A stretch of 64,000 bases of DNA from Thermincola carboxydiphila (GTDB taxonomy: Bacteria; Bacillota; Thermincolia; Thermincolales; UBA2595): the NCBI GenBank assembly GCA_016841725.1, contig JAENYP010000015.1, positions 1 through 64,000 of the forward strand. Reading direction: 5' to 3'. Shown here piece by piece: positions 1-64,000 of this stretch. How positions within the stretch are numbered: position 1 is the first letter of the stretch; each line of letters begins with the position of its first letter. A program made the translations under genes and the position numbers. A model generated the notes under the pieces. That model worked only from the letters and a program-made list of their open reading frames with translations. It was not told the origin of the DNA and did not search any database.

Positions 1-41
1 TAGTGGCTCATTTTTTTTCTGGCGACTGGCTCAGTTTTTTC

Positions 42-71
42 TTGACAATCGCAATCTAATTTGCATATCTA
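42..71 (+). promoter_or_regulatory. candidate sigma-A promoter of yjbQ
   Basis: A perfect -35 hexamer TTGACA lies at 42-47. The first copy of the downstream 13-bp repeat supplies a -10-like TATCTA at 66-71, 18 bp away. The same -10-like string recurs in every repeat copy, so the exact start point is unclear. Seen in sequence; activity is inferred. Confidence 0.45.
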
Positions 72-108
72 ATTTGCATATCTAATTTGCATATCTAATT
101 TGCATATC
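57..108 (+). repeat. 13-bp tandem repeat, four copies, in the yjbQ leader
   Basis: Four exact consecutive copies of TAATTTGCATATC lie between the -35 box and the yjbQ ribosome binding site. Each copy carries a -10-like TATCTA across the junction. It may be an iterated operator or a slippage-prone promoter region. Confidence 0.9.
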
Positions 109-138
109 TTACATGTTGTATATTTGGAGGGATAAATC

Positions 139-555
139 ATGAAAAGCCACCGAAAAGAATTATGGTTCGAAACCAGAGAAAGGCGGAAACTGATCAACAT
201 CACCCCACAGGTGGAACAGGTACTTTCTGAAAGTGGCATCAAAGAAGGTCTGCTGTTATGTAATGCCATGCATATCACTGCCAGTGTCTTTATCAATGAT
301 GATGAAAGCGGGCTGCATCAGGATTTTGAAACCTGGCTGGAAAAGCTGGCACCTGAGAAACCCTATGAACAATATCACCATAATGGGTATGAGGACAACG
401 CTGATGCCCACCTGAAGCGCACTGTCATGGGACGGGAAGTGGTTGTGGCCGTAACAGGCGGCAGACTGGATTTGGGTCCCTGGGAACAGATATTTTATGG
501 TGAGTTTGACGGCAAACGCAAAAAACGTGTTTTGGTTAAGATAATCGGTGAATAA
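139..555 (+). CDS. yjbQ: YjbQ family protein (UPF0047, secondary thiamine-phosphate synthase type)
   Basis: A 138-residue protein of the YjbQ/UPF0047 family, about the usual length. Family signatures are visible: an H-T-A stretch near residues 45-48 leading into a FINDDE acidic motif (51-56), a Y-E-D-N-x-D-A-H segment near 84-91, and the closing [16 protein letters not shown] region at 110-125. Members are small cytosolic proteins; some complement thiamine-phosphate synthase mutants, but the physiological role is not settled. The ATG follows a GGAGG ribosome binding site at 127-131. It stands alone on the + strand, preceded by a tandem-repeat promoter and followed by a hairpin-rich non-coding region. 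No key residue appears to be missing. Confidence 0.9.
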
Positions 556-633
556 CACCCTAGGGAAAAGGAGACCAAATTGTCTCCAGATTACTGCCAA
601 CCTTATATTCTTTGAGTATTAAAATGTAACATG

Positions 634-751
634 GACAGGGGTAGATGAATTCCTCGGGCGGGCTACATCTCCGCCGGCATCCGCTCCCGCTTTGCGGTCG
701 CGGGCCGGACGGACGACAGACTCCGCCCTCCGGAACACATCTACCCCTGTC
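634..751 (+). repeat. palindromic repeat element, copy A
   Basis: A 118-bp imperfect palindrome. The ends GACAGGGGTAGATG and CATCTACCCCTGTC are exact reverse complements, and pairing continues inward through GGGCGG/CCGCCC. Inside is a conserved left strand GGGCTACATCTC, a GC-rich apical hairpin with a TTT-containing loop, and a conserved right strand GACGACAGACTCCG. Related copies lie at 42090-42200 and 54714-54832 in the same orientation. It has no coding potential of its own: the short frames crossing it are artefacts of its GC-rich sequence. It may be a MITE-like element or a structured 3'-UTR RNA. Confidence 0.9.
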
Positions 752-799
752 TTATTACATGTTTTTAGTTCAAAATTATTGACTTTGTCAGCAGTCTGG

Positions 800-823
800 A
801 GACAAAATTGTCTTCTTTTTTTT
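800..823 (+). terminator. intrinsic terminator, + strand
   Basis: Hairpin AGACAA-AA-TTGTCT is followed by TC and a run of eight T. It would end transcripts from yjbQ that read through repeat copy A. A related palindrome, GGAGACCAAATTGTCTCC, sits at 570-587 just after the yjbQ stop, without a T run. Confidence 0.7.
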
Positions 824-911
824 ATGCCTGAAGGCTTAACTTCTCTGGATAAAGGAAAACCCGCATCTTTTTGGCCTTCCCGAAATATAGTTAAATCAAC
901 AGAGTTCTTGG

Positions 912-1016
912 CGTCAGGTGGGGTTTGGACCCCATCTGACGATTAGAAATCGTTATCCAGGAGCTTAGCGCCGCTTATCTCCCACCTAAAGAGGTGGGAG
1001 TCTAGCGGCGGTTAGC
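912..1016. other. pair of consecutive long hairpins in non-coding DNA
   Basis: The first hairpin (912-941) has a 13-bp stem with one G.T pair and loop TTGG. The second (963-1016) has an upper stem CTCCCACCT/AGGTGGGAG around loop AAAG and a lower stem CGCCGCT/AGCGGCG separated by a small internal loop. Together with copy A and the terminator, they fill the 514-bp gap between yjbQ and the L,D-transpeptidase. No open frame or tRNA fold fits. They may be a degenerate end of an IS200/IS605-type element or a structured RNA; this is not resolved. Confidence 0.6.
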
Positions 1017-1069
1017 TATCGGACAAAAATAAGTCAGCCAAAAAGCAAAATATAGCGGGAGGTATTCAA

Positions 1070-2443
1070 TTGAGAGGAACCAAGGTTCTTCTGTTTAGTA
1101 AGACTAAATTAGCTTTAGTCATAAGTCTAATTTGTTTCATGTCATTTAGTTTATGGATAATACAGTACTCCAGCTGTAAAATCTCTACACATAAAGGCCC
1201 TGCTGAAACAGACCTGACAATCAATTTTATATTACCTATGCAGCAAGATGACTTGAAGTCCAAAATAAGCATTCTTCCTGAAATACCAACCACAAAGATA
1301 TCCTATAAGCTTAGGTGGAAAAACCGTTCAACTGCAGTTTTAGCACTGAAACAAGATGGTCTTCCATATGGCCAGCTTTTAACAGTCAAAATAAACCGGG
1401 CTGGAACGAAACTGCCCTTTATTAAGAAGAGTTTCAAAACCATGTTTCGGTCTTCTGTCCCGGTTTCTTTGGTTTCAGATCAGGAACTGCATGACATCTG
1501 TACGAAAGGCCCAGTCCCAATTTCATTTAACACTCCTGTAATCCCTGAGGACATGTTGAAATTTATTAAACTTCCCGCACCGGGAAAAGTGGAACCGGTA
1601 AACATTAATTTTCAGAGCAAAATCTATTCTGACCACAGCCGTTGGCAGTACATTCCCTTCCCTCCCCTCGAAAATAATACCTCTTATGAAATCATAATTA
1701 CTCCGGGCCTACACAGCAAAAGCAGGGCTGAACTTGATGCAGAAAAGAAAATAACCTTTGACACAGCCCCTCAAATTAGCGTATTAAGCACTAATCCGGC
1801 TGATCAAAGTGCCGGCATATCTCTATATAAAAAAATAGAAGTCACTCTCGACCAGGATATAATCAAAGGTTCCATGAAGATTACAGACCTGAAAACAAAA
1901 AAACTCCTCACCGGAGCAGCAGAAATAAGCGGAAAAAAAATCCTTTTTAAACCTGCCAACTGCTTTTTGCCGGGAAGAAAGTACAGAGTAAATCTGAATG
2001 TAACAGCTGCTAACAATGAGTCACTGGAAGATTACTGTTTTTCTTTTAATACTTCAAAGATGGAGGATACCTACTGGCTGGATGTCAATGTGGGGGAAAC
2101 CCATAGTGTCACCGTATATAAAGGTGATGAAATCATTCGCCTGATGCCGGCATCGGGAGGACGTGCGGAAACTCCCACCCCATTGGGCCTCTTTTATACC
2201 CAAGACAGAGGCCACAGTTTTTGGTCTCCCCGGTTTGGAGAAGGGGCTACATACTGGGTCAGATTGGTCGGTCAGGTCTTGATACACTCTGTTCCGCGGG
2301 ATGATAAATGGGAAATTAAGAAGGATGAACATGATAAACTCGGACTGCCGGCAAGCCATGGTTGTATTCGTTTAAGTGAAGAAGACGCTAAATGGGTTTA
2401 CCAAAATATCCCCAGAGGTACTATGGTGATTATTCACTTATAA
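1070..2443 (+). CDS. membrane-anchored L,D-transpeptidase with Ig-like region
   Basis: A 457-residue cell-wall enzyme. Residues about 10-31 form a hydrophobic signal anchor, so the rest lies outside the membrane. The middle holds beta-rich Ig-like segments of the kind found in bacterial surface proteins (about 90-320). The C-terminal YkuD domain carries the catalytic SHGCIRLS motif, with the nucleophile Cys at about 432 and an upstream His in IHSVP near 406. The family makes 3-3 crosslinks or anchors proteins on peptidoglycan. The start is TTG at 1070 with GGGAGG at 1058-1063; no better ATG is available. The 3' end lies just before spmA, so a role in spore cortex or coat maturation is possible but inferred. 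Confidence 0.85.
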   Translation: MRGTKVLLFSKTKLALVISLICFMSFSLWIIQYSSCKISTHKGPAETDLTINFILPMQQDDLKSKISILPEIPTTKISYKLRWKNRSTAVLALKQDGLPYGQLLTVKINRAGTKLPFIKKSFKTMFRSSVPVSLVSDQELHDICTKGPVPISFNTPVIPEDMLKFIKLPAPGKVEPVNINFQSKIYSDHSRWQYIPFPPLENNTSYEIIITPGLHSKSRAELDAEKKITFDTAPQISVLSTNPADQSAGISLYKKIEVTLDQDIIKGSMKITDLKTKKLLTGAAEISGKKILFKPANCFLPGRKYRVNLNVTAANNESLEDYCFSFNTSKMEDTYWLDVNVGETHSVTVYKGDEIIRLMPASGGRAETPTPLGLFYTQDRGHSFWSPRFGEGATYWVRLVGQVLIHSVPRDDKWEIKKDEHDKLGLPASHGCIRLSEEDAKWVYQNIPRGTMVIIHL

Positions 2444-2460
2444 CCAAAGGAGGTTATGCT

Positions 2461-3048
2461 ATTAATAAGGCTTTTGGTTTTTTAATCATTTCAAGTATTA
2501 TTGCCGCAGCCTTTACAGGTAAGATAAGTACTTTAACTGCAGATACAATGTCAGCTGCAGCTGCAGGAGTTACCCGGGTCTTTGGACTTATCGGAATTCT
2601 TACTTTATGGCTGGGAGTGGCTAAAATAGCCGAACGTTCCGGGTTGCTAAGGTTATTTACCAAGGTGTTACAACCCTTCCTGAGCCTGCTTTTCCCCAGC
2701 ATCCCCAAAGGCCACCCGGCAATGGGGTCTATACTTATGAACTTTAGCGCTAACCTCTTTGGATTTGGCAGCGCTGCTACTCCCTTTGGGTTAAAAGCTA
2801 TGCAGGAACTGCAGAGTTTAAATCGTTCCGAGAATGCAAGTGAGGCCATGTGCACATTTCTGGCCATAAATACTTCCAGCCTTACGCTCATACCAAGTAC
2901 CATAATTGCTCTTCGGGTCAATGCTCATTCTGCAAACCCGGCAGAAATTGTTGGCCCAATGATAATTGCAACCCTTGTGTCCACTTTCGTAGCCGTAAAC
3001 GCGGACATTCTCTGCCGCTTTCACAGCCGGAAAAGAGGCTTGAACTGA
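2461..3048 (+). CDS. spmA: spore maturation protein A, probable ATT start
   Basis: A multi-pass membrane protein of the nucleoside-recognition family, needed with SpmB for spore core dehydration in Bacillus. Conserved SpmA features are present: FWLG-like helix (here LTLWLGVAKIAERSGLL), HPAMGSILMNFSANLFGFG, AATPFGLKAMQELQ and the INTSSLTLIPSTIIALR segment. Starting at ATT 2461 gives 195 residues, matching the usual length of about 196, and AAAGGAGG at 2446-2453 is ideally spaced. The only in-frame ATG (2392) overlaps the upstream gene by 52 bp, has no clear ribosome binding site, and adds 23 residues foreign to the family. An ATG at 2456 is out of frame. Either an AUU start or a one-base indel is implied. 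The stop overlaps the spmB ATG (TGATG). Confidence 0.85.
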   Translation: MNKAFGFLIISSIIAAAFTGKISTLTADTMSAAAAGVTRVFGLIGILTLWLGVAKIAERSGLLRLFTKVLQPFLSLLFPSIPKGHPAMGSILMNFSANLFGFGSAATPFGLKAMQELQSLNRSENASEAMCTFLAINTSSLTLIPSTIIALRVNAHSANPAEIVGPMIIATLVSTFVAVNADILCRFHSRKRGLN

Positions 3049-3584
3049 TGGTTATTCATTGGATAAACACAGTTAGCAGTTGGTTTATCCCATTTTTTTT
3101 GCTGGCAGTTTTTCTGCATGGCAGTTATAAAAAAATACCCCTCTATGACACCTTCATTGAAGGAGCCAGGGAAGGTTTTACTCTGGCTGTGAGGCTTATC
3201 CCCTATGTAGTGGGTATATATGTTGCCGTTAGTTTATTTGAAAATTCCGGAGCAATGGACATCCTGCTCTACCCTTTTCGACCGGCGCTAACTTTTCTGG
3301 GTGTACCTGAAGAGGTAATACCATTAATGGTGGTACGCCCCCTCTCCGGCCCGGCAGCCCTTGGGATAACCGCCGGCCTTATTGAAAAGTTCGGCCCTGA
3401 CTCCTATATTGGGCGGTTAGCTTCCGTAATTGACGGAAGTACCGATACCACTTTATATATTCTGGCTGTATATTTTGCATCAGTAGGAGTAAAAAACCCA
3501 CGGTATTCCCTGCCAGTGGGCCTTACTTCGGATTTCTCCGGTTTTATCGCTGCATTACTGATATGTCAAATGGTTTTTGCTTAA
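3048..3584 (+). CDS. spmB: spore maturation protein B
   Basis: A 178-residue membrane protein, exactly the usual SpmB length, acting with SpmA. The start ATG shares bases with the spmA TGA (TGATG), so translation is coupled. Family segments include WFIPFFLLAV at the N terminus, the PLYDTFIEGAREGF stretch, the VVRPLSGPAALG motif and SVIDGSTDTTLYILAVYF. Several hydrophobic helices are visible. An in-frame extension upstream to 2850 exists but lies inside spmA and is not used. It ends 12 bp from the convergent ridA. Confidence 0.92.
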   Translation: MVIHWINTVSSWFIPFFLLAVFLHGSYKKIPLYDTFIEGAREGFTLAVRLIPYVVGIYVAVSLFENSGAMDILLYPFRPALTFLGVPEEVIPLMVVRPLSGPAALGITAGLIEKFGPDSYIGRLASVIDGSTDTTLYILAVYFASVGVKNPRYSLPVGLTSDFSGFIAALLICQMVFA

Positions 3585-3596
3585 CGTACTATGGTT

Positions 3597-3977
3597 TCAG
3601 TCTCTGTGAGCCATAACCTCTATTTCAATCCTGGCTCCCAGCGGCAATTGGGCCACCCCTATCGCACTCCTCGCTGGGAATGGTGCCTGGAACTGTTTTT
3701 CATAAACTGAATTCATGGCACTGAAGTCATCCATATTAGTCAAAAATACTGTAATTTTAACAACACTTTCAAGAGTCAATCCTGCCGCCTTCAAAACATT
3801 TGATATATTTTTAAAACACTGTTCTGTTTGGAGAGTAATATCCCCCTCTGTTATTTTACCGGTTTTAAAATCCAGGGGAATCTGCCCTGAAAGATAGATA
3901 AAACCACCTGATTCCACAGCATGCGAATAGGGACCCACAGAAATAGTTCCCTCAGCAGTAAAGGCCTTTTTTGCCAT
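3597..3977 (-). CDS. ridA: RidA family reactive enamine/imine deaminase
   Basis: A 126-residue protein of the Rid/YjgF/YER057c family, which hydrolyses reactive 2-aminoacrylate-type enamines released by PLP enzymes. Characteristic stretches are GPYSHAV near 15-21, YLSGQIPLD near 28-36, and the end with PARSAIGVAQLPLGARIEIE. The conserved substrate-binding Arg is about residue 103 and the conserved Glu about 120, so the active site looks complete. It is a single gene with its own ribosome binding site (GGAGG in the leader), convergent with spmB. Confidence 0.93.
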   Translation of the reverse strand: MAKKAFTAEGTISVGPYSHAVESGGFIYLSGQIPLDFKTGKITEGDITLQTEQCFKNISNVLKAAGLTLESVVKITVFLTNMDDFSAMNSVYEKQFQAPFPARSAIGVAQLPLGARIEIEVMAHRD

Positions 3978-4033
3978 TTCAATACCTCCATGTCTTTATT
4001 TTTCATTAACTTAATTTTAACCTGTTTTTTCGA

Positions 4034-4063
4034 TTGGACTCACACCAAATAAAGGGATATAAT
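4034..4063 (+). promoter_or_regulatory. sigma-A promoter for the gene at 4124
   Basis: -35 TTGGAC (4034-4039) and a perfect -10 TATAAT (4058-4063) with an 18-bp spacer, about 60 bp before the start codon. Seen in sequence. Confidence 0.65.
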
Positions 4064-4123
4064 AATATTAGGTCTGGATAAAAATTACTCTCTGAGTGTA
4101 TTCTAATTCCAGGAGGTGCTGTT

Positions 4124-5230
4124 ATGGGTACTGTGAAGAGCCTTACACTGGCCAGGACCATGATCACTCACAGAGAAGTTATTGACAGGGGATACAACAA
4201 CACAGAAGAAGTGGTCTCACTGCTTCCCCCGAAGCTGCATGAACTGATGGGCAAAATAAAGAGGCTTGGTTTTGACATCCATTTTCGCTATGATCTTGAA
4301 GATACCTTTATGTACCAGGAATCCGGACATTTAATAATATATATCCGGCAGGATAAATTCAGGGAGGACCATATTGCCGAATTAATGGTGCTTTTCATTA
4401 TCAGGCAAGCCCTAACTACAACTTACCAGATAGCAAATAAGATTATGCCCACCATCAGCGGCACACTGTGTTTTTTCAGCATCAGCCTGTTTCGGGCCCT
4501 GATTGAGTTCTACTTACAGGCCTGTCTCGGTTATGACATGGCTGAAAATAACTATAAGCAGATTAATTCATATGTTAACGGTAAACCCATTTCAAAAATT
4601 GACCCCGCATATGGCGCCCTTCTTTCAATGGTATCTGTACATACAGTGGATCCCAATTACACCAGGATTAAGCTGAAGGAGATTGGGGAACGTGATGTCC
4701 AGCTGGCCAAGTGGTGCAGAGGGGTTATTTTTATCATTGATAAGAATGGGATAGACACCGAATCAGAAATTATGCAGTGTTTCTTTGACCTGGAGCTTTT
4801 CGCCCGGGAACTGGGACTGATCAGGGAAACCCGGCTGCATTCGGTAGGAGCTTTTCATTCTGCATTTCTTAATGACAGAGTGATTAAAAAGATAACTGAC
4901 CCACTTCCGGCCTTTGGGATTGCCCCTGAAACGGAAAAAGACCAAACTGATTTTTGCAGGTGGATTGAAACCTTTGACTACATTGCCCCCGGAAACTTCT
5001 GGGAGCTGGCCCATTCAGAGCAGGAAAGAATTTTCCGGCTTCTGTTTGAGTGGCTCAAAGAAAACAGTTATATCAGGATAGCCGACAGCCGCTGGCCGAT
5101 TATGCCCATAAACAGCTGGCTGGTAAAACAGAGATATATTTCCGGTCAGCTTTTGTTAAACAGAGGCCTGTTCAAAAAAGCCAGGATGCTTCATGGATTT
5201 TTTAATGAAGTGGGACTGGAGCAGTTTTAG
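4124..5230 (+). CDS. conserved hypothetical protein, 368 aa
   Basis: I do not recognise a family. The 368-residue product begins at ATG with AGGAGG at 4111-4116 and has a plausible sigma-A promoter upstream, so it is a real, separately transcribed gene. It has no signal peptide or clear transmembrane helix. Residues about 95-145 are the most hydrophobic part. The composition is mixed alpha/beta with several aromatic-rich stretches in the C-terminal third, including the FWELAHSEQERIFRLLFEWL helix. No cysteine cluster, P-loop or HTH was found. It converges with dinB, leaving only three bases between the genes. Confidence 0.75.
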   Translation: MGTVKSLTLARTMITHREVIDRGYNNTEEVVSLLPPKLHELMGKIKRLGFDIHFRYDLEDTFMYQESGHLIIYIRQDKFREDHIAELMVLFIIRQALTTTYQIANKIMPTISGTLCFFSISLFRALIEFYLQACLGYDMAENNYKQINSYVNGKPISKIDPAYGALLSMVSVHTVDPNYTRIKLKEIGERDVQLAKWCRGVIFIIDKNGIDTESEIMQCFFDLELFARELGLIRETRLHSVGAFHSAFLNDRVIKKITDPLPAFGIAPETEKDQTDFCRWIETFDYIAPGNFWELAHSEQERIFRLLFEWLKENSYIRIADSRWPIMPINSWLVKQRYISGQLLLNRGLFKKARMLHGFFNEVGLEQF

Positions 5231-5233
5231 ATT

Positions 5234-6406
5234 TCATTTCACGGGGTCGTCCCACTGTTTATTCAGAGATACGCCCCTGACTATACTGTTATACCCAAAC
5301 CGTTTCTTTATTTGGTCACAGGCGTTGTCAAGTTTACGCAGTTTCTCTTTTTCATTAAACAAGTCAACCTGTTCGTAACGCTTTGGCACCAGATTGGAAA
5401 CACTTACCCCGATTAACCTGACTTTTTTGTCCTGAGGCCAATTACTCTTAAACAGCCTGACAGCCGTGCTGCATATTTCTTCAGAAATATCGGTGTATTC
5501 ACTAAGAGTATGAGACCATGTGCGGTTAGTAAAATCTGTTTCCCGGAGTATCAGGGTAACAGTTTTGCACATATACCTCCCCTGCCTTACCCTGTGGCCA
5601 ACTTTTTCAGCTATTTCCATAATGGCTTTTTTTATTTCCGGCCCTTTGTAGTCCCGGCTCAATGTAAATTGATTCCCTATTGATTTAAGGTCATCATGGG
5701 AATTTGGGTTAACTGAACTGCAGCTTTCCCCATTTGCCGACACGTGCAGGGCGCGTCCCGGCGCCCCCAGTTTCCTTTCCAGGATATCCGGAGGAAATCC
5801 GGCCAGGTCACCAATGGTGTAAATACCAAGGGAATTCAGTTTCTTCTGAGTGCTGCCCCCGACCCCGAATAATTTCTTGACCGGTAACGGCCAGAGTCTT
5901 GCCGGCACTTCACTTTTGGTAATCAGGGTCAGGCCGTCAGGCTTCTCCAGTTCAGCAGCCATTTTGGCGACAACTTTGTTGGGGCCAATGCCCACAGAGC
6001 ACAAAACGCCAACTTCTTCCCAGATTCTTTTTTTTATCATTTTGGCTGTCTCCACAATATCACAGTGAGAACCAGCCATGTCTACAAATGCCTCATCTAT
6101 AGAGAACTGCTCCACAAGGGGAGAAAAATCTCTGATAATATTCATAATCCTTTTGGAAAACTCCAGGTATCTCTTATGGTCTGGCCTTAGATATATACCA
6201 TCCGGCACCAGTTTCTCAGCTTCCCATTTTGGCATTGTGGTCTTCACACCATACTTCTTCGCTTCATAAGAGGCAGCCAGCACAATGCCGTGCCTCTTAT
6301 CCGGGTCTCCACAAACCACTACCGGCTTACCCCTCAGGGCTGGATCAAGGGCCTGGTGTACCGATGCAAAAAATGAATTCATATCAATCAGCATAATATT
6401 GCACAA
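5234..6406 (-). CDS. dinB: DNA polymerase IV (Y-family translesion polymerase)
   Basis: About 390 residues with the full Y-family layout. The N-terminal palm begins MLIDMNSFFASVHQA with the first metal-binding Asp. The second catalytic motif, SIDEAFVDM, follows near residue 105, then the HhH/thumb region and little-finger domain. The C terminus carries QVDLF, a canonical beta-clamp-binding motif. The preferred start is TTG at 6406 behind AAAGAGG, placing it after the stop of the upstream gene at 6423. ATG at 6394 is the alternative, and a longer frame from 6475 would overlap the upstream gene without family support. No LexA box was seen in front of this cluster, unlike recA. Confidence 0.93.
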   Translation of the reverse strand: MCNIMLIDMNSFFASVHQALDPALRGKPVVVCGDPDKRHGIVLAASYEAKKYGVKTTMPKWEAEKLVPDGIYLRPDHKRYLEFSKRIMNIIRDFSPLVEQFSIDEAFVDMAGSHCDIVETAKMIKKRIWEEVGVLCSVGIGPNKVVAKMAAELEKPDGLTLITKSEVPARLWPLPVKKLFGVGGSTQKKLNSLGIYTIGDLAGFPPDILERKLGAPGRALHVSANGESCSSVNPNSHDDLKSIGNQFTLSRDYKGPEIKKAIMEIAEKVGHRVRQGRYMCKTVTLILRETDFTNRTWSHTLSEYTDISEEICSTAVRLFKSNWPQDKKVRLIGVSVSNLVPKRYEQVDLFNEKEKLRKLDNACDQIKKRFGYNSIVRGVSLNKQWDDPVK

Positions 6407-6422
6407 ACTATCAACCTCTTTG

Positions 6423-7025
6423 CTAGTATCTTCCCGCTTCAACAAACAAGTACCAAACGGAAAACAGGACTCCAATTATCAAAGGAATAAGTATTATCCA
6501 AGTTAGCTTTCTGGCCGCCTTCCCCCGGAAATCCATCACATTTCCCTGAATAGCAGCCTCTTCACTGTCATCAGTAATAGCAGTCTCTTCACTGTCGTCA
6601 GTAATAGCAGCCTCTTCACTGTCGTCATTGTTCCCATAATCTTCACAGGTATCATTATCTTCGCAGGTATCATTATCTTCAGCAATTTCACTGTTAATCA
6701 GAAACATGGCTTCCTGCAGCTGGTGCTGCAATACATAAATATCGATACCCAGTCTGGAAACCCCCATAAATACTTTGAGATACTGCCCACCTTCACGGTA
6801 TTTCCGCAGTGTCAGTATATTATGAGCCTCCAGCAGCGCCTGTATCAGGTCAGCTTCATGTTCATCTGACACAGTAACCAAAAGCACTTCTGCTGCCTTT
6901 CCCCTTATGGGTGTTTCTGCTTCTGCTTCAGGCTCAGAGTCCAATTCGGGCACGGTTTCGACCCAGCAGTAAGCACACAGGTCATCTTCCTCCTGAAATC
7001 TCCTGCATTTCGGACACCAGGGCAT
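6423..7025 (-). CDS. zinc-ribbon and C-terminal-anchor membrane protein with repetitive acidic linker
   Basis: A 200-residue protein of unknown function. The N terminus holds a compact zinc ribbon (Cys 4, 7, 17 and 20). Next is a DUF2007-like segment at about 45-110 (the LVTVSDEHEADLIQALLEAH region), a domain often found on small signalling or regulatory proteins. An acidic linker built from repeats (EDNDTC twice, then ITDDSEEAA about three times) leads to one hydrophobic helix at about 176-195 and a short tail, giving a cytoplasmic domain on a C-terminal anchor. The start has GGGAGG well spaced. Its start lies inside the end of the upstream MBL gene (44-bp overlap), so the two are coupled. 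DUF2007 is a tentative call. Confidence 0.75.
   Translation of the reverse strand: MPWCPKCRRFQEEDDLCAYCWVETVPELDSEPEAEAETPIRGKAAEVLLVTVSDEHEADLIQALLEAHNILTLRKYREGGQYLKVFMGVSRLGIDIYVLQHQLQEAMFLINSEIAEDNDTCEDNDTCEDYGNNDDSEEAAITDDSEETAITDDSEEAAIQGNVMDFRGKAARKLTWIILIPLIIGVLFSVWYLFVEAGRY
6551..6676 (-). repeat. in-frame minisatellites in the 6423-7025 gene
   Basis: A 27-bp unit (starting at 6551, 6578 and 6605, the last partial) encodes the ITDDSEEAA repeats. An 18-bp unit repeated at about 6641-6676 encodes EDNDTC. Both periods are multiples of three, so copy-number change would keep the frame. Confidence 0.85.
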
Positions 7026-7923
7026 AATGGTCCCTCCCTTGCTTCCATTTCATCATATTGCCGGTAAATATATATTCCAGCCTGCCTTCACCGTAAAGGC
7101 AGGACAAGTAGGAACGTATTGTATTTGACAGCAGCAGGTACTGGTTCAAATCCAGGGATATTCCATAAATATTGCAGAGTTTTTCCAAGACCTCCTCAGA
7201 GGTCACCGGGTCTGCGCAAATGCTCAGGATATTATCCATTATCTCCAGTACTTTATTTTTGTTTGTTTCTGCAAGCATATGTAAATCCGAAAGCGGTTTT
7301 CCATGACCGGGCACATAAACCTCAGCATCAATCAATTTCAGCCTGTCGAGGGTTTCCAGGTGTGCCTTGACATCAAAAAGGAAGAAAAGGTGGTATTTGT
7401 TGATTATATTTTCGGGAAACAGGCTGTCTGCTATAAAGAAAACATTATCAGGTGTTATAATTCCCACCATATCAAAAAAGTGTCCCGGGAGATGCACCGA
7501 CTTTAAGTCTGAATCAGCAACTGCCCCGGGTTCAGAGATAACATCAGTAACCGTAGATTGCTTTGCCATGAGAAATTTGTTCTTCATGTCTTTGTGGGGA
7601 AATCCTCCAAAGAGGAATGCCGGTTCAAGCAGCGGGTTTTCAATAAACCCGCATTCCCCCCGGGGAGCTGCAATCCGACACTCCGTCCGCTGCTGCAAAA
7701 AAGCGTTGCCGCCTATGTGGTCGGCATTTGAATGGGTGTTTATAATCATTTTCAGGTTCCAGCCGTGCTCATTTAACAAGCGAAGAATCTGCCTGCCGGC
7801 TTCCTTGTCATTCCCGCTGTCAATCAGAACCGCCTGATCACCTTCTACGAAAATACCTATATTGGCAGGCGCCGGAATATAATAGGTATTTCCCCTGATA
7901 TGCTTAAGTGTCAATTGGGCCAT
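6982..7923 (-). CDS. metallo-beta-lactamase-fold hydrolase with HxNxDH motif
   Basis: A 313-residue MBL-fold protein starting MAQLTLKHIRGN with GAGGAG upstream. The metal motif reads T-H64-S-N66-A-D68-H69, so the usual second His of HxHxDH is Asn. Later ligands are present: LPGHFFD supplies a His, SLFP follows an Asp in FIADS, and VPGHGKPL gives the last His. The C-terminal third (about 215-313) resembles a helical or winged domain as in other MBL hydrolases of unknown substrate. Asn66 could still bind metal or leave a single-metal site. A longer frame to 8202 runs into the upstream lipoprotein gene and is not supported. It overlaps the next gene by 44 bp. Confidence 0.85.
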   Translation of the reverse strand: MAQLTLKHIRGNTYYIPAPANIGIFVEGDQAVLIDSGNDKEAGRQILRLLNEHGWNLKMIINTHSNADHIGGNAFLQQRTECRIAAPRGECGFIENPLLEPAFLFGGFPHKDMKNKFLMAKQSTVTDVISEPGAVADSDLKSVHLPGHFFDMVGIITPDNVFFIADSLFPENIINKYHLFFLFDVKAHLETLDRLKLIDAEVYVPGHGKPLSDLHMLAETNKNKVLEIMDNILSICADPVTSEEVLEKLCNIYGISLDLNQYLLLSNTIRSYLSCLYGEGRLEYIFTGNMMKWKQGRDHYALVSEMQEISGGR

Positions 7924-7960
7924 GGATTTTCTCCTCAGCTTCCTTTTTAAATATTCCCGA

Positions 7961-8581
7961 CTATATGGTCCACTGGTTATGAATAATGCCCACCAGGTAC
8001 CAGTTATCATCCAGTTCCTCAAATGCCAGCCGCAGGCTCTGCCAGTCCATCCCCTGATACTGCTCGTCAAAGCCGGAGAAATAGTACTCCATAATAGTGG
8101 CTTCAGGATATACTTCAAACTGGTTTTCCAGGGCATTACCTGTCCCGATGGTCTTATTAATGCTTGTCTGTTCGGCATTGGCAAAGTCTGCAGTATAGAC
8201 AAACTTCTTAAAGTACTCTTCAGGAGTCAATACTATAGGTTCACCGGTGCCATCAAAATATCCCCAGGTATACTTTTTGTTGTCATTGGGGAAATTTCTA
8301 ACCTGTTCTACATTGAAAACCAGGTTGCCGCCCTCAGTATCTGTATTTACATAAGCATAGGGGGTAAAACGTACCCCTTTATCAGGATGGACCATATCTG
8401 CAAGTTTTTCCATGTCATCGTTCTTCAGCGCCAAAATCGCTTCCCTGCTTCTGGCCTCAACTGATACCGGTTCCTTTTTTTCTGTATCAGGTTGTTTAGC
8501 CTTGTCGTCCGTAGGACCGGTGCATCCTGCAGAAAAAACAACCAAAAGAACAACAGTCAGTAATATAAATAATCTTTTCAA
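7961..8581 (-). CDS. lipoprotein of unknown function
   Basis: A 206-residue secreted lipoprotein. The start is TTG at 8581 behind GAGGGTGGG. The signal peptide MKRLFILLTVVLLVVFSAGC ends in a lipobox with the modified Cys at residue 20, followed by a charged linker. The mature part (about 45-206) begins with SREAILALKNDDMEKLADMV, a helix typical of NTF2/DUF4440-like extracytoplasmic lipoproteins, and ends with a repeated-strand region (FDEQYQGMDWQSLRLAFEEL). The function is unknown. It is the first gene of the run continuing with the MBL hydrolase. Confidence 0.82.
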   Translation of the reverse strand: MKRLFILLTVVLLVVFSAGCTGPTDDKAKQPDTEKKEPVSVEARSREAILALKNDDMEKLADMVHPDKGVRFTPYAYVNTDTEGGNLVFNVEQVRNFPNDNKKYTWGYFDGTGEPIVLTPEEYFKKFVYTADFANAEQTSINKTIGTGNALENQFEVYPEATIMEYYFSGFDEQYQGMDWQSLRLAFEELDDNWYLVGIIHNQWTI

Positions 8582-8654
8582 ATTAACCCACCCTCTTTTT
8601 TAAATAATTTAGGTTGTTTACCGGTAATCAGAGGTGCATCCCTACCGCTGCAAC

Positions 8655-9206
8655 TTATATAAATAGCATGCCCAAAAAATTCAATTCTGTTTTAATCGGC
8701 CATTCAATATTTACGCCTAACTTTCTGGCCAGGGCGGTAATATCTATGCCAAACCCATCGGCGCCAGGACGTGCTTCCAGGGGACGCCGGCATGGTTCGT
8801 CTGCCGGAGGACAATCCGGGCACAGGTTGCAGCCCCCTACGGTAAGCCCAAAGGCCAGGTGATTTACGTTTTCACAGGCAACTTTTTCACACTGCCCGAT
8901 AATTTTTAACAGCTGCAGATGTGGTTCAAACTGTTTAACTCCGGTCACGGCTTCACTGTTGAATGGAATCGTTAAACTGACCAGCAAACCACCCTGATAC
9001 TGAGATATAGCCTTACGGATAAAATCAAGGTCAGGTAAATTAGGCGGGCAGAATTTACGCCGCCCAAAATCCGGGCATGGTGGAATCATACATTTCAAGC
9101 GGACACTTTCTTCAACTTTAACATCTGAAATTTCGAAAGGTCTGAAATTAACCCGGGAATCCGATATTTCTGTTTTTAGTATTTTGATCAATTCATCACT
9201 GGACAT
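8655..9206 (-). CDS. DUF2284 cysteine-rich metal-binding protein, copy 1
   Basis: A 183-residue DUF2284 protein. The N-terminal cysteine set C39-x4-C44 with CPDFGRRKFCPPN, and the C-terminal set CENVNHLAFGLTVGGCNLC followed by CPPADEPC, suggest one or two Fe-S clusters or a bound metal. The family's activity is unknown; it is common in anaerobes and methanogens. It lies 21 bp downstream of a second, divergent DUF2284 gene, so the pair probably arose by duplication and may form a heterodimer (inference). Confidence 0.85.
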   Translation of the reverse strand: MSSDELIKILKTEISDSRVNFRPFEISDVKVEESVRLKCMIPPCPDFGRRKFCPPNLPDLDFIRKAISQYQGGLLVSLTIPFNSEAVTGVKQFEPHLQLLKIIGQCEKVACENVNHLAFGLTVGGCNLCPDCPPADEPCRRPLEARPGADGFGIDITALARKLGVNIEWPIKTELNFLGMLFI

Positions 9207-9227
9207 TTCAGCACTCCTTAATAAATC

Positions 9228-9737
9228 CTATTCTACCAGAATTAAGCCAAAACTATTTTGATCACAGGAACGGTCTTTAACGACTTCTATTAGAAACCCG
9301 TTTAATCCTGCCGTTGCATAGACATCAATTCCACAAGCCTCCATGGAAGGCCGGGCGCTTTCGGGGTGAATACATTTTTCTATACTGCACTTTTGACACA
9401 GCTTACAGGGACCGGCGCCCAATCCCAGAGCCTTGTGATATCCGGACAGGAAAATTTCCCTCTCCAGGTTTGCCACCAGGTTGTTCTGAATTCTGTAATC
9501 ATCACCGTGAATCAATATTGCTGTTGTGTAACAATCTATAATTTCACGCATTTTTTCGGGTGCAGGGGTCCTGGGCGGGCAGCAGCAACTGCTGTTATAG
9601 CCGCTGCATCCGAACTGGCACTTCATCCTTACCCATGCACCTGTGATGATGCTTTTGGGATCAATAACCTTTGCCGCTGCCGCACCTAACTCACAGGCTC
9701 GCCCTATAAAACTATCGTACAACGATTCCTGATTCAT
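9228..9737 (-). CDS. DUF2284 cysteine-rich metal-binding protein, copy 2
   Basis: A 169-residue DUF2284 paralogue of the next gene. It contains CQFGCSGYNSSCCCPPRTP in the N-terminal half and GAGPCKLCQKCSIEKC followed by a conserved ESARPSMEACGIDVYATA segment in the C-terminal half; the latter also resembles the end of copy 1. Start ATG at 9737 overlaps the stop of the racemase-family gene by 4 bp (ATGA), so the three genes are one translation-coupled unit. The function is unknown; Fe-S binding is likely from the cysteine pattern. Confidence 0.85.
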   Translation of the reverse strand: MNQESLYDSFIGRACELGAAAAKVIDPKSIITGAWVRMKCQFGCSGYNSSCCCPPRTPAPEKMREIIDCYTTAILIHGDDYRIQNNLVANLEREIFLSGYHKALGLGAGPCKLCQKCSIEKCIHPESARPSMEACGIDVYATAGLNGFLIEVVKDRSCDQNSFGLILVE

Positions 9738-10426
9738 AATCCGTACCTAATAGCACTTTCCACGTGAATTAAGGAGGTATTCAAAAATTTAATCCCATAT
9801 TCGTCCTGGTCCAGTATCAGAGGCAGTTCTGTACATCCCAGAACAATACCTTCTATCCTGAAATCATCAAGCATCCTCTTTACAATTGCCAAAAGACCTT
9901 TTCTTGTCTCCTCCTTAATCACTAATGATTGCAGTTCCGAAAATATCTTGGTGTGAATATATTCCTGTTCCCCGGCATCAGGCACAATAACTGAAATACC
10001 TTCCTTGTCAAATACCCTGGCATAATAATCTGCTTTCATCGTAAACCCGGTGCCCAGCAGACCTACTCTTTTCAAGCCCAGGGCTTTAGCCTTTTGACAG
10101 GTTTCGGCAACTATACTTAATACAGGTATACTTGATAATGCCTGCACCTCATCAAAAACAATATGTGGGGTGTTGGAAGCGATGACTGCATATTCAGCGC
10201 CGGCATTTATTAGCGCCTTTAGGGCATCTGACAAATATCCGGTTAAATTGTCCCACTCCTTGTCAGATACCATCTGCAGCATTTTAGTCATATTTATACT
10301 GTTAATTAATAGTTCCGGGTAATTTACGCCGCCGGTCATTTCCTGGTACTTATTGATTGATAAGCGATAGTAGTCAATAGTTGACTCTGGTCCAATACCT
10401 CCAATAATCCCCAGCTTTTTCATCAA
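9734..10426 (-). CDS. aspartate/glutamate racemase family protein
   Basis: A 230-residue member of the PLP-independent Asp/Glu racemase superfamily. The N terminus LGIIGGIGPESTIDYY is typical. The two catalytic positions are asymmetric: the first is Ser84 in ASNTPH instead of Cys, while the second, Cys198 in GCTELPL, is kept. E. coli YgeA also lacks one of the two cysteines and works on L-amino acids, so activity may be retained with changed stereospecificity (inference). It is the first gene of a coupled trio with two DUF2284 proteins. Confidence 0.88.
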   Translation of the reverse strand: MMKKLGIIGGIGPESTIDYYRLSINKYQEMTGGVNYPELLINSINMTKMLQMVSDKEWDNLTGYLSDALKALINAGAEYAVIASNTPHIVFDEVQALSSIPVLSIVAETCQKAKALGLKRVGLLGTGFTMKADYYARVFDKEGISVIVPDAGEQEYIHTKIFSELQSLVIKEETRKGLLAIVKRMLDDFRIEGIVLGCTELPLILDQDEYGIKFLNTSLIHVESAIRYGL

Positions 10427-10523
10427 AAATCCCCCTTACCCTAAATAAATATCCGTATAACCTTTAATTAGATTAGGCAAATTAATAGCATAGATCACAA
10501 TAAACAGGGAGTTATTCAACAAT

Positions 10524-10979
10524 ATGATTAAAGACAGATTGATAAATGGCGCAATCGCCGGTGCTGCCGGGGCAGTTATTCAGAATTTGTATGCAGCAGC
10601 TGCCGGATTATTTGGTTATACAGGTCCCAGTTACATTACCTATGGTAAAATAGTTCTTGCTATTGAAGACAATAGCGGACTCTTGTCAAATTCAATGGGT
10701 TTACTGGGGCACTTTGTCTGGGATATGATACTTGGAATAATATTTGCTTACATTATCAGCAGCACCACAAGCCGTTATTATATTTGGAAAGGCTTGCTTT
10801 ATGGAGCAGTTGTCTGGTACTTCATCAAGGCCGGTGCAACCATGTTTAAAATACCTGAAATATTGGGGTTAAATCCGGTGAATGTAGTCTTCTTCTTCAT
10901 TGGGGCCTTGTTATATGGACTTGTCGTATCTTATTCTTTAAGGGTATTAGACACCCGAACGGCAGAAATGAGGAAATGA
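10524..10979 (+). CDS. small membrane protein of unknown function
   Basis: A 151-residue integral membrane protein with about four hydrophobic helices (roughly 8-30, 55-80, 88-108 and 118-140). The start ATG at 10524 is preceded by CAGGGAG at 10506-10512. The amphipathic N terminus KDRLINGAIAGAAGAVIQNLY recalls DUF1440/YqhR-type small membrane proteins, but I cannot assign a family. It is monocistronic, divergent from the racemase gene and convergent with the isochorismatase gene. Confidence 0.75.
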   Translation: MIKDRLINGAIAGAAGAVIQNLYAAAAGLFGYTGPSYITYGKIVLAIEDNSGLLSNSMGLLGHFVWDMILGIIFAYIISSTTSRYYIWKGLLYGAVVWYFIKAGATMFKIPEILGLNPVNVVFFFIGALLYGLVVSYSLRVLDTRTAEMRK

Positions 10980-11023
10980 CATGATGTTTAATTTGACTGA
11001 ATAGCAGCCTAATGTGTTCCAGC

Positions 11024-11572
11024 TTATTTTATTAATCGGGAGAGTTCCTTAAACTGTGGTGTGCCAGCCTCTTTCATTAAATCAAAGAACACCGTCTCGG
11101 TGTTGGTAATAACAGCCCCCATTGCTGCCATCAGGGATAGAGCATTGCGGTAATTGTCTTTGTTTCGGGAGCATACGGCATCCCTGGCTACAAAAACCTG
11201 ATAGCCAAGACCCAGCAGATCCCTGACGGTTTGCAGAACACAAACATGTGTTTCCATTCCGGTGATAAGCACTTTTTTTCTGCCTGTTTGATTCAGTGCA
11301 GAAAGCACTTCTGGATTACACCCTGAAAAAGTTATTTTCTCGCATGTAACAGCATTATTAAGCTTAGCGGCAACTTCCGGAACAGTCTTCCCCAGGCCTT
11401 TGGAATATTGTTCTGTTACAATTATGGGAAGCCTCAATGTATCAGCAATTGTTAGTAAGATATTGGTATTTTTGATGACTTTTCCGCCATATTTCATCAC
11501 AGGAACGAGCCTTTCCTGGATATCAATAACCAATAGGACGGCTTTATCCCTGTCTAAAGTAAACTTATCCAT
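11024..11572 (-). CDS. isochorismatase-family cysteine hydrolase
   Basis: 182 residues of the isochorismatase/nicotinamidase superfamily. The catalytic triad is visible: Asp17 in VLLVIDIQERL, Lys79 in CEKITFSG, and Cys111 in ITGMETHVCV. The last motif matches the YcaC-like hydrolase branch better than nicotinamidases, whose metal-binding His pattern is not evident. The substrate is unknown. It sits 40 bp downstream of cobC, on the same strand, and may be read from the cobalamin operon. Confidence 0.88.
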   Translation of the reverse strand: MDKFTLDRDKAVLLVIDIQERLVPVMKYGGKVIKNTNILLTIADTLRLPIIVTEQYSKGLGKTVPEVAAKLNNAVTCEKITFSGCNPEVLSALNQTGRKKVLITGMETHVCVLQTVRDLLGLGYQVFVARDAVCSRNKDNYRNALSLMAAMGAVITNTETVFFDLMKEAGTPQFKELSRLIK

Positions 11573-11612
11573 AGTTAAATCTCCTGATATATAATCTATT
11601 AACTGTTAATTA

Positions 11613-12245
11613 CTATCTCCAATCCGGATTCAGGTGTGCCGTATCATTCAATAAGCATAATATAGCCCGTCCGGGTTCGAAGAACTCAATTACATTAAGT
11701 GATACATTATCCTGTTTTATTTTCCAGTAATCATTAAGGCTCATACCCAGCACGGTGGCAACAATTATCCTGATTATCCCGCCATGGGCCACTACCAGCA
11801 CATTCCCCCCGGGGTTTTCGCCCAAAATCCTGTCAATCCCTGCCTGGCAGCGGTCTGCTACCTCTCCCAGAGATTCACCTCCCGGTATTTGGGTATCCCT
11901 GGGATTTTTATACCACTCATTCATTACTGTGTGAAACTGCTTGTCAATTTCGCCATAAGTAAGGCCTTCCCATAAACCAAAGTTTGTTTCCTTCAGTTCC
12001 GGAACTCTTGCCACCTCAAGGCCATGATATTCTGATATAGTCTCAGCCGTCTCGAATGCCCTTGATAAATCACTGGCATAGGCGGCATGCAGTTTTTCTC
12101 CTGACAGCCTTTTGGCAATTTGGGCGGCCTGTACACGCCCCTTCTCACTGAGGGGGATATCCCGGTGCCCCTGGTATCTCAGGGCTTTATTCCACTCCGT
12201 TTCACCATGGCGCACTATATAAAGCCTGGTTCTCGTGTCAGACAA
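11613..12245 (-). CDS. cobC: alpha-ribazole phosphatase (histidine phosphatase family)
   Basis: About 210 residues of the phosphoglycerate-mutase-like histidine phosphatase family. The phosphorylated His lies in YIVRHGETEW near the N terminus, and the second conserved His in VAHGGIIRI. CobC removes the phosphate from alpha-ribazole 5'-phosphate in nucleotide-loop assembly; its place at the end of the cob operon supports that role over a glycolytic one. The preferred start is TTG at 12245, with GGGGAG 7 bp upstream and only one base after the cobD stop. An ATG at 12278 lies inside cobD and has weaker support. Confidence 0.9.
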   Translation of the reverse strand: MSDTRTRLYIVRHGETEWNKALRYQGHRDIPLSEKGRVQAAQIAKRLSGEKLHAAYASDLSRAFETAETISEYHGLEVARVPELKETNFGLWEGLTYGEIDKQFHTVMNEWYKNPRDTQIPGGESLGEVADRCQAGIDRILGENPGGNVLVVAHGGIIRIIVATVLGMSLNDYWKIKQDNVSLNVIEFFEPGRAILCLLNDTAHLNPDWR

Positions 12246-12246
12246 A

Positions 12247-13338
12247 TTATTTTCTCCCCAATCTTTGCAAGGATTCAATCAAAAGCTTGTTCTCTTCCCT
12301 CTTTTTCACTGCTGTCCTGATATAGACAGGCCTCATATTCTTATAAGATGAACAGTCCCTGACCAGGATACCCTGTTCACCCAGCATTTGGCATACCTCA
12401 GCAGCCGAATACCCCGTTCCGGCCACATTAATCAGCATATAGTTGGCGCTCGGGGCAATTGGTCTTAGTCCAATTATATTATTAATCCGGTCATAAAGGA
12501 ATGCTTTTTCCTCATTAACGAAATAAACGGTATTAGAGATGTACTGTTCATCCTTTAATACCGCAGCACCCACAAGCTGGGCAAAACAATTCACATTCCA
12601 CGGGTCCCTGACTCTGTTTATCTTTGCGATAATATCCGGGCTGCCTATTCCCATCCCAAGGCGTAGTCCGGGAATGGCAAAAAACTTGGTCAGTGAATAG
12701 AGCACAAAAAGGTTACTGTATTTGGTAACCAGGTCCATAACTGAGTAGTTTTCCCTATCGGCAACAAAGTCCATGAAGGCCTCATCTACAATCACCCATT
12801 TTCTGAGCCCGGCGGCCTTTTTTATCAATTCCTCCAGCTTATCCCGGGGAATCAGTCTCCCGGTCGGGTTATTGGGATTACAGATAAAGACTGCATCCGT
12901 ATCCTGCCACAGGCGGAAAACATCCCCTGTGTCCAGGGCAAAGTCACTGCCTTCATCAAGACAGCAGTCTTTTACCTTACCCTTGTTGTTCCTGACTGCA
13001 ATCTCATATTCATTAAAGGTCGGGGCAGGAATCAAAGCCAGTTCGGGCCCGATTACTTTAGCCAGAAGATACAGTATTTCGACTGCGCCGTTACCGGCAA
13101 CGATCATATTATCAGGCAGGCCAAGCCATTCAGACACAGCTCTGCGTAAAACCACAGCCTGAGGATCCGGATAATTTGTAACCACATCTATATTGTTAAT
13201 AATTGCTTCAACAGCTTTGGAAGACATCCCGAATGGATTTATGTTGGCACTGAAATCAACGATACCGGCCTCATTTATCCCGTACCTTTCCGCAGCCTCC
13301 CGAAGGTTTCCTCCGTGTATATGTTCAATGGTTTCCAA
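12247..13338 (-). CDS. cobD: L-threonine-O-3-phosphate decarboxylase
   Basis: A 363-residue PLP enzyme that makes (R)-1-aminopropan-2-ol O-phosphate, the linker of the cobalamin nucleotide loop. The N terminus METIEHIHGGNLREAAERYG is diagnostic for CobD over histidinol-phosphate aminotransferase. NPNNPTG at 154-160 and the PLP-binding Lys218 in YSLTKFFAIPGLRLG are intact. Its first 64 bp overlap the end of pduX, whose product supplies the substrate, suggesting tight coupling. Confidence 0.94.
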   Translation of the reverse strand: METIEHIHGGNLREAAERYGINEAGIVDFSANINPFGMSSKAVEAIINNIDVVTNYPDPQAVVLRRAVSEWLGLPDNMIVAGNGAVEILYLLAKVIGPELALIPAPTFNEYEIAVRNNKGKVKDCCLDEGSDFALDTGDVFRLWQDTDAVFICNPNNPTGRLIPRDKLEELIKKAAGLRKWVIVDEAFMDFVADRENYSVMDLVTKYSNLFVLYSLTKFFAIPGLRLGMGIGSPDIIAKINRVRDPWNVNCFAQLVGAAVLKDEQYISNTVYFVNEEKAFLYDRINNIIGLRPIAPSANYMLINVAGTGYSAAEVCQMLGEQGILVRDCSSYKNMRPVYIRTAVKKREENKLLIESLQRLGRK

Positions 13339-14222
13339 AACTTATCACCTGCTCTCTCTTCCAAAACATCAATTCCGCCGTTTATGATGCGTGCCTTTTT
13401 AAAAATGTTGAAACCCTCCGCACTGAAAATATCCATAGCCTGGTCTGCCAACCCTGATCCGGCATCGAAAAGCACACCTATTACTGTGCCGCTGTGGGCA
13501 ACATTAACACCCAGCCCGCCGGTCATCCGGCAGATATCAATGACTCTTTCCAGGTCCGGTTTGGGCAGCATATGCTGGTTTGCATAAGCGCTTTCAGTTG
13601 CAGCTTGGCCGATTAGCTGATAGTTCCCCAAAGCCAGACCCCTTTCAAGTTTTTCCATAGCTAGCGCTATTTTGTTTTCTTTTGCCTTGTTAAGGATATC
13701 CAGGTCCATTTTGGCATTAAAACCAACTGTATCAACAGTCCCGCCAAGGTCAACAATAATAATCTCCATTTCCGGAGCCGGACCCAGAACCCTGGCAGCC
13801 CTGCCTCCAATATGATCGAAAACTGTTATCCCGGGAAACATCAGCCCGTCTGTAGGCTCTATTGACAGTGCAATCCCGGCTATATCCCAGTCGGAAATGA
13901 CCGTGTCCAGCCCTTTTGCCGCAGCAGCACAGGCTGCCGCAATGTCTGCGGTACTGCTGGCCATTCCTTTGCCGCGGGGTATCTGCGAAAATACGTTTAC
14001 TTCAGCGCCATAGCCTGTCATCTCAAAAAATCGCAGAGTTCTCTCAACAGCCAGTTTTACCTTGGGCAGGTTGTCAGTAACTACTATTTTCCCTGAATTA
14101 TTTAATTTTACAGTTACAACTGAATAGAGGTCAACCGGACAGGTTACCAGTAAATTGGTTCCATCGAGTTTCCCCTGGACCAGTTCACCACAAGTTCCCG
14201 GCGCCCGCGCAATCCCTATCAT
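13275..14222 (-). CDS. pduX: L-threonine kinase (GHMP family, PduX-like)
   Basis: A 315-residue GHMP kinase that phosphorylates L-threonine to feed CobD. The N terminus RAPGTCGELVQG is typical for PduX. The ATP-binding GHMP motif PRGKGMASSTAD lies at 82-93, and a C-terminal GLGVNVAHSGTVIGVL motif corresponds to GHMP motif 3. It lies between cobS and cobD and overlaps cobD by 64 bp. Having threonine kinase next to the decarboxylase is a common layout in Firmicutes that make the aminopropanol linker de novo. Confidence 0.92.
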   Translation of the reverse strand: MIGIARAPGTCGELVQGKLDGTNLLVTCPVDLYSVVTVKLNNSGKIVVTDNLPKVKLAVERTLRFFEMTGYGAEVNVFSQIPRGKGMASSTADIAAACAAAAKGLDTVISDWDIAGIALSIEPTDGLMFPGITVFDHIGGRAARVLGPAPEMEIIIVDLGGTVDTVGFNAKMDLDILNKAKENKIALAMEKLERGLALGNYQLIGQAATESAYANQHMLPKPDLERVIDICRMTGGLGVNVAHSGTVIGVLFDAGSGLADQAMDIFSAEGFNIFKKARIINGGIDVLEERAGDKFWKPLNIYTEETFGRLRKGTG

Positions 14223-14244
14223 ATCGCATTACCTGCCTTTAAGC

Positions 14245-14994
14245 TTAATAAAAAACACGTGTGGTATAAGCCAGATATACGGCTATCAGACCTGCAGCTT
14301 CCATGATTTCTGCCGTTGCTCCATAGATATCTCCGGTAAGACCGCCAAGGGTCCTGTTGACCCACCTGGCAAAAATATGATTTAACGGTATCAGGGCTAA
14401 AAAGACCAGAACTTCTGTTCTCATGGCAGCCAGCAGAACCACTGCGGTAATTACTGATGCGGTTAAAAACTCCTTTTTCCCGGTGTGGTCTGAGTATGGA
14501 TTCCCTAATCCCGCCTGCCTAAGATATGGAAAGTACCTTATTGAATATACCATACACCAGCGGGCAAACACAGGTACGGCAAGCAGCCACCCGGTTTTCC
14601 CCAGGTTGAGCAGTTCAACCATAAAACCCAGCTTTATCAGAAAAAGGCATGCCAGCCCAACAACCCCAAACGAACCGACCCGGCTGTCTTTCATTATTTC
14701 TAATTTACGCTCAAGGCTTCTCCCACTGAATAACCCGTCAATTGTGTCCATAAAACCGTCAAGATGAAGTCCGCCGCTGATTACCACCCCGATGACAATC
14801 AGAAGAGCTGCCACTATCAGGGGGGTAAACAGCTTTAACCCCAGAAAAGCCGTAATATACAAAAATACCCCAATGATAAGGCCTGCTGCCGGAAAGAACG
14901 ACGAACCCTCCCCGCACTTCCGGTAATCCCATTCGGGGTCTGCAATGTGTATCCGGGTTAAAAACTGAAGTGCAAATACAAAACTAGACCACAT
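14245..14994 (-). CDS. cobS: adenosylcobinamide-GDP ribazoletransferase (cobalamin synthase)
   Basis: A 249-residue integral membrane enzyme that joins alpha-ribazole (phosphate) to adenosylcobinamide-GDP. The N terminus WSSFVFALQFLTRIHI and the metal-binding stretch GGLHLDGFMDTIDGLFSGRS (about 80-99) are the family signature. About six hydrophobic helices are visible. It lies in the cob operon between cobO and pduX. The partner cobT (nicotinate-nucleotide-dimethylbenzimidazole phosphoribosyltransferase) is not in this window. Confidence 0.94.
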   Translation of the reverse strand: MWSSFVFALQFLTRIHIADPEWDYRKCGEGSSFFPAAGLIIGVFLYITAFLGLKLFTPLIVAALLIVIGVVISGGLHLDGFMDTIDGLFSGRSLERKLEIMKDSRVGSFGVVGLACLFLIKLGFMVELLNLGKTGWLLAVPVFARWCMVYSIRYFPYLRQAGLGNPYSDHTGKKEFLTASVITAVVLLAAMRTEVLVFLALIPLNHIFARWVNRTLGGLTGDIYGATAEIMEAAGLIAVYLAYTTRVFY

Positions 14995-15011
14995 ATTTGT
15001 CTCCCTTTTTC

Positions 15012-15605
15012 CTAATATTCAATACCACGCCTGCTGGTTACTCCTTTTTTGTAGGGGTGTTTAACCTCTCTCATTTCAGTAACCAGGTCTGCCAATTCAG
15101 TTATTTGCTCAGGGATTGCCCTGCCTGTAAGAATTAGTTCAATATTGTCCGGTTTGTCTTTTATTAATTTGACAACCTGGTCGGTTGTAACCAGATTATA
15201 GCGGATGGCATTTCCTATTTCGTCCAGTATCAACATATCACACCTGCCTTCAGACAGGTATTCAAGAGCTTCCTCAAAACCAAGGCGCGCATGTTCAAAA
15301 TCGTCCTCATCAGGCCCGCGGTCCTTCAGAAAGCAGTCCCCGCACCCGGTACACTTCTTATATCCCTGTTTTATCAACACACCGATTCGGCAGCCCCTGC
15401 CAAACTGGCTGATGGAAAAATGTGGAGCCAGTCTCTGGGCAAGGGCCAGCTCACCTGCATAGCAGCGGCCCTTGGTAAACTGGATCATGTGGACCCGGAA
15501 CCCGTGCCCGACAGCTCTGGCGGCCAATCCCAATGAAGCAGTTGTTTTACCTTTGCCATTGCCGGTATAAATCTGCACCAGTCCAAATTCTTTTTTAATT
15601 TTCAT
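15012..15605 (-). CDS. cobO: cob(I)yrinic acid a,c-diamide adenosyltransferase with extra cysteine cluster
   Basis: A 197-residue CobA/BtuR-type corrinoid adenosyltransferase. The Walker A is YTGNGKGKTTASLG near residues 13-26, and LILDEIGNAI supplies the Walker B region. An insertion at about 72-91 carries C-x12-C-x2-C-x2-C (Cys 72, 85, 88, 91), ending CTGCGDCF, absent from the well-studied enterobacterial enzymes. It could bind a metal or an Fe-S cluster and link cobalt reduction to adenosylation (inference). The start overlaps the end of cbiA by 11 bp. Confidence 0.93.
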   Translation of the reverse strand: MKIKKEFGLVQIYTGNGKGKTTASLGLAARAVGHGFRVHMIQFTKGRCYAGELALAQRLAPHFSISQFGRGCRIGVLIKQGYKKCTGCGDCFLKDRGPDEDDFEHARLGFEEALEYLSEGRCDMLILDEIGNAIRYNLVTTDQVVKLIKDKPDNIELILTGRAIPEQITELADLVTEMREVKHPYKKGVTSRRGIEY

Positions 15606-17028
15606 CTGAACACTTCCTTAAACGGTTCTTTTTAAAATCATTACATTTTTGCACAAACCGTTCCGCTAACTCCGGGTCGGATGCAAAATGATGGTGCACA
15701 TATGAAGCAAGGATATTCCCGTCAACATACCCGTCAAGGACAGGTTCCCGGTATCGGTTTCGCTGCAACCTGTATGCATATTTAAAATATGAATTTTTGC
15801 TTGGCTCTATTCTGGAATAATGAAATTCATGGCCCCTGGCTTTTTTACCCTTGGTTGCAAGGATGTTGTCTGATAACGATTCTGCCTCCACATAACCCAT
15901 GCCGACAAGTTTCTTTTCCATGATGCAGGACCCGGGGACAAGACCCGCCATCTGGTATCCGTTTCCGTCAAAATCCACAATCTCCCGGGAAAGATACATC
16001 AGACCCCCGCATTCTGCAAAAACCGGCACCCCCTGTGCTCCAGCCAGCTTGATTTCCTTCATCAGGGTACTGTTCCGTGACAGTTCCTGGATGAATATTT
16101 CCGGGAAACCGCCGCCAATATACAGGCCGTCTATATTCCCGGGGAGCGCCTGGTCATGGAGCGGGCTGAAAGGCACCAACTCAGCGCCTTTTTCCTCCAG
16201 CGCTTCCAGGCTGTCCTGATAATAAAAAGAAAAGGCTTCATCCAGAGCAATTCCAATCCTGACGTTTTCCCGGCATTGGTCTGTTCCTGAACTTAAATCC
16301 CTGCTATAGTGTTCCACGGTGTCATCTTGGATGTCAGAAGCATTCCGGGCAATATCTATCAGCCTTTCGGTATCAATACCATCCATTATCTGACCAGCCA
16401 GTGATTTTACCATTTTGGGGAGACCTCCTCCCTCAACAGTGGGTATCAATCCCAGGTGCCGGGAGGGCAGCTCCAGGCCGGCGTTTTTCTTTACATGGCC
16501 TACTACGGGAATACTGCAATAAGTCTCTATGGCTTCGGTTACCAGTTTGAGGTGCCGCTCACTGCCAATTCTGTTGAGGATAACACCGGCTATTTTCAGC
16601 TCCGGATCAAAGTTCTGAAATCCGGCCACAAGAGCGGCTGCGCTTCTTGCCATTGACCTGACATCAACAATCAGGACAACAGGACAAGCGATCAATTTGG
16701 CAATATGTGCCGAACTCCCCAAGTCAACTGTCCCTGAAGATCCGTCAAAAACACCCATCACACCTTCCACCACTGCAATGTCAGCCTTGGGGGCAGACTT
16801 CAAAAATACTTTTTTTACAGCATCCTCGTCAAGAATCCAGGCATCCAGGTTCCGGCTCTTGTTACCCGTGGCCATGGTATGATATGTCGGGTCGATGTAG
16901 TCAGGCCCTACTTTATAGGGCTGGACATTAAACCCGGCTTCTGCCAGTGCAGCCATGATACCTGTTGTAATTGTTGTTTTTCCCACTCCGCTGTGGGTCC
17001 CGGCTATCATAAACCTTGGTATTTTCAT
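15595..17028 (-). CDS. cbiA: cobyrinic acid a,c-diamide synthase
   Basis: A 477-residue glutamine-dependent amidotransferase, the usual two-domain layout. An N-terminal dethiobiotin-synthetase-like ATPase domain starts MIAGTHSGVGKTTITTG. The C-terminal class-I glutaminase domain has the nucleophile Cys in FAECGGLMYLS near 345 and a late His in YVHHHF. It amidates the a and c side chains. The next gene, cobO, adenosylates the diamide product. It overlaps cobO by 11 bp and is 48 bp from cbiB. Confidence 0.95.
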   Translation of the reverse strand: MKIPRFMIAGTHSGVGKTTITTGIMAALAEAGFNVQPYKVGPDYIDPTYHTMATGNKSRNLDAWILDEDAVKKVFLKSAPKADIAVVEGVMGVFDGSSGTVDLGSSAHIAKLIACPVVLIVDVRSMARSAAALVAGFQNFDPELKIAGVILNRIGSERHLKLVTEAIETYCSIPVVGHVKKNAGLELPSRHLGLIPTVEGGGLPKMVKSLAGQIMDGIDTERLIDIARNASDIQDDTVEHYSRDLSSGTDQCRENVRIGIALDEAFSFYYQDSLEALEEKGAELVPFSPLHDQALPGNIDGLYIGGGFPEIFIQELSRNSTLMKEIKLAGAQGVPVFAECGGLMYLSREIVDFDGNGYQMAGLVPGSCIMEKKLVGMGYVEAESLSDNILATKGKKARGHEFHYSRIEPSKNSYFKYAYRLQRNRYREPVLDGYVDGNILASYVHHHFASDPELAERFVQKCNDFKKNRLRKCSDEN

Positions 17029-17076
17029 GTTTTTTCCATCCTTAAGGTTATTTTTATCCGGCCTTGTCAGTTATTT

Positions 17077-18036
17077 TCATCCGGCAGTCAGCCATTGAAC
17101 TGCATATACAGCAAGACTGCCCGTTAGTAACGTAATCAGAGAAGTAATATGCATTATTTTTACTGTGTCCAGAATATGTGTTTTCTCCAGACCGGTTTCC
17201 GGGTCCCCCATGTATGCCCTGAAAGACTCAATACCACCGTAATAATTGACCCCGCCCAGGCGAATGCCCAGCGCACCGGCTACTGCGGCTTCAGGTATCC
17301 CGCTGTTGGGGCTGGGATGACCCGATGAGTCCCTGGCAATGACCCTGAGGGCTTTATTTACCGGCTTTCCGGTAAATAAAAATGCCATTAAGAGAAATAA
17401 CCCGGTCAGCCTTGCAGGGATATAATTGCAGAGGTCATCAAACCTGGCTGAGGCCCACCCCAGTTCCCGGTATTTATCATTTTTATAACCTACCATGGAG
17501 TCAAGGGTATTAACCGCCTTATATGCCATTGCCAGTGGAGCGCCGCCAATAAATCCGTAAAACAGGGGTGCGATTATGCCGTCTACAATGTTTTCGGCAA
17601 CAGTTTCCACGGTAGCCCGGGAAATTTCGCCTTCATCAAGATTCTGGGTATCGCGGCCGACTATCCAGCCAACCTTTTTTCGTGCCTCAGCTAAATTGCC
17701 TGTTTTAAGCAGTGTATATATTTCCATGGCAGCGCTGCCCAGACCCCTGACCGCAAGAGTTGTGCTCAGAAACCAGATACTGGTCAGCAGGCCCAGCCAT
17801 TGGTTTATTTTATAGGCCCCGGCGATAATGCCCCACATTATCAGATACGCTGCCAGTACCGTAATGGCAGTAAGCAGCATACCCGATATTTTCAGGCCCA
17901 CCACAGGAGCCACCCATCTCCGGAGCAGCTTCTCCAGCGCTTCTATCATCTTTCCGATCAGCACCACCGGGTGCGGAATTTGCCTGGGGTCGCCTATTAG
18001 CAGGTCAACCACATAAGCGGCAGCTATTTGTAACAT
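17077..18036 (-). CDS. cbiB: adenosylcobinamide-phosphate synthase
   Basis: A 319-residue membrane enzyme of the CbiB/CobD family that attaches aminopropanol phosphate to cobyric acid. The N terminus AAYVVDLLIGDPRQIPHPV (about 5-23) is the family signature. SGHPSPNSGIPEAAVAGALG (about 240-259) is the second conserved block. Several transmembrane helices are present. The start ATG directly follows the cbiP stop (TAAATG), indicating coupled translation. Confidence 0.95.
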   Translation of the reverse strand: MLQIAAAYVVDLLIGDPRQIPHPVVLIGKMIEALEKLLRRWVAPVVGLKISGMLLTAITVLAAYLIMWGIIAGAYKINQWLGLLTSIWFLSTTLAVRGLGSAAMEIYTLLKTGNLAEARKKVGWIVGRDTQNLDEGEISRATVETVAENIVDGIIAPLFYGFIGGAPLAMAYKAVNTLDSMVGYKNDKYRELGWASARFDDLCNYIPARLTGLFLLMAFLFTGKPVNKALRVIARDSSGHPSPNSGIPEAAVAGALGIRLGGVNYYGGIESFRAYMGDPETGLEKTHILDTVKIMHITSLITLLTGSLAVYAVQWLTAG

Positions 18037-19611
18037 TTAGACCGCTCCTTGCTCCTGGTGTCCTGATTCATCGTTCAAACCCATAATTTCATATACCTTA
18101 TCCATATCCAAACTGCCCCTGACCACCTCAGCCAGCTTATTAAAGTCCTTTTCACGCTGCTGGTAGACGGTCAGTATTTCGCTGGCTTCCAGGGGCTCCC
18201 AGCCCTTTCGCTCTCTGAGCAGGTCCAGGATATGCCTGCGGAAGGAATCGTTATCAAATATACCATGGATATATGTTCCGAAAACCATGCCATCTGAGCG
18301 TATTGCTCCATCAAGGATATCCACTTCCCTGGTAGACCGTTCAAATATCCGGAAGGCAGGAATCACACCTTCTCCGATCTCGGAACGTCCCATATGGATT
18401 TCGTACCCGGTTACCTTAAGTCCCTGCATTCCGCTAAAAAAGGGACCTTCTCCCACAATCTCCGCATGAACCTGAGTGGTAATCTTATCAGGGTCAAAAG
18501 TTGTTATCATATTTAACAGGCCCAGACCCTTCATGCTGTCAATATCTGACTCAGTGTGCAGCGGGTCATGGAGCTCATTACCCAGTATCTGGAAACCTCC
18601 ACAGACGCCCACAATGGGTATCCCTCTCTTTTCCTGTGCAATTATCTGGGAAAACAATCCTGATTTCTGGAGGAATGCCAGGTCGTGGATGGTATTCTTA
18701 CTGCCTGGAATGATAACCATATCAGGATTACCCAGCTTATTTCCATTGGACACATACCTGAGCTGTACATCAGGCTCATCTGCCAGGCAGTCAAAATCAG
18801 TAAAATTGGAAATGTGGGGCAGGTTAATCACAACTATATCCAGCTTATTTTCAATTACGCGGTCCGCTTCCCTGATGATATCCTCAGGAATGGTATCTTC
18901 CTCTTGAACTCTGAAGCCCTGGAAATACGGAATAATTCCCACTACCGGGATGCCTGTTTTTTGCTCCAGGAACTCCACTGCAGGGTAAAACAGTTTTACA
19001 TCACCACGGAATTTGTTTATTACCACCCCTTTTACCCTGGCCCTATCCTCTGGGTCAAGGAGTTCAAGAGTGCCCACCACCGCAGCCAGGGCACCCCCTT
19101 TGTCTATATCAGCCACCAACAGCACAGGGCAGTCAGCCATTCTGGCAATCCTCATATTAACGATTTCTGTAGCCTGTAGATTGACTTCAGCCGGACTGCC
19201 TGCTCCCTCAATTACAATAATGTCAAATTCTGATCTTAGTTTGTTGAGGGAATTCTCAACCACATCAAGTGCCGTCATATTATACCTTTCATGATACTCC
19301 TTGGCGGAAAGGTTTCCCACCGGCCTGCCAAGCACAATGACCTGGGATGTAGCCTGTCCGGTCGGCTTTAGCAGGACCGGGTTCATGACCACATCCGGGG
19401 CCAGACCGCATGCTTCAGCCTGAACCACCTGAGCTCTGCCCATCTCTCCTCCGTCTTTGGTCACATAAGAATTGAGGGCCATATTCTGTGATTTAAAAGG
19501 CGCCACCTTGTATCCGTCCTGCAGAAAAATTCTCCCCAATGCTGCCACTAAAACACTTTTACCAACATGTGAGCCAGTCCCCTGAAACATGATACACTTA
19601 GAATTCGTCAT
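18037..19611 (-). CDS. cbiP: cobyric acid synthase
   Basis: A 524-residue glutamine amidotransferase that amidates the b, d, e and g side chains. The N-terminal ATPase motif GTGSHVGKSVLVAALGRIF (11-29) and the RAQVVQAEACG block are typical. The C-terminal glutaminase domain has Cys in VGVCGGFQILG and His in TYIHGIFDN. It overlaps cobU upstream by 14 bp and abuts cbiB. Confidence 0.96.
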   Translation of the reverse strand: MTNSKCIMFQGTGSHVGKSVLVAALGRIFLQDGYKVAPFKSQNMALNSYVTKDGGEMGRAQVVQAEACGLAPDVVMNPVLLKPTGQATSQVIVLGRPVGNLSAKEYHERYNMTALDVVENSLNKLRSEFDIIVIEGAGSPAEVNLQATEIVNMRIARMADCPVLLVADIDKGGALAAVVGTLELLDPEDRARVKGVVINKFRGDVKLFYPAVEFLEQKTGIPVVGIIPYFQGFRVQEEDTIPEDIIREADRVIENKLDIVVINLPHISNFTDFDCLADEPDVQLRYVSNGNKLGNPDMVIIPGSKNTIHDLAFLQKSGLFSQIIAQEKRGIPIVGVCGGFQILGNELHDPLHTESDIDSMKGLGLLNMITTFDPDKITTQVHAEIVGEGPFFSGMQGLKVTGYEIHMGRSEIGEGVIPAFRIFERSTREVDILDGAIRSDGMVFGTYIHGIFDNDSFRRHILDLLRERKGWEPLEASEILTVYQQREKDFNKLAEVVRGSLDMDKVYEIMGLNDESGHQEQGAV

Positions 19612-20179
19612 TTACTGCTGCCCCTTCCTTTTTCAGATCAATGGGATGTCCGGCAACTACCAGGTATGCCTTATCAGCTATCGCGGCAATAATCTGATTG
19701 GCTTTTCCCACCAGTTCCTGATACTGCCTGCCGAGAAAATTATCTGAAACCAGTGTCATACCCACCTCATTGGAGACAATGACAACATGGGCCTCAGTTT
19801 CTGCGGCTGCCTTGGCAAGAGAGCCTATTTCCCGGAGAATCTCCGCCTGAAACTCCTTTTTAAAATCTCCACCTGATTCCTGTTCCTTTTTAAACATCAG
19901 GTTACTCAAAAGCAGGGTCAGGCAGTCTACCATAACAACATCAGAACCCAGGCTGTTTTCTCTGATGATTTCCGTAACCTGGTATGGTTCCTCCACCGTT
20001 TGCCAGGTGTCAGGCCTTCGTTCACGGTGGAGCCTGATGCGATGCCGCATTTCCTCATCCAGCGCCTGCGCTGTGGCGATATATGTAACTCTATGCCCAA
20101 GTTTTGAGGTAATCAGCTCGGCAAATTCACTTTTCCCGCTTCTGATGCCCCCGGTAACAAAAATAAGTTTTCCTCTCAT
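19598..20179 (-). CDS. cobU: bifunctional adenosylcobinamide kinase/guanylyltransferase
   Basis: About 193 residues. The P-loop TGGIRSGKSEFAE near the N terminus, the HRERRPDTWQTVEEP block with the guanylylated His, and VSNEVGMTLV are all CobU signatures. It activates adenosylcobinamide phosphate to the GDP form. The preferred start is ATG 20179 (MRGKLIF) with GGAGTG upstream; an ATG at 20188 is the alternative. It is the first gene of the cob operon, directly behind the B12 riboswitch. Confidence 0.94.
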   Translation of the reverse strand: MRGKLIFVTGGIRSGKSEFAELITSKLGHRVTYIATAQALDEEMRHRIRLHRERRPDTWQTVEEPYQVTEIIRENSLGSDVVMVDCLTLLLSNLMFKKEQESGGDFKKEFQAEILREIGSLAKAAAETEAHVVIVSNEVGMTLVSDNFLGRQYQELVGKANQIIAAIADKAYLVVAGHPIDLKKEGAAVNDEF

Positions 20180-20274
20180 AAAGTACACTCCATAAGTATG
20201 TATTTGCCAGGTTAGGATTATGTGTCATGACAAAACAAAATCCCCAGTCAGCAACTGAGGACATGGTTATCAAG

Positions 20275-20490
20275 GCATAAAACCCCTGTGAAACAACCAT
20301 AATCCTTTCTCTCGAAGGACTGTATGGTCACTTCCAGGCTGGTATCCTGGCTCCCGGATAAACATGCCGCTTACGCCTTCCCCTTCAAACGAGTGGCATC
20401 ATGTAAGGGCACTCCCCGGTTACAGTGGCGGAGACCGCTCAGGCTTAACCTGATTCCCATTTTTTAAAAAACCCAGAAGTTACAAATATT
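20275..20490 (-). ncRNA. cobalamin (B12) riboswitch
   Basis: On the minus strand, in the leader of cobU, the B12-box AGCCAGGATACCAGCCTGG is exact at 20334-20352. The upstream core contains CCGCCACTGTAACCGGGGAG, the conserved GCCACTG element, with the flanking helices expected of the class. It ends about 95 bp before cobU and so can control the whole late cobalamin operon by terminator or ribosome-binding-site occlusion. An expression platform helix is not obvious to me. The 3' boundary is approximate. Confidence 0.95.
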
Positions 20491-20504
20491 TTTTTGTGAT
20501 TTCA

Positions 20505-20533
20505 ATTATATCATAGTTTTTCAGACTTGTCTG
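20505..20533 (-). promoter_or_regulatory. promoter of the B12 riboswitch/cob operon
   Basis: On the minus strand, a perfect TATAAT at 20505-20510 and a CAGACA -35 at 20528-20533 are separated by 17 bp, just upstream of the riboswitch. Seen in sequence. Confidence 0.65.
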
Positions 20534-20636
20534 CAGATATTAAACATAAAATCCTATTCAAGCATGAAATACTACTATCAGTTGATATTTTAAACAAATT
20601 CAATTACCATTTGGTGTACTATTGGAGGTAAAAATC

Positions 20637-21104
20637 TTGCTTTCATGGAAAAAAGGCGCCCTAATCATTTCAGTGACAATTGTTTTGCTTTATGCCTCGT
20701 TCATGGCAGGCTATTACGCTACATCTTTTCCTTCCTTCTGCGCTGTCTGCCATATTGTAAAACCATATGTGGTGTCATGGCGGCAGTCTTCTCACAAGGA
20801 CATTAATTGCCTTTACTGTCACGAACCAAGGGGGTTCCTGGGTAAGGTCCATTCAAAATCCCGGGGCCTTAACTACCTCTATCAAGAATTAACCGGTCAG
20901 CACACAATTATTATAGAGGGACAGATTTTTGAACAAAACTGTGTTGCCTGCCACCTGGGGGATTATTATGATTACCCTGATACTGTAAGGCTTGAGTCCA
21001 AACACTACCAATGGCTCAAGAGTGACCGTAAATGTCTGGAATGCCATATAACAGCAGGCCACGGGATTAATTTATTTACAGCAGAAAAGTTTAACCAGGA
21101 TTAA
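20637..21104 (+). CDS. NapC/NirT (NrfH-like) membrane-anchored tetrahaem cytochrome c
   Basis: About 155 residues. One N-terminal helix (about 7-26) anchors the protein, and four CxxCH haem-binding motifs follow: CAVCH, CLYCH, CVACH and CLECH. This is the pattern of the NapC/NirT/NrfH family, which takes electrons from menaquinol and passes them to extracytoplasmic reductases. It is shorter than NapC and close to NrfH in size, but no NrfA-type partner adjoins it. The preferred start is TTG at 20637, 8 bp after GGAGG; an upstream TTG at 20622 overlaps that ribosome binding site. A weak TTGATA/TACCAT promoter lies at 20582-20610. It is divergent from the cob operon. Confidence 0.88.
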   Translation: MLSWKKGALIISVTIVLLYASFMAGYYATSFPSFCAVCHIVKPYVVSWRQSSHKDINCLYCHEPRGFLGKVHSKSRGLNYLYQELTGQHTIIIEGQIFEQNCVACHLGDYYDYPDTVRLESKHYQWLKSDRKCLECHITAGHGINLFTAEKFNQD

Positions 21105-21521
21105 TCATTTCAGTGACAAATACCTCCTGACCCTGTCCATCAGGTCATCTGTCAGGTGGGGCAGGGGCTCAGTTTTAAAACCGGCTATTTCTATATGATC
21201 CCTGATTACCGGCAGCAGTATCTTGGGGGCGCTGCTGGAAGCTACTGCTGCTGCAACTTCGGGAGTAACCTCACCTAAAAACGAATTGGCAATAATGATA
21301 CCAATGGGCCCCACAATCAGGTCAACACGCCCGGAATTATATATGATGGCATTTTCACCCGAAGCGCCTTCATTGGCCCCTGCTTTGAGCATGGCCGCAG
21401 TTGCCAGGGCATTGGTCCCAACAGCCAGAATTTCAATTTCTTCCGGAAACTCCTTCCTGAACCGTTCAATTATATATTTACCGATTCCGCCACCCTGACC
21501 GTCAATCACAGCAATTTTCAT
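21105..21521 (-). CDS. DUF3842 family protein
   Basis: A 138-residue protein with an N-terminal Rossmann-like beginning MKIAVIDGQGGGIGKYIIER, then a glycine- and alanine-rich core (LVGPIGIIIANSFLGEVTPE) as in DUF3842. The family is typical of Clostridia and has no established function; a nucleotide-binding role is inferred from the GxGGGIG loop. The start ATG 21521 has GAGGAGA in front; a frame extended by five residues lacks such support. It abuts the convergent cytochrome gene with no spacer. Confidence 0.85.
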   Translation of the reverse strand: MKIAVIDGQGGGIGKYIIERFRKEFPEEIEILAVGTNALATAAMLKAGANEGASGENAIIYNSGRVDLIVGPIGIIIANSFLGEVTPEVAAAVASSSAPKILLPVIRDHIEIAGFKTEPLPHLTDDLMDRVRRYLSLK

Positions 21522-21594
21522 AAAGTATCTCCTCAAAACTGTTCTTTGATTTAGATATCTTTTGTATTCAAAGCTTATACCTTATATTTTTTGT

Positions 21595-21781
21595 TTATTC
21601 CTGCACCATTGGCTCCGGAAATGACCGGGGAATATGGTGAGGTGTTGTACAAGATTTTCCTTGCACTGCCGCCGCTATAAGTCTTGCTGCAAATCACCGG
21701 CAACAAGGCAGGGAGTCCCCGCATGTCCGAAGATGGCGAAAGCCGCCGGTCATTTCCGGGAGTCAGCCTGAGCAGGAATAA
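21595..21781. other. 187-bp structured non-coding element with terminal inverted repeats
   Basis: Bounded by TTATTCCTGC and its exact complement GCAGGAATAA. The arms continue inward (about 34-36 bp each) and include a perfect 14-bp pair, CCGGAAATGACCGG with CCGGTCATTTCCGG. The interior has several small hairpins: a stem GTACAAG/CTTGCAC, a stem CTTGCTGC/GCAACAAG with one mismatch, and on the + strand a GGC-GAAA-GCC tetraloop hairpin at 21735-21744. It begins at the nucleotide after the hypE stop codon. No coding frame is evident. It may be a MITE or a structured RNA; I do not recognise it as a known riboswitch class. Confidence 0.8.
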
Positions 21782-22792
21782 CTAACATATCCTGGGAAGC
21801 TGCTCTCCAACCAGCATATCTACTATTCTTTTGCCACCAATTCCGGTTGCTAATACTACCTTTCCCTGGTGGTCAGCGACAACCTCTCCAATAATCACGC
21901 TGTCAATACCATACCTTTCTTTTCTCATGGCGCTAACCACTGAGTCGGCACATTCCCTGGGCACTATAGCCAGTACCTTGCCCTCATTGGCAACATATAA
22001 TGGGTCAAAGCCCAGAATCTCACAGGCTGCCATAACCTCATCCCTGACCGGTAACGATTTTTCCTGGAGCACAATTCCCATATTACTCTGAAGGGCAATC
22101 TCATTTAAGGTTGTGGCAACCCCTCCCCGGGTTGGATCCCTGAGGACATGGATGTCTTTGGATACTTCCAGCATTGACCTGACAAGGCTGTTTAAAGGTG
22201 CACTGTCTGTTGTAACCTGATTCCTGAAAGACAAACCCTGGCGTTCTGCCATCACTGCTATCCCATGGTCACCGATAAACCCGTTAATAATCACTTTGTC
22301 ACCGGGTTTGGCCCGGTTACCTGATATTTGGACACCTTCAGGCACTATGCCTATTCCTGAGGTGTTAATAAATATCTGGTCCAAAGAGCCTTTTTCAACA
22401 ACCTTGGTATCCCCGCAAACAATCTTGACCCCGGCCTCGTCTGCCGTCTTTTTCATGGAAACTGCAATGGCATTAAGCTTTGCCATGGCAAAACCCTCTT
22501 CTATAATAAAACCTGTGCTCAGCCACAGCGGTTCTGCGCCCCCCATAGCCAGGTCATTTACTGTCCCGCAGACTGCCATCTTACCAATATCTCCTCCGGG
22601 GAAAAAAGGCGGACTGACAACAAAGGAGTCTGTAGTAAAGGCCAGTCTAACCCCCCCTGCCTGGACCTCCGCCCTGTCATCAAGCCTGTTCAGTTCAGGG
22701 TTGTCAAACACCGGCAAAAAAAGTTCCGTGACCAGTTCGTGAGATAGTTTTCCTCCGCTGCCATGGGCCAGTAGTATTTTGTCATGCCTCAT
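21782..22792 (-). CDS. hypE: hydrogenase maturation protein HypE
   Basis: A 336-residue protein that dehydrates the carbamoyl group on its C-terminal cysteine to make the cyanide ligand of [NiFe]-hydrogenase. The N terminus LLAHGSGGKLSHELV is typical, and the chain ends PRIC with the required terminal Cys. An ATP-binding PurM-like core follows. The start ATG at 22792 overlaps the hypD stop by 11 bp; a longer frame to 22903 lies entirely inside hypD and adds an unrelated 37 residues. Confidence 0.96.
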   Translation of the reverse strand: MRHDKILLAHGSGGKLSHELVTELFLPVFDNPELNRLDDRAEVQAGGVRLAFTTDSFVVSPPFFPGGDIGKMAVCGTVNDLAMGGAEPLWLSTGFIIEEGFAMAKLNAIAVSMKKTADEAGVKIVCGDTKVVEKGSLDQIFINTSGIGIVPEGVQISGNRAKPGDKVIINGFIGDHGIAVMAERQGLSFRNQVTTDSAPLNSLVRSMLEVSKDIHVLRDPTRGGVATTLNEIALQSNMGIVLQEKSLPVRDEVMAACEILGFDPLYVANEGKVLAIVPRECADSVVSAMRKERYGIDSVIIGEVVADHQGKVVLATGIGGKRIVDMLVGEQLPRIC

Positions 22793-23885
22793 CGCCGGGT
22801 GCTCCTTTCCCGTATTTATAATAAGCGGCACACGTGCCCTCAACTGAAACCATGCACGGGCCCACCGGGTTTTCAGGAATACATGTCCTGCCAAAATGAC
22901 CACATTCGGGAGGAGTTATAACCCCCCTGAGCACCTCACCACACCTGCACCCCGGCAGGTCACTGTCCTCATCAATACGGATGCCATACTTCTTTACTGC
23001 ATCAAACCGGCGGTATTCCGGTCTAAACGCAAGCCCCGTACCGGGAATAGTGCCCATCCCCCGCCAGCTAGCGTCACCTGGCTGAAAAACCTTAAAGAGG
23101 ATATTCATTGCATATGGATTTCCTTCAGGAGGAACCCCTCTGTTATACTGAATTTCTACCTTGGCTATCCCCTCTTCAATCTGTCTGACCAGCATATAAA
23201 TACCCTGGAGGATGTCCACGGGTTCGAACCCGATAACCACTGCCGGTATGGAAAACTCCTCTGCAATAAACGCATAGGGTTTGGTTCCGATCAGTGAACT
23301 CACGTGACCGGGAAGAATAAAGCCATTAATTCCTATTTCATTGTTCTCCAGCAAGGCCCTGATGGCCTGTGGAATAAGCTTTTGGGCTCCAACTACCGAG
23401 AAATTACCGATACCTTCCCTTTTAGCCCTGAGAATGGCTGCGGCCACAGTAGGTGAGGTTGTCTCAAACCCGATGCCGAAAAATACCGTTTCTTTATCAG
23501 GGTTGTCCCTGGCCAGGTCAACGGCATCCATGGTGGAATATACGATCCTTATATCTGCCCCTGCTGCTTTTTCGGCAGCCAGACTGGACGATGACCCCGG
23601 AACCTTCATCATGTCACCAAAGGTGGTCAGAATGACTCCAGGTTGACGGCAAATTTCCAAAGCTTCATCAATGTGCCTGTTGGGGGTGACACAGACAGGG
23701 CACCCCGGCCCTGATATCAGTGATATGTGTTGGGGCAGAATATCCCTGATGCCGTGCCTGAAAATAGCAACAGTATGGGTACCGCAAACCTCCATAAGCC
23801 TGGCCGGTTTTCGGGAAACCCCATTGATTTTATTGATGATCACACGGGCCATACCGGTATCCCGGTACTCCTTCTGAAACTTCAT
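22782..23885 (-). CDS. hypD: hydrogenase maturation protein HypD
   Basis: A 367-residue Fe-S scaffold protein on which, with HypC, the Fe(CN)2CO group is built. Conserved cysteine motifs are present: MEVCGTHTVAIF, SGPGCPVCVTP, and the C-terminal CRCGEVLRG and PPECGHFGRTC set for the [4Fe-4S] cluster. FGIGFETTSPT is another HypD hallmark. It overlaps hypC by 4 bp and hypE by 11 bp. Confidence 0.96.
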   Translation of the reverse strand: MKFQKEYRDTGMARVIINKINGVSRKPARLMEVCGTHTVAIFRHGIRDILPQHISLISGPGCPVCVTPNRHIDEALEICRQPGVILTTFGDMMKVPGSSSSLAAEKAAGADIRIVYSTMDAVDLARDNPDKETVFFGIGFETTSPTVAAAILRAKREGIGNFSVVGAQKLIPQAIRALLENNEIGINGFILPGHVSSLIGTKPYAFIAEEFSIPAVVIGFEPVDILQGIYMLVRQIEEGIAKVEIQYNRGVPPEGNPYAMNILFKVFQPGDASWRGMGTIPGTGLAFRPEYRRFDAVKKYGIRIDEDSDLPGCRCGEVLRGVITPPECGHFGRTCIPENPVGPCMVSVEGTCAAYYKYGKGAPGDEA

Positions 23886-24124
23886 GCTCCGTTAACTCCT
23901 TCAGAAACTTCATGCTCTAGTATCTCTTTAAATAATTCAAGGGTCTTAAGTGCCTCTTCTTCATCGATGACCTGGATGGCAAACCCCGCATGAACAAGTA
24001 CATAATCATTGATTTCAGCCTCAGGTACAAGGTCAATACTGACCTTTTTAGTCACCCCTCCGGTTTCAACTTCGGCAGTCATCCCTGCCAGGGATACAAT
24101 TTTTGCCGGCACCGCTAAACACAT
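23882..24124 (-). CDS. hypC: hydrogenase maturation chaperone HypC
   Basis: An 80-residue chaperone with the essential N-terminal Cys (MCLAVPAKIV) that pairs with HypD and the hydrogenase large subunit. The length and the GGVTKKVSIDLVPEAEINDY / VHAGFAIQ strands match the HypC/HupF fold. It overlaps hypF by 10 bp and hypD by 4 bp. Confidence 0.95.
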   Translation of the reverse strand: MCLAVPAKIVSLAGMTAEVETGGVTKKVSIDLVPEAEINDYVLVHAGFAIQVIDEEEALKTLELFKEILEHEVSEGVNGA

Positions 24125-26463
24125 CCCGCCTTCCTCCTCTCACTGGCAATAACCGCCTGTCCCAGGGAGATTCCCCCGTCATTTGCAGGAACAATACGGT
24201 GTATAAAGACCTCAAACCCGTTTTCTTCAAGCCCTCTATGGACCATGTCAAGAAGCAGCATATTCTGAAACACCCCGCCGCTCAGGGTCACCCGGTTTTC
24301 CCCATAGACATTCCTGGCAGTCCGGCAGGTACTGATAACCATTTCCGTTATGGTCAGGTGAAATCTATAAGCTATTTCACCCAGCGGAATTCCTCCGGAG
24401 AGTTCTCTAATAATATCATCAATCAGGTGCCTGGTATCAATTTCCCAGGTGTTCAATTTTTCCTCTAAGGCAAATCTATAACCCCGTATACCCTTTTCCA
24501 TATGTTGAATACTTTTTATATGTTCATTACTCTTCATGTGTTTCCTATGATACAAATATTGCACAGCAAGCTGCTCCATTTCCACAGCAGCCTGGCCTTC
24601 ATAATTTACTTCCTGCCTGATTCCCAACAAGGCAGCTGCTGCATCAAAAAGCCTTCCCATACTTGATGTGGGTGGACAGTTAAGCCACTTGTCCATCATA
24701 TCACCAAGGGTGTCCAGAAGCATCCCGTTTTTTTCCTTAAGGAAGCTGATTCCGGAAACTTGCCTCCAACTGCTTCCAAACCGGCTGTGCAGGTAACCTG
24801 CAGCCATCCGCCAAGGTTCCTTGACAGCCCTGGCACCACCGGGCATGGGGACATACCTGAGGTGCCCTATCCTCTTAAAATCTTTTAGGGAAGCCAATAA
24901 AAACTCTCCTCCCCAGATGGACCCGTCAGGTCCGAAACCGGTCCCGTCAAAACAGACTCCGATTACCCTGCCCTTCAAGCTGTGTTCGGCCATACAACTG
25001 ACTGTATGGGCATGGTGGTGCTGGACCCCTGTTTGGGGAATCCCCTTCAGTTCAAAGGCATACTTTGTTGACAGGTATTCTGGATGAAAGTCATAGGCAA
25101 CAATCTCCGGTTCAATATTAAAAAGCCTTTTATACAGCTTTATTTCCTTTTCAAAGGCCATCAGTGTTTCCAGATTCTCCAGATCCCCTATATGGTGGCT
25201 GACAAATGCATAACTGCCCCTGGTAAGGCAGAAGGTGTTTTTCTGTTCACCACCAACAGCAAGCACCGGTATATGGGATTCAGAAATCTTGATAGGGGCA
25301 GGCGCATATCCTCTGGACCTTCTCGTGGGATATTCATTTTTTCTGTAGACACGGGTTACCGAATCATCACATCGGTGGCTGATAACCCTGTTGTGGGTCA
25401 GGAAGTATTCGGCTATCTCACCGAGCCTTAAGAAAGCATCTTTATCTTCAAAAGCAATTGGCTCATCACTCAGGTTTCCGCTTGTCATGACCAAAGGAAA
25501 GTCAACTTGCTCAAAAAGCAGGTAATGCAGCGGGGTATATGGAAGCATCATCCCGAGAAACGCATTCCCGGGGGCTGTCTCTTCAGCCAGTAAACTAACT
25601 TTTTTGCGCAGGAGTACTATGGGTCTCGCCGGTGATTCCAGAAGCAGTCTTTCATCATTGCTGATCTGGCAATACAGGCCGGCCTGAGACGCATCTTTGA
25701 CCATAACTGCAAAAGGCTTGTCTTCCCTGACCTTCCTTTCTCTAAGGCTGGAAACGGCTTCTTTACTGAGTGCATTACAAGCCAGGTGATACCCGCCCAG
25801 TCCTTTAACAGCGATGATGTTATTTTCACTCAGGAGTTCAGCAGCCTTCTTTATCGGGCTTTCTTTATCAATGAGCCCGCCTGAGGAGTCCCGTAGAACG
25901 ACCCTGGGGCCGCATGCCGCACACGCATTGGGTTGGGCATGGAAGCGGCGGCTGTCCGGATCATGGTACTCTTGAAGACACTCAGGGCACATGGGAAAAG
26001 CCTTCATAGTGGTAAGTTCCCTGTCATAAGGCACATCTTTAATAATGGTAAACCGGGGTCCACAGTTGGTACAGTTGATAAAGGGATACCTGAACCGCCT
26101 GTCGTTCTCATCAAAAAGTTCCTGCAGGCAGTCCTCACAGACGGCGGAATCAACGGCAACCATTAGGTCTTTATCTGTATTGGTTTCAGTATCTTTAATG
26201 ATAAATTCCGCATACCCCTCCGGCGCAGCCGTCTGTACAGCTACTTCTTCTATTCTGGCAAGCGGCGGAGCATTCTGTTTTAGTTCATCGACAAATTTCC
26301 TTAGTGATTTAAGCTCTCCTTCGACATCAATGTCGACACCTTTGGGATTGTTCCTTACTGCTCCTCTGAGGGAGTGTGATTTGGCAAGACCATATACAAA
26401 GGGCCGGAAACCAACCCCCTGAACAATACCCTTTACTGTAATCAAATACCTCGCAATTGACAA
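24115..26463 (-). CDS. hypF: carbamoyltransferase HypF
   Basis: A 782-residue enzyme that makes the carbamoyl group for HypE from carbamoyl phosphate. Domains in order: acylphosphatase-like (GIVQGVGFRPFVY near 13-25), two zinc-finger motifs (CEDCLQELF...CTNCGPRF and CPECLQEY...CAACGP), a YrdC-like domain (about 195-380), and a Kae1-like C-terminal domain with HHHAHTVSCMAEH and CFDGTGFGPDG. The start at TTG 26463 gives MSIARYLITVKG; the true start could be a few codons downstream because the ribosome binding site is weak. It leads the hypFCDE operon; hypA and hypB are not in this window. Confidence 0.95.
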   Translation of the reverse strand: MSIARYLITVKGIVQGVGFRPFVYGLAKSHSLRGAVRNNPKGVDIDVEGELKSLRKFVDELKQNAPPLARIEEVAVQTAAPEGYAEFIIKDTETNTDKDLMVAVDSAVCEDCLQELFDENDRRFRYPFINCTNCGPRFTIIKDVPYDRELTTMKAFPMCPECLQEYHDPDSRRFHAQPNACAACGPRVVLRDSSGGLIDKESPIKKAAELLSENNIIAVKGLGGYHLACNALSKEAVSSLRERKVREDKPFAVMVKDASQAGLYCQISNDERLLLESPARPIVLLRKKVSLLAEETAPGNAFLGMMLPYTPLHYLLFEQVDFPLVMTSGNLSDEPIAFEDKDAFLRLGEIAEYFLTHNRVISHRCDDSVTRVYRKNEYPTRRSRGYAPAPIKISESHIPVLAVGGEQKNTFCLTRGSYAFVSHHIGDLENLETLMAFEKEIKLYKRLFNIEPEIVAYDFHPEYLSTKYAFELKGIPQTGVQHHHAHTVSCMAEHSLKGRVIGVCFDGTGFGPDGSIWGGEFLLASLKDFKRIGHLRYVPMPGGARAVKEPWRMAAGYLHSRFGSSWRQVSGISFLKEKNGMLLDTLGDMMDKWLNCPPTSSMGRLFDAAAALLGIRQEVNYEGQAAVEMEQLAVQYLYHRKHMKSNEHIKSIQHMEKGIRGYRFALEEKLNTWEIDTRHLIDDIIRELSGGIPLGEIAYRFHLTITEMVISTCRTARNVYGENRVTLSGGVFQNMLLLDMVHRGLEENGFEVFIHRIVPANDGGISLGQAVIASERRKAGCV

Positions 26464-26530
26464 TTGACAACCCCGGACCTTTCTATCTTCTTGCGGGCAC
26501 CTGTCATTATCCCGCTTTAGGCTTAACTAG

Positions 26531-26560
26531 ATTATACCAGTATATTATTTGTTTTAGCAA
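26531..26560 (-). promoter_or_regulatory. candidate promoter of hypFCDE
   Basis: On the minus strand, -10 TATAAT at 26531-26536 and -35 TTGCTA at 26555-26560 with an 18-bp spacer, giving a leader of about 60 nt. Confidence 0.5.
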
Positions 26561-26654
26561 TACCTTCCACAGCCGTGTGCAGTTTCGGCACAGTATTCCT
26601 CTGCTGCGAATATTGTTGCATTTATTAATTAACCCGGTTGTATACTACGCAAGA

Positions 26655-26675
26655 AACAGGACATTAAGTCCTGTT
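26655..26675 (-). terminator. short hairpin behind the coiled-coil gene
   Basis: AACAGGAC and GTCCTGTT pair around a 5-nt loop, with only a short pyrimidine tract following on the minus strand. A weak candidate terminator for the gene ending at 26713. Confidence 0.4.
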
Positions 26676-26712
26676 CGCCCCGAAATTTTATAAATTTTGT
26701 AACATTTTCAGA

Positions 26713-27012
26713 TTATTCACAATTGTTGACTCTGTGTGGATAAATCTGTGGGTAACTTTTTATCATAATCTGCAATTTTGTTTCCATCTCGATAATCTGT
26801 CTGTTCTTGCTCAAAAGTGTGCGCGCAAATCGGCTGTTGTTCTTCTGCAGTTTGCGGTTCTCTTTTTCAAGTTTTGTTAAAATATCACACTTGTCTTTTT
26901 CAATTCTTTCTATCAGATTCATTAATACCCGCCTGCTAAACCTGAGATGTTCGATTTTACCCTCAAGCTCCCTGATTCTGGCTTCCAGCAGTTCAGAGCG
27001 GTCGTTTCCCAT
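26713..27012 (-). CDS. small coiled-coil protein of unknown function
   Basis: A 99-residue, highly charged protein. Residues about 5-85 show continuous heptad-like spacing of Leu/Ile (LLEARIRELEGKIEHLRFSR, LEKENRKLQKNN), so a long coiled coil is likely. It has no signal peptide or transmembrane segment, one Cys near residue 43 and one near the end. I do not recognise a family. The start has GGGAGGGG before ATG 27012. It is downstream of the aminotransferase gene and on the same strand but separated by 74 bp. Confidence 0.75.
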   Translation of the reverse strand: MGNDRSELLEARIRELEGKIEHLRFSRRVLMNLIERIEKDKCDILTKLEKENRKLQKNNSRFARTLLSKNRQIIEMETKLQIMIKSYPQIYPHRVNNCE

Positions 27013-27086
27013 TCGGTAACCCCTCCCAAATACTTCTAATTATAGTATATGCGGAGAAGGCGGTGTTTAGACATCAGGGAACCGGT

Positions 27087-28253
27087 TCAGAAGCTGAATT
27101 TGTCACTAATGCGCCTTACGGCTTCTTCAATTACCGAATTATCCTGGACCAGGGCAATCCGGACATAGCCCTCTCCCTGCCTGCCAAAGGCAACTCCAGG
27201 AACCAGAGCGACACCGGTTTGGCGCAGGATATCTTCGGCGAATTTTTCTGAGGAGGTATATCCCTTTGGCAGTGAGGCCCATACAAACATAGTAGCCTGA
27301 GGCTTGTCCATAACCCAGCCGGTTTTAGCAAGGCCGTCAACCAGGATATCCCTTCTGGCCTTGTAAACAGCGGCATTCCGCCGGGTAATATCCTGCGGCC
27401 CCCGCAAAGCGCTGATTCCGGCCATCTGGATGGGCAAAAAGACACCATAATCAATATTGGATTTAACCCTTGTCAGGGCTTCAATCACTTCACTGTTTCC
27501 AACTACAAAGCCAAGCCTGCACCCGGCCATGTTATAGGTCTTGGATACCGAATGGAATTCTACGCCTACTTTGATGGCACCCTCTGATTCCAGGAAACTC
27601 GGCGGCCTGTAACCGTCAAAAGCAAGTTCTGAGTAGGCAACATCATGACAGACCACAATATCATACCTGGAGGCAAACTCAACCACCCGGTCAAAAAAGG
27701 CTGAGTCAGCGACAGCTGCTACCGGATTGTTGGGATAATTCAAAATCATCATATTAGCTCTTTTAGCAATATCTTCCGGTATCTTATCAAAGTCAGGAAG
27801 ATATTGATTCTCCTTCTTAAGGGGCATATGGTAGACCTGACCGCCGGCTAAAGTTACTCCGGCGCTGTAGATAGGATATCCCGGGTCCGGCACCAGGGCT
27901 ACATCACCAGGGTCAAGCAGGCAGAGAGGTATATGTCCCAGCCCGTCCTGGGAGCCCATCAAGACCAGCACCTCTGTTTCCGGGTCCAGCTGAACCCCAA
28001 ATCTCTGCCCATACCACCATGAGATTGTCTCCCTAAGATCCCGGGTCCCTCTTGATGACGGATACCCGTAATTATCAAGATTATCAATGGCCTCCTGAAG
28101 TGCATGAAATATGTGCGGCATAGGCGGCCTGTCCGGGCTGCCGATACCCAGGTCAATAATGGATATACCCCCGGCAGCGACTTCCTCCTTGATTTTATCG
28201 AGTTCAGCAAATACTGCTGACTTCAGTCCTTCAAGCCTGTTTGATGTCTTCAA
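27087..28253 (-). CDS. class I/II aminotransferase, LL-diaminopimelate aminotransferase-like
   Basis: A 388-residue fold-type I PLP enzyme. Visible motifs are IDLGIGSPDRPPMPHI near the N terminus, YPSSRGTRDLRE, the LNYPNNPVAAVAD cofactor region, HDVAYSELAFDG, and the PLP Lys in SVSKTYNMAGCRLG. The sequence style is that of DapL-related aminotransferases, which convert tetrahydrodipicolinate to LL-diaminopimelate in many Clostridia, but the substrate cannot be fixed from motifs alone. It is transcribed with the adjoining dipeptidase (19 bp apart). Confidence 0.88.
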   Translation of the reverse strand: MKTSNRLEGLKSAVFAELDKIKEEVAAGGISIIDLGIGSPDRPPMPHIFHALQEAIDNLDNYGYPSSRGTRDLRETISWWYGQRFGVQLDPETEVLVLMGSQDGLGHIPLCLLDPGDVALVPDPGYPIYSAGVTLAGGQVYHMPLKKENQYLPDFDKIPEDIAKRANMMILNYPNNPVAAVADSAFFDRVVEFASRYDIVVCHDVAYSELAFDGYRPPSFLESEGAIKVGVEFHSVSKTYNMAGCRLGFVVGNSEVIEALTRVKSNIDYGVFLPIQMAGISALRGPQDITRRNAAVYKARRDILVDGLAKTGWVMDKPQATMFVWASLPKGYTSSEKFAEDILRQTGVALVPGVAFGRQGEGYVRIALVQDNSVIEEAVRRISDKFSF

Positions 28254-28272
28254 GTAAGTTTCCCCCTATTAA

Positions 28273-29265
28273 TTAATTCAATGTTTTTTTCATAAATCTA
28301 AGCATGTTTTCACCCATAATTCCTTTAATCTCTTTCTCAGTGTAGCCACGGTCCAATAACCCTGCAGTAATTGACGGATAACAGCAGCAGTCATTTAGGC
28401 CCACAGGAGTTTCTTCTATCCCGTCAAAGTCTGAGCCCAGGGCAATCACATCTGTTCCTGCCAGCCCGGCAACATGGTCAATATGGTCCAGAAGGTCACT
28501 TATTCCGGTCTTCCCTTTACCGAGGAACTCAGGAACAAAGCTTAAGCCAAAAATGCCCTTAGTCTCCGCCAGGGCTTTAATCTGGTCATCATTTAGATTT
28601 CTGGGATGTTGGCACAGACTATGGCAGTTAGCATGTGATACCATAACCGGGAATTTGGATATTTCCAGGACATCCCAAAAACCGGCTTCAGATACATGAG
28701 CCAGGTCAACTATCATTCCCAGCCTGTTCATTTCCTGAACAACATTGCGTCCAAAACAGGTCAGCCCCCCACCGGTGATTTTTTCTCCAACCCCGTCGGC
28801 TATATCATTTCTCTGGTTCCACGTCAGTCCAAGGAAACGCACTCCAAGTTTGTAGAATATTCTTAGTGCAGAGATATCGCCATTTAAGGCTTCCCCACCT
28901 TCAATTCCCATAACCGCAATTATTTTGCCGCTTTTCAATTCCCTTTTTATTTGTTTCATATTCAGACCGGGAGATAAAACATGGCTGCAGGACTCAATTT
29001 CCGTATCAAAGGTATCAATAAGCTGCAGGGTCCTTGAAAGCGCGCGCTGCGGTTTAAAGATAGTTTCAATGAATAAGGCAAAAAACTGGACTCTGGTGCC
29101 ACCTTCCTGGAGTTTATACAGGTCAATATGTCCTGTTTCATTATATTGTCCAAGTTTAGCCTTTCCCTTTGCCACTTGAAGAACGGTGTCACAATGGCAG
29201 TCAACGACAGTTAACTTCCGGTGCAGGTTCATGGCATCTGCAGTAATACTCTTCTTTACCATCAT
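28273..29265 (-). CDS. membrane dipeptidase (peptidase family M19)
   Basis: A 330-residue zinc dipeptidase of the renal-dipeptidase family. The first metal motif D-C-H24-C-D26 lies in VDCHCDTVLQ. The bridging Glu is in VMGIEGGEAL, further ligands in VDLAHVSEAGFWDVLE and SHANCHSLCQHPRNL, and the late Asp in ALGSDFDGIE. All expected ligands are present. It probably cleaves dipeptides, including D-amino-acid-containing ones from peptidoglycan (family knowledge). A DapL-like gene follows. Confidence 0.92.
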   Translation of the reverse strand: MMVKKSITADAMNLHRKLTVVDCHCDTVLQVAKGKAKLGQYNETGHIDLYKLQEGGTRVQFFALFIETIFKPQRALSRTLQLIDTFDTEIESCSHVLSPGLNMKQIKRELKSGKIIAVMGIEGGEALNGDISALRIFYKLGVRFLGLTWNQRNDIADGVGEKITGGGLTCFGRNVVQEMNRLGMIVDLAHVSEAGFWDVLEISKFPVMVSHANCHSLCQHPRNLNDDQIKALAETKGIFGLSFVPEFLGKGKTGISDLLDHIDHVAGLAGTDVIALGSDFDGIEETPVGLNDCCCYPSITAGLLDRGYTEKEIKGIMGENMLRFMKKTLN

Positions 29266-29320
29266 ATCAGTCCTTTTGCTTTATTGGTTTGATTACCTTC
29301 TATTATGACAATATATGATG

Positions 29321-29354
29321 GAAAAACCTGTTTATTCTACTGAACAAACAGGTT
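29321..29354 (-). terminator. intrinsic terminator after spoVS
   Basis: Hairpin AACCTGTTT/AAACAGGTT with a run of T on the minus strand, about 80 nt beyond the spoVS stop. The short interval 29355-29435 holds no visible gene. Confidence 0.75.
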
Positions 29355-29435
29355 ATGGGTCTCACTTATAGAATTGAATTAGAAATCTTCGTTCTCAGCT
29401 CAACCATCAGTTACCTGGCCTTAGCACCATCCCAC

Positions 29436-29696
29436 TTACCTGGGCTCAACAATAAGCTTAATTGCTGTCCGTTCTTCGCCATCAATGATAATGTCAGTAA
29501 AAGCCGGGATACAAATGAGGTCAACTCCGCTGGGCGCTACGAATCCTCTGGCAATAGCTACAGCTTTCACAGCTTGGTTTAGAGCACCGGCGCCGATTGC
29601 TTGAATTTCTGCCCCGCCGCGTTCCCTAAGAACACCGGCAAGAGCACCTGCTACTGAATTTGGATTGGATTTTGCTGAAACCTTCAATACTTCCAA
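29436..29696 (-). CDS. spoVS: stage V sporulation protein S
   Basis: An Alba-like small protein required for spore coat assembly and completion of septation in Bacillus. The sequence EVLKVSAKSNPNSVAGALAG is the invariant family N terminus. TTG at 29696 gives exactly 86 residues, the standard length, with GGAGG 8 bp upstream; an ATG two bases after the GGAGG at 29702 would be too close and adds two residues. It has a near-perfect sigma-H promoter upstream and its own terminator. Confidence 0.97.
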   Translation of the reverse strand: MEVLKVSAKSNPNSVAGALAGVLRERGGAEIQAIGAGALNQAVKAVAIARGFVAPSGVDLICIPAFTDIIIDGEERTAIKLIVEPR

Positions 29697-29755
29697 GATC
29701 ATAACCTCCTTATTTGAACGAATCAATTTTAGCCGTATTCTTTATAAACGAATAT

Positions 29756-29782
29756 ATTCGATAATTAACTAAAAATTCCTCT
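29756..29782 (-). promoter_or_regulatory. sigma-H promoter of spoVS
   Basis: On the minus strand, AGAGGAATT (29774-29782) matches the sigma-H -35 consensus RnAGGAwWW, and ATCGAAT (29756-29762) matches the -10 RnnGAAT, with an 11-bp spacer. Bacillus spoVS is also sigma-H dependent (established knowledge). Confidence 0.85.
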
Positions 29783-29835
29783 TTTTCTCAAATAAATATT
29801 TCAGACTTATTTAAAAATTTAATATAATTACATCT

Positions 29836-30615
29836 TTAGTACTCAATATTGAATACCCTGTTAATGCTTACTGCACTGCCTGTATCCTCATTAACTTCAA
29901 TGACAACTGCATTGAACTGGAAGGGGCCGTCAGCTGACTCAAACCTTACAGGCATCTGTGTGGTAAATTTCTTTAGGGCAATATCTATTTTGACTCCGAT
30001 TATCGAATTAAAAGGTCCTGTCATGCCAAGATCAGTGATATATGCTGTTCCCCCGGGAAGCACCCTTTCATCAGCCGTCTGTACATGGGTATGTGTACCG
30101 GCAACTGCAGATACCTTACCATCCAAATACCATCCGAGGGCAATTTTCTCTGATGTGGCTTCCGCATGAAAATCCACAATAATAATTTTTGTCAGATCTT
30201 TTATTTCATTAAGAATCTGTTCAATAGTCCTAAAGGGACAATCAAGGTTCGAAAGGTATACCAGTCCGGATAAGTTGATGACTCCCACATTAATACCGTT
30301 AATATCAAATACACCGTAACCTCTGCCGGGAGTACCCGGAGGATAATTGGCAGGCCTGATGATCCTTGGCTCTTTCTCTATGTGTCCGAGTATTTCTTTT
30401 TTATCCCAGATGTGGTTTCCCATTGTCAGGACATCAATACCATAATCAAACAGTTCATTGGCCGTGGACGGAGTTATGCCATTCCCACCGGATGCGTTTT
30501 CTCCGTTGGCAATGATCATGTCCAGCTTAAGTTCCTGTTTAATTGTACTCAGGTTTTCCCTGACCGCCTTCCTTCCGGGGCGGCCGAAAACATCACCAAT
30601 CATTAAGATGCGCAA
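29836..30615 (-). CDS. ymdB: YmdB-type metallophosphoesterase
   Basis: A 259-residue phosphodiesterase of the YmdB/TIGR00282 family. Metal-binding motifs are present: GDVFGRPGRKAVRENL, NGENASGGNGIT, MGNHIWDKKE, DFHAEATSEK and GTHTHVQT. In Bacillus it acts on cyclic nucleotides, affects biofilm and motility choice, and is genetically linked to RNase Y. Here rny lies just upstream with one hypothetical gene between, so the linkage is kept. Confidence 0.95.
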   Translation of the reverse strand: MRILMIGDVFGRPGRKAVRENLSTIKQELKLDMIIANGENASGGNGITPSTANELFDYGIDVLTMGNHIWDKKEILGHIEKEPRIIRPANYPPGTPGRGYGVFDINGINVGVINLSGLVYLSNLDCPFRTIEQILNEIKDLTKIIIVDFHAEATSEKIALGWYLDGKVSAVAGTHTHVQTADERVLPGGTAYITDLGMTGPFNSIIGVKIDIALKKFTTQMPVRFESADGPFQFNAVVIEVNEDTGSAVSINRVFNIEY

Positions 30616-30632
30616 AGAATCTATCCTCCGTT

Positions 30633-31166
30633 TTATTTATTGAATACCAGCACCCTGCCATCCTCCCTGAAGGCGATCAGGTTTTTTTGGGGGTACGATG
30701 ACTTTATATTTTCCAGCATATGTTCTATAAGTTCTTCTTGGATTAGGAGGTCTTCTTCCAGAAGGTAATCATTTTTTTCAAAAATGAGATCTTTTTTAAA
30801 ATTACAATGCACCAGTTCAATAAGCATTGATAATTCTTCCTGGCTCATTGTGCCCACATCCCTGATGATTTCCAGCATGGTAAACTCTTCACATGGGTTA
30901 AACCTCACCTCGGTTACCAGTGGGGTCCGATTCTCCAGAGAATGGTATGCTTGAATACTTGCAACCACCATGTCTTTAAAATTAACCAATTTTTCTTCAT
31001 CTAATACACACGAAAAAATAAAAGTAAACCTTAGCTGCTGCAGTTCAGGGTCATAATTTATGGTACCCAGTTCAGGATAACGCACTAAAATCGATATCAA
31101 AAGTCCGATACTGTCTGAAACCTCATCCTGGGGAGCAGTCTTATATTTTAGCTGCATCTTAGTCAC
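30633..31166 (-). CDS. conserved hypothetical protein between rny and ymdB
   Basis: A 177-residue soluble protein I do not recognise. It begins MTKMQLKYKTAPQDEVSDSI. It is acidic, with an alternating strand/helix pattern, an internal TINYDPELQQLRFTFIF strand pair and a C-terminal LLEEDLLIQEELIEHMLENI amphipathic helix. There is no signal peptide, TM helix or metal motif. Its position between RNase Y and YmdB suggests a role near RNA turnover, but this is only context. It is 17 bp from ymdB. Confidence 0.7.
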   Translation of the reverse strand: MTKMQLKYKTAPQDEVSDSIGLLISILVRYPELGTINYDPELQQLRFTFIFSCVLDEEKLVNFKDMVVASIQAYHSLENRTPLVTEVRFNPCEEFTMLEIIRDVGTMSQEELSMLIELVHCNFKKDLIFEKNDYLLEEDLLIQEELIEHMLENIKSSYPQKNLIAFREDGRVLVFNK

Positions 31167-31271
31167 CTCGCAAAAATATTCAATTTCAAAGAGTTCTGTA
31201 CCTCAGGGCGCTTTTCCTGCCATAACTCCCTGGAAAACAAAAAAAAATCCTTGCCAATATGTGGTGAGGTT

Positions 31272-31310
31272 AAAATTTAAGAAGGGGATGTCTCTGACGA
31301 GACAACCCCT
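31272..31310 (-). terminator. intrinsic terminator of rny
   Basis: A 12-bp stem with one A.A mismatch (AGGGGATGTCTC with GAGACAACCCCT) around TGAC, followed on the minus strand by a T-rich stretch. It is just beyond the rny stop. Confidence 0.75.
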
Positions 31311-31318
31311 CTGTTTTC

Positions 31319-32857
31319 TTATTTCGCATATTCCACTGCCCGAGTTTCCCGGATTACCATCACCTTGATTTGACCGGGATATTCAAGCTCTTCTTCAATC
31401 CTTTTAGCTATATCCCTGACCAAGCGGACAGAAGATAAATCATCTACCTTATCAGGTTTAACCATTACCCGAACCTCGCGCCCTGCTTGGATAGCAAAAG
31501 ACTTTTCAACTCCTTCAAAAGAGTTGGTAATTGCTTCAAGTTTCTCCAAACGTTTAATATACGATTCCAGAGTTTCTCTTCTAGCCCCCGGTCTGGCTGC
31601 AGAAATGGCATCAGCCGCCTGGACCAATACTGCCTCAATGGTCTTAGCGTCCTCATCACCGTGGTGTGCACCAACCGCATTTATTATTGCCGCTGACTCC
31701 TTGTATTTCTTCGCCAGGTCAGCTCCAATGGTCACATGAGGCCCTTCAGTCTCGTGGTCAATTGATTTTCCTATATCATGAAGCAGACCCGCCCTTTTGG
31801 CAAGAGTAACATCAACTCCAAGTTCCGCAGCCATCAACCCTGCAAGCTGTGATACTTCAACCGAATGTCTGAGAACATTCTGACCGTAGCTTGTACGATA
31901 CCTGAGCCGGCCAAGAAGTCTGATCAATTCGGGATGCAGACCGTGTACTCCTGTTTCAAAAGTTGCCTGTTCACCGGATTCCTTGATTTGTGTTTCTACT
32001 TCTTTCTGAGCTTTTTCTACCATTTCCTCGATTCTGGCAGGATGTATCCTTCCATCAAGGATTAATTTTTCAAGTGCTATCCTGGCAACTTCACGGCGAA
32101 TCGGGTCAAATCCTGATAAAATAACGGCTTCAGGAGTATCATCAATAATTAGATCAATACCTGTAAGGGTTTCCAGTGTCCGGATATTTCTTCCCTCACG
32201 ACCGATAATGCGGCCTTTCATTTCATCATTCGGCAGTGCAACAACTGTCACTGTTGTCTCAGCCACATGGTCGGCAGCACATCTCTGGATTGCCTGTGAA
32301 ATTATGTCTCTGGCCCTCTTTTCCCCTTCATCCTTGGCCTTAGATTCAATTTCTTTAATCATAATTGCTGCTTCATGCTGAATTTCTTCCTCAATATTTG
32401 CCAGGAGAAGTTCCCGAGCTTCATCAGAAGTAAGTCCTGACAGCCGTTCCAGTTCTGCAAGTTGTTTTGCATGAAGTTCCTTAACTTGTGTCCTGACTTT
32501 TTCAATTTCATTTTCCTTTTGGCCCAGGCCTTCTTCCTTGCGTTCAATTGAATCTATTTTTCTGTCAAGGGCCTCTTCTTTCTGGGTCAATCGGCGTTCT
32601 GTCCTCTGGAGTTCGTTTCTGCGTTCGCGGTGTTCTTTCTCAACCTCACTGCGAAGCTTGTGGACTTCTTCCTTGGCTTCCAGAATCGCTTCCCTTTTTC
32701 TGGCTTCAGAGGCTTTTTCAGCTTCTTCCCTTATTCTTTTGGCAGCCTCTTCTGCCGAGGAAATTTTTGCTTCTGCAAGTGATTTCCTGATGAAATAGCC
32801 AACAATGAATGCAATAAATCCTGTAGCAGCTGCTATTATTATTGTTTGCCCTGTAAT
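31319..32857 (-). CDS. rny: ribonuclease Y, probable ATT start
   Basis: The full-length frame is 512 residues, as expected (about 510-520). An N-terminal membrane helix ([19 protein letters not shown]) is followed by a long charged coiled coil, the KH domain ([20 protein letters not shown]) and the HD domain ([31 protein letters not shown]). No ATG, GTG or TTG exists in frame between the TTG at 32590, which would cut off the anchor and most of the coiled coil, and an in-frame TGA at 32866-32864. ATT at 32857-32855 lies 9 nt after AGGAGG (32872-32867), so an AUU start is the best reading. RNase Y initiates decay of many mRNAs from the membrane. Confidence 0.93.
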
Positions 32858-32911
32858 ATTAGTTCACCTCCTATTTTTTTATTTGTCGTCATTTTTTTGT
32901 TTTTCATAAAC

Positions 32912-32934
32912 AAAAAACCGAGTAGAAACCCGGT
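32912..32934 (-). terminator. terminator-like hairpin in the rny leader
   Basis: On the minus strand, ACCGGGT and ACTCGGT pair (one G.U) around TTCT, followed by six T. It lies about 40 nt before the rny ribosome binding site, between promoter and gene, so it may act as an attenuator. Confidence 0.6.
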
Positions 32935-33132
32935 CAGAAAAAGATTTTACTTACCATAAACAATCAAGTACGGTAAAAACAGCTTACCTTCCTGTTAGTA
33001 TCTTATATTTTAAACCTGCCTCATATATTGTTTTATTATATTTTATTTTAAAAAAACAAGAGGAAAGTTCTACTTTATAAGAAACCATAAATGTATGGCA
33101 GTTAAATCCTATTCTAGTTTCTCCCAAGTATA

Positions 33133-33161
33133 ATTTTAAGTTTTTTTGGCCGTTATGTCAA
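33133..33161 (-). promoter_or_regulatory. sigma-A promoter of rny
   Basis: On the minus strand, a perfect TTGACA (33156-33161) and TAAAAT (33133-33138) with a 17-bp spacer, about 275 nt upstream of the gene. The rest of the 32858-33260 gap is AT-rich with no visible gene apart from the leader hairpin. Confidence 0.6.
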
Positions 33162-33260
33162 GCATTGAGCGTTCTCACACTGTCAATTACCGGTTATCTT
33201 CAGTAAAAAGGCCTGTCAAAGCGCCTCATGACTGTTTCCGGCGGTAAAACACAGCCTTTA

Positions 33261-33725
33261 TCAGCCAAATTTTTTTAAGATTTCTGAGAGAACCCTTCTC
33301 ACTATATTGTAGTCAAATCCTCTTCTCAAAAGAAAACCTTCTATTTTTTTTAAGTTAAATCCCTTCTGGGTTATTTGTTTTTCTGCCAGAAGACAGGCGA
33401 GTTCTTCCTCAAGTTCCATTGGATAATCAGCAAGACACTCTTCTATGATGTCACGTGAAATCCCCTTCCGGAACAATTCATATGAGATTTTCCGCCGCCC
33501 GGAAGGCTTGTCCCTGGTCCTGCTGCGCACCCACATCCGGGAAAATTCCATATCATCAAGAAACCTGTATTCTTCAAGAAAACTAATTACTTCAGAAATA
33601 ACTCCATTTTCATATCCTTTTTCAGATAGCTTCTTCCGTACTTCCCAAGCTGACCTTGGCCTGTATGAAATGTAGTTTAGGGCAACCTCCTTGGCATGTG
33701 CCTTTATTTCACTGTCTGCAGGCAT
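33261..33725 (-). CDS. recX: regulatory protein RecX
   Basis: A 154-residue RecX modulator of RecA filaments. It has the three-repeat helical build, with the first repeat SYRPRSAWEVRKKLSEKGY and the second around SYELFRKGISRDIIEECLAD. It starts one base after the recA stop, so the two are one transcript. Confidence 0.93.
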   Translation of the reverse strand: MPADSEIKAHAKEVALNYISYRPRSAWEVRKKLSEKGYENGVISEVISFLEEYRFLDDMEFSRMWVRSRTRDKPSGRRKISYELFRKGISRDIIEECLADYPMELEEELACLLAEKQITQKGFNLKKIEGFLLRRGFDYNIVRRVLSEILKKFG

Positions 33726-33726
33726 A

Positions 33727-34752
33727 CTACTCTTCGTTGGTGGCGCTGACCGGGTTTTCGGCTGCAGCCGGTTTCATGACTTCTCTTATCTTGGTTTCTA
33801 TTTCTACGGCCACGGCAGTATTTTCTTTAAAGAATTCCTTAACATTCTCTCTTCCCTGGCCAAGGCGTTCCCCGTTATATGAGTACCAGGCACCGCTTTT
33901 TTCGATGATTTTCATTTCTGTGGCAATATCGATAATACATCCCTCTCGTGAAATGCCCTCACCATACATGATGTCAAAATCAGCCTGCTTAAAGGGAGGC
34001 GCAACTTTGTTTTTAACAACTTTGGCTCTGGTGCGCACACCGACAATATCTGCCCCGTGTTTCAGGGTCTCGGTTTTTCTGACTTCAAGCCTCACAGACG
34101 CATAAAACTTCAGCGCCCTTCCTCCTGGGGTTATTTCAGGATTTCCAAACATGACCCCTACTTTTTCCCTGATCTGGTTAATGAAAATAGCCACTGTATG
34201 GGATTTGGATATTGCTCCCGTCAATTTCCTAAGGGCCTGTGACATTAATCTGGCCTGTAGTCCCACATGGGAATCACCCATTTCCCCTTCAATTTCAGCC
34301 CTGGGAACAAGGGCGGCAACTGAATCAACAACAATTACATCAACTGCCCCGCTCCTGACAAGGGCTTCTGCAATTTCAAGGGCCTGTTCCCCGGTATCGG
34401 GCTGAGAAATCAGTAAATTGTCTATATCAACTCCCAGTCTCCGGGCATATACAGGGTCAAGGGCATGTTCGGCATCTATAAAAGCCGCGGTCCCGCCCAG
34501 TTTCTGGGCCTCGGCAAGGATGTGTAAAGCCACGGTGGTTTTACCTGATGATTCCGGACCATAGATCTCTACAACCCTTCCCCGTGGAATTCCGCCAACT
34601 CCCAGTGCAATATCCAGGCTTAAAGCACCTGTGGGAATAACTTCAACATTCATCTTGGCCGCCGCTTCACCGAGTTTCATTATGGAACCCTTACCAAACT
34701 GCTTTTCTATCTGGCTTAAAGCTATTTCCAGAGCCTTAACTTTATCTGACAT
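33727..34752 (-). CDS. recA: recombinase RecA
   Basis: A 341-residue recombinase. Walker [10 protein letters not shown] (65-73), the [10 protein letters not shown] Walker B, and the L1/L2 loops ([10 protein letters not shown]; the stretch after [17 protein letters not shown]) are intact. It binds ssDNA, exchanges strands and triggers LexA cleavage. The promoter is perfect at both hexamers and a LexA box lies between it and the start. recX follows. Confidence 0.98.
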
Positions 34753-34765
34753 TAAAACGCCTCCT

Positions 34766-34779
34766 CAAACATGTGTTCG
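34766..34779 (-). promoter_or_regulatory. LexA (SOS) box of recA
   Basis: On the minus strand, CGAACACATGTTTG matches the Gram-positive LexA consensus CGAAC-N4-GTTYG. It lies between the -10 and the ribosome binding site of recA. Confidence 0.85.
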
Positions 34780-34792
34780 GTTTTCTTAATTA

Positions 34793-34822
34793 ATTATACC
34801 CAATAATTTGAAAGCCTGTCAA
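34793..34822 (-). promoter_or_regulatory. recA promoter
   Basis: On the minus strand, perfect TTGACA (34817-34822) and TATAAT (34793-34798) with an 18-bp spacer. Confidence 0.85.
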
Positions 34823-34857
34823 TAAATATTTATAATTTCTTTTTGGAGTCTTTTCAT

Positions 34858-35295
34858 TCACTGATTCAACAAAGCCTTAATATATTCCTTTTTTACATAC
34901 TCAAGCACTGCGGCAATTTCACCCCGGCACCGGCAGACAATGGGCTCTGATACTTTCCCGCTTTCTTTGAGACTGTTCAATTCATTGTCAATAACTTCCT
35001 TGAGGAAATTTATTCTTAGACTGACGAGTTCATCGGGAACTGTTTCCAGTTGTCTGACCGCCAGAGAGCTGTTTATCCATTCCTTTATTTCGTTAATTAC
35101 ATCCACGTTTTCAAGATACCTGCAAATAATAAGTATCAGGTTATAGCACAACTGCCTGTCAATCCCGAAACGGCTCCTCAGATATGGATTTAACGGACCT
35201 ATCTTATCTGTATTCAGCACATGCAGCGCATACCATGCATTCGCTATCCCCGGTGCATCAATTTTAAGTTTTTGAATGACCATTTCTTCTTCCAC
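34858..35295 (-). CDS. conserved hypothetical protein, 145 aa
   Basis: I do not recognise a family. It is an alpha-helical soluble protein, with GIANAWYALHVLN and LRSRFGIDRQLCYNLILIIC as prominent helices and a late CRCRGEIAAVLEYVKKEY segment. It has no metal cluster or TM segment. The start ATG 35295 has a weak ribosome binding site; ATG 35283 (MVIQKL) is also possible. It lies between recA and the helicase gene on the same strand. Confidence 0.6.
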   Translation of the reverse strand: MEEEMVIQKLKIDAPGIANAWYALHVLNTDKIGPLNPYLRSRFGIDRQLCYNLILIICRYLENVDVINEIKEWINSSLAVRQLETVPDELVSLRINFLKEVIDNELNSLKESGKVSEPIVCRCRGEIAAVLEYVKKEYIKALLNQ

Positions 35296-35358
35296 TCATT
35301 TTCCCTCTGTCTCAATAAGTGTTAGCAGCAGGCAAAACAAAAAGCAACCACACGGCTG

Positions 35359-36951
35359 CTATCTGTTTCTTGCCTTTGCGGGCTCTACATGGACCCTCTT
35401 ACCTTTGATGACATTTTTGTGCATTGAATACAGCACTTTCTCGGCAGCATCCTGGGGTACCTCTACAAAAGTAAACCTGTCAAATATTTTTATGGCGCCA
35501 ATAACCTTTCCGGGGATTCCGGCCTCTTCGGCAATAGTTTTAACCACATCCTGAGGTCTTACTTCATCAACTCTTCCGATGCTCATAAAGAGCCTCACCA
35601 TTCCCGGTTCAGCTCCGGTATTGCCAAACTCAACCGCAGCATCTTCACTGAAATCCTGGGACCCTTCAATATCAAAGGCCAGTCTCAGGGCTGCTGCTGC
35701 TATGTCAACAGTATCATGAGCATTTCCCATTTCCTCGATGATAGCCCGGTAATGGCTTAATTTCCCCTGTTCAATGGTTTCGGACAGCTTCTCGATAATA
35801 ATTTCCCGCTGCCGTTCAAAGACGTCTTCAAAACTTGGCAGCCTAAGCTTCTTGATTCTGGTACTAATTATTTTCTCTATCAGTCTCAGCAGCCTGTACT
35901 CCTTGGGGATCACAAATGATACGGCAATACCGGATTTACCTGCTCTTCCCGTGCGCCCTATGCGATGCACGTAAGATTCCGGATCCTGGGGCAGATCATA
36001 ATTAATAACATGACTTACATTGTCGATATCAAGCCCCCTGGCGGCAACGTCAGTGGCAACCAGTATCTCAACATGACCCTCACGGAACTTTTTCATAACC
36101 CTGTTCCGCTGAGCCTGAGTCAGATCCCCGTGGAGCCCGTCAGCCTCATAGCCGCGCGCCTCAAGGCCCGCAACAAGCTCATCAACACCACGCTTGGTCC
36201 GGCAGAATATAATGGCCAGTTTTATCTCAGAGGTGTCCAGGACACGGCACAGCCCTTCCAGTTTATTAAATTCCTTGACTTCATAATACACTTGTTCTAT
36301 TTGGGGTACGGTAAGTTCATCCTTGCTGACAGAGAGCACTTCCGGGTCTCTAAGGTATTTACGGGCCAGTACCTGTATCTCCCTGGGCATTGTTGCCGAA
36401 AACAGCAGTGTCTGTTTAGCTTCAGGGGTTTCCTTCAGTATTGTTTCAATATCTTCAATAAATCCCATATCAAGCATTTCATCGGCTTCATCCAGAACCA
36501 TAAAGGCAACATTTTGCAGCCTGAGGGTTTTCCTCCTTAGATGGTCCAGTATCCTCCCGGGAGTACCGACAACTATCTGTACTCCTCTTTTAAGGGCCAG
36601 GATCTGCCGGTCAATGGATTGGCCCCCATATATGGCCAGGGCACGCGCATCCTTATATTTTGCAATCCTGGTTATTTCCTCTGCCACCTGTATCGCCAGT
36701 TCCCTGGTGGGGGTCAGAACCAGGGCCTGAACACCGCGAAACCTCGGGTTTAACATTTCTATAATTGGAATAGCAAAGGCGGCAGTCTTCCCTGTACCGG
36801 TCTGAGCTTGTCCGATTACGTCCTTCCCTTCCATAAGCAGTGGAATCGCCTCTGCCTGAATCGGTGTCGGTGCTTCAAAGCCCATCTCACTAACGGCATT
36901 AAAAATCTTTTTGCTGAATTCAAGATTACCGAACTTCTTTTTGTCATACAT
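35359..36951 (-). CDS. DEAD-box RNA helicase with DbpA-type C-terminal domain
   Basis: A 530-residue DEAD-box helicase of the CshA/DeaD group. Motifs in order: Q motif FEAPTPIQ, AQTGTGKT, PTRELA, DEAD at the start of helix DEADEMLDMGF, SAT, and HRIGRTGRAG. The C terminus (about 450-530) is a DbpA-type RNA-binding domain ending near GKRVHVEPAK. Such helicases unwind short RNA duplexes in ribosome assembly and mRNA decay. It is monocistronic here. Confidence 0.95.
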   Translation of the reverse strand: MYDKKKFGNLEFSKKIFNAVSEMGFEAPTPIQAEAIPLLMEGKDVIGQAQTGTGKTAAFAIPIIEMLNPRFRGVQALVLTPTRELAIQVAEEITRIAKYKDARALAIYGGQSIDRQILALKRGVQIVVGTPGRILDHLRRKTLRLQNVAFMVLDEADEMLDMGFIEDIETILKETPEAKQTLLFSATMPREIQVLARKYLRDPEVLSVSKDELTVPQIEQVYYEVKEFNKLEGLCRVLDTSEIKLAIIFCRTKRGVDELVAGLEARGYEADGLHGDLTQAQRNRVMKKFREGHVEILVATDVAARGLDIDNVSHVINYDLPQDPESYVHRIGRTGRAGKSGIAVSFVIPKEYRLLRLIEKIISTRIKKLRLPSFEDVFERQREIIIEKLSETIEQGKLSHYRAIIEEMGNAHDTVDIAAAALRLAFDIEGSQDFSEDAAVEFGNTGAEPGMVRLFMSIGRVDEVRPQDVVKTIAEEAGIPGKVIGAIKIFDRFTFVEVPQDAAEKVLYSMHKNVIKGKRVHVEPAKARNR

Positions 36952-37041
36952 GAAAGCTGTGGTCTCCTCTCAAAATAAACTGCACTTATTTTCATCAATA
37001 ATTATACTTATTTTATTATATCAAATAATCGTTATTTGTCA

Positions 37042-38442
37042 TTATTTTTCGGAAACTGTTTCATACAACTGGGGATAAATCTTCCTTTCAAGGCTGTATC
37101 CGCTTTGTTTGCCAGATATTGTTATTGTATCCGTATATTTTAACCTTACTCCTGCAGCGCTGCGGTCAAAGTGAAGCAGTACAAAGGAATAGGGAATATC
37201 TCTGTCAGTCTGTAAGGCCCCTATACCGGAAGCTCCCGACGTTCCGGCATCAATAAACAAAGAGTCCCCTCTAAAATTGATTTTAAACCTGTGGTCATGA
37301 CCGCTCAGGATAACCGGAACCTGACCGGTTAACTTTTCCGCCAGTTTTACATTATGGATTGCCAGCAGATCCGGCTTCTTCTCCGCACCTTTGATACTTC
37401 CCTCCAGTATTTGTGCTGATTCCTTCAGTTCTTCCATATTCACCTTGTATTCTAAAGAATCTGAAGCAGGGTCAGCGATACCTGCTATCCTGATTCCCCT
37501 GACATCTAAAACACCATTTTCAATAAGCAGCACATTTGGTAATTGTTTCATTTCCTGAATAATTGCCGGTGTTTCATGGTTGCCCGGGACAATAACATAT
37601 GGCACCCCAAGTTTCCTGATTCCCTCAAACAAAGATGCCTCAAGAGGTGTGCCAAAATCCGAAAGGTCACCGGTATCAATAACCATGTCTATTCCAAAGG
37701 TCCTCACCATCTGGTCGATAAACTCCAGTGAAGCCGGATTATTATGAATATCAGATACATGAAGGATTTTAAATTCCCCTTCACCAGGGGCCATTGCCTG
37801 AAGGCTTTCCACCCGTTGAAACAGTCCGTTCATGTTTATGGCAATGCCTCGCATCTGCTTTCCCCAGGTATTCACAGTGTTAAACGCTTCTTCGGCCAGC
37901 CCGATCATCCATGGGGCAGCCTTTAACACACCATTGTATTCGGGAGACTGAAATTGGTCAATATCAAAGGTCCTGTATGTCCCCAGCATAAGCAGGGACA
38001 CAATAGCAAAACCAATTATCCCCCCAAGGATAAGCTCCTTCAGATTTCTTGTCCCAATGACAAACACCCCAAAAAGACCGCCTGCAAAACCCAGTGCGGC
38101 CGTCAGTATAATGAATTTTCGGATAGCCGCGGCTAAGGCGTCATTGGCATCTGTGACAATCTTGTCCTGTTCCGTTCCTGTCTCCAGTAAATCACCAAGG
38201 AGCTCCATATCAATATTTTCAAGGGATATATTAACTCTCAGTGGTGTTTTGTGAGTCCTTGCCATTACCTCTCCAAAGGGGCTTATCTGTAAGACAGTAT
38301 ACCCCTTAGTGGAAGCCTGAACTGAAATCCTCGCCTGCAGTGCCTGCAGTTTAAAATCCACCTGAGCAAAAAGGTTTACAAAAATAATTGCTCCAATTAT
38401 CGCAAATAAAGGGATCGAAACATAGTGCAGATATTTCTTCAT
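37042..38442 (-). CDS. membrane metallophosphoesterase
   Basis: A 466-residue protein. An N-terminal helix (about 5-25), a second hydrophobic region (about 105-155) and a C-terminal calcineurin-like phosphoesterase domain with HVSDIHNNPAS, DTGDLSDFG, VPGNHE and GHDHRF. The active site therefore faces either the cytoplasm or exterior depending on topology. The substrate is unknown. The start at ATG 38442 (MKKYLHYV) uses ribosome-binding-site sequence supplied by a 37-bp duplication of the cinA 3' end; ATG 38490 is possible but begins in the duplicate. Confidence 0.85.
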   Translation of the reverse strand: MKKYLHYVSIPLFAIIGAIIFVNLFAQVDFKLQALQARISVQASTKGYTVLQISPFGEVMARTHKTPLRVNISLENIDMELLGDLLETGTEQDKIVTDANDALAAAIRKFIILTAALGFAGGLFGVFVIGTRNLKELILGGIIGFAIVSLLMLGTYRTFDIDQFQSPEYNGVLKAAPWMIGLAEEAFNTVNTWGKQMRGIAINMNGLFQRVESLQAMAPGEGEFKILHVSDIHNNPASLEFIDQMVRTFGIDMVIDTGDLSDFGTPLEASLFEGIRKLGVPYVIVPGNHETPAIIQEMKQLPNVLLIENGVLDVRGIRIAGIADPASDSLEYKVNMEELKESAQILEGSIKGAEKKPDLLAIHNVKLAEKLTGQVPVILSGHDHRFKINFRGDSLFIDAGTSGASGIGALQTDRDIPYSFVLLHFDRSAAGVRLKYTDTITISGKQSGYSLERKIYPQLYETVSEK

Positions 38443-38444
38443 AA

Positions 38445-38547
38445 GGCTCATCCCTTCTGGATATTGTAATGCAGCAGATACGGATCCCAATAACCATAAT
38501 CACAATCAGTGGCTCATCCCTTCTGGATATTGTAATGCAGCAGATAC
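38445..38547 (-). repeat. 37-bp direct duplication of the cinA 3' end
   Basis: 38445-38481 and 38511-38547 are identical 37-bp copies, 66 bp apart. The upstream one (38511-38547) contains the real cinA stop; the other is a non-coding remnant that now sits directly before the phosphoesterase start. Confidence 0.95.
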
Positions 38548-39773
38548 CTCCTCAATATATTTAAAGCCACATTTGCCGACTGCCACCTGATAACTTCCCG
38601 GTCACCGGTAAAGAGGTTTTTTACAGCAAAGGCGTTATCTTCTCCGGCAAGAGCAATATATACCTGCCCTACAGGTTTTTCAGGGGCTCCCCCTCCGGGA
38701 CCGGCTATCCCGGTTACAGAAACTGCCACATCTGTGCCCCCGGCCTTTCTGGCCCCGACAGCCATTTCCAGGGCTGTCTGTTCACTGACTGCCCCGTATT
38801 TTTCCAGAGTATCACGGGATACCCCCAGCATATTAATTTTGGCATCATTAGAATAAGTAATGAATCCACAGACAAAGTTTTCTGACACCCCCGGTATCTC
38901 TGTAAGCCGTGAGGCAATAAGTCCCCCTGTACATGACTCTGCAGTGGCAACAGTCAGTCTGTATTTATTAAGCAGCCCCGCCACAACACCTTCAAGGGTG
39001 TCATCATCTGTTCCATAGATATAATCTCCCAGTCTTTTCCTTATCTCTGCCTCAACACCGGAGATAATCTCCCCGGCTGCATCTTCTGAGTTTGCTTTTG
39101 CGGTAAGCCTGATATATGCCTCTCCCTTGGGCGCCAGAAATGCAATCGTAGGGTTAACCTGTTTATCAACAAGGTCACTGATACGCTCCTCCACCATGGA
39201 TTCCCCCATCCCCAGAATTTTTATTACCCTGGAGACAATAACAGCCTTATCATTCCCGGTCTTTTTCTTTAAATATTCCTCCACGGTTTCCACAAACATA
39301 GGCTTCATTTCGACCGGTGGCCCCGGCAGGATGACTATACTCTTCCCTTCATATTCCACAATGCTTCCGGGTGCAGTACCAATCCTGTTGGGGATAGTAA
39401 CAGCGCCGGAAATGTTTAAGGCCTGCTTGGTATTTATCTGGGGCATTATTCGTCCTCTGACCTCAAAGAAACCCCTGATATGTGCCAGTGAAGCTTCATC
39501 CATAACCAACTCCGTACCCAACAGTCCCGCAATTGTTTCTCTGGTAAGGTCATCTGAGGTCGGACCAAGTCCTCCGGTAACAATTATAAGGTCAGCTCTT
39601 CCCATGGCAGTTTTCACAACCTCCCTGAGGCGTGTTGCATTGTCTCCCACAGTTGTTTGAAAAAATACGTCTATTCCCAGTTTTGCAAGTCTCTGGCCGA
39701 TAAACTGGGCATTTGTATTCACAATCTGTCCCAATAAGAGTTCTGTTCCCGTTGAAATCAGTTCGGCCCGCAT
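38514..39773 (-). CDS. cinA: CinA family protein (nicotinamide-nucleotide amidase)
   Basis: A 419-residue two-domain CinA. The N-terminal MoCF-like domain starts MRAELISTGTELLLGQIVNT and is an ADP-ribose pyrophosphatase-type unit; the C-terminal amidase domain contains VATAESCTGGLIASRLTEI and SVTGIAGPGGG. The family recycles NMN and takes part in competence/DNA damage responses in some Firmicutes. The C terminus was locally duplicated. Confidence 0.94.
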   Translation of the reverse strand: MRAELISTGTELLLGQIVNTNAQFIGQRLAKLGIDVFFQTTVGDNATRLREVVKTAMGRADLIIVTGGLGPTSDDLTRETIAGLLGTELVMDEASLAHIRGFFEVRGRIMPQINTKQALNISGAVTIPNRIGTAPGSIVEYEGKSIVILPGPPVEMKPMFVETVEEYLKKKTGNDKAVIVSRVIKILGMGESMVEERISDLVDKQVNPTIAFLAPKGEAYIRLTAKANSEDAAGEIISGVEAEIRKRLGDYIYGTDDDTLEGVVAGLLNKYRLTVATAESCTGGLIASRLTEIPGVSENFVCGFITYSNDAKINMLGVSRDTLEKYGAVSEQTALEMAVGARKAGGTDVAVSVTGIAGPGGGAPEKPVGQVYIALAGEDNAFAVKNLFTGDREVIRWQSANVALNILRRYLLHYNIQKG

Positions 39774-39885
39774 AACCCAGCCCCTTTCCCAATATAAATG
39801 GTATCTTCTTAACTATTACATATTATTCTTTTAAATGAGCCTTAAAACCTTCAGCAGAAGTAATTATTTACATAAATCCAACAAA

Positions 39886-39917
39886 GCCGGCTGAGAAATT
39901 CCCCTTTCACAGCCGGC
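39886..39917 (-). terminator. GC-rich hairpin after the FtsH-like gene
   Basis: GCCGGCTG and CAGCCGGC are exact complements around a 16-nt loop. The minus-strand T tract is weak (TTTGTT), so termination efficiency is uncertain. Confidence 0.55.
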
Positions 39918-39947
39918 CCTGTTCCCGGTAAAACGAATGTTTAATTT

Positions 39948-41459
39948 TTAGCCGGCTTTTTCTACCGGCTCATCATGCTCAATAACCAGCTTTCTGAAAT
40001 CTGTACCGGAAAGCTGTTCCTGTTCCAGAAGAATGTCAGTTACTTCAATTATTTTTTCCCTGTATGGCAATAAGGTATTCCGAACCCTATCTTCCTGCTC
40101 ACTGATGATTTCAGTAATCACATCATACATTTTATCTTTGGGAAGACTGTCTTCTGATACCACACCCAGTTTGGACATCCCGGAAATGATAATTCTTTTG
40201 GCTAAATCAACGGCCTTTTCGAAGTCATTAGACGCCCCGGTACTCCTGTTGCTGAAAATAAGCTCTTCTGCCAGCGCACCAGCCAGCATAATTGAAATCT
40301 GGTTTTCCAGGTATTCAAGGGTATACAGATAAGTGTCATCTTCCGGTGTCTGTCTCATATACCCAAGGGCATTCCCCCTGGGACTTATTGTCAGTGTAGA
40401 AACAGAACCGGGCTTTACGATTTCACTTATCAGAGCATGTCCTGTTTCATGGATAGAAACCCTCCTAAGTTCATCTGCATTTGGACGTTTATCAAGTTTT
40501 TCTCCCATAATAACTTTATCGATTGCTTCCTTGAAGTGTTTCATGCCAACCCTGGCCAAACCCTCCCTGAAAGCATAAATGGCAGCCTCATTGGTAAGGC
40601 TCTCCAGGTGAGCCCCGGAAAAACCAAAGGTCTCCCTGGCAATTTCTCTAAGCTCAACATCACCCTCAAGGGGTTTGTTCCTGGTATGAATCTTTAGTAT
40701 TTCAGCTCTGCCATCTTTACACGGCAGGTCAACCTTTACATGCCTGTCAAACCGGCCCGGCCTCATCAGCGCCGGGTCAAGCATATCTGCCCTGTTGGTG
40801 GCTGCAATCAAAAGGACTTTTACCGAATCATCGTTTTTCATACCGTCCATTTCAACCAGAAGCTGGTTAAGGGTTTGGTCATACTCCATGTGACTGCTGT
40901 TCTGACCTCTCCTGCCGCCAAGGATCTCTATCTCATCAATAAAAATCATGGCATTATCTTTACCCAGCTTGGCAGCCTTTTCCCTGGCTGTTTTAAATAG
41001 CTTCCTGACCCTCTGGGCGCCAACCCCTGCATACATCTCGATAAATTCAGAACCACTGGTAGCAATGTAAACAGCATCTGTGTAGGTTGCTGCAGCTTTT
41101 GCCATAAGGGTTTTCCCTGTTCCCGGAGGGCCCAGGAGCAGAAGACCCTTCAGGGGTCTGATACCAAGTTCTTTTATCTTCTCATAGTTCTTTATAAAAT
41201 CAAGGGCCTCTTTAAGCTCCTTGATGGCAGATGCCTGTCCGCCAATATCATCAAAATAAACCTCACTGGTGTTTTTTCCGGTGACCTCCTGTACTCCCAC
41301 AGGTTTGATAAGACCCTTGCTTTCCGCGAGAAAATACATGGCTGCAAAAAAACCAAGTATAAACATCAATGGTAATACATCGTAGCCTTTCCAGACCAGA
41401 AAGCCAAAAAAGGCAAGTCCTATTCCAAGCCCTATTTCTTTCATCAATCCCTTTGTCAT
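39948..41459 (-). CDS. FtsH-like AAA+ zinc protease lacking the extracytoplasmic domain
   Basis: 503 residues, shorter than FtsH (about 600-650). Two hydrophobic helices lie close together at about 9-45, with only a short turn where FtsH has an extracytoplasmic domain. The AAA module is intact: GPPGTGKT, IFIDEIEIL, and the second region of homology ATNRADMLDPALMRPGRFDR. The zinc site HETGH (HEXXH) and the distant Asp in GASNDFEKAVDL are present. The start overlaps the stop of the upstream membrane protein by 4 bp. It is most likely a membrane-bound ATP-dependent protease. Confidence 0.9.
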   Translation of the reverse strand: MTKGLMKEIGLGIGLAFFGFLVWKGYDVLPLMFILGFFAAMYFLAESKGLIKPVGVQEVTGKNTSEVYFDDIGGQASAIKELKEALDFIKNYEKIKELGIRPLKGLLLLGPPGTGKTLMAKAAATYTDAVYIATSGSEFIEMYAGVGAQRVRKLFKTAREKAAKLGKDNAMIFIDEIEILGGRRGQNSSHMEYDQTLNQLLVEMDGMKNDDSVKVLLIAATNRADMLDPALMRPGRFDRHVKVDLPCKDGRAEILKIHTRNKPLEGDVELREIARETFGFSGAHLESLTNEAAIYAFREGLARVGMKHFKEAIDKVIMGEKLDKRPNADELRRVSIHETGHALISEIVKPGSVSTLTISPRGNALGYMRQTPEDDTYLYTLEYLENQISIMLAGALAEELIFSNRSTGASNDFEKAVDLAKRIIISGMSKLGVVSEDSLPKDKMYDVITEIISEQEDRVRNTLLPYREKIIEVTDILLEQEQLSGTDFRKLVIEHDEPVEKAG

Positions 41460-42043
41460 AACGCATCACTTCCTAACATTCCAGAAACTTGGGAGGCTGC
41501 ATTATGCCTGGGGATTACCTCGTAAAGGTACTTATCGTCCTTGATAAATGAAATATAGACATTATCATTGTCAATAAATACCCTTGCTTTAGCCCCGGCA
41601 TCCCTGGCGTTTTCCTGTACTTCTGCAGCCATTTCTGTAAAATCACCCTTTGCCAGCGCCTCATAAATTATATACTGGCTCTTATAATAAGCATCCGAAA
41701 GTTCCTGTGTCCTTTTGTCCTTTAATTCCATGTGAAACTGATTGTGTCCCAGTATTTTTTCTGTGTAACCGTTCAGTTCAAGGTATGCCTCCTTGAGGTC
41801 TTCAGTTTTCCTGACACTAAGGTTAACGGTTACCATTTCCCCCTCATTGTCAAGCTTGACATCATCAACAAGCTCAGTATCCGAATACATTTTGAACAGT
41901 GGTTGTTCAACATTGTATTTCTGGTAAACATACTGTACAGTCAGGAGGACACCTAGAGTTACGGCAAGGACTATTATCACGACATATACTCGGACTCCTT
42001 TAATTTGCAACTTTTTCCTCCCCTTTCTGCCTGATAGGCTCAT
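41456..42043 (-). CDS. membrane-anchored partner of the FtsH-like protease
   Basis: A 195-residue protein with a basic N terminus, one helix (about 18-42) and a soluble extracytoplasmic domain of about 150 residues with alternating strands and helices (VTVNLSVRKTEDLKEAYLEL). I do not recognise a family. The gene overlaps the FtsH-like gene by 4 bp, a 1:1 coupled layout. It may supply the extracytoplasmic domain missing from the FtsH-like protein (inference). Confidence 0.75.
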   Translation of the reverse strand: MSLSGRKGRKKLQIKGVRVYVVIIVLAVTLGVLLTVQYVYQKYNVEQPLFKMYSDTELVDDVKLDNEGEMVTVNLSVRKTEDLKEAYLELNGYTEKILGHNQFHMELKDKRTQELSDAYYKSQYIIYEALAKGDFTEMAAEVQENARDAGAKARVFIDNDNVYISFIKDDKYLYEVIPRHNAASQVSGMLGSDAL

Positions 42044-42089
42044 TATAACATATGCCTTTGGACAGTTCCTTATGGAATGTTTGGAAACC

Positions 42090-42200
42090 GGGGGAGATGT
42101 GTTCTTCCGGCGGGCTACGTCTCAACCGGTCCATAACCCGCTAAAAGCGGGTTATGGACCGGTTGACGACAGACACCGCCTTTCAGAACACATCTCCCCC
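42090..42200 (+). repeat. palindromic repeat element, copy C
   Basis: A 111-bp element. The outer arms GGGGGAGATGTGTTCT and AGAACACATCTCCCCC are perfect complements. The conserved internal strands are GGGCTACGTCTC and GACGACAGACACCG. The apical stem AACCGGTCCATAACCCGCT is a perfect 19-bp hairpin with loop AAA, and its sequence differs from that of copies A and B while the flanking frame is shared. Confidence 0.93.
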
Positions 42201-42251
42201 TCTGTGATTAAAAACGGAACCCATCTGCCACTATGCGTTTGATAGCGGAAA

Positions 42252-42270
42252 CCACCTGCTGTGCAGGTGG
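42252..42270. repeat. perfect 8-bp hairpin
   Basis: CCACCTGC-TGT-GCAGGTGG lies between copy C and the lipoprotein gene. It has no T run on either side; its role is unknown. Confidence 0.55.
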
Positions 42271-42326
42271 CAATATAATAAAAATACCTTGTGACGCGAT
42301 GTATGTGTTAATCATGTACGAGAAGT

Positions 42327-42734
42327 TTAGTTATCTTTTATTTTCAATTGACTTATTATAATATATTCACTTTTGATGTCTTCAATGGGTCTATTGCCCT
42401 CTTTTAGGTCTCCTTCAAGTTTTTCAAGCTTCTTAAGGTTTGCAGTTATTTCCTTTAATTCGTCCTGGTTATTGTTAGCTTTAGTCAAATCTACCAGAAC
42501 TGATTTACTGATAAAAATCCGATAAGCCAATTGTACAGCAGGATTAGGTGAAGTGGCAGCTTCCTTTGTGGGTTTTCCGTTTGGGAAAAATGTTTCGTTA
42601 TATGGGTTATCATAGGCAATTTTATTTTTGCTTAACGCATTGTTTGATGAATTACTACAACCTGATAATAAAGAACTAATTGTAAGTAACGAAAGCAGCA
42701 TAACAAACAATAAAAGACTAACCTTCTTTGACAT
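42327..42734 (-). CDS. small lipoprotein of unknown function
   Basis: About 135 residues. A signal peptide ends in the lipobox LLSGC, with the lipidated Cys near residue 26. The mature part is rich in Asn, Lys and Glu with a helical LDLTKANNN-like region and a C-terminal DELKEITANLKKLEKLEGDL amphipathic helix. There are no recognisable domains. ATG at 42734 (MSKKVS) fits the ribosome binding site best; 42740 is an alternative. It lies in an accessory patch between two palindromic elements. Confidence 0.7.
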   Translation of the reverse strand: MSKKVSLLLFVMLLSLLTISSLLSGCSNSSNNALSKNKIAYDNPYNETFFPNGKPTKEAATSPNPAVQLAYRIFISKSVLVDLTKANNNQDELKEITANLKKLEKLEGDLKEGNRPIEDIKSEYIIISQLKIKDN

Positions 42735-42847
42735 AAGCAACAGTCCTTCCGATTATTATAATATAAGAAAATACATTGCTGTATTCTAGACAATATGGAA
42801 AAAAGCCTTTATGAAAATGTTGGAAAATTTAGGGTTGGCATAGTCCA

Positions 42848-42968
42848 TCGCTTAACACTAATGGAAACGGCTTCGCTGCACTCACCCGCAAGGAGTGCGC
42901 CGTCATTGTAAAACACTAAAGTGCTAACAATGACGCAGACGACACAACGTGCCTGTCAAGTTAAGCGA
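42848..42968. repeat. 121-bp inverted-repeat element with internal hairpins
   Basis: Perfect 9-bp ends TCGCTTAAC and GTTAAGCGA. Inside are two hairpins: GCACTC/GAGTGC and CGTCATTGT/ACAATGACG. GACGACA follows the second stem, as it follows the apical stem of elements A-C. It fills the 42735-43061 gap together with the terminator. It may be a degenerate relative of the A-C family; coding potential is nil. Confidence 0.7.
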
Positions 42969-42992
42969 AATGTTTTCCTGTTTGGGGTCAAA

Positions 42993-43020
42993 TAAAAAAA
43001 ACCTCCTCTTTAGGAGGTTG
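42993..43020 (-). terminator. intrinsic terminator
   Basis: On the minus strand, AACCTCCT-AAAG-AGGAGGTT followed by a run of T. It ends the transcript of the small-protein/GNAT-fragment pair. Confidence 0.85.
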
Positions 43021-43061
43021 GTAAGATTAAGAACATCAGAATGCATCCTTCATTACCTGGG

Positions 43062-43208
43062 TTACAAAAGAGTTTTCATTTCTCCAATAATAGCGTATTT
43101 TAAAGCAAATTCTTCAAGAAATGTATTCACTGATTCTACACCACAGTCAAAATCCTCAACTAGAGGTAAATGGACCTCGGCCAGCAATTCAACTTCGATA
43201 TCACCCAT
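43062..43208 (-). pseudogene. N-terminal fragment of a GNAT acetyltransferase (TacT-like toxin)
   Basis: A 48-residue frame. LPLVEDFDCGVESVNTFLEE matches the N terminus of GNAT toxins of type II toxin-antitoxin systems, where F-D-C-G-x-x-S-L-N-x-F-L is typical. The acetyl-CoA domain (about 110 further residues) is missing: a stop and then a terminator follow. It starts just downstream of the 88-aa gene. It could be a decayed toxin or a short, retained gene. Confidence 0.6.
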
Positions 43209-43210
43209 AT

Positions 43211-43477
43211 CTATTTAATTCTGGCCTTTCCAAGAGTTTTAGCTTTTGTCCTACATTTACACGGTCTCGCAATTTTTCCGCTTCTATTTCTAACAACGAC
43301 TTGTGTTCCTTTAAGTTCTTTTGATATTGCAGTGCAGTCTTTAATTAAATTTTCATTTATATTGGGATTTTCTAATCCAGCAAGAATTCTCTTGGCGGTT
43401 TTCCCCTTTACACTTAAAATTACTCCTTTGGAAGCTACCATATGAACCCCATCTTTCGTATAGTTTTCTTTGTCCAT
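43211..43477 (-). CDS. small basic protein, possible antitoxin partner
   Basis: An 88-residue basic protein starting at ATG 43477 behind GAGGTGG. The C-terminal third (VVVRNRSGKIARPCKCRTKA) is strongly basic with two cysteines, suggesting nucleic-acid binding. I do not recognise the family. Its place directly before a GNAT-toxin-like fragment would suit an antitoxin, but it lacks the usual DUF1778 RHH features, so this is a weak guess. An upstream in-frame extension to 43555 lacks support. Confidence 0.55.
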   Translation of the reverse strand: MDKENYTKDGVHMVASKGVILSVKGKTAKRILAGLENPNINENLIKDCTAISKELKGTQVVVRNRSGKIARPCKCRTKAKTLGKARIK

Positions 43478-43636
43478 ATTGTACCACCTCGTTATATCAT
43501 ATTCAACTCTATTATTAGTATGTAATATTCCCTTATATAAGGAAATGGGATACAAAAAAGTATGTTGGGCGAAGCCGCGGGAGTATCCCCGATATCCCTG
43601 GTTTTAGCACAAATTACATCAATTTACCAATGAACG

Positions 43637-43663
43637 AAACGCCGCTAATATGCTTCCGGCATA
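43637..43663. terminator. hairpin between small-protein gene and the Gln-rich gene
   Basis: AACGCCGCT and AGCGGCGTT flank an inner stem TGC/GCA. Short T tract on either side. It is a weak terminator candidate for the minus-strand gene ending at 43720. Confidence 0.45.
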
Positions 43664-43719
43664 AAGCGGCGTTTGCCTGCAATCTGACTGACTCATTAGT
43701 TATGAATCAGCCCCTTTCC

Positions 43720-44169
43720 TTATGTCTGCAAATTGCTGATTAAATTCTCCACGGCTGTTATCTGCTCCCTGAGGCGGCTGATCTCCTCCCTGAGTTGTGG
43801 TAATTCCTCCTTTAATGGTACTAAATACTCCTGCAGCCGGTTTAGCCGGTCATTTAGCTCTGCTGCCATCTGTACAGGTGCTTCACTTCCTGCCTGGGGC
43901 AGCTTTAGCTGCTGGTTAAACTGCTGGAGTAACTGCTGCAGCAGCTGCAACTGCGGCGGCGGCTGAGAATTCCCCTGAATCTGAGGGACTTTCGGAAGCT
44001 GTGGCAGTTTGGGCTTTCCTGCCATTGTTTCACCCTTGCTCACTGGTAAAGACTGCGGGGACAATAAGTTGGTGACAGCGATAAGTAACTGCCCCATTTC
44101 CTGAAGGCGCATTCCCATATCTGCCGCCTGTTCAGGATTAATCACCGGACTTTTTCTCATAACATCCAC
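43720..44169 (-). CDS. Gln/Leu-rich coiled-coil protein
   Basis: A 149-residue protein. The middle is low-complexity, rich in Pro, Gln and Leu (QLLQQLLQQFNQQLKLPQ). The last about 50 residues form a good coiled coil with Leu/Glu/Arg heptads (LPQLREEISRLREQITAVEN). It has no signal peptide or cysteines. I do not recognise it; it may be a spore- or envelope-associated structural protein. Confidence 0.6.
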   Translation of the reverse strand: MDVMRKSPVINPEQAADMGMRLQEMGQLLIAVTNLLSPQSLPVSKGETMAGKPKLPQLPKVPQIQGNSQPPPQLQLLQQLLQQFNQQLKLPQAGSEAPVQMAAELNDRLNRLQEYLVPLKEELPQLREEISRLREQITAVENLISNLQT

Positions 44170-44246
44170 TCCTGGTTACATACTATGCATCGAAAAAGTG
44201 GATAGTTATATCAATCATCACTTATCTGCAAAAAAACATTGCCTCT

Positions 44247-45713
44247 TTAAAAACTCGAGAGACCACTCCATTCCTGCAGCCGGTAAATTACATATCTCAA
44301 TTTGGAGTCATCCTGGTATTTATCGTAATCAACCGTATATTCCCCGCCATGGTTATTCCAGATTTTATCGAAATAAGCTGATACATCCTTTTCCAGACTG
44401 CTATTGTTTGGGGCAGTAATTTTCAGGTCGGCTTCCAGGTTATAATCTCCGATGTTCCTTCGGGTCAGGTTTGCCGAACCACCGTAAATTTCAGTCTTTT
44501 GTTTTCCTTTTATCATGACAACTTTTGTATGGTACTGTTCACCATGGGTATCATACCACCTGATTTTAATTTTGCCCATTGACTTTTCACTAAGTTCTGC
44601 CGCCACCGGCCTGTTGGGAATCCCGTTTTTCTCCATACCAAAGGCATCCTTGTTGGGGTCAAGGACCAGCCTGATATCGGCGCCTCTCGCTGATGCATTC
44701 AGGAGTTCCTCGACGAGGTCCCGTTCCCCGAGATAAAACATCCCCATTTGGATCAGATCCCCAGGCCCTGAGTTTCTGAAAGAATCTATCAGGTGCTTTT
44801 TAATTTTCCCTTCAGTCAGCAGGCTTACCTGTAAATCGCCCCCGGATTTTGCCGGCGCTGAACCATAATATGCTGCACCAGGCTGCTTGGCTGGATTTCC
44901 TGAAAAAGCTGTAACCGCAGCTTCAGACTTAAAAACCTGTTCTGTAATACTTCCTTTGACCACAAAAGCGATATTGGAGTGGTAAGAGCTGGCATCATGC
45001 GGGTTCGCTGATGTTAACAGGGTTTGCTTTTCAGTTACGATTACCTTCCTGTGATTAGCCTTGAAATTAAGCAATTTAAAATAGGAACGCAGTGTTACTT
45101 CCGGGGAGTCCGGACTAAAGGCATTGGGCAGCCACCCTTTTCCCTTTGAACCAAACCACTGGAGAAAGACTCTCCAGAAACCGGAATATGCCGGGTTGGA
45201 ATCCCTTATTTTTGTAAGGTCGGTAAAAGTAACCCGGATCCCGTTTTCCTTCATTCGTTCCATAGGTTTTGAGGGGTATGACCCGTAAAAGGTGTTAATT
45301 TCGTCAGTGATAACGGTGATCTCTGTTTCGGGCTGTTGGCGTTTTTTCTCTATAAGGGCATCTGCCAGGCGGGACGAAAGTGCGGGATAGCTGTACTGTC
45401 TGTTGTATTCGTCATTAAAAAGGAACATATCAATAAGTATATATTCCCGGGCTTCCCCGATAATCTTCAGAGCCCGGTCAAAAATCTCCTGTTCATGAAC
45501 TTTTTGACCATCCTTAATGTAGGTAAGGTCATAGAGAAATTCAACCTCAGAGACATTGTGGGGTTTATCGGCAACAGAAATACCTTCCGGCAGCGGTTTT
45601 TTCGTCCCATAAACAGCGCCTGCCACTGTAAATAAAAGCAGGAAAACAACGATTGTTTTCCACTTAAAAAAACTTCTTCGATAATTTTGCCTGACCTTAA
45701 ACATGGTCTTCAC
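44247..45713 (-). CDS. phospholipase D-like membrane protein
   Basis: A 488-residue protein. An N-terminal signal anchor (about 18-35) is followed by two PLD domains. The first HKD site reads NHRKVIVTEKQTLLTSANPHD and the second YHTKVVMIKGKQ...YGGSANLTRR. It resembles cardiolipin-synthase/PLD proteins; adjacency to pgpA and pgsA supports a phospholipid role, though the exact reaction is unproven. It ends 77 bp from the Gln-rich gene. Confidence 0.87.
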   Translation of the reverse strand: MKTMFKVRQNYRRSFFKWKTIVVFLLLFTVAGAVYGTKKPLPEGISVADKPHNVSEVEFLYDLTYIKDGQKVHEQEIFDRALKIIGEAREYILIDMFLFNDEYNRQYSYPALSSRLADALIEKKRQQPETEITVITDEINTFYGSYPSKPMERMKENGIRVTFTDLTKIRDSNPAYSGFWRVFLQWFGSKGKGWLPNAFSPDSPEVTLRSYFKLLNFKANHRKVIVTEKQTLLTSANPHDASSYHSNIAFVVKGSITEQVFKSEAAVTAFSGNPAKQPGAAYYGSAPAKSGGDLQVSLLTEGKIKKHLIDSFRNSGPGDLIQMGMFYLGERDLVEELLNASARGADIRLVLDPNKDAFGMEKNGIPNRPVAAELSEKSMGKIKIRWYDTHGEQYHTKVVMIKGKQKTEIYGGSANLTRRNIGDYNLEADLKITAPNNSSLEKDVSAYFDKIWNNHGGEYTVDYDKYQDDSKLRYVIYRLQEWSGLSSF

Positions 45714-45734
45714 ATGCCGCCTCCAAACTCTAAA

Positions 45735-46169
45735 TTATGTAAGAAAAACAAATACTGCAGCCTTCATGATAATGTTAGTAATAAGACCGGCTGCCAGGTC
45801 ATCTGCCATAACTCCCAGTCCCCCCGGCAGTCTCTGCAGGCGGTTAATCGGCGCCGGTTTGAGAATATCAAGGAAACGGAAGAGAAGAAATCCGATAATA
45901 AGATAAATTCCATCCCATGTATAGACCGCAATCAAATAGCCGGCAATTTCGTCAACAACTATTTTGGGGCTGTCATGTTCCTGAAGGGTCTTTTCTGCTT
46001 CCTGGCAAATCCATATCCCTAGAACCGCAATGCCGGTAATTAAGAAAATATTGTCAGGAAATAATACTGCCAGCACTAGTCCCAGAAGTGTGCCAAAGGT
46101 TCCGGGGGCCTTGGGGATCAAACCAAGTCCGAAACCTGATGCCAGCAAAACTATAAAGTTTTTTCTCAT
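45735..46169 (-). CDS. pgpA: phosphatidylglycerophosphatase A
   Basis: A 144-residue PgpA, removing phosphate from phosphatidylglycerophosphate. The N terminus ASGFGLGLIPKAPGTFGTLLG is the family signature. Several TM helices follow, and PKIVVDEIAGYLIAVY is another conserved block. It overlaps pgsA by 4 bp, giving the two consecutive steps of PG synthesis. Confidence 0.93.
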   Translation of the reverse strand: MRKNFIVLLASGFGLGLIPKAPGTFGTLLGLVLAVLFPDNIFLITGIAVLGIWICQEAEKTLQEHDSPKIVVDEIAGYLIAVYTWDGIYLIIGFLLFRFLDILKPAPINRLQRLPGGLGVMADDLAAGLITNIIMKAAVFVFLT

Positions 46170-46711
46170 TTCTGACCTGCCTTAAGGAGGTGGCGGGCTC
46201 TCTTAAAATAATCAAGCCCGGACCAAATGGTAAAAAACACGGCCACACCCATGGAGATTTTTCCTATTGGAATATTCAGCAAGCTGAAGGGAAAATCCTG
46301 AATTAACAGAAAAACAATAGCCACTATCTGTGAGATGGTTTTCAGCTTGCCAAGTTTACTGGCAGAAATAACAATACCATCAGCAGCAGCTATTGAGCGT
46401 AACCCTGTTACCGCAAATTCCCGGCCTATAATCACAAATGCCACCCAAGCAGTAATCTTATCAAGCTCAACCAGTGAAATCAGGGCAGCGGAAACTAGCA
46501 GCTTATCAGCCAGAGGGTCCATAAACTTGCCAAGTTTGGTTACCTGGTTCCGTTTCCTGGCAAAATACCCGTCAAGCCCGTCGGTGCTGGCAGCTAAAAT
46601 AAATAATCCCGCAGCCAGGAAATGACCGTACTTTATTTTTATAGAGATAATGGCCAGAAACACCGGAACCAGAATTATTCTGGCAAGGGTAATCTTATTG
46701 GGCAGGTTCAT
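46166..46711 (-). CDS. pgsA: CDP-diacylglycerol-glycerol-3-phosphate 3-phosphatidyltransferase
   Basis: A 181-residue membrane enzyme. The CDP-alcohol phosphotransferase motif D-G-L-D-G-x8-G-x3-D-x3-D lies in TDGLDGYFARKR through LGKFMDPLADK. Its start overlaps the rimO stop by 17 bp. With pgpA it makes phosphatidylglycerol. Confidence 0.95.
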   Translation of the reverse strand: MNLPNKITLARIILVPVFLAIISIKIKYGHFLAAGLFILAASTDGLDGYFARKRNQVTKLGKFMDPLADKLLVSAALISLVELDKITAWVAFVIIGREFAVTGLRSIAAADGIVISASKLGKLKTISQIVAIVFLLIQDFPFSLLNIPIGKISMGVAVFFTIWSGLDYFKRARHLLKAGQK

Positions 46712-48038
46712 TTATTACCTCTCCTATCAAGTCATACTCGTATGCATGAGTAATTTTCACAGGCACAATATCACCCGGTTTCAGGTTTATGCCTCTGACA
46801 GATACTACACCGTCAACCTCTGGGGCATCATATTCTGTACGACCCTCATATAATTCTGCCTCAGTTGCGACTTTTCCTTCAATCAAAACAGAAATTATCT
46901 CCCCAATTTTCCCGATATTCCTGGCATAGGATAGCTCCTGCTGTATTTTCATTAACCTGTCTTTGCGGTATTCTTTGATTTCATCAGATACCTGTCCCGG
47001 CATTCGGGCAGCAGGTGTTCCTTCTTCAGGAGAAAACACAAACACACCCATATGGTCAAAGCAGACCTTTTTCACAAAATCGACCAGTGTCTGGTATTCT
47101 TTTTCTGTTTCACCGGGAAAACCCACTATCAAAGATGTCCTTAGAGCAAGGCCGGGAATGTTTTGTCGCAGTTTTTCAATCAGACGAAGTACATCTTTAC
47201 TGCTGCCCTGTCTGTTCATCTTCCTGAGTATGTGGTCATCTGCATGCTGCAGCGGGATGTCAAGGTATTTGCATATCTTATCATCAGAGGCAATGACTTC
47301 AATGAGGCTGTCGGTAAAATGTGTCGGATACGCATAGAGAATCCGAATCCATTCGATCCCGTCTATTTCTGAAATGCCTTTTAGCAATTCGTCAAGTTTA
47401 TATTCACCATAGATATCAAGTCCGTACCTGGTGGTATCCTGGGCAATCAGGTTAACTTCCCTGACTCCCTTCTCAGCAAGCGCCCGGGCTTCAGCAGTTA
47501 TTGACTCCATTTCTCGACTGCGGTACTCTCCCCTTATCTGAGGAATTGCACAATAGGCACACCTGTTGTTACAGCCCTCTGCCACCTTTATATAAGCAGT
47601 ATAGGGCGGGGTCAGAAGCTCCCGGGGCATATTATGATTATAAATAAAAGAAGGCGCTGCAGCAACACATATCATTTTTTCGCCTGCAGCAGCAGCCTTA
47701 ACAACTTCAACAATACGCGGAATCTCACCTGTGCCTATCAAACCGTCTATTTCCGGTATCTCCTGTAGAATTTCATTACTGTATCGCTGGGCCAGGCAGC
47801 CGGCAGCCACAATAGCCCTGCATGAACCTCGTTTTTTTTGCTCTGCGGCCTCAAGTAAAGCATCAATTGCTTCTTCCTTGGCATCGGCTATGAAACCACA
47901 TGTATTAACTATGATAATGTCTGCACCGTCCTGAGTGCCGGTAATTTCAAAGCCTGCCTTGCGGAGCAAGCCTGTCATCACTTCGGTATCAACAAGGTTT
48001 TTGGCACAGCCAAGACTTAATATCTTTATTTTGCGCAC
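46695..48038 (-). CDS. rimO: ribosomal protein S12 methylthiotransferase
   Basis: A 447-residue radical-SAM methylthiotransferase: UPF0004 domain with conserved Cys (LGCAKNLVDTE, NTCGFIADAKEEAIDA), radical-SAM loop CNNRCAYCAIP and a C-terminal TRAM domain. The RimO type is chosen over MiaB from LGCAKNLVDTE and the AIPQIRGEYRSR pattern. It methylthiolates Asp of S12. The rimO-pgsA-pgpA order is common in Clostridia. Confidence 0.94.
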   Translation of the reverse strand: MRKIKILSLGCAKNLVDTEVMTGLLRKAGFEITGTQDGADIIIVNTCGFIADAKEEAIDALLEAAEQKKRGSCRAIVAAGCLAQRYSNEILQEIPEIDGLIGTGEIPRIVEVVKAAAAGEKMICVAAAPSFIYNHNMPRELLTPPYTAYIKVAEGCNNRCAYCAIPQIRGEYRSREMESITAEARALAEKGVREVNLIAQDTTRYGLDIYGEYKLDELLKGISEIDGIEWIRILYAYPTHFTDSLIEVIASDDKICKYLDIPLQHADDHILRKMNRQGSSKDVLRLIEKLRQNIPGLALRTSLIVGFPGETEKEYQTLVDFVKKVCFDHMGVFVFSPEEGTPAARMPGQVSDEIKEYRKDRLMKIQQELSYARNIGKIGEIISVLIEGKVATEAELYEGRTEYDAPEVDGVVSVRGINLKPGDIVPVKITHAYEYDLIGEVINEPAQ

Positions 48039-48113
48039 TTGAATTTAAAACCTCCGCATGTAAGTATATACTTACTAGTATAGAATATGACCCTTACAGT
48101 GTCAAAAATATTT

Positions 48114-49901
48114 TCAGCGGACCAGACATTTGGGACCCTTTCCAATGAGGTCTTCCCGGCCTGCTTTTTTCAGGGCCTCCTTTACCAGACCGCGGTTTTT
48201 GGGGTTGCGGTACTGAATAAGGGCTCTTTGCATTTTTCTCTCTTTTGTTGACCGGGGCACATAGACCTTCTGCCCGGTTAAGGGATCAATTCCAGTATAG
48301 TATATACACGTAGACAGGCTGCCCGGTGTCGGGGTAAAGTCCTGTACCTGTTCCGGGTTGTATCCCATATCCCTGATATACTCGGCCAGCTCTATGGCAT
48401 CTTTTAAGGTGCTTCCGGGGTGTGATGCAATAAAATACGGTACAAGATACTGCTTCTTGCCAAGCCGGCGGTTTGCCTCATAGAATTTATCAGTAAACCT
48501 CCTGTAAATGTCATGTCCCGGCTTCCGCATTACTTTAAGCACCCCTGAAGATACATGCTCCGGAGCTACCTTTAGTTGTCCGCTGACGTGGTATTTGCAG
48601 ATTTCCCTTAAAACCTCGGGGTCTTTCTCATACAAAAGGTAATCATACCTCAATCCGGAACGCAGAAATACTTTTTTGACCCCGGGCAGGCCGCGTATCT
48701 TTCGGAGCAGTTCAATAAGATCCGAATGGTCTACGGCTACATTTTTGCATTTGTCAGGGGCGAGGCAGTGCTTATCTGCACAGGTGCCTCTTTTAAGCTG
48801 TGCCCGGCAGGCAGGCAGGCGAAAATTGGCAGTGGGACCTCCCACATCATGAATAATCCCTTTAAAATCTGGTAGTTCCGTCAGCAGTCTGGCTTCCCTC
48901 AAAATTGAGTCATGGCTTCTGGGTTGAATAATACAGCCCTGATGAAAATTAAGGGCACAAAAGGCACAACCCCCAAAGCAGCCTCTTTGGGCAGTAATAC
49001 TGAATTTCACTTCCGATAGTGCCGGAATTCCATCATATTTTGCATAAGCAGGGTGGTAGCTCCTCATAAAGGGTAATTCATAGACAGCATCCATTTCTTC
49101 TGTTGTCAGAGGCTTTGCCGGCGGGTTCTGCACCACATACTGCAGCCCGTGAGGCTGGACCAGAATCTTGCCCCGGAACGGGTCCTGCTCACCGTACGCG
49201 AGCCTGAAAGCCTCAGCATATTTATGTTTGTCAGTACTGACTTCATCAAATCCGGGAAGGCACACTGCACCTGCCGGCGGTTTTTCTCCAACGGCATATA
49301 CAGTTCCCAAAATATCAGTGAGTTGTCCGATAGCTTCGCCTTTGGCAAGTCTCAGGCCAATTTCCTCTACCTGCTTTTCCCCCATGCCATAGACAAGAAT
49401 GTCAGCCCTGGAATCCAGAAGTATGGAACGCCTCACCTTGTTATCCCAATAGTCGTAATGTGCCAGCCGGCGTAAGCTGGCTTCAATTCCGCCAATAACC
49501 AGCGGAATCCCCGGCCAGGCCTCCCGGATACGGTTACAGTATACAATGGCAGCCCTGTCGGGGCGTTTTCCCGGGATACCCCCCGGTGAATACAGGTCTT
49601 TTTTCCTGTGATTCCGGTTTCCGGTATAATTACTTACCATGGAATCAAGGTTCCCGGCCGTTACCAGGCATGCATACCTGGGTTTTCCCAACCTTGTAAA
49701 ATCACTGGTGTTATGCCAGTCAGGCTGAGCAATTATGCCTACCTTAAAACCCAATTTTGACAGCAGTCGTGCTATTATAGCAGACCCGAAACTGGGATGG
49801 TCAACATAGGCATCTCCTGTTACTATAAGAAAATCAACATAATGCCAGTTGTATTTAGCCATTTCGTCCTTTGTCATCGGAAGAAAGTCAGTATAACTCA
49901 T
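48114..49901 (-). CDS. ygiQ: YgiQ family radical SAM protein
   Basis: A 595-residue YgiQ-type protein. N-terminal [19 protein letters not shown] and [18 protein letters not shown] segments are typical; the radical-SAM motif is [15 protein letters not shown] (about 308-322). The family's function is unknown. The start is ATG 49901. Upstream (49902-50116) no gene is visible. Confidence 0.93.
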
Positions 49902-50116
49902 CTTATCACCGGATTCTCACCTTAATTTTATCACCTTTAAATGTGTCTATTATATCATTATATATCACTTTTATCCCAATTACACCCTGAAACCTGCAAA
50001 TGAAATAAAAAGGGCCATGAGCAATACGGATATGCAGGGTTAACTGCAATACCTGAAATAACCCATAACCCATTAAGGCTGATTTTTTATCTGACAGCTA
50101 ATCACCGCTCGGATAA

Positions 50117-50617
50117 TCAACTGGAACGGTAATTGCTAAACTGCAGGGGAACATCATAGTCCTTTTCCTTAAGCAGTTGAATTACTGCCTGCAGGTCATC
50201 CCGGTTTTTTCCCGCGACTCTGACTTTATCCCCTTGGATGGAAGCCTGTACCTTAATCTTTGATTTTTTGATTTCCTTTACAATATCTTTGGCAAAGTCA
50301 GACTCAATTCCCTGCTGTATATTTACCTGCTGCCTCACAGTGTCACCCGCCGCTGGTTCAACCTTGCCATACTTTAATGTCCTGATGTCCACACCTCTTT
50401 TGATAACCTTTGATTCCAGGATGTCAACAACGTTTTTCAGTTTGAAATCATCATCTGAAACCAGGGTTATCACTTCTCCGTCAAACTTTATCTCACTCTT
50501 GCTGCCCTTAAAATCAAAGCGCGTTTCAATTTCCCGTCTTGCCTGATTGAGGGCATTATCAATTTCCTGCATATCGACCTCACATACTATATCAAAGCTG
50601 TTCTCTTTGGCGGCCAT
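50117..50617 (-). CDS. yajQ: YajQ family protein (c-di-GMP-binding type)
   Basis: A 166-residue protein of the YajQ (DUF520) family, almost exactly standard length. Conserved regions: [20 protein letters not shown], and [20 protein letters not shown] followed by the C-terminal VPLQFSNYR. Some homologues bind cyclic-di-GMP and act as transcription co-regulators; others bind RNA. Confidence 0.95.
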
Positions 50618-50637
50618 ATTTTATCCCGTCCTTTCCT

Positions 50638-51468
50638 TTACATAGTACCAGCGGTAAACTCTCTGTTTTTTACCACTTCTCCATATCGACCCAAAACCCC
50701 AAGGCTGGTTCCGTCTTTCACAACCTCAACTGCTCCCGCATTACCAAGTGTCATCACAATATTACTGCCGGTAAATGTTTTAGTTTCCCCCGGGGTTATG
50801 TTTCCGGTAAAAGTATTGGCCCCGTCAACCCGGATATTTATCCAGCAAACCTGGTCTTTACCCTTGAGAGAAATTGTTACGGCATTCTGCTGAACATCTT
50901 CCTCATCCAGGCCTTGATTTTGTCCCTCAGGAACCCCAGGTTCTCCCGGTTCGTCAGGTTGTTTACCCTGCTGCTCATCCATGCCTTCCGGACCATCGCC
51001 TTCACCTGGCTGAGCGCCATTTTTATCTGTTTGTTCACTTGGGGGAGTACCACCCTTATCCTGTAAACCCATATCTCCTTTTTTATTTATATAGCCATAT
51101 GCCACAAGTGTAAAGACTGCCAGGAGGGCAATCACCGCTGTCATCAGGTAAGTCCTCCTGTTGGAACGGTTATTCCTTCGCTGCCGAAATTTCTTTTTGA
51201 ATTCGGTTTCCTGAAACGTCTCCCTCACCGGTGTTCCTAACAGCTTATATTCCATAAGTATTTCTTCCTGGTCAAGACCAAGGTAGTTTGCATAATTACG
51301 CAAAAATCCCTTTGCATAAACTCTTCCCGGAATATCATCATAGTTCCCCTCTTCAAGAGCCTGGAGGTATTTCTTGCGAATTTTCGTGTCTTCCTCAGCC
51401 TTCCTCAGGCTTATGCCTTTGGATTCACGCGCATTCTTAAGGTTTTCTCCAATGCCGCCCATCGTCAC
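50638..51468 (-). CDS. rodZ: RodZ-like HTH membrane protein
   Basis: A 276-residue protein with an N-terminal xre-type HTH (about 6-70, GENLKNARESKGISLRKAEE), a basic stretch, one TM helix (about 106-124), a Gly/Pro/Glu/Gln-rich extracytoplasmic linker and a C-terminal DUF4115 beta domain. This is the layout of RodZ, which links the MreB cytoskeleton to cell-wall synthesis. It overlaps mnmH by 4 bp. Confidence 0.88.
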   Translation of the reverse strand: MTMGGIGENLKNARESKGISLRKAEEDTKIRKKYLQALEEGNYDDIPGRVYAKGFLRNYANYLGLDQEEILMEYKLLGTPVRETFQETEFKKKFRQRRNNRSNRRTYLMTAVIALLAVFTLVAYGYINKKGDMGLQDKGGTPPSEQTDKNGAQPGEGDGPEGMDEQQGKQPDEPGEPGVPEGQNQGLDEEDVQQNAVTISLKGKDQVCWINIRVDGANTFTGNITPGETKTFTGSNIVMTLGNAGAVEVVKDGTSLGVLGRYGEVVKNREFTAGTM

Positions 51469-52514
51469 ACCTCCATTTTTGAAAGTACTGCGCTTATCTT
51501 TGCTGCTGCTGTGGAAATATCACTGGTATCAATACTCAGGTCATACTGAGCGCTGGGTTCGGACGGATACCGGTACAAGGGGTCATAATAACTAACCAGG
51601 AGATGTTGCACCACTTCATTAAGCTGTCCCAGGTCCACCATCCTGCAGAACTCAGTTGTTCTCTGTTTTCCGATTCTTCTTTCAAGAGATTTTATGGCTT
51701 TCTTCAATTCTTCCTTATTCTCTACTAGTCCAAACTCATTTTTAGAACTATATATTCTTTTTATACGTTCCATACGCATTTTTATAGGACAGTAAGCCAG
51801 TATTTTAATACCGTTTCTCATAGCCTCTAGAAGGTTGTCGGGAAGAATAAGCCTGCCTATCCGCCTGCTTTCACATTCGACGATGATATATCCGGCGGCT
51901 TCCCATAAGGCCAGTTCCTTTACCAACAAACTGTCAAACATCTTCTGGCTGGGCTGAGGATACATCCCTATCTGCCCAAAAACAGAACCCCGGTTATTAG
52001 CCAGCCCTTCCAAATCCACGGCGGGTAAAGACATTCTTCTCAGCTCATGAAGCACCTCGGTTTTACCGACACCTGTCAGGCCATGAATAACTACCACCTT
52101 GAGGCTCAGGGGCCTGGTGAGATATTCATGGACATATCTGCGGTAAGCCTTATAACCGCCAACCAGTCTGTAAACCGGCAGTCCCATTGATTCCAGCAAA
52201 GAACAGACTGACTTGCTGCGCATTCCGCCTCTCCAGCAAAAAACAACCAGGGGACCTTCCTGTGCTTGTTCACTGAACTGACGGACAATTCCTGACAGTT
52301 TAGGAGAAACAAACTGAAGTCCCAGCTCCCTGGCCTCCTCGGCGCCCTTTTGCTTATACAGCTTCCCCACCTCAGCCCTTTGGCTGTTATCAAGCAGCGG
52401 GATATTCAAGGCTCCCGGAATTGTAGCCTCTGCATACTCGGATTCAGATCTGACATCTATTATCTTTGCACCCGGTAACTCCAGCGCTTCCCGGACAGAA
52501 ATTTCATTTGACAT
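51465..52514 (-). CDS. mnmH: tRNA 2-selenouridine synthase
   Basis: A 349-residue MnmH/YbbB: an N-terminal rhodanese domain with the catalytic Cys in VFCWRGGMRSKSV and a C-terminal P-loop domain with IHGLTGVGKTEVL. It replaces S by Se (via geranylation) in the wobble 2-thiouridine of tRNA. selD is not in this window, so selenium supply must be encoded elsewhere. Preferred start ATG 52514 (MSNEIS); GTG 52526 is an alternative. Confidence 0.93.
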   Translation of the reverse strand: MSNEISVREALELPGAKIIDVRSESEYAEATIPGALNIPLLDNSQRAEVGKLYKQKGAEEARELGLQFVSPKLSGIVRQFSEQAQEGPLVVFCWRGGMRSKSVCSLLESMGLPVYRLVGGYKAYRRYVHEYLTRPLSLKVVVIHGLTGVGKTEVLHELRRMSLPAVDLEGLANNRGSVFGQIGMYPQPSQKMFDSLLVKELALWEAAGYIIVECESRRIGRLILPDNLLEAMRNGIKILAYCPIKMRMERIKRIYSSKNEFGLVENKEELKKAIKSLERRIGKQRTTEFCRMVDLGQLNEVVQHLLVSYYDPLYRYPSEPSAQYDLSIDTSDISTAAAKISAVLSKMEV

Positions 52515-52596
52515 TTTGAACTTCACCCTTATTGCTAATTATGTTTCTACATTAAGTACTATTATTCCTTCCGTTTTGGCAAATTACGTATCAGAC

Positions 52597-53610
52597 CTAG
52601 TGCTGTCCCGCTGCACCAAGAGCCAGCCTCATAGACTGACGGTAATCATAGGAATTGATGATTCCATTAACCACTCCGGCAGTGAAAATATCAACAGCCC
52701 GCCTGTCCCGGATTTTCTGACCGGGATGCAGCGGAACAGAGACGGAACCCTCTTCTCCAACCATGACAACCCCCAGTTCAGGTAAGACAACAACTACTTT
52801 TCCAACCCCGGTTTCAGCAATCTGCCGGGCAGCCTCCAGGCCGTCATCGAGGGTTTTTATCTTACACTTACAAATCTCCTCTGCAGTATCCTGTGTCATT
52901 ATTACAATATCGAACATTTCAAGTTTTTGATAACAAGATTTCTCCCGAATCTCACCGTTAAATTTAAAACAAACGGGAACTCCGGCCGCAGCCGAAAGTT
53001 CACTTATGTAACTGACTGCAGCCTCAGGAATACCGGAATCAATGATCACCATTCTGCAGTTATTGATAGTGACATCAATGCTCTGCAGCCTCTCTTCCGA
53101 AAGCATGTCTGCGGCCCGCCCGTCAGATATTTCAGCAGATTGGCCCTGGTCAACAAAAGTAACTCTCCGGGGTGTGGGAAACTGGTCCTGAATTAGAAGG
53201 AGCCTGGTATCCAATCCTTTTCTACTCAGTTTTTCCCGTATCATGTTACCATAATCATCTCTTCCGATAACACTTACGGGAAGAGCAGAAATATTCTGTG
53301 CCGCCAGGTGGAGAGATATATTATAAGCAGGGCCCCCTGGAAGAATATCGATTTCTGCTGCGGAATGACCGGCATCGGTTGTTATCGCAGATATTTCGAC
53401 AAAAATTCTGCCTATCACCAGCACTCCGGTCCGGTCATTGAACACATAGCCCCGGCCCAGGATATATCCCTTCCTGATCAGGTTGGAAATATGTACTGCC
53501 GCTGCGGATCTGGATATTCCCAATACCCGGGCCAGGTCATCCTGTGCTATCATAGGGTCGTTTTTTAATATTTTCAGGATTTCTTTTTCCCGTTCCGTTA
53601 TTTTACTCAT
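52597..53610 (-). CDS. PfkB carbohydrate kinase fused to an N-terminal HTH
   Basis: A 337-residue protein. Residues 1-55 form a winged HTH (DDLARVLGISRSAAAVHISN) and residues about 60-330 a ribokinase-type PfkB domain, with GGPAYNISLHLAAQ near the N-terminal substrate site and RRAVDIFTAGVVNGIINS at the C-terminal site. The last motif lacks the usual DTxGAGD glycine/Asp (here DIFTAGV), so catalysis may be changed or the domain may sense ligand. The gene is divergent from the SIR2-like gene. GGAGG precedes ATG 53610. Confidence 0.85.
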   Translation of the reverse strand: MSKITEREKEILKILKNDPMIAQDDLARVLGISRSAAAVHISNLIRKGYILGRGYVFNDRTGVLVIGRIFVEISAITTDAGHSAAEIDILPGGPAYNISLHLAAQNISALPVSVIGRDDYGNMIREKLSRKGLDTRLLLIQDQFPTPRRVTFVDQGQSAEISDGRAADMLSEERLQSIDVTINNCRMVIIDSGIPEAAVSYISELSAAAGVPVCFKFNGEIREKSCYQKLEMFDIVIMTQDTAEEICKCKIKTLDDGLEAARQIAETGVGKVVVVLPELGVVMVGEEGSVSVPLHPGQKIRDRRAVDIFTAGVVNGIINSYDYRQSMRLALGAAGQH

Positions 53611-53623
53611 AAAGAGCCTCCGT

Positions 53624-53635
53624 AAACAATTGTTT
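53624..53635. promoter_or_regulatory. palindromic operator candidate before the HTH-PfkB gene
   Basis: AAACAATTGTTT is a perfect 12-bp palindrome 13 bp upstream of the start codon, between promoter and ribosome binding site of the HTH-PfkB gene. Autoregulation is inferred. Confidence 0.5.
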
Positions 53636-53737
53636 GGTTGTCTTTATGGGTGCCAACAAAAGTATATCAAACTATATTTTTTAGGTCAAGGTATAAAGAA
53701 ACTGTATTTGTTTCAACCTAATGCCAGGAGGTTTGCT

Positions 53738-54712
53738 ATGAACTGCGTTTTTGTCCTTGGTTCAGGTTTTTCTTCAGATGCGGGCGCTCCCCTTACCGGA
53801 ACTGCTTTAGGGAAAATCTTTCACCAGGGTCGGGTCACCCGGCAGCTTTCAGAATTAAAATCATATATCAGCGACTTTCTCTACCAGGGCAGGTCTGATT
53901 GGATTAATGCTTCAAGCCTTGAAGAAATCTTAAGCAGGCTGGATATTATCAGACACTATAAACCTTATCCCCATGTTGATTATGATGAAGTTATCTATTT
54001 TGAAGAATTGCTGCTGAAAGAGTTCATCAGACTGCTCAGTCCTGACCAAACCAACTATCTGGAAAAGTCGTACCAGATATTTGCGGGTATCCTTAAAGCC
54101 GGTGATTCGATAATTACATTTAACTATGACCTTGTTATAGAAAACCTGTTAAGTGTTTACGGAAATGGTTTCCATTACCCCGAACTTTCCATGTGTAAAA
54201 ACAGAGCCTCCTGCGCCGGGGTTTTTAAGCTGCATGGTTCCATAAATATGTATTATTGCCCATTCTGTGGACAGATATACCGTTTTCCGGAATCTGTCAC
54301 CAGCCATCCCCTGCCCGGGGCATCCGGAAACAAGAATGACACCACGGCACTTTTAAACTGCCTGAACTGTTCCCGGCAGGGTAAAAACATACCACTCAGG
54401 CACTTTATAATTGCTCCTACTCTTTTTAAGTCTTACTCCCTGCCAACACTGCGCAGCCTGTGGTTCAGCGCTCTGAAAACCCTGGCTGAGGCGGCGGAAG
54501 TTTTTTTTATCGGTTATTCACTTCCTCCGGCTGATATACTTTCATACCAGTTGTTTGACTTTGCCGCAAGACTGTCCTGCCTTGAACAGAGGGTTTTCCT
54601 TGTCAATGGCCGGGGCAAACCGGCTAAGAGGTTTAAACAACTATATGGGGACTCTGTCTGTGATACAGGAATGACCTTTGCAGAGTGGACCGAAAGTAAA
54701 AAATTGCAATAA
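53738..54712 (+). CDS. SIR2-like domain protein with a zinc-finger pair
   Basis: A 324-residue SIR2-like protein. NAD-binding motif VLGSGFSSDAGAPLTG at the N terminus, ITFNYDLVIENLL in the middle, KLHGSINMYY, a zinc site of CPFCG and CLNCS, and FIGYSLPPADILSYQLF near the C terminus. Start ATG 53738 has AGGAGG. SIR2-like domains often act as NADases in anti-phage systems (Thoeris, DSR), but also as deacylases; here no defence partner adjoins. A longer frame from 53483 overlaps the HTH-PfkB gene and is not used. It is followed at once by palindromic element copy B. Confidence 0.88.
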   Translation: MNCVFVLGSGFSSDAGAPLTGTALGKIFHQGRVTRQLSELKSYISDFLYQGRSDWINASSLEEILSRLDIIRHYKPYPHVDYDEVIYFEELLLKEFIRLLSPDQTNYLEKSYQIFAGILKAGDSIITFNYDLVIENLLSVYGNGFHYPELSMCKNRASCAGVFKLHGSINMYYCPFCGQIYRFPESVTSHPLPGASGNKNDTTALLNCLNCSRQGKNIPLRHFIIAPTLFKSYSLPTLRSLWFSALKTLAEAAEVFFIGYSLPPADILSYQLFDFAARLSCLEQRVFLVNGRGKPAKRFKQLYGDSVCDTGMTFAEWTESKKLQ

Positions 54713-54713
54713 A

Positions 54714-54832
54714 GACAGGGGCAGATGTATTCCTCCGGCGGGCTACATCTCCGCCGGCGGCCGCTCCCGCTTTGCGGGTCGCGGGCCGGACGGACGACAG
54801 ACTCCGCCTTCCGGAATACATCTACCCCTGTC
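54714..54832 (+). repeat. palindromic repeat element, copy B
   Basis: A 119-bp element, close in sequence to copy A: outer arms GACAGGGGCAGATG and CATCTACCCCTGTC, GGGCTACATCTC left strand, an apical GC-rich stem around CCCGC-TTT-GCGGG, and GACGACAGACTCCG right strand. It starts two bases after the SIR2-like stop codon and ends about 80 bp from the ispH stop, so it lies in the shared 3' region of two convergent genes. Confidence 0.93.
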
Positions 54833-54913
54833 TTAATACAATTAGAACTTTATTCAAAGTTTATCTCAATTTCTTGTGTTGCATTTTTCTGCCACAGTTA
54901 CTTAACAGTTGTC

Positions 54914-57025
54914 TTATTCCGCGGGTTCTGTATCTGTGGGTTCTGTGTCTGTGGGCTCTGTGTCTGTGGGCTCGGGCTGCTCTGTTTTTGCTTCATCTTC
55001 ACGTTGTTCCTCAACTGTTTCCATTAATTTTTTGTGAGTTTCAGCATCAAGACCCTCTCCGATGGTTGGCGCCGGAACATCTTCCTGAAGGACAGTTTCT
55101 GCTGCAGCCCCAATTTGACGGGTTTCTGGTTCCTTTTCAGCGAGCTCTTTTATGGAAATGCTGATCTTGTGTTTTTCGGTGTCAACGTCAATGACCATTG
55201 CAGTCACCTGTTCACCCACACTGACAACCTCTCCGGGTGTTCCAATGCGCTTATGTGAAAGTTGTGAAATATGTACGAGTGCATCAACACCCGGTTCGAG
55301 TTCAACAAATGCCCCGAATGGCACCAAGCGCACAACCTTTCCTGTGACTACCTGGCCCTGGCTGTATTTTTGTTCGATTTTGTCCCATGGATTTGGTACT
55401 ATTTTCTTAAGGCTGAGGGAAACCTTTTCATTTTCTTTGTCAATACCGAGGACAAAAACTTCTATCTCGTCATTTTCCTTTAATATTTCCGAAGGATGAC
55501 CAACTCTGTACCAGGCCATTTCAGACACGTGAAGCAGGCCGTCAATTCCACCCAGGTCTACAAACGCTCCAAAATTTGTCATTCTGCGTACAGTTCCTTT
55601 GCGAACCTGACCCTCTTCAATCTCTTCCCAGAGAGCAGCTCTTAGTTTATTGTATTCTTCTTCTACAACTGCTTTTCTTGAGAGAATCACCTTTCTTGAT
55701 TCCTTTCTTACTTCAATAACCCTGGCCTGGAGTCTCTCCCCAACGTATCTGGCAAGATCCTCAACATAGCCTCTTTCCACCAGTGAGGCAGGCATAAATG
55801 CCTGAACTCCCACATCCATCAGGAGACCGCCTTTGACAACCTCCATAACGACACCTTCAACCAATTTCTTTTCATTTACTGCCTCTGCCAGCTCATCCCA
55901 TGCCTTTTCAGCATCTGCTTTTCTTTTTGAAAGGAGTATCTTCCCCTCATCATCCTGTACTCTAATAACCGCAACCTCTACTTCATCTCCGACACTAAAC
56001 ATATCTTTAGGTGACCTTATATCGCAACATGAACATTCCCTCATGGGGATAACTCCTTCAGACTTTCCACCGACATCCACCAGAACTTCATCATCGCCAA
56101 CCTGGACCACAACACCTTTTACAATGTCTCCTTTATGAAGTTCTTTTACAGTCAATGCCTCTTCAAGTTGTTTTTTTTCATTTTCCTGATTGGTAACATC
56201 ATCCATGTAACTACTAACCTCCTCTATTATCCAATCCGGGGTCGAAGCCCCGGCAGTAATCCCTACCAGTTCCATTCCGGAAAGCCATTTCCGGTCAATT
56301 TCACCGGCAGTTTCTATATGATACGTCGGAGTGCCGGTATCTGCACAAAGACGTGCAAGTTTCTGCGTATTAGCGCTGTTCTTCCCGCCAACAACAATCA
56401 TCACATGGACACTTCTGGCCAGTTCAACAGCAGCATCCTGCCGGTCTCTGGTAGCGTGGCAGATTGTGTTGTAAGTAATGGTATTATCAGCCTTTTGCTG
56501 CAAAACCGAGACGATTTTGTTAAAATTCTCCTCCGGCTGTGTGGTCTGGCTGATGATCCCGATTTTCTTCATTGCAGGCATGTTTTCGGCTTGTTGGGGA
56601 GTTTCGGCGACAATACCCTGGTTCCCTGTCCAGCCAAGAATTCCTGTAACTTCAGGATGCTCCTTATCACCTACGACAATGACCTGAAAACCCTGTTCAT
56701 TTAATTTCTTGGCCAGTTCCTGTGCTTTTTTTACAAAAGGGCATGTCGCATCAATGACCTTGAGGCCCCTTTTCCTGGCCCTTTCAAATACCTCAGGACC
56801 TACCCCATGTGACCGGACAATAATAACTCCTTCAGGAATATCTTCTATATCCTGGACAACCTTCAGCCCTTTTTGGGATAAGTCTTCAACTACCTGTGGG
56901 CTGTGAATCAAGGGACCCAGAGTATAAATGGGTTTTTCCTCCTGCTGAGCCGTATGCATCGCCAGGTCCAAAGCCCGCTTAACCCCGAAACAAAATCCTG
57001 CCTTGGGTGCAAGGATTGTCTTCAT
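54914..57025 (-). CDS. ispH: fused IspH and ribosomal S1-type protein
   Basis: About 703 residues. Residues 1-280 are 4-hydroxy-3-methylbut-2-enyl diphosphate reductase (last step of the MEP isoprenoid pathway) with the three cluster cysteines in GFCFGVKRAL, DATCPFV and NTICHATRDRQ. Residues about 300-650 hold four S1 RNA-binding domains, e.g. GDIVKGVVVQVGDDEVLVDV and KGTVRRMTNFGAFVDLGGID. The C-terminal tail has an acidic TDTEP repeat. The fusion is found in several Clostridia. ATG 57025 (MKTILAPKAG) is preferred; 57073 would add 16 residues. Confidence 0.95.
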   Translation of the reverse strand: MKTILAPKAGFCFGVKRALDLAMHTAQQEEKPIYTLGPLIHSPQVVEDLSQKGLKVVQDIEDIPEGVIIVRSHGVGPEVFERARKRGLKVIDATCPFVKKAQELAKKLNEQGFQVIVVGDKEHPEVTGILGWTGNQGIVAETPQQAENMPAMKKIGIISQTTQPEENFNKIVSVLQQKADNTITYNTICHATRDRQDAAVELARSVHVMIVVGGKNSANTQKLARLCADTGTPTYHIETAGEIDRKWLSGMELVGITAGASTPDWIIEEVSSYMDDVTNQENEKKQLEEALTVKELHKGDIVKGVVVQVGDDEVLVDVGGKSEGVIPMRECSCCDIRSPKDMFSVGDEVEVAVIRVQDDEGKILLSKRKADAEKAWDELAEAVNEKKLVEGVVMEVVKGGLLMDVGVQAFMPASLVERGYVEDLARYVGERLQARVIEVRKESRKVILSRKAVVEEEYNKLRAALWEEIEEGQVRKGTVRRMTNFGAFVDLGGIDGLLHVSEMAWYRVGHPSEILKENDEIEVFVLGIDKENEKVSLSLKKIVPNPWDKIEQKYSQGQVVTGKVVRLVPFGAFVELEPGVDALVHISQLSHKRIGTPGEVVSVGEQVTAMVIDVDTEKHKISISIKELAEKEPETRQIGAAAETVLQEDVPAPTIGEGLDAETHKKLMETVEEQREDEAKTEQPEPTDTEPTDTEPTDTEPAE

Positions 57026-57090
57026 TATATCACCTCTGGGGCCGTATTTTAACTCTTTTAGTAATTGTTTCATATTTTCTGATGTTTTTT

Positions 57091-57795
57091 TTATTCTAGG
57101 CCAAGAAACAAATTCCTCTGTGTTTGCAGGATATATTCCTTGATTTTGTCGACAACCTCGTTAAATGACATATCAGATGTGTCCATTAGAATAGCATCAG
57201 CCGCCTGCTGAAGAGGGGCCATTTCACGCGTACTGTCTATTTGGTCCCTCGTGGCAATCTCCTTTTCCAACTCATCAATATCCACTTTATAACCGGAAGC
57301 TTCCAGGTCCCTGGCCCTTCTTAAGGCTCTTTCCCTGGCAGAAGCGGTCAGGAAGATCTTGCATTCTGCTTCCGGAAGAACATATGTCCCGATATCCCTT
57401 CCATCCATGACAACACCGCCGTTTTCTGCAAGCCTTCTCTGCAGTATTACCATTTCAGTTCTCACACCCGGCACCCTGGCAACCAGGGAAACATTCTGAG
57501 AAATCTGAGGAGTACGTATTTCAATACTGACATCCTCACCATCCATGATAATAACCTGGGTATGATCCTGATAGGTCAGCCGGATTTCTGTCTCCTTTGC
57601 CAGCCGGGTAAGGGCTGCTTCGTCACTAAGGGTGATTCCCTGCCTGAGCGCTTTCACGGTCAGCGCCCTGTACATAGCGCCTGTGTCAATGTAAATGTAC
57701 CCGAGATCTTTGGATACCTGTCTGGCCACAGTGCTTTTACCGGCTCCGGCCGGCCCGTCAATTGCCACAACTAAATTTCGCCCTTCTCGCTGCAT
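57091..57795 (-). CDS. cmk: cytidylate kinase
   Basis: About 234 residues. P-loop IDGPAGAGKSTVARQVSKDL, the YIDTGAMYRA and VMDGRDIGTYVLPEA motifs are typical of CMP/dCMP kinase. ATG 57795 fits best. It is upstream of ispH/S1 on the same strand, a common Firmicute layout. Confidence 0.95.
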   Translation of the reverse strand: MQREGRNLVVAIDGPAGAGKSTVARQVSKDLGYIYIDTGAMYRALTVKALRQGITLSDEAALTRLAKETEIRLTYQDHTQVIIMDGEDVSIEIRTPQISQNVSLVARVPGVRTEMVILQRRLAENGGVVMDGRDIGTYVLPEAECKIFLTASARERALRRARDLEASGYKVDIDELEKEIATRDQIDSTREMAPLQQAADAILMDTSDMSFNEVVDKIKEYILQTQRNLFLGLE

Positions 57796-57893
57796 TTTTC
57801 CACTCCTTAAGATAGTCATTCCCCGATTTTTTACAAACTAGGTATTTTCTTTCGACAAAAGAACGGTTTTTCCTTGTGGTGGCGGACATTTTT

Positions 57894-57925
57894 AAAAGAC
57901 TATGCAAAAAAACGCATAGTCTTTT
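57894..57925 (-). terminator. bidirectional intrinsic terminator after aroA
   Basis: AAAAGACTATGC and GCATAGTCTTTT pair around an A-rich loop; on the minus strand T's follow the stem. It would end transcripts of the aromatic cluster before cmk. Confidence 0.85.
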
Positions 57926-57938
57926 CTCAGGCTTCTAT

Positions 57939-59237
57939 CTAGATATTTGCACAATGCGTAAAACCGGCCAGAGTTTCGGCAAACCCCGGAAAGGAAATCC
58001 CGATACATTCGGTATTTTTGATTAAAGTCTCTCCTGTGGCCAGGAGCCCTGCAACCGCCATGGACATGGCCACCCTATGGTCATCATGGCTTTCACAAAC
58101 CGCCCCTTTCATTCTGCTGCCTCCGTGTACAATCATACCATCCTTTAATTCATTTACATTTACACCAAGTTTCCTTAACTCAAGAGCCATTGCCGATATC
58201 CGGTTTGATTCCTTAACCTTCAGTTCCGCCGCATCCCGGATGATGGTCTCTCCTGCTGCGGCTGCAGCGGCAACTGTGATCACCGGTATTTCATCAATAA
58301 GCCTGGGGATGAGGCTGCCCTCAATGACAGTCCCTTTAAGTTCGCTTCCGCGGATACAGATATCTCCAACCGGCTCCCCGTTGACCTCATCTACATTATG
58401 AATAGTTATTTCGGCTCCCATATTTCTTAAAACGTCAATAATACCGGTTCTGGTAGGGTTTATGCCCACCCGGTTAACCATCAGCCGGGAACCGGGCATT
58501 GCTGCTGCAGCGACCATAAAGAACGCAGCTGATGAAATGTCCCCGGGAATCTCAACCGGTTTACCTTCCAGGTTCGGCCCTCCCTTAATTTTGACGGCAC
58601 AGTGGTTAACCGCAATTTCCGCTCCAAAGTAAGCAAGCATTCTCTCGGTATGGTCCCTTGACTTATGGGGTTCCCGTATTTCAGTCTGACCCCCGGCATA
58701 CAATCCGGCCAGAATTACTGCTGACTTAACCTGAGCGCTGGCTACAGGTGAGTTGAATTGTATGGGTTTTAGGGCGCCTCCTCTGATGGCCAGCGGAGCC
58801 AGAGACCCGTTTTGCCGGCCGTCAATATTTGCTCCCATCTCCAGCAGCGGTTCAGTAACTCTTCCCATTGGCCTTTTGCGTATAGAGGCATCACCGGTCA
58901 CGGTGGAAAAAAAAGGCTGTCCGGCCAGGATTCCCAACATCAGTCTGATGGTTGTACCCGAATTGCCGACATCCAGAATATCTTCAGGTTCCCTAAGTCC
59001 ATACAGCCCGTTTCCTTTTACAATAATAGTATTATTATCAGGCCTGCTGAAGGCAGCCCCCATTTTTTTGAAGCAGTCAATGGAACTAAGGCAATCTGCT
59101 CCCATGAGAAAATTCGTTACCGTAGTTGTTCCCTGAGCCAATGCTCCCAGCATAACAGCCCTGTGGGATATCGACTTGTCTCCCGGAACCGATATTTCAC
59201 CATTTATTTTACCTGTCTGTCTGACCTGGAGTTTCAA
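57939..59237 (-). CDS. aroA: 3-phosphoshikimate 1-carboxyvinyltransferase (EPSP synthase)
   Basis: A 432-residue EPSP synthase. Motifs: PGDKSISHRAVMLGALAQG near 20-38, DVGNSGTTIRLMLGILAG around 90-107, RPMGRVTEPLLEMGA and the C-terminal ESHDDHRVAMSMAVAG. It makes 5-enolpyruvylshikimate 3-phosphate in the shikimate pathway. It is downstream of tyrA and aroF in a single run. Confidence 0.97.
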   Translation of the reverse strand: MKLQVRQTGKINGEISVPGDKSISHRAVMLGALAQGTTTVTNFLMGADCLSSIDCFKKMGAAFSRPDNNTIIVKGNGLYGLREPEDILDVGNSGTTIRLMLGILAGQPFFSTVTGDASIRKRPMGRVTEPLLEMGANIDGRQNGSLAPLAIRGGALKPIQFNSPVASAQVKSAVILAGLYAGGQTEIREPHKSRDHTERMLAYFGAEIAVNHCAVKIKGGPNLEGKPVEIPGDISSAAFFMVAAAAMPGSRLMVNRVGINPTRTGIIDVLRNMGAEITIHNVDEVNGEPVGDICIRGSELKGTVIEGSLIPRLIDEIPVITVAAAAAAGETIIRDAAELKVKESNRISAMALELRKLGVNVNELKDGMIVHGGSRMKGAVCESHDDHRVAMSMAVAGLLATGETLIKNTECIGISFPGFAETLAGFTHCANI

Positions 59238-59281
59238 AAATATACACCTCAGATATAATCTATTCGGCTCTAAAACTATTT

Positions 59282-60382
59282 TTATCTTTTTTTGGCAGCA
59301 ATGCCTTGGGAGCGGAGGAGAACAACAGCCCCGTCCTGGTCAGCCTGACTTCCAAAAGCAAGCCTGACGGTACCTCCCTCTCCTTCCCTGACCCTTAGTA
59401 TTTCGATATCATTAATGTTAATACCTGCATTACCCAGACAGGCAGCCAGTCCGGCAATTGCTCCGGGCCTGTCAGGCACTGTCACAGTTATTTCATACAT
59501 AAGCGGCAGGTATCCCCTGATTCCTGAAGGAATATTTCTCCTTGTTTCTCCTGCCCTCCCAAAGCTTTCTGCAAGAGCGCGGTGATCACCTGATGCCACC
59601 ATCTCTCTGGTCTCTTTAAGCACCTTGCTGAACCTGTCAAGCACCTTTAGAATATTATCCCTATTTGTGATACAGATATCCCTCCACATTAACGGGTGTC
59701 CTGATGCAACCCTGGTGGTATCCCTGAAGCCTCCTGCCGCCAGCATCAACAGCCCCTGGTGCTCCATATCCAGGTCGCCGGCAGTATTTACCAGTGCAGT
59801 GGCCACAATGTGGGGCAGATGGCTCACAGTGGCCACCATCAGGTCATGTTCGTCAGGGTCTATTTCAATCACCCTGGCGCCAATCGCAGCAGCCAGACAG
59901 CTTACCTTGACAACTGCATCACTATCCGTATTTTTGGTGGGTGTTAAAACATATACCGCGTTCTCAAACAGATACCTGTCAGCGCCCTTGACACCACTGA
60001 TCTCCGAACCGGTCATCGGATGCCCGCCGACAAAACAGGTTCCGGGAGGCATTAGTCTTTCTGCCTCTCTGACAATACCTGACTTGGTGCTGCCGACATC
60101 TGTAATGATACATCCCTGTTTAACCAGTGGGGCCACTTTCCGGATAATTTCAGCGGTTGCCCCTACAGGAGTGGCCACAACCACCAAATCGGCATCCCCA
60201 ACTGCAGACTCAAGACAGTCCCCTTCATGGATTGCTTCAGCCTCAACTGCAAGCTCCAGGTTTTTAGTGTCATCAACACCGGTAACCCTTGCAGCCAGCC
60301 CCTGGTTCAAAACCGCCATCCCCAGTGAACCGCCGATGAGCCCCACACCTATAATGGTTATTTTATCAAATATTGGCTGCAT
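59282..60382 (-). CDS. tyrA: prephenate dehydrogenase with ACT domain
   Basis: About 366 residues. N-terminal Rossmann motif IIGVGLIGGSLGMAVL, the VGGHPMTGSEISGVKGAD block, and a C-terminal ACT domain (about 295-360, ITVTVPDRPGAIAGLAACLG) for feedback by tyrosine. Start ATG 60382 (MQPIFDK) is preferred, GGGGAG being well spaced. Confidence 0.95.
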   Translation of the reverse strand: MQPIFDKITIIGVGLIGGSLGMAVLNQGLAARVTGVDDTKNLELAVEAEAIHEGDCLESAVGDADLVVVATPVGATAEIIRKVAPLVKQGCIITDVGSTKSGIVREAERLMPPGTCFVGGHPMTGSEISGVKGADRYLFENAVYVLTPTKNTDSDAVVKVSCLAAAIGARVIEIDPDEHDLMVATVSHLPHIVATALVNTAGDLDMEHQGLLMLAAGGFRDTTRVASGHPLMWRDICITNRDNILKVLDRFSKVLKETREMVASGDHRALAESFGRAGETRRNIPSGIRGYLPLMYEITVTVPDRPGAIAGLAACLGNAGININDIEILRVREGEGGTVRLAFGSQADQDGAVVLLRSQGIAAKKR

Positions 60383-60421
60383 GTTAAATCTCCCCATTAC
60401 TTATCTGTCAGTCACTTTGTG

Positions 60422-61435
60422 TTAGATTGTTCTATCCATAATCTCTGCCACTTTTTTGATTTCACCCATCAGTTCGCTAAAATTGTCAGGTGTCAGTGAC
60501 TGCGGGCCGTCACAGAGAGCGCTGGCCGGGTCTGGGTGAACCTCTACCAGGAGCCCGTCTGCTCCGGCGGCAATAGCTGCTTTAGCCATTGGAGTAACAA
60601 ATCTCCACTTACCCAGGGCATGACTGGGGTCAACAATTACCGGCAGGTGTGACAGGTGTTTGGCTACCGGTACCGCGCTAAGGTCCAGGGTATTCCTGAG
60701 GTAAGTCTCAAATGTCCTGATGCCCCGTTCACAGAGAATAACCCCATAATTACCGCCTGCCATGATATACTCTGCAGCCATCAGCCACTCCTCTATAGTA
60801 GCTGAGGGTCCGCGCTTCAAAACTACCGGTTTGTTGGCAGAAGACACTTCTTTAAGTAAAAAGAAGTTCTGCATATTTCTGGCCCCAATCTGCAGTATAT
60901 CAGCATACTGGGATACCAGTTCAACTGTTCTCGGGTCTACCACCTCGGTCACAATCTTCAGGCCTGTTTTTTCTCTGGCTTCAGCCAGCATCTTCAGACC
61001 TTCTTCCTCCAGACCCTGAAAGGCATAAGGGGATGTCCGCGGTTTAAAGGCTCCTCCCCTTAGCACCGTAGCCCCTGCCTTACTTACCTGTTCCGCTGTC
61101 TTCATGAGCTGTTCCTTGCTTTCCACAGCACAGGGTCCTGCCATTATTTGAATCTGCTCTCCGCCGAATTCAAGCTCCCCGACCCTGACCACAGAATCGT
61201 GATGTCTGAATTCGCGGCTGACCAGTTTATAGGGCTGTAAAATGGGGACAACCTTTTCCACACCGGGCATAGCCTCAAGGGATACTTCATTTAACCTTGT
61301 CTTATCACCAATAGCTCCGATAATGGTCCGCTCCACACCTTCCGAAAGATGTATCTGGAAACCAAGATTTTTTAGTCTTTTCAGGACTTCATCCACTTCA
61401 TTTTTCTGAGCGCCGCTGTGCATAACAATAATCAT
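60422..61435 (-). CDS. aroF: 3-deoxy-7-phosphoheptulonate synthase (DAHP synthase) with regulatory domain
   Basis: A 337-residue DAHP synthase of the AroF/AroA-beta (TIGR01361) type. N-terminal ferredoxin-like regulatory domain (about 1-68), then the TIM-barrel with [43 protein letters not shown] and [12 protein letters not shown]. The N-terminal domain in this type mediates feedback by aromatic amino acids. A paralogue without that domain lies 245 bp upstream. Confidence 0.95.
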   Translation of the reverse strand: MIIVMHSGAQKNEVDEVLKRLKNLGFQIHLSEGVERTIIGAIGDKTRLNEVSLEAMPGVEKVVPILQPYKLVSREFRHHDSVVRVGELEFGGEQIQIMAGPCAVESKEQLMKTAEQVSKAGATVLRGGAFKPRTSPYAFQGLEEEGLKMLAEAREKTGLKIVTEVVDPRTVELVSQYADILQIGARNMQNFFLLKEVSSANKPVVLKRGPSATIEEWLMAAEYIMAGGNYGVILCERGIRTFETYLRNTLDLSAVPVAKHLSHLPVIVDPSHALGKWRFVTPMAKAAIAAGADGLLVEVHPDPASALCDGPQSLTPDNFSELMGEIKKVAEIMDRTI

Positions 61436-61482
61436 ATCAGTACCTCCATTATCTTTTCATGTAAATATAAGTATCTGCCATT

Positions 61483-61548
61483 TTAAAACCGAGCACATAA
61501 ATGAAATAAAAGGCACTCCTGAAAGAGGAGTGCCCCTGATCCTAGCAT
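61483..61548 (-). CDS. putative leader peptide before aroF
   Basis: A 21-residue frame MLGSGALLFQECLLFHLCAR-F, preceded by GGGAGG at 5 nt spacing. It contains three Phe and six Leu, and its frame reads through the terminator hairpin at 61512-61534. This is the layout of a transcription attenuator, but with so short a frame it could be chance. Confidence 0.4.
   Translation of the reverse strand: MLGSGALLFQECLLFHLCARF
61503..61534 (-). terminator. attenuator-like intrinsic terminator before aroF
   Basis: On the minus strand, GGCACTCCT-CTTTC-AGGAGTGCC is a perfect 9-bp stem followed by TTTTATTT, about 70 nt before the aroF start and inside the putative leader peptide. Confidence 0.85.
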
Positions 61549-61621
61549 AATGACCTCCCTTCCTACCGTTCTACCCATGTCTTTTGTTAAACCATCACTC
61601 CTGCAAATAAAGCCTTCCTAC

Positions 61622-61655
61622 CGTAACAACCATCCTGCCATAACAACCATCCTGC
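61622..61655 (-). repeat. 17-bp tandem repeat in the aroF leader
   Basis: Two consecutive copies, CGTAACAACCATCCTGC and CATAACAACCATCCTGC, differ at one base; a degenerate third copy is near 61586-61604. It lies between the two DAHP synthase genes. Confidence 0.8.
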
Positions 61656-61680
61656 AATTAAAACTACATTATTAATCGTA

Positions 61681-62535
61681 TCATATTATATTTTGCCTGA
61701 CAAGTTTTTTCCCCTCATAATTACATTTTCGCCCAACTGCTGCCGCCACCGGAACTAATTGACTCATAAGCTCAGAGAAATTAGACATCGTGAGGGACTG
61801 CCCGCCATCAGACAGGGCTTTATCAGGACAGGGATGGACTTCAATAATCAGCCCGTCAGCGCCTGCCGCCACAGCAGCCTTGGCCAGAGGAGCAACCATG
61901 CCCCATTTCCCCGCAGCATGACTGGGGTCAACAATTACCGGGAGATGTGACAGATGCTGTACCGCCGGTATCGCGCTGATATCCAGGGTGTTCCTGGTAT
62001 GTGTTTCAAAAGTCCTGATACCCCGTTCACATAGAATTATGTTTTTATTTCCTTCTGCCATGATGTACTCTGCAGCCATCAGCCATTCCTCTATAGTTGC
62101 CGCCAGGCCCCTCTTAAGCAGAACAGGCCTGTTACCCCGGCCCACTTCTTTAAGCAGGACAAAGTTCTGCATATTCCTGCTGCCTATCTGAATTACATCA
62201 GCATAACCGGCAACAAGTTCGACATCCCTGGTATCCATTACCTCGGTAACCACGGGAAGACCGGTGGTGCGTTTAGCTTCGGCAAGTATTTTCAGGCCTT
62301 CCTCGGCAAGCCCCTGAAACGCATATGGTGATGTCCGTGGTTTAAAGGCACCTCCCCGGAGCATCTGCACCCCTAATTTTTTCAGCTGTACTGCAGTTTT
62401 AATAAACAGGTCACGGTCCTCAACGGCACACGGCCCTGCAATGACTGCAAGCTGTTTTCCGCCAACACTGCTGTCCTCCACAGTAATAATTGTATTCTCA
62501 GTTTTTTCCTTTCTGCTGGCCAGTTTATATCTCAT
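61681..62535 (-). CDS. second DAHP synthase, lacking the N-terminal regulatory domain
   Basis: A 284-residue paralogue of the next gene. The TIM-barrel is intact ([64 protein letters not shown]), but the ferredoxin-like N-terminal domain is absent. It is therefore probably feedback-insensitive or regulated by another protein (inference). It follows trpA by 26 bp, so it is read with trpBA. Confidence 0.92.
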
Positions 62536-62561
62536 TCCTATTTTACCTCCCGGAGACCGGT

Positions 62562-63371
62562 TCAGTTCTCTGCTTTTAATAATAACGGCTCTTTCAGGGT
62601 TTTGACAAGCCTGTAAATGACATCATAAAATTCCGGCCTGCCAGCCCTTTCACCGATAGTTTTGACCAAAGCGCTGCCAACTATTACAGCATCACAGTAT
62701 TGTGAAACTGCGGCTACCTGTTGTGGTGTTGAAATGCCAAATCCCACGGCAACCGGTATTGGGCTGGCGCTCCTTACAGCACCGGCAAATTCCTTCAGAT
62801 TATCAGGAAGTCCTTCTCTTACCCCGGTAACACCGGTAAGTGACACACAGTAAATGAACCCGGAACCGCCGGCAGTAATCTGTTTTATTCTTTCTATCCC
62901 ACTGGTTGGGGCCACCAGAGGAATCAGGGAAATATTTAGTAAAGATAGTTCCCGCTTCAGTTCCCCTGATTCCTCCATGGGCAAATCGGGTACTATGAAC
63001 CCGTCGACACCTGAAACAGCAGCATCTGCAGCCACCTTTTCCAGGCTATAACGCAAAAGGGGATTATAATATGTCATCAGGATAATGGGAATATCGGTTT
63101 GCTGCCGCAGTTGGGCCACAGCCTCAAATATTTTTCTGAGACAGGTTCCTGACTGCAACGCCCGCTGTGAGGCCTGCTGGATCACAGGTCCGTCGGCAAG
63201 CGGGTCCGAATAAGGAACCCCGAGTTCAATGATGTCTGCGCCTGCCTTTTCCAGAGTCAATACAAGTTCCACAGTGGTTTCCAGGTCAGGGTCCCCTGCA
63301 GTTATGAAGGTAACCAGGGCTTTCCTGTTTTGACCCCGGAGCTGCGCAAATTTTCGAGATATCCGATTCAT
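62562..63371 (-). CDS. trpA: tryptophan synthase alpha chain
   Basis: A 269-residue TIM-barrel that cleaves indole-3-glycerol phosphate and passes indole to TrpB. The catalytic Glu and Asp lie in IIELGVPYSDPLADGP; the phosphate site and TGVTGVREGLP loop follow. It overlaps trpB by one base. Confidence 0.97.
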   Translation of the reverse strand: MNRISRKFAQLRGQNRKALVTFITAGDPDLETTVELVLTLEKAGADIIELGVPYSDPLADGPVIQQASQRALQSGTCLRKIFEAVAQLRQQTDIPIILMTYYNPLLRYSLEKVAADAAVSGVDGFIVPDLPMEESGELKRELSLLNISLIPLVAPTSGIERIKQITAGGSGFIYCVSLTGVTGVREGLPDNLKEFAGAVRSASPIPVAVGFGISTPQQVAAVSQYCDAVIVGSALVKTIGERAGRPEFYDVIYRLVKTLKEPLLLKAEN

Positions 63372-64000
63372 TATATCACCTCCGGAATTCCGGAAACCGT
63401 ATGCACATCCTTATCGCCGCGACCTGATAAATTAATAATCACGATGTCATCAGGCTGCATTTCCGGGGTCACCCTGAGACCATAGGCCAGGGCATGTGAA
63501 CTCTCCAGGGCCGGGATGATGCCTTCAGTGCGGCACAGCACCCCAAAGGCCTCCAGGGCCTCGCTGTCGGAAACACTGGTATACCGGACCCGGCCTGTTT
63601 CCTTAAGATAGCTGTGTTCCGGACCTACCCCGGGATAATCCAGCCCTGCAGAGACTGAGTGGGCTTCCAGGATCTGTCCGTCCTCATCCTGAAGGATATA
63701 GCTGTAAGCGCCGTGGAGTACACCATGGGACCCCTTGGTAAGGGTAGCTGCATGGTAAGGGGTGTCCAGGCCGTGGCCGGCCGCTTCCACTCCAACCAGT
63801 TGCACATCCCGGTCTTCCAGAAAGGGGTAAAATATCCCGATGGCATTACTCCCGCCACCCACACAGGCAATGATACAGTCAGGAAGGCGGCCCTCCTTTT
63901 GGAGTACCTGTTCCCGTGTCTCCTCACCGATTATCTTCTGGAAATTACGCACCATCATCGGGTAGGGGTGGGGTCCGCCAACAGAACCCAGCACGTAGAA
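63371..64000 (-). CDS. trpB: tryptophan synthase beta chain, C-terminal part
   Basis: Only the C-terminal part is in the window; the frame runs off the end at 64000 toward its N terminus. Visible: the SVGGPHPYP segment, the PLP phosphate loop [20 protein letters not shown] and the closing NLSGRGDKD motif. The PLP-binding Lys and start lie outside. It overlaps trpA by one base. Confidence 0.97.

Follow-up and report, generated by a model that had tools for sequence, protein, structure and literature searches.

Bacterial repeat families such as bcr1 and other stem-loop repeats are dispersed and intergenic, with conserved secondary structure, and MITEs and insertion sequences of the IS1182/IS4 type have short terminal inverted repeats, DDE transposases, target duplications, and short non-autonomous copies. 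Among RNAs, the family to be considered is TwoAYGGAY, which is Rfam RF01731 in clan CL00106. The available sections of two reports treat it as a candidate RNA and mention no mobile element there, one listing it as a probable RNA that occurs in the human gut, in gamma-Proteobacteria, and in Clostridiales (PMC2864571) and the other as a predicted, unvalidated binder of the regulator CsrA (PMC4333381). A short structured element beside hypE in Thermincola carboxydiphila belongs to a family that has features in common with each of these. The family shares the listed properties of MITEs and insertion sequences, its target duplications being at intact copies, and differs from MITEs in having an interior made up of a conserved and covarying RNA module, not of neutral filler. 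Compared with bcr1-type repeats as generally described, its copies are similarly dispersed, intergenic, and conserved in secondary structure; the differences from that description are that a parent with a transposase exists and that two cores can replace each other. Titles in the literature on CsrA, MITEs, IS1182, and Thermincola repeats name no such element, which, being titles, are weak evidence of absence. We propose with reasonable confidence, based on sequence comparison, that the element derives from a transposon, being a decayed, non-autonomous (MITE-like) copy with a swappable RNA module.

The element lies in a 64,000-nt stretch of DNA that was analyzed as a whole (the window), and its features are collected in Table 1. 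An initial annotation had described 187 structured nucleotides directly at the hypE stop codon, containing small hairpins and a perfect 14-bp inverted pair. All of these features were recovered, along with a readable outer 10-bp pair: the element abuts hypE, its small internal hairpins are predicted by folding, and the 187 nt out-fold shuffled sequences on both strands (z of −4.97 on the plus strand and −4.96 on the minus strand). Seed pairs of 14 bp spaced 20 to 200 apart occur five times in the window, representing three separate loci, compared to an average of 0 in letter shuffles. A hidden gene was ruled out, as no open reading frame of at least 60 amino acids overlaps the element. A small multihaem cytochrome-like open reading frame with CxxCH motifs, recognized by eye, is nearby on the plus strand (20622-21104). 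The annotation's statement that the element fits no riboswitch class also held, the only Rfam match in the window being a cobalamin riboswitch elsewhere (RF00174, 93.6 bits, 20320-20491, minus strand), which is adjoined by cobalamin-type genes (open reading frames as read).

Table 1. Features at the hypE-DUF3842 intergenic site, in window coordinates
Feature	Position	Strand	Remarks
Internally deleted type-A rod	21595..21781	+ (RNA-sense strand of the family, opposite both neighboring genes)	Profile and model R1 matches
Terminal arm, left half of perfect 14-bp inverted pair	21615..21628		
Right half of 14-bp inverted pair	21746..21759		Deletion junction at its initial CCGG (21746-21749); aligned to intact copy L006
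Outer stem TTATTCCTGC, copy-specific	21595..21604		10-bp pair, read from sequence
Outer stem GCAGGAATAA, partner of 21595-21604	21772..21781		Read from sequence
Type-A core, surviving 5' half; 3' half missing	21675..21745	+	
Claimed GNRA hairpin GGCGAAAGCC	21735..21744	+	Intact copies pair these bases elsewhere
Region corresponding to the unit's tail, decayed beyond recognition	21523..21594	-	Absent at the G001 empty site
hypE, upstream gene	21782..22903	-	AIRS / AIRS_C domains
DUF3842 gene, downstream	21105..21536	-	Likely ATG start at 21521

Residues 1 to 155 of the window copy match many other places in the same genome (G000) at 86 to 95% identity, in most cases forming the left side of a longer palindrome. 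Intact relatives are quasi-palindromic rods scattered over dozens of intergenic sites in this genome and in those of two genus-mates, and copies mostly occupy the gap from a stop codon to the ribosome-binding site that follows. Searching the G000 loci with a profile of one intact copy gave 24 long copies, 20 near 305 bp and 4 near 255 bp in length, plus shorter ones. A profile match covers 21611-21758 of the window copy, and model R1 scores that copy at 33.4 bits (E of 3.2e-5). The interval 21595-21781 is not a natural unit, as intact relatives consist of a rod of about 305 bp, often with a tail of about 60 bp, and the block absent from the orthologous site in genus-mate G001 corresponds to about 21523-21779. 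The window copy tracks the intact copy as far as the CCGG at the junction and then continues with the right terminus, about 150 nt having been lost between two CCGG repeats. Its identity as a repeat relic is well supported, and the hairpin from which it remains, probably derived from a transposon, once bore a type-A RNA module at its apex.

This deletion accounts for a hairpin to which the initial annotation had drawn attention. The GNRA-type sequence GGC-GAAA-GCC exists on the plus strand, but both the minimum-energy and centroid structures of that strand lack the hairpin, and intact copies use these bases in pairs that span the apex, GATGGC with GCCATC and GCCGCC with GGCGGC. The apparent hairpin arises because the partner half was deleted, and it is not a feature of the family. 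The tail profile also found no match in the window, and having lost half its core and any recognizable tail, the window copy is most likely inert, without the function of the module.

A cis-acting regulator, such as a riboswitch or attenuator controlling the hyp operon or the DUF3842 gene, would fit the strong fold and the placement exactly between both genes. The relatives adjoin many different genes, however; of the genus-mates, one is without the element here and a second has another core in its place; the RNA-sense strand runs antisense to hypE as well as to the DUF3842 gene; and the core is truncated in the window copy. Cis-regulation is largely refuted by these observations and would be very surprising.

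Many rods are followed, in gene sense, by the tail (AAGTCCAAGGC..GCCTTGAACATAAAGGAAAT..ATTTCCGAGAGACTT), which precedes the next ribosome-binding site. The full unit, a rod of about 305 or 255 bp plus the tail of about 60 bp, has 12-bp ends, GTAGGCTCTCGG... and ...CCGAGAGACTTA. In the RNA-sense direction, the tail contains a terminator-like hairpin and a run of T (for example, L214:3482-3504), and its comparison with known RNAs gave no credible match. Locus L186 is a tail without a rod, so the tail may have a separate history and is not in every case demonstrably part of the insertion.

Two loci at nonorthologous sites, L214 in G000 and L215 in G001, contain rod, transposase, and tail in one block of about 2.06 to 2.1 kb, with 78% identity between them. 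Both begin with GTAGGCTCTCGG and finish with CCGAGAGACTTA, forming terminal inverted repeats. At the same end positions, each block is flanked by a direct repeat that is perfect over 6 bp (AAACTA and TAAAAA). The transposase has 464 amino acids in L214 and is a 507-amino-acid open frame without stops in G001. It passes the Pfam DDE_Tnp_1 cut-off (32.1 bits against 23) and differs from IS1182 in scoring 41.6 bits with the IS1182 model NF033551, for which the equivalog cut-off is 270. The gene points to the rod and shares the orientation of its RNA-sense strand, with the rod about 220 nt past the transposase stop. A decayed transposase fragment, 42% identical, is found beside a short rod in the same order (G000:C37), and G007 encodes a 43%-identical transposase without a rod, with similar ends as read in the sequence. 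The related autonomous element was found once in G000 and once in G001, and no such transposase was found in G002, G004, or G009, where rods are numerous.

The initial annotation had raised a MITE as one outcome, recognizable by many near-identical copies with target duplications. Dozens of dispersed copies do exist, and target duplications are present at the two transposase-bearing copies; the copies are about 83% alike and not near-identical. A 6-bp duplication was not clear at any of 11 other units, including old short copies, and decay of the window copy has left no tail end at which the terminal inverted repeat could be seen. The unit is probably a transposon derivative, and since modules in G004 and G009 are found in other outer arms, this one transposon cannot explain every copy.

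Palindromic, extragenic, high-copy repeats could also be of the REP/BIME type, spread by a Y1 (RAYT) transposase. G001 and G004 contain many copies and no Y1_Tnp match, none of 16 Y1 loci examined has a rod or tail nearby, and the unit is much longer, with 12-bp ends and 6-bp duplications. RAYT mobilization was rejected on the lack of association between Y1 transposases and rods, leaving this origin highly improbable.

With a transposon-derived hairpin as the preferred reading, the full unit would be rod plus tail, with the DDE transposase between them in intact units. The rod could then form a 3'-untranslated structure past the transposase stop, an arrangement that is seen in the DNA and for which transcription would be expected, and short copies would have been moved by transposase supplied in trans. 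The RNA-sense strand runs against the genes in 24 G000 tandem contexts and with them in 6 (P = 0.0014), based on crude longest-ORF gene calls; the same kind of calls revealed no bias in G004 (3 to 3) or G009 (2 to 3). A tail that is terminator-like in the RNA-sense direction would cut an operon if turned round, which would explain why the RNA-sense strand is usually antisense to the operon.

The apex of the rod would hold a conserved RNA module of one of two types. For type A, the core found at the window site, alignment A1 was made from 36 of 68 extracted cores, and alignment A2 contains 31 of these 36, two having been dropped for foreign flanks and three to thin near relatives. The 36 cores come from six genomes and have 36 consensus pairs, 17 of which show two-sided changes that keep the pair, and many unpaired bases are invariant. 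Model R1 matched six of 10 genomes in the class (22 matches in G000, 21 in G002, 9 in G001, 20 in G004, 1 in G006, and 30 in G009) and the same 6 of 398 in a phylum sample, all in the class of the window. A pattern scan revealed relatives in Thermincola ferriacetica BM5_bin.4 and Firmicutes HGW-Firmicutes-8, as well as in one more contig, filed under Desulfoscipio geothermicus and possibly mis-binned. One match of the core pattern, in a virus contig (L132), falls within phage-like coding sequence and was rejected as chance. In an Rfam search of the window and the type-A loci, no family matched type A, including RF01731, and assignment to a riboswitch or other Rfam class was rejected for this reason. 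Type A is a candidate new RNA module whose predicted folds lack paired GGA loops.

The shorter rods, of about 255 bp, have their outer arms in common with the longer ones of about 305 bp. Their core is of another kind, type B, in which 14 of 45 pairs show two-sided compensation (11 sequences). Two type-B loci in this genome match RF01731 on the RNA-sense strand with scores below the threshold of 43 (L031, 40.6 bits; L037, 39.6 bits), and L180 and L068 gave no match up to an E value of 1. Model R2, built from type B, matched 9 of 10 genomes in the class and 41 of 398 in the phylum sample, and of 20 loci around R2 matches, 3 reach the threshold of RF01731, over the same spans and on the same strand. 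Skipping-rope RNA (RF02924, 60.1 bits, L249:966-1050) lies near a type-B match in G005. Type-B cores align over the full RF01731 model, and at least two GGA hairpin loops are predicted in 29 of 29 type-B sequences on the RNA strand, compared to 0 of 29 on the antisense strand and 0 of 31 for type A. The type-B set consists of 11 A3 members and 18 of 20 R2 loci (L244 and L251 were left out), the 18 having been chosen by R2 score, which favors them somewhat.

Type B is thus related to TwoAYGGAY RNA, sharing its full model, strand, and two GGA-bearing loops, and the loop counts argue that it is probably a member. The type-A copy in the window is not a member; the type-A core lacks the GGA loop pair, has no match in Rfam, and is found in one class. 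The expectation in the initial annotation that a family with compensatory changes would support a new RNA is partly borne out, with such changes seen in both types, no Rfam match for type A, and a relationship of type B to RF01731. Of the R2-positive genomes, 38 of 41 contain csrA, compared to 247 of 357 R2-negative genomes (P = 0.0008), or 36 of 37 and 229 of 318, respectively, when high-quality genomes are compared (P = 0.0002), both comparisons being confounded by ancestry. The modeled loops are of the kind that CsrA binds, and binding of CsrA by type B is a testable prediction.

The two cores replace each other at the same sites. At the window site in G002 (L180), the first 64 nt of the arm are identical (GGCTCCGG...GCCGCCG) and are followed by a type-B core. 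Core A in G000 is opposite core B in G002 at three orthologous sites (L001, which is the window site, L017, and L002), or 3 of the 8 G000/G002 ortholog pairs in which both cores could be named; the other five pairs have the same core (L003/L093, L004/L095, L006/L098, L012/L103, and L014/L177). Because modules differ at one site between genus-mates, they appear to have been exchanged in place. In G009, divergent A and B cores lie side by side within 710 bp at 7 places, mostly 150 to 260 bp apart (L076 and others), a count covering all type-A rows and type B minus 11 of 114 rows (five antisense duplicates and six weak matches). The outer arms of these neighboring loci are unlike those of the window's genus.

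As a tentative extension, transposon ends in this class may carry interchangeable apex RNA cassettes. TwoAYGGAY could be a mobile, multicopy CsrA-binding sponge past a transposase gene, and type A an unlisted RNA that replaces TwoAYGGAY at the same site, stands divergently beside it in one genome, and perhaps acts as a second regulator of another factor. Here a TwoAYGGAY relative forms the tip of what is probably a transposon end; it occurs in many copies and is exchangeable with a second RNA, and if type-B loops bind CsrA, mobile DNA would titrate a global regulator, with each new copy shifting the dose.

Copies at orthologous sites are shared among genus-mates with 85 to 97% identity, and paralogs average 83%. 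Five ortholog pairs with full-length rods in both members, sequences that were also included in the consensus alignment, differ at 43 of 938 paired columns and 76 of 640 unpaired columns (Fisher P = 1e-7). Paired columns change less than unpaired ones, indicating that pairing was kept after insertion, which suggests either benefit to the host or mechanical correction of palindromes; sequence alone cannot separate the two. One-sided changes include 53 G-U and 28 A-C, a modest RNA strand preference that is not seen in the ortholog changes alone. In-place exchange of A and B offers a natural test of why hairpin pairing persists, through selection or palindrome repair.

Conserved pairing after insertion is also what would be expected if the rods were host-maintained RNA genes or RNA sponges multiplying by recombination, with the transposase of L214 and L215 an incidental passenger. 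The resemblance of type B to a predicted CsrA-binding RNA and its co-occurrence with csrA point the same way, as do the recurrence of modules in different outer arms and the finding that, outside the class, 9 of 10 tested neighboring open reading frames are ordinary genes and 0 are transposases. Against this stand the two unrelated sites at which rod, transposase, and tail form a single block bounded by matching ends and 6-bp repeats, the many copies that have no core and yet keep their site, and the lack of GGA loops in type A. We consider host-maintained RNA genes unlikely, and a transposon-derived unit remains the preferred reading.

Under that reading, rods would later shrink by internal hairpin deletion, as at the window site. 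Copies that are short in one genome and full length at the same site in another (L030/L097/L104, L032/L101, L034/L106, L036/L091, and L025/L089) show that rods shrink in place. G001 is cleanly without an insertion at the window site and at L002, L008, L013, and L020; it lacks rod and tail together at several sites, the window site reading ...GTTAGTTGTGAGGGGG... instead of the whole block. Some "empty" sites are deletions and not preinsertion states, as L173 and L195 keep remnants and L186 keeps the tail. Other structured elements are found close to rods. A c-di-GMP-I-GGC riboswitch (67.8 bits) lies near one rod at L011:1887-1980, and palindromic repeats of a second family, whose ends resemble GGGGTAGATGTGTTCC...GGAACACATCTACCCC, occur in the window at about 634-750 and about 42090-42200, with the same sequence also flanking rods L015, L018, L021, L023, and L026.

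Follow-up and report, generated by a model that had tools for sequence, protein, structure and literature searches.

IS1272, a member of the IS1182 family, takes stem-loops as its targets and replaces them on insertion; its authors also drew a hypothetical pathway in which the ends join at the 5′ feet of the stem-loop, with duplication of the entire structure as the outcome (PMC5678879, Fig 13 pathway b). The elements described here resemble IS1272 in that the target stem-loop is recognised by structure rather than by sequence, and in that near-gene insertions lie just downstream (PMC5678879). They differ in that IS1272 encodes a transposase, removes the stem-loop and makes no duplication, whereas here the element is gene-less and duplication of the whole stem-loop is the rule (15 of 17 copies). 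Prokaryotic MITEs are short, non-coding and intergenic, carry terminal inverted repeats (TIRs), occur in many copies, duplicate their target and fold stably (PMC10969869). The present elements share these properties, with a target duplication of variable length, but no parent IS was found for them, the duplication of 16-38 bp corresponds to the target hairpin, and the palindrome, which includes a conserved loop of mismatches, takes up almost the entire element. REP/RAYT systems are likewise built on intergenic palindromes with a conserved mismatch, but the elements here are much longer, duplicate their target and occur in several carriers without a Y1 helper. Finally, Streptococcus pneumoniae has the SPRITE, RUP and BOX repeats, small hairpins dispersed through the genome that occur in clusters and can be inserted within each other, with SPRITE resembling terminators (PMC3049150, via PMC10969869); duplication of a whole terminator stem-loop is not mentioned in the descriptions consulted.

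The window analysed here comprises 64,000 nucleotides of the Thermincola carboxydiphila genome (contig JAENYP010000015.1). A sequence-only reading had picked out three intergenic palindromes in it, all in one orientation, and we recovered each of them at the positions originally assigned (A, B and C in Table 1), with the outer arms, the internal strands GGGCTAC[A/G]TCTC and GACGACAGAC and a 3-nt loop common to all three. Single-strand folding against dinucleotide shuffles gave z-scores of -9.0, -13.5 and -9.0. The unit of 111-119 bp proposed for them exists as a core, but the full unit is longer, copy A being a palindrome of ~210 bp set between terminator hairpins. Taken together, the elements probably form a non-autonomous, MITE-like foldback family of Thermincola's order, whose young copies duplicated the whole terminator stem-loop at insertion.

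Table 1. Positions of the elements and their associated features in the window
Feature	Position	Strand	Basis
Element A, core as delimited in the sequence-only reading	634-751	+	sequence, folding
Element A, full-length young copy, ~210-bp palindrome, terminal inverted repeats AGATTACTGCCAACC... / ...TTGACTTTGTCAGCAGTCT	588-797	+	
Left terminator stem-loop copy at element A, GGAGACCAAATTGTCTCC, A-run to its left	570-587	.	
Right terminator stem-loop copy at element A, GGAGACAAAATTGTCTTC, then T-run 816-823	798-815	.	
Element C (AACCGG apical subfamily), a type I core whose arms have been corrected until fully complementary	42090-42200	+	
Element C, conserved internal loop, 5′ strand GGGCTACGTCTC	42112-42123	+	
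Element C, conserved internal loop, 3′ strand GACGACAGAC	42165-42174	+	
Type II 3′-arm remnant GGAACCCATCTGCCACTATGCG beside element C; whole type II element here in G002	42214-42239	+	
Element B, type I core, directly 3′ of the stop codon of ORF 53483-54712	54714-54832	+	

A family restricted to the order of Thermincola

The exact pattern of the two internal strands matches 16 times in the 3.88-Mb T. carboxydiphila genome, and its reversed control not at all. A covariance model built from these 16 matches gave 107 matches there at E ≤ 0.1, many places scoring on both strands because the elements are palindromes; after merging of the strands about 72 distinct sites remain, of which the weakest may include chance matches. 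The sequence-only reading had proposed such a search of this genome and its relatives, and many further copies with covarying arms were indeed found. Carriers number 10 of 61 relatives, every one in Thermincola's order, and the nine besides T. carboxydiphila hold 10-54 sites each (with 33, 10 and 11 matches in G001, G004 and G006). Among 299 genomes of the phylum the carriers were the identical ten, and the model found no element in the other 289. Across 84,980 species the exact pattern matched only Thermincola and one Armatimonadetes contig; the latter was rejected as a family member, being a chance match within a coding repeat without palindromic arms. No match was found in plasmids, phages and viral contigs, and a literature search returned no description of such elements. 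They are thus a real family, previously undescribed within the literature searched, and restricted to the order of Thermincola.

The element cores measure 51-190 nt and contain no gene. Type I elements have the outer arms GGGGTAGATGTATTCC / GGAACACATCTACCCC and the internal-loop strands GGCTACRTCTC / GACGACAGAC; the corresponding loop strands are GGCTACAACTC / GACGTCAGAC in type II and GGCAACGATTC / GACATCAGAC in type III, and further variants occur in other genera. The youngest subfamily, which includes copy A, forms a palindrome of ~210 bp with the ends CAGCTTATTGACAAA.../...TTTGTCAGCAGCCTG; these terminal inverted repeats are imperfect, and the youngest copies reach CAGCTTATTGACAAACC... / ...GACTTTGTCAGCAGCCTG. 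Variants of about 175 nt hold a nested palindrome in the apex, those of 70 nt resemble deletions between CTCCGCC repeats, and those of 51 nt consist of the outer arms only. In four copies (L219, L220, L221 and C25:500393) a GGGGCCCCC...GGGGGGACCCCC palindrome has taken the place of part of the internal loop's 5′ strand; this subfamily retains the young terminal repeats, and L221 has stem-loop repeats on its flanks. Type II elements of other genera (L052, L055, L060 and L064) possess an outer inverted repeat AGGGAGTGTCCCATAAGTAAA, and L064 has an A-run and a T-run outside, as if it had replaced a terminator hairpin.

Pairing is strongly maintained across the family. When 62 sequences from ten genomes were aligned with MAFFT, standard pairs occupied 96.3% of the cells over the 26 pairs scored, and 20 of the 26 pairs showed changes on both sides. 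The covariation score was 0.492; shuffling lowered it to 0.167, and sliding the pairs never gave more than 0.112. The mismatches C.C, W.A, A.G, C.A and R.C of the internal loop recur in nearly all of the 62 sequences (C.C in 56, A.G and C.A in 59 each), each strand being conserved. The 2-bp helix adjoining this loop appears as UC/GA, AC/GU, AU/AU, CC/GG and GC/GC.

Terminator stem-loops as duplicated targets

By crude ORF calls, 71 element sites fall between divergent genes once, between convergent genes 21 times and between tandem genes 49 times, and hence lie 3′ of genes. Outside each end of the young copies stands a stem-loop specific to the locus. Seventeen TIR-bearing copies were taken from T. 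carboxydiphila and G002; in 15 of them the whole terminator stem-loop (16-38 bp) is directly repeated on both flanks, and the left-right direct repeat outscores all 272 mismatched left-right pairings. The repeats fall exactly on the stem-loop predicted for the empty site as reconstructed. Because hairpins are self-complementary, it is chiefly the loop that tells a direct copy from an inverted one. The direct fit was the better one in 10 of the 15 copies, tied in 1 and slightly lower in 4, and the direct orientation is clear where the loops are asymmetric (L207, L211, L065, L047, L016 and L221).

Empty sites were found in both directions of the species pair formed by T. carboxydiphila and G002, the comparison being clean at three loci and the empty site decayed at others. 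At C39:68858, hairpin-element-hairpin in T. carboxydiphila corresponds to one hairpin in G002; conversely, GTGGCAGGAACATACCTGCCAC (22 bp) and GAGAGTGGCAGTTCATTTTGATATGAACTGCCACTCTC (38 bp) are single hairpins in T. carboxydiphila and flank an element on both sides in G002. At a third locus of this kind, L203/L223, the single hairpin has diverged, and G001 is without the element at about ten loci occupied in T. carboxydiphila. Such orthologous empty sites show insertion and make it unlikely that the hairpins on the flanks belong to the element itself. The element is therefore mobile: it is multicopy and intergenic, its presence varies between sister species, and its young subfamily targets intrinsic terminators and duplicates their stem-loops. 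Since the whole stem-loop is repeated at filled sites and single at empty ones, the target-site duplication is defined by the structure of the target, without a fixed length. C19:170575-170628 is a deletion derivative that retains both element ends with some 10 bp between them; the match at C25:335602 is a fragment from the 3′ side of an element, behind a gene. The older copies L003, L006 and L014 count against the explanation favoured here, in that their left flank is copied inverted rather than direct, with the gene end included, which simple transposition does not give.

A terminator scan of copy A found a terminator-like site on each hairpin copy, the left one (570-587) reading on the minus strand and the right one (798-815) on the plus strand. 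The A-run, which serves the minus strand, stays with the left hairpin and the T-run with the right one, so that duplication of the whole hairpin should leave termination intact in both directions. If so, insertion would spare terminators and come at low cost to the host.

Remodelling of the palindromes at position 42,090

The apical stem of element C had been read as a perfect hairpin of unrelated sequence, exchanged for the imperfect stem of the other two copies with its pairing retained. The sequence does have relatives, however, since the 3′ strand of the stem matches L040, L038, L003 and L008, which make up the AACCGG subfamily. The apical strands are AACCGGTCCATAACCCGCT / AGCGGGTTATGGACCGGTT, of which the 3′ half resembles AGCGGGTTGTGGACCGGTT of L040 (local score 19 vs 11 for the 5′ half), and the 5′ half complements the element's own 3′ half at every position. 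Template switching between palindrome arms has been described as producing perfect arms and a flipped spacer with no need for selection (PMC8604942), and the perfect stem of element C is as expected from such correction between imperfect arms. Rearrangement in place is also seen at C24:54874, where the element is inverted in G002 relative to T. carboxydiphila, and at window site B, where it is inverted in G002. The 42,090 locus itself has been struck and rearranged repeatedly, since in the window a type I element comes first, with the 3′ remnant of a type II element behind it, and in the G001 and G002 orthologs a type II element precedes the 3′ remnant of a type I element. The inverted left flanks of L003, L006 and L014 are again what template switching would be expected to leave.

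The pairing of the exchanged stem is thus real, but it does not prove selection on structure, as had been argued: template switching gives the equal result, and selection on a structured RNA is not needed to explain it. More generally, covariation in palindromic repeats can stem from DNA template switching and not from RNA selection alone. A second foldback repeat family also has a copy in the window, at 21605-21765 (GCTCCGGAAATGACCGTGGCATATGGTGA ... TCACCATATGATATTAACGGTCATTTCCGGAGTC); this repeat is 91.6% identical over 83 bp to a copy beside L008 and has many copies in G001 and G002.

A proposed insertion mechanism, alternatives and candidate helpers

In the insertion mechanism that we envisage, the cruciform of a terminator would be recognised as the target and cut at the feet of its stem, and gap repair would then copy the full stem-loop onto each side of the element. 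Gap repair of the whole stem-loop would give a duplication equal in length to the hairpin and would keep the A-run and the T-run each beside a hairpin. The ends of the elements are not precise, a point against the model, and deviate by as much as ~9 nt. Once inserted, the palindromes probably decay or are remodelled by replication template switching, yielding perfect arms, in-place inversions and the nesting of other palindromes, and apical deletion between short direct repeats would give rise to the 70-nt and 51-nt forms. A helper would act in trans and might recognise the folded element strand through its mismatched internal loop, a guess that the covarying arms and the fixed loop would fit. 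The detailed version, in which one enzyme cuts both strands at the feet of the extruded hairpin, the duplication matches the hairpin in length, termination is kept both ways and the element is recognised via its mismatched loop, is put forward tentatively, and we lean slightly against its holding in every part. Were the mechanism correct, these natural loci would make structure-directed transposition testable.

Other origins have to be weighed against insertion of this kind. Selection acting on a structured regulatory or 3′-UTR RNA could keep the hairpin as a terminator, RNase III site or protein-binding site while copies spread by duplication, and would account for the strong covariation (the 2-bp helix beside the internal loop included), for the loop mismatch conserved on both strands and for a position nearly always just 3′ of a gene. 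We nevertheless consider this unlikely: copies are polymorphic between sister species and have empty sites, elements have been inverted in place at C24:54874 and at window site B, the GGGGCCCCC subfamily has lost part of a loop strand yet retains its ends and, in L221, its stem-loop repeats, and template switching can preserve arm pairing by itself. An Rfam 15 scan over the elements gave no match above the gathering score and one weak chance match below the cut-off. Template switching, combined with gene conversion between palindromes, might conversely have expanded hairpin-prone terminators in place with no transposition at all; arms that pair perfectly, elements turned round in place and flanks copied in inverted form do indicate that switching is frequent here. 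Such a process is scarcely credible as the origin of the family, as it can neither put a near-identical 210-bp sequence at many unrelated loci nor leave the hairpin peculiar to each locus directly repeated on the two sides of the element, and the empty sites disfavour it. Terminators are known targets of group IIC introns, which, with element ends that vary by 0-9 nt, would suit a target-primed route in which read-through element RNA is reverse transcribed at a nicked terminator and leaves imprecise ends and variable duplications; this retrotransposition is improbable, because the young subfamily shows no poly-A or 5′ truncation pattern.

If the elements are indeed transposed, the question becomes which enzyme could move them. 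A Y1 (HUH) TnpA-REP transposase acting on single-stranded hairpins, as in REP/RAYT systems, would fit palindromic, intergenic, multicopy elements with a conserved internal mismatch, and Y1_Tnp genes are present in T. carboxydiphila and G002. However, the carriers G001, G004 and G006 have no Y1_Tnp match, the intact match in T. carboxydiphila (a 144-aa frame) spans the whole 121-position domain like an IS200-type TnpA, and the copies seen here have a target duplication, which Y1 transposition is not known to make; we regard a Y1 helper as highly improbable and have rejected it. A DDE transposase of IS1182/IS1272 type, with the elements as its MITEs, would be a specific form of the MITE-like explanation that we prefer. 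IS1272 targets stem-loops, and the joining of 5′ feet has been sketched as duplicating them (PMC5678879); type II elements of other genera carry the IS-like terminal repeat AGGGAGTGTCCCATAAGTAAA, G004 has full-length DUF772 genes, and a DUF772 remnant in G002 lies inside a type II element with CTGACGTCAGACT on either side. This form is possible but doubtful: IS1272 deletes its stem-loop whereas those targeted here are duplicated, the ends of the G002 remnant differ (GTGTGAAAACC), DDE_Tnp_1_6 has no match in G000-G003, and DUF772 has none in G000, G001, G003, G005, G006 and G009, so that both were rejected as helpers. IS1182-type genes are lacking in T. carboxydiphila, G001 and G003 and partial in G002. 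None of the three profiles is present in all carriers. The elements behave like a stem-loop-targeting transposon, and we assign them to no named IS family.

Within the T. carboxydiphila genome, a search for an autonomous relative sharing the element ends found both end patterns at element-associated places only, and the genes between neighbouring element pairs are, judged by translation, host-like and not transposases. The mobile, MITE-like option of the sequence-only reading, with mobilisation in trans, is accordingly backed by copy number, empty orthologous sites, target duplication and the gene-less element, while its Y1 helper falls and its argument from the exchanged stem is weaker than claimed.

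Several further sequences were noted along the way. The G002 remnant (L243 1297-1875, on G002:C2) is of the DUF772 (IS1182-type) class, has the ends GTGTGAAAACC/GGTTTTCACAC and is bordered on each side by the palindrome CTGACGTCAGACT. In G004, an IS1182-like gene of 523 aa (L245 1213-2877) has on its flanks the inverted repeat TAATTAGGGCCTGCTGAACAGGCG, which includes a hairpin. Elsewhere in the window, an Rfam scan placed a cobalamin riboswitch on the minus strand at 20320-20491 (93.6 bits).
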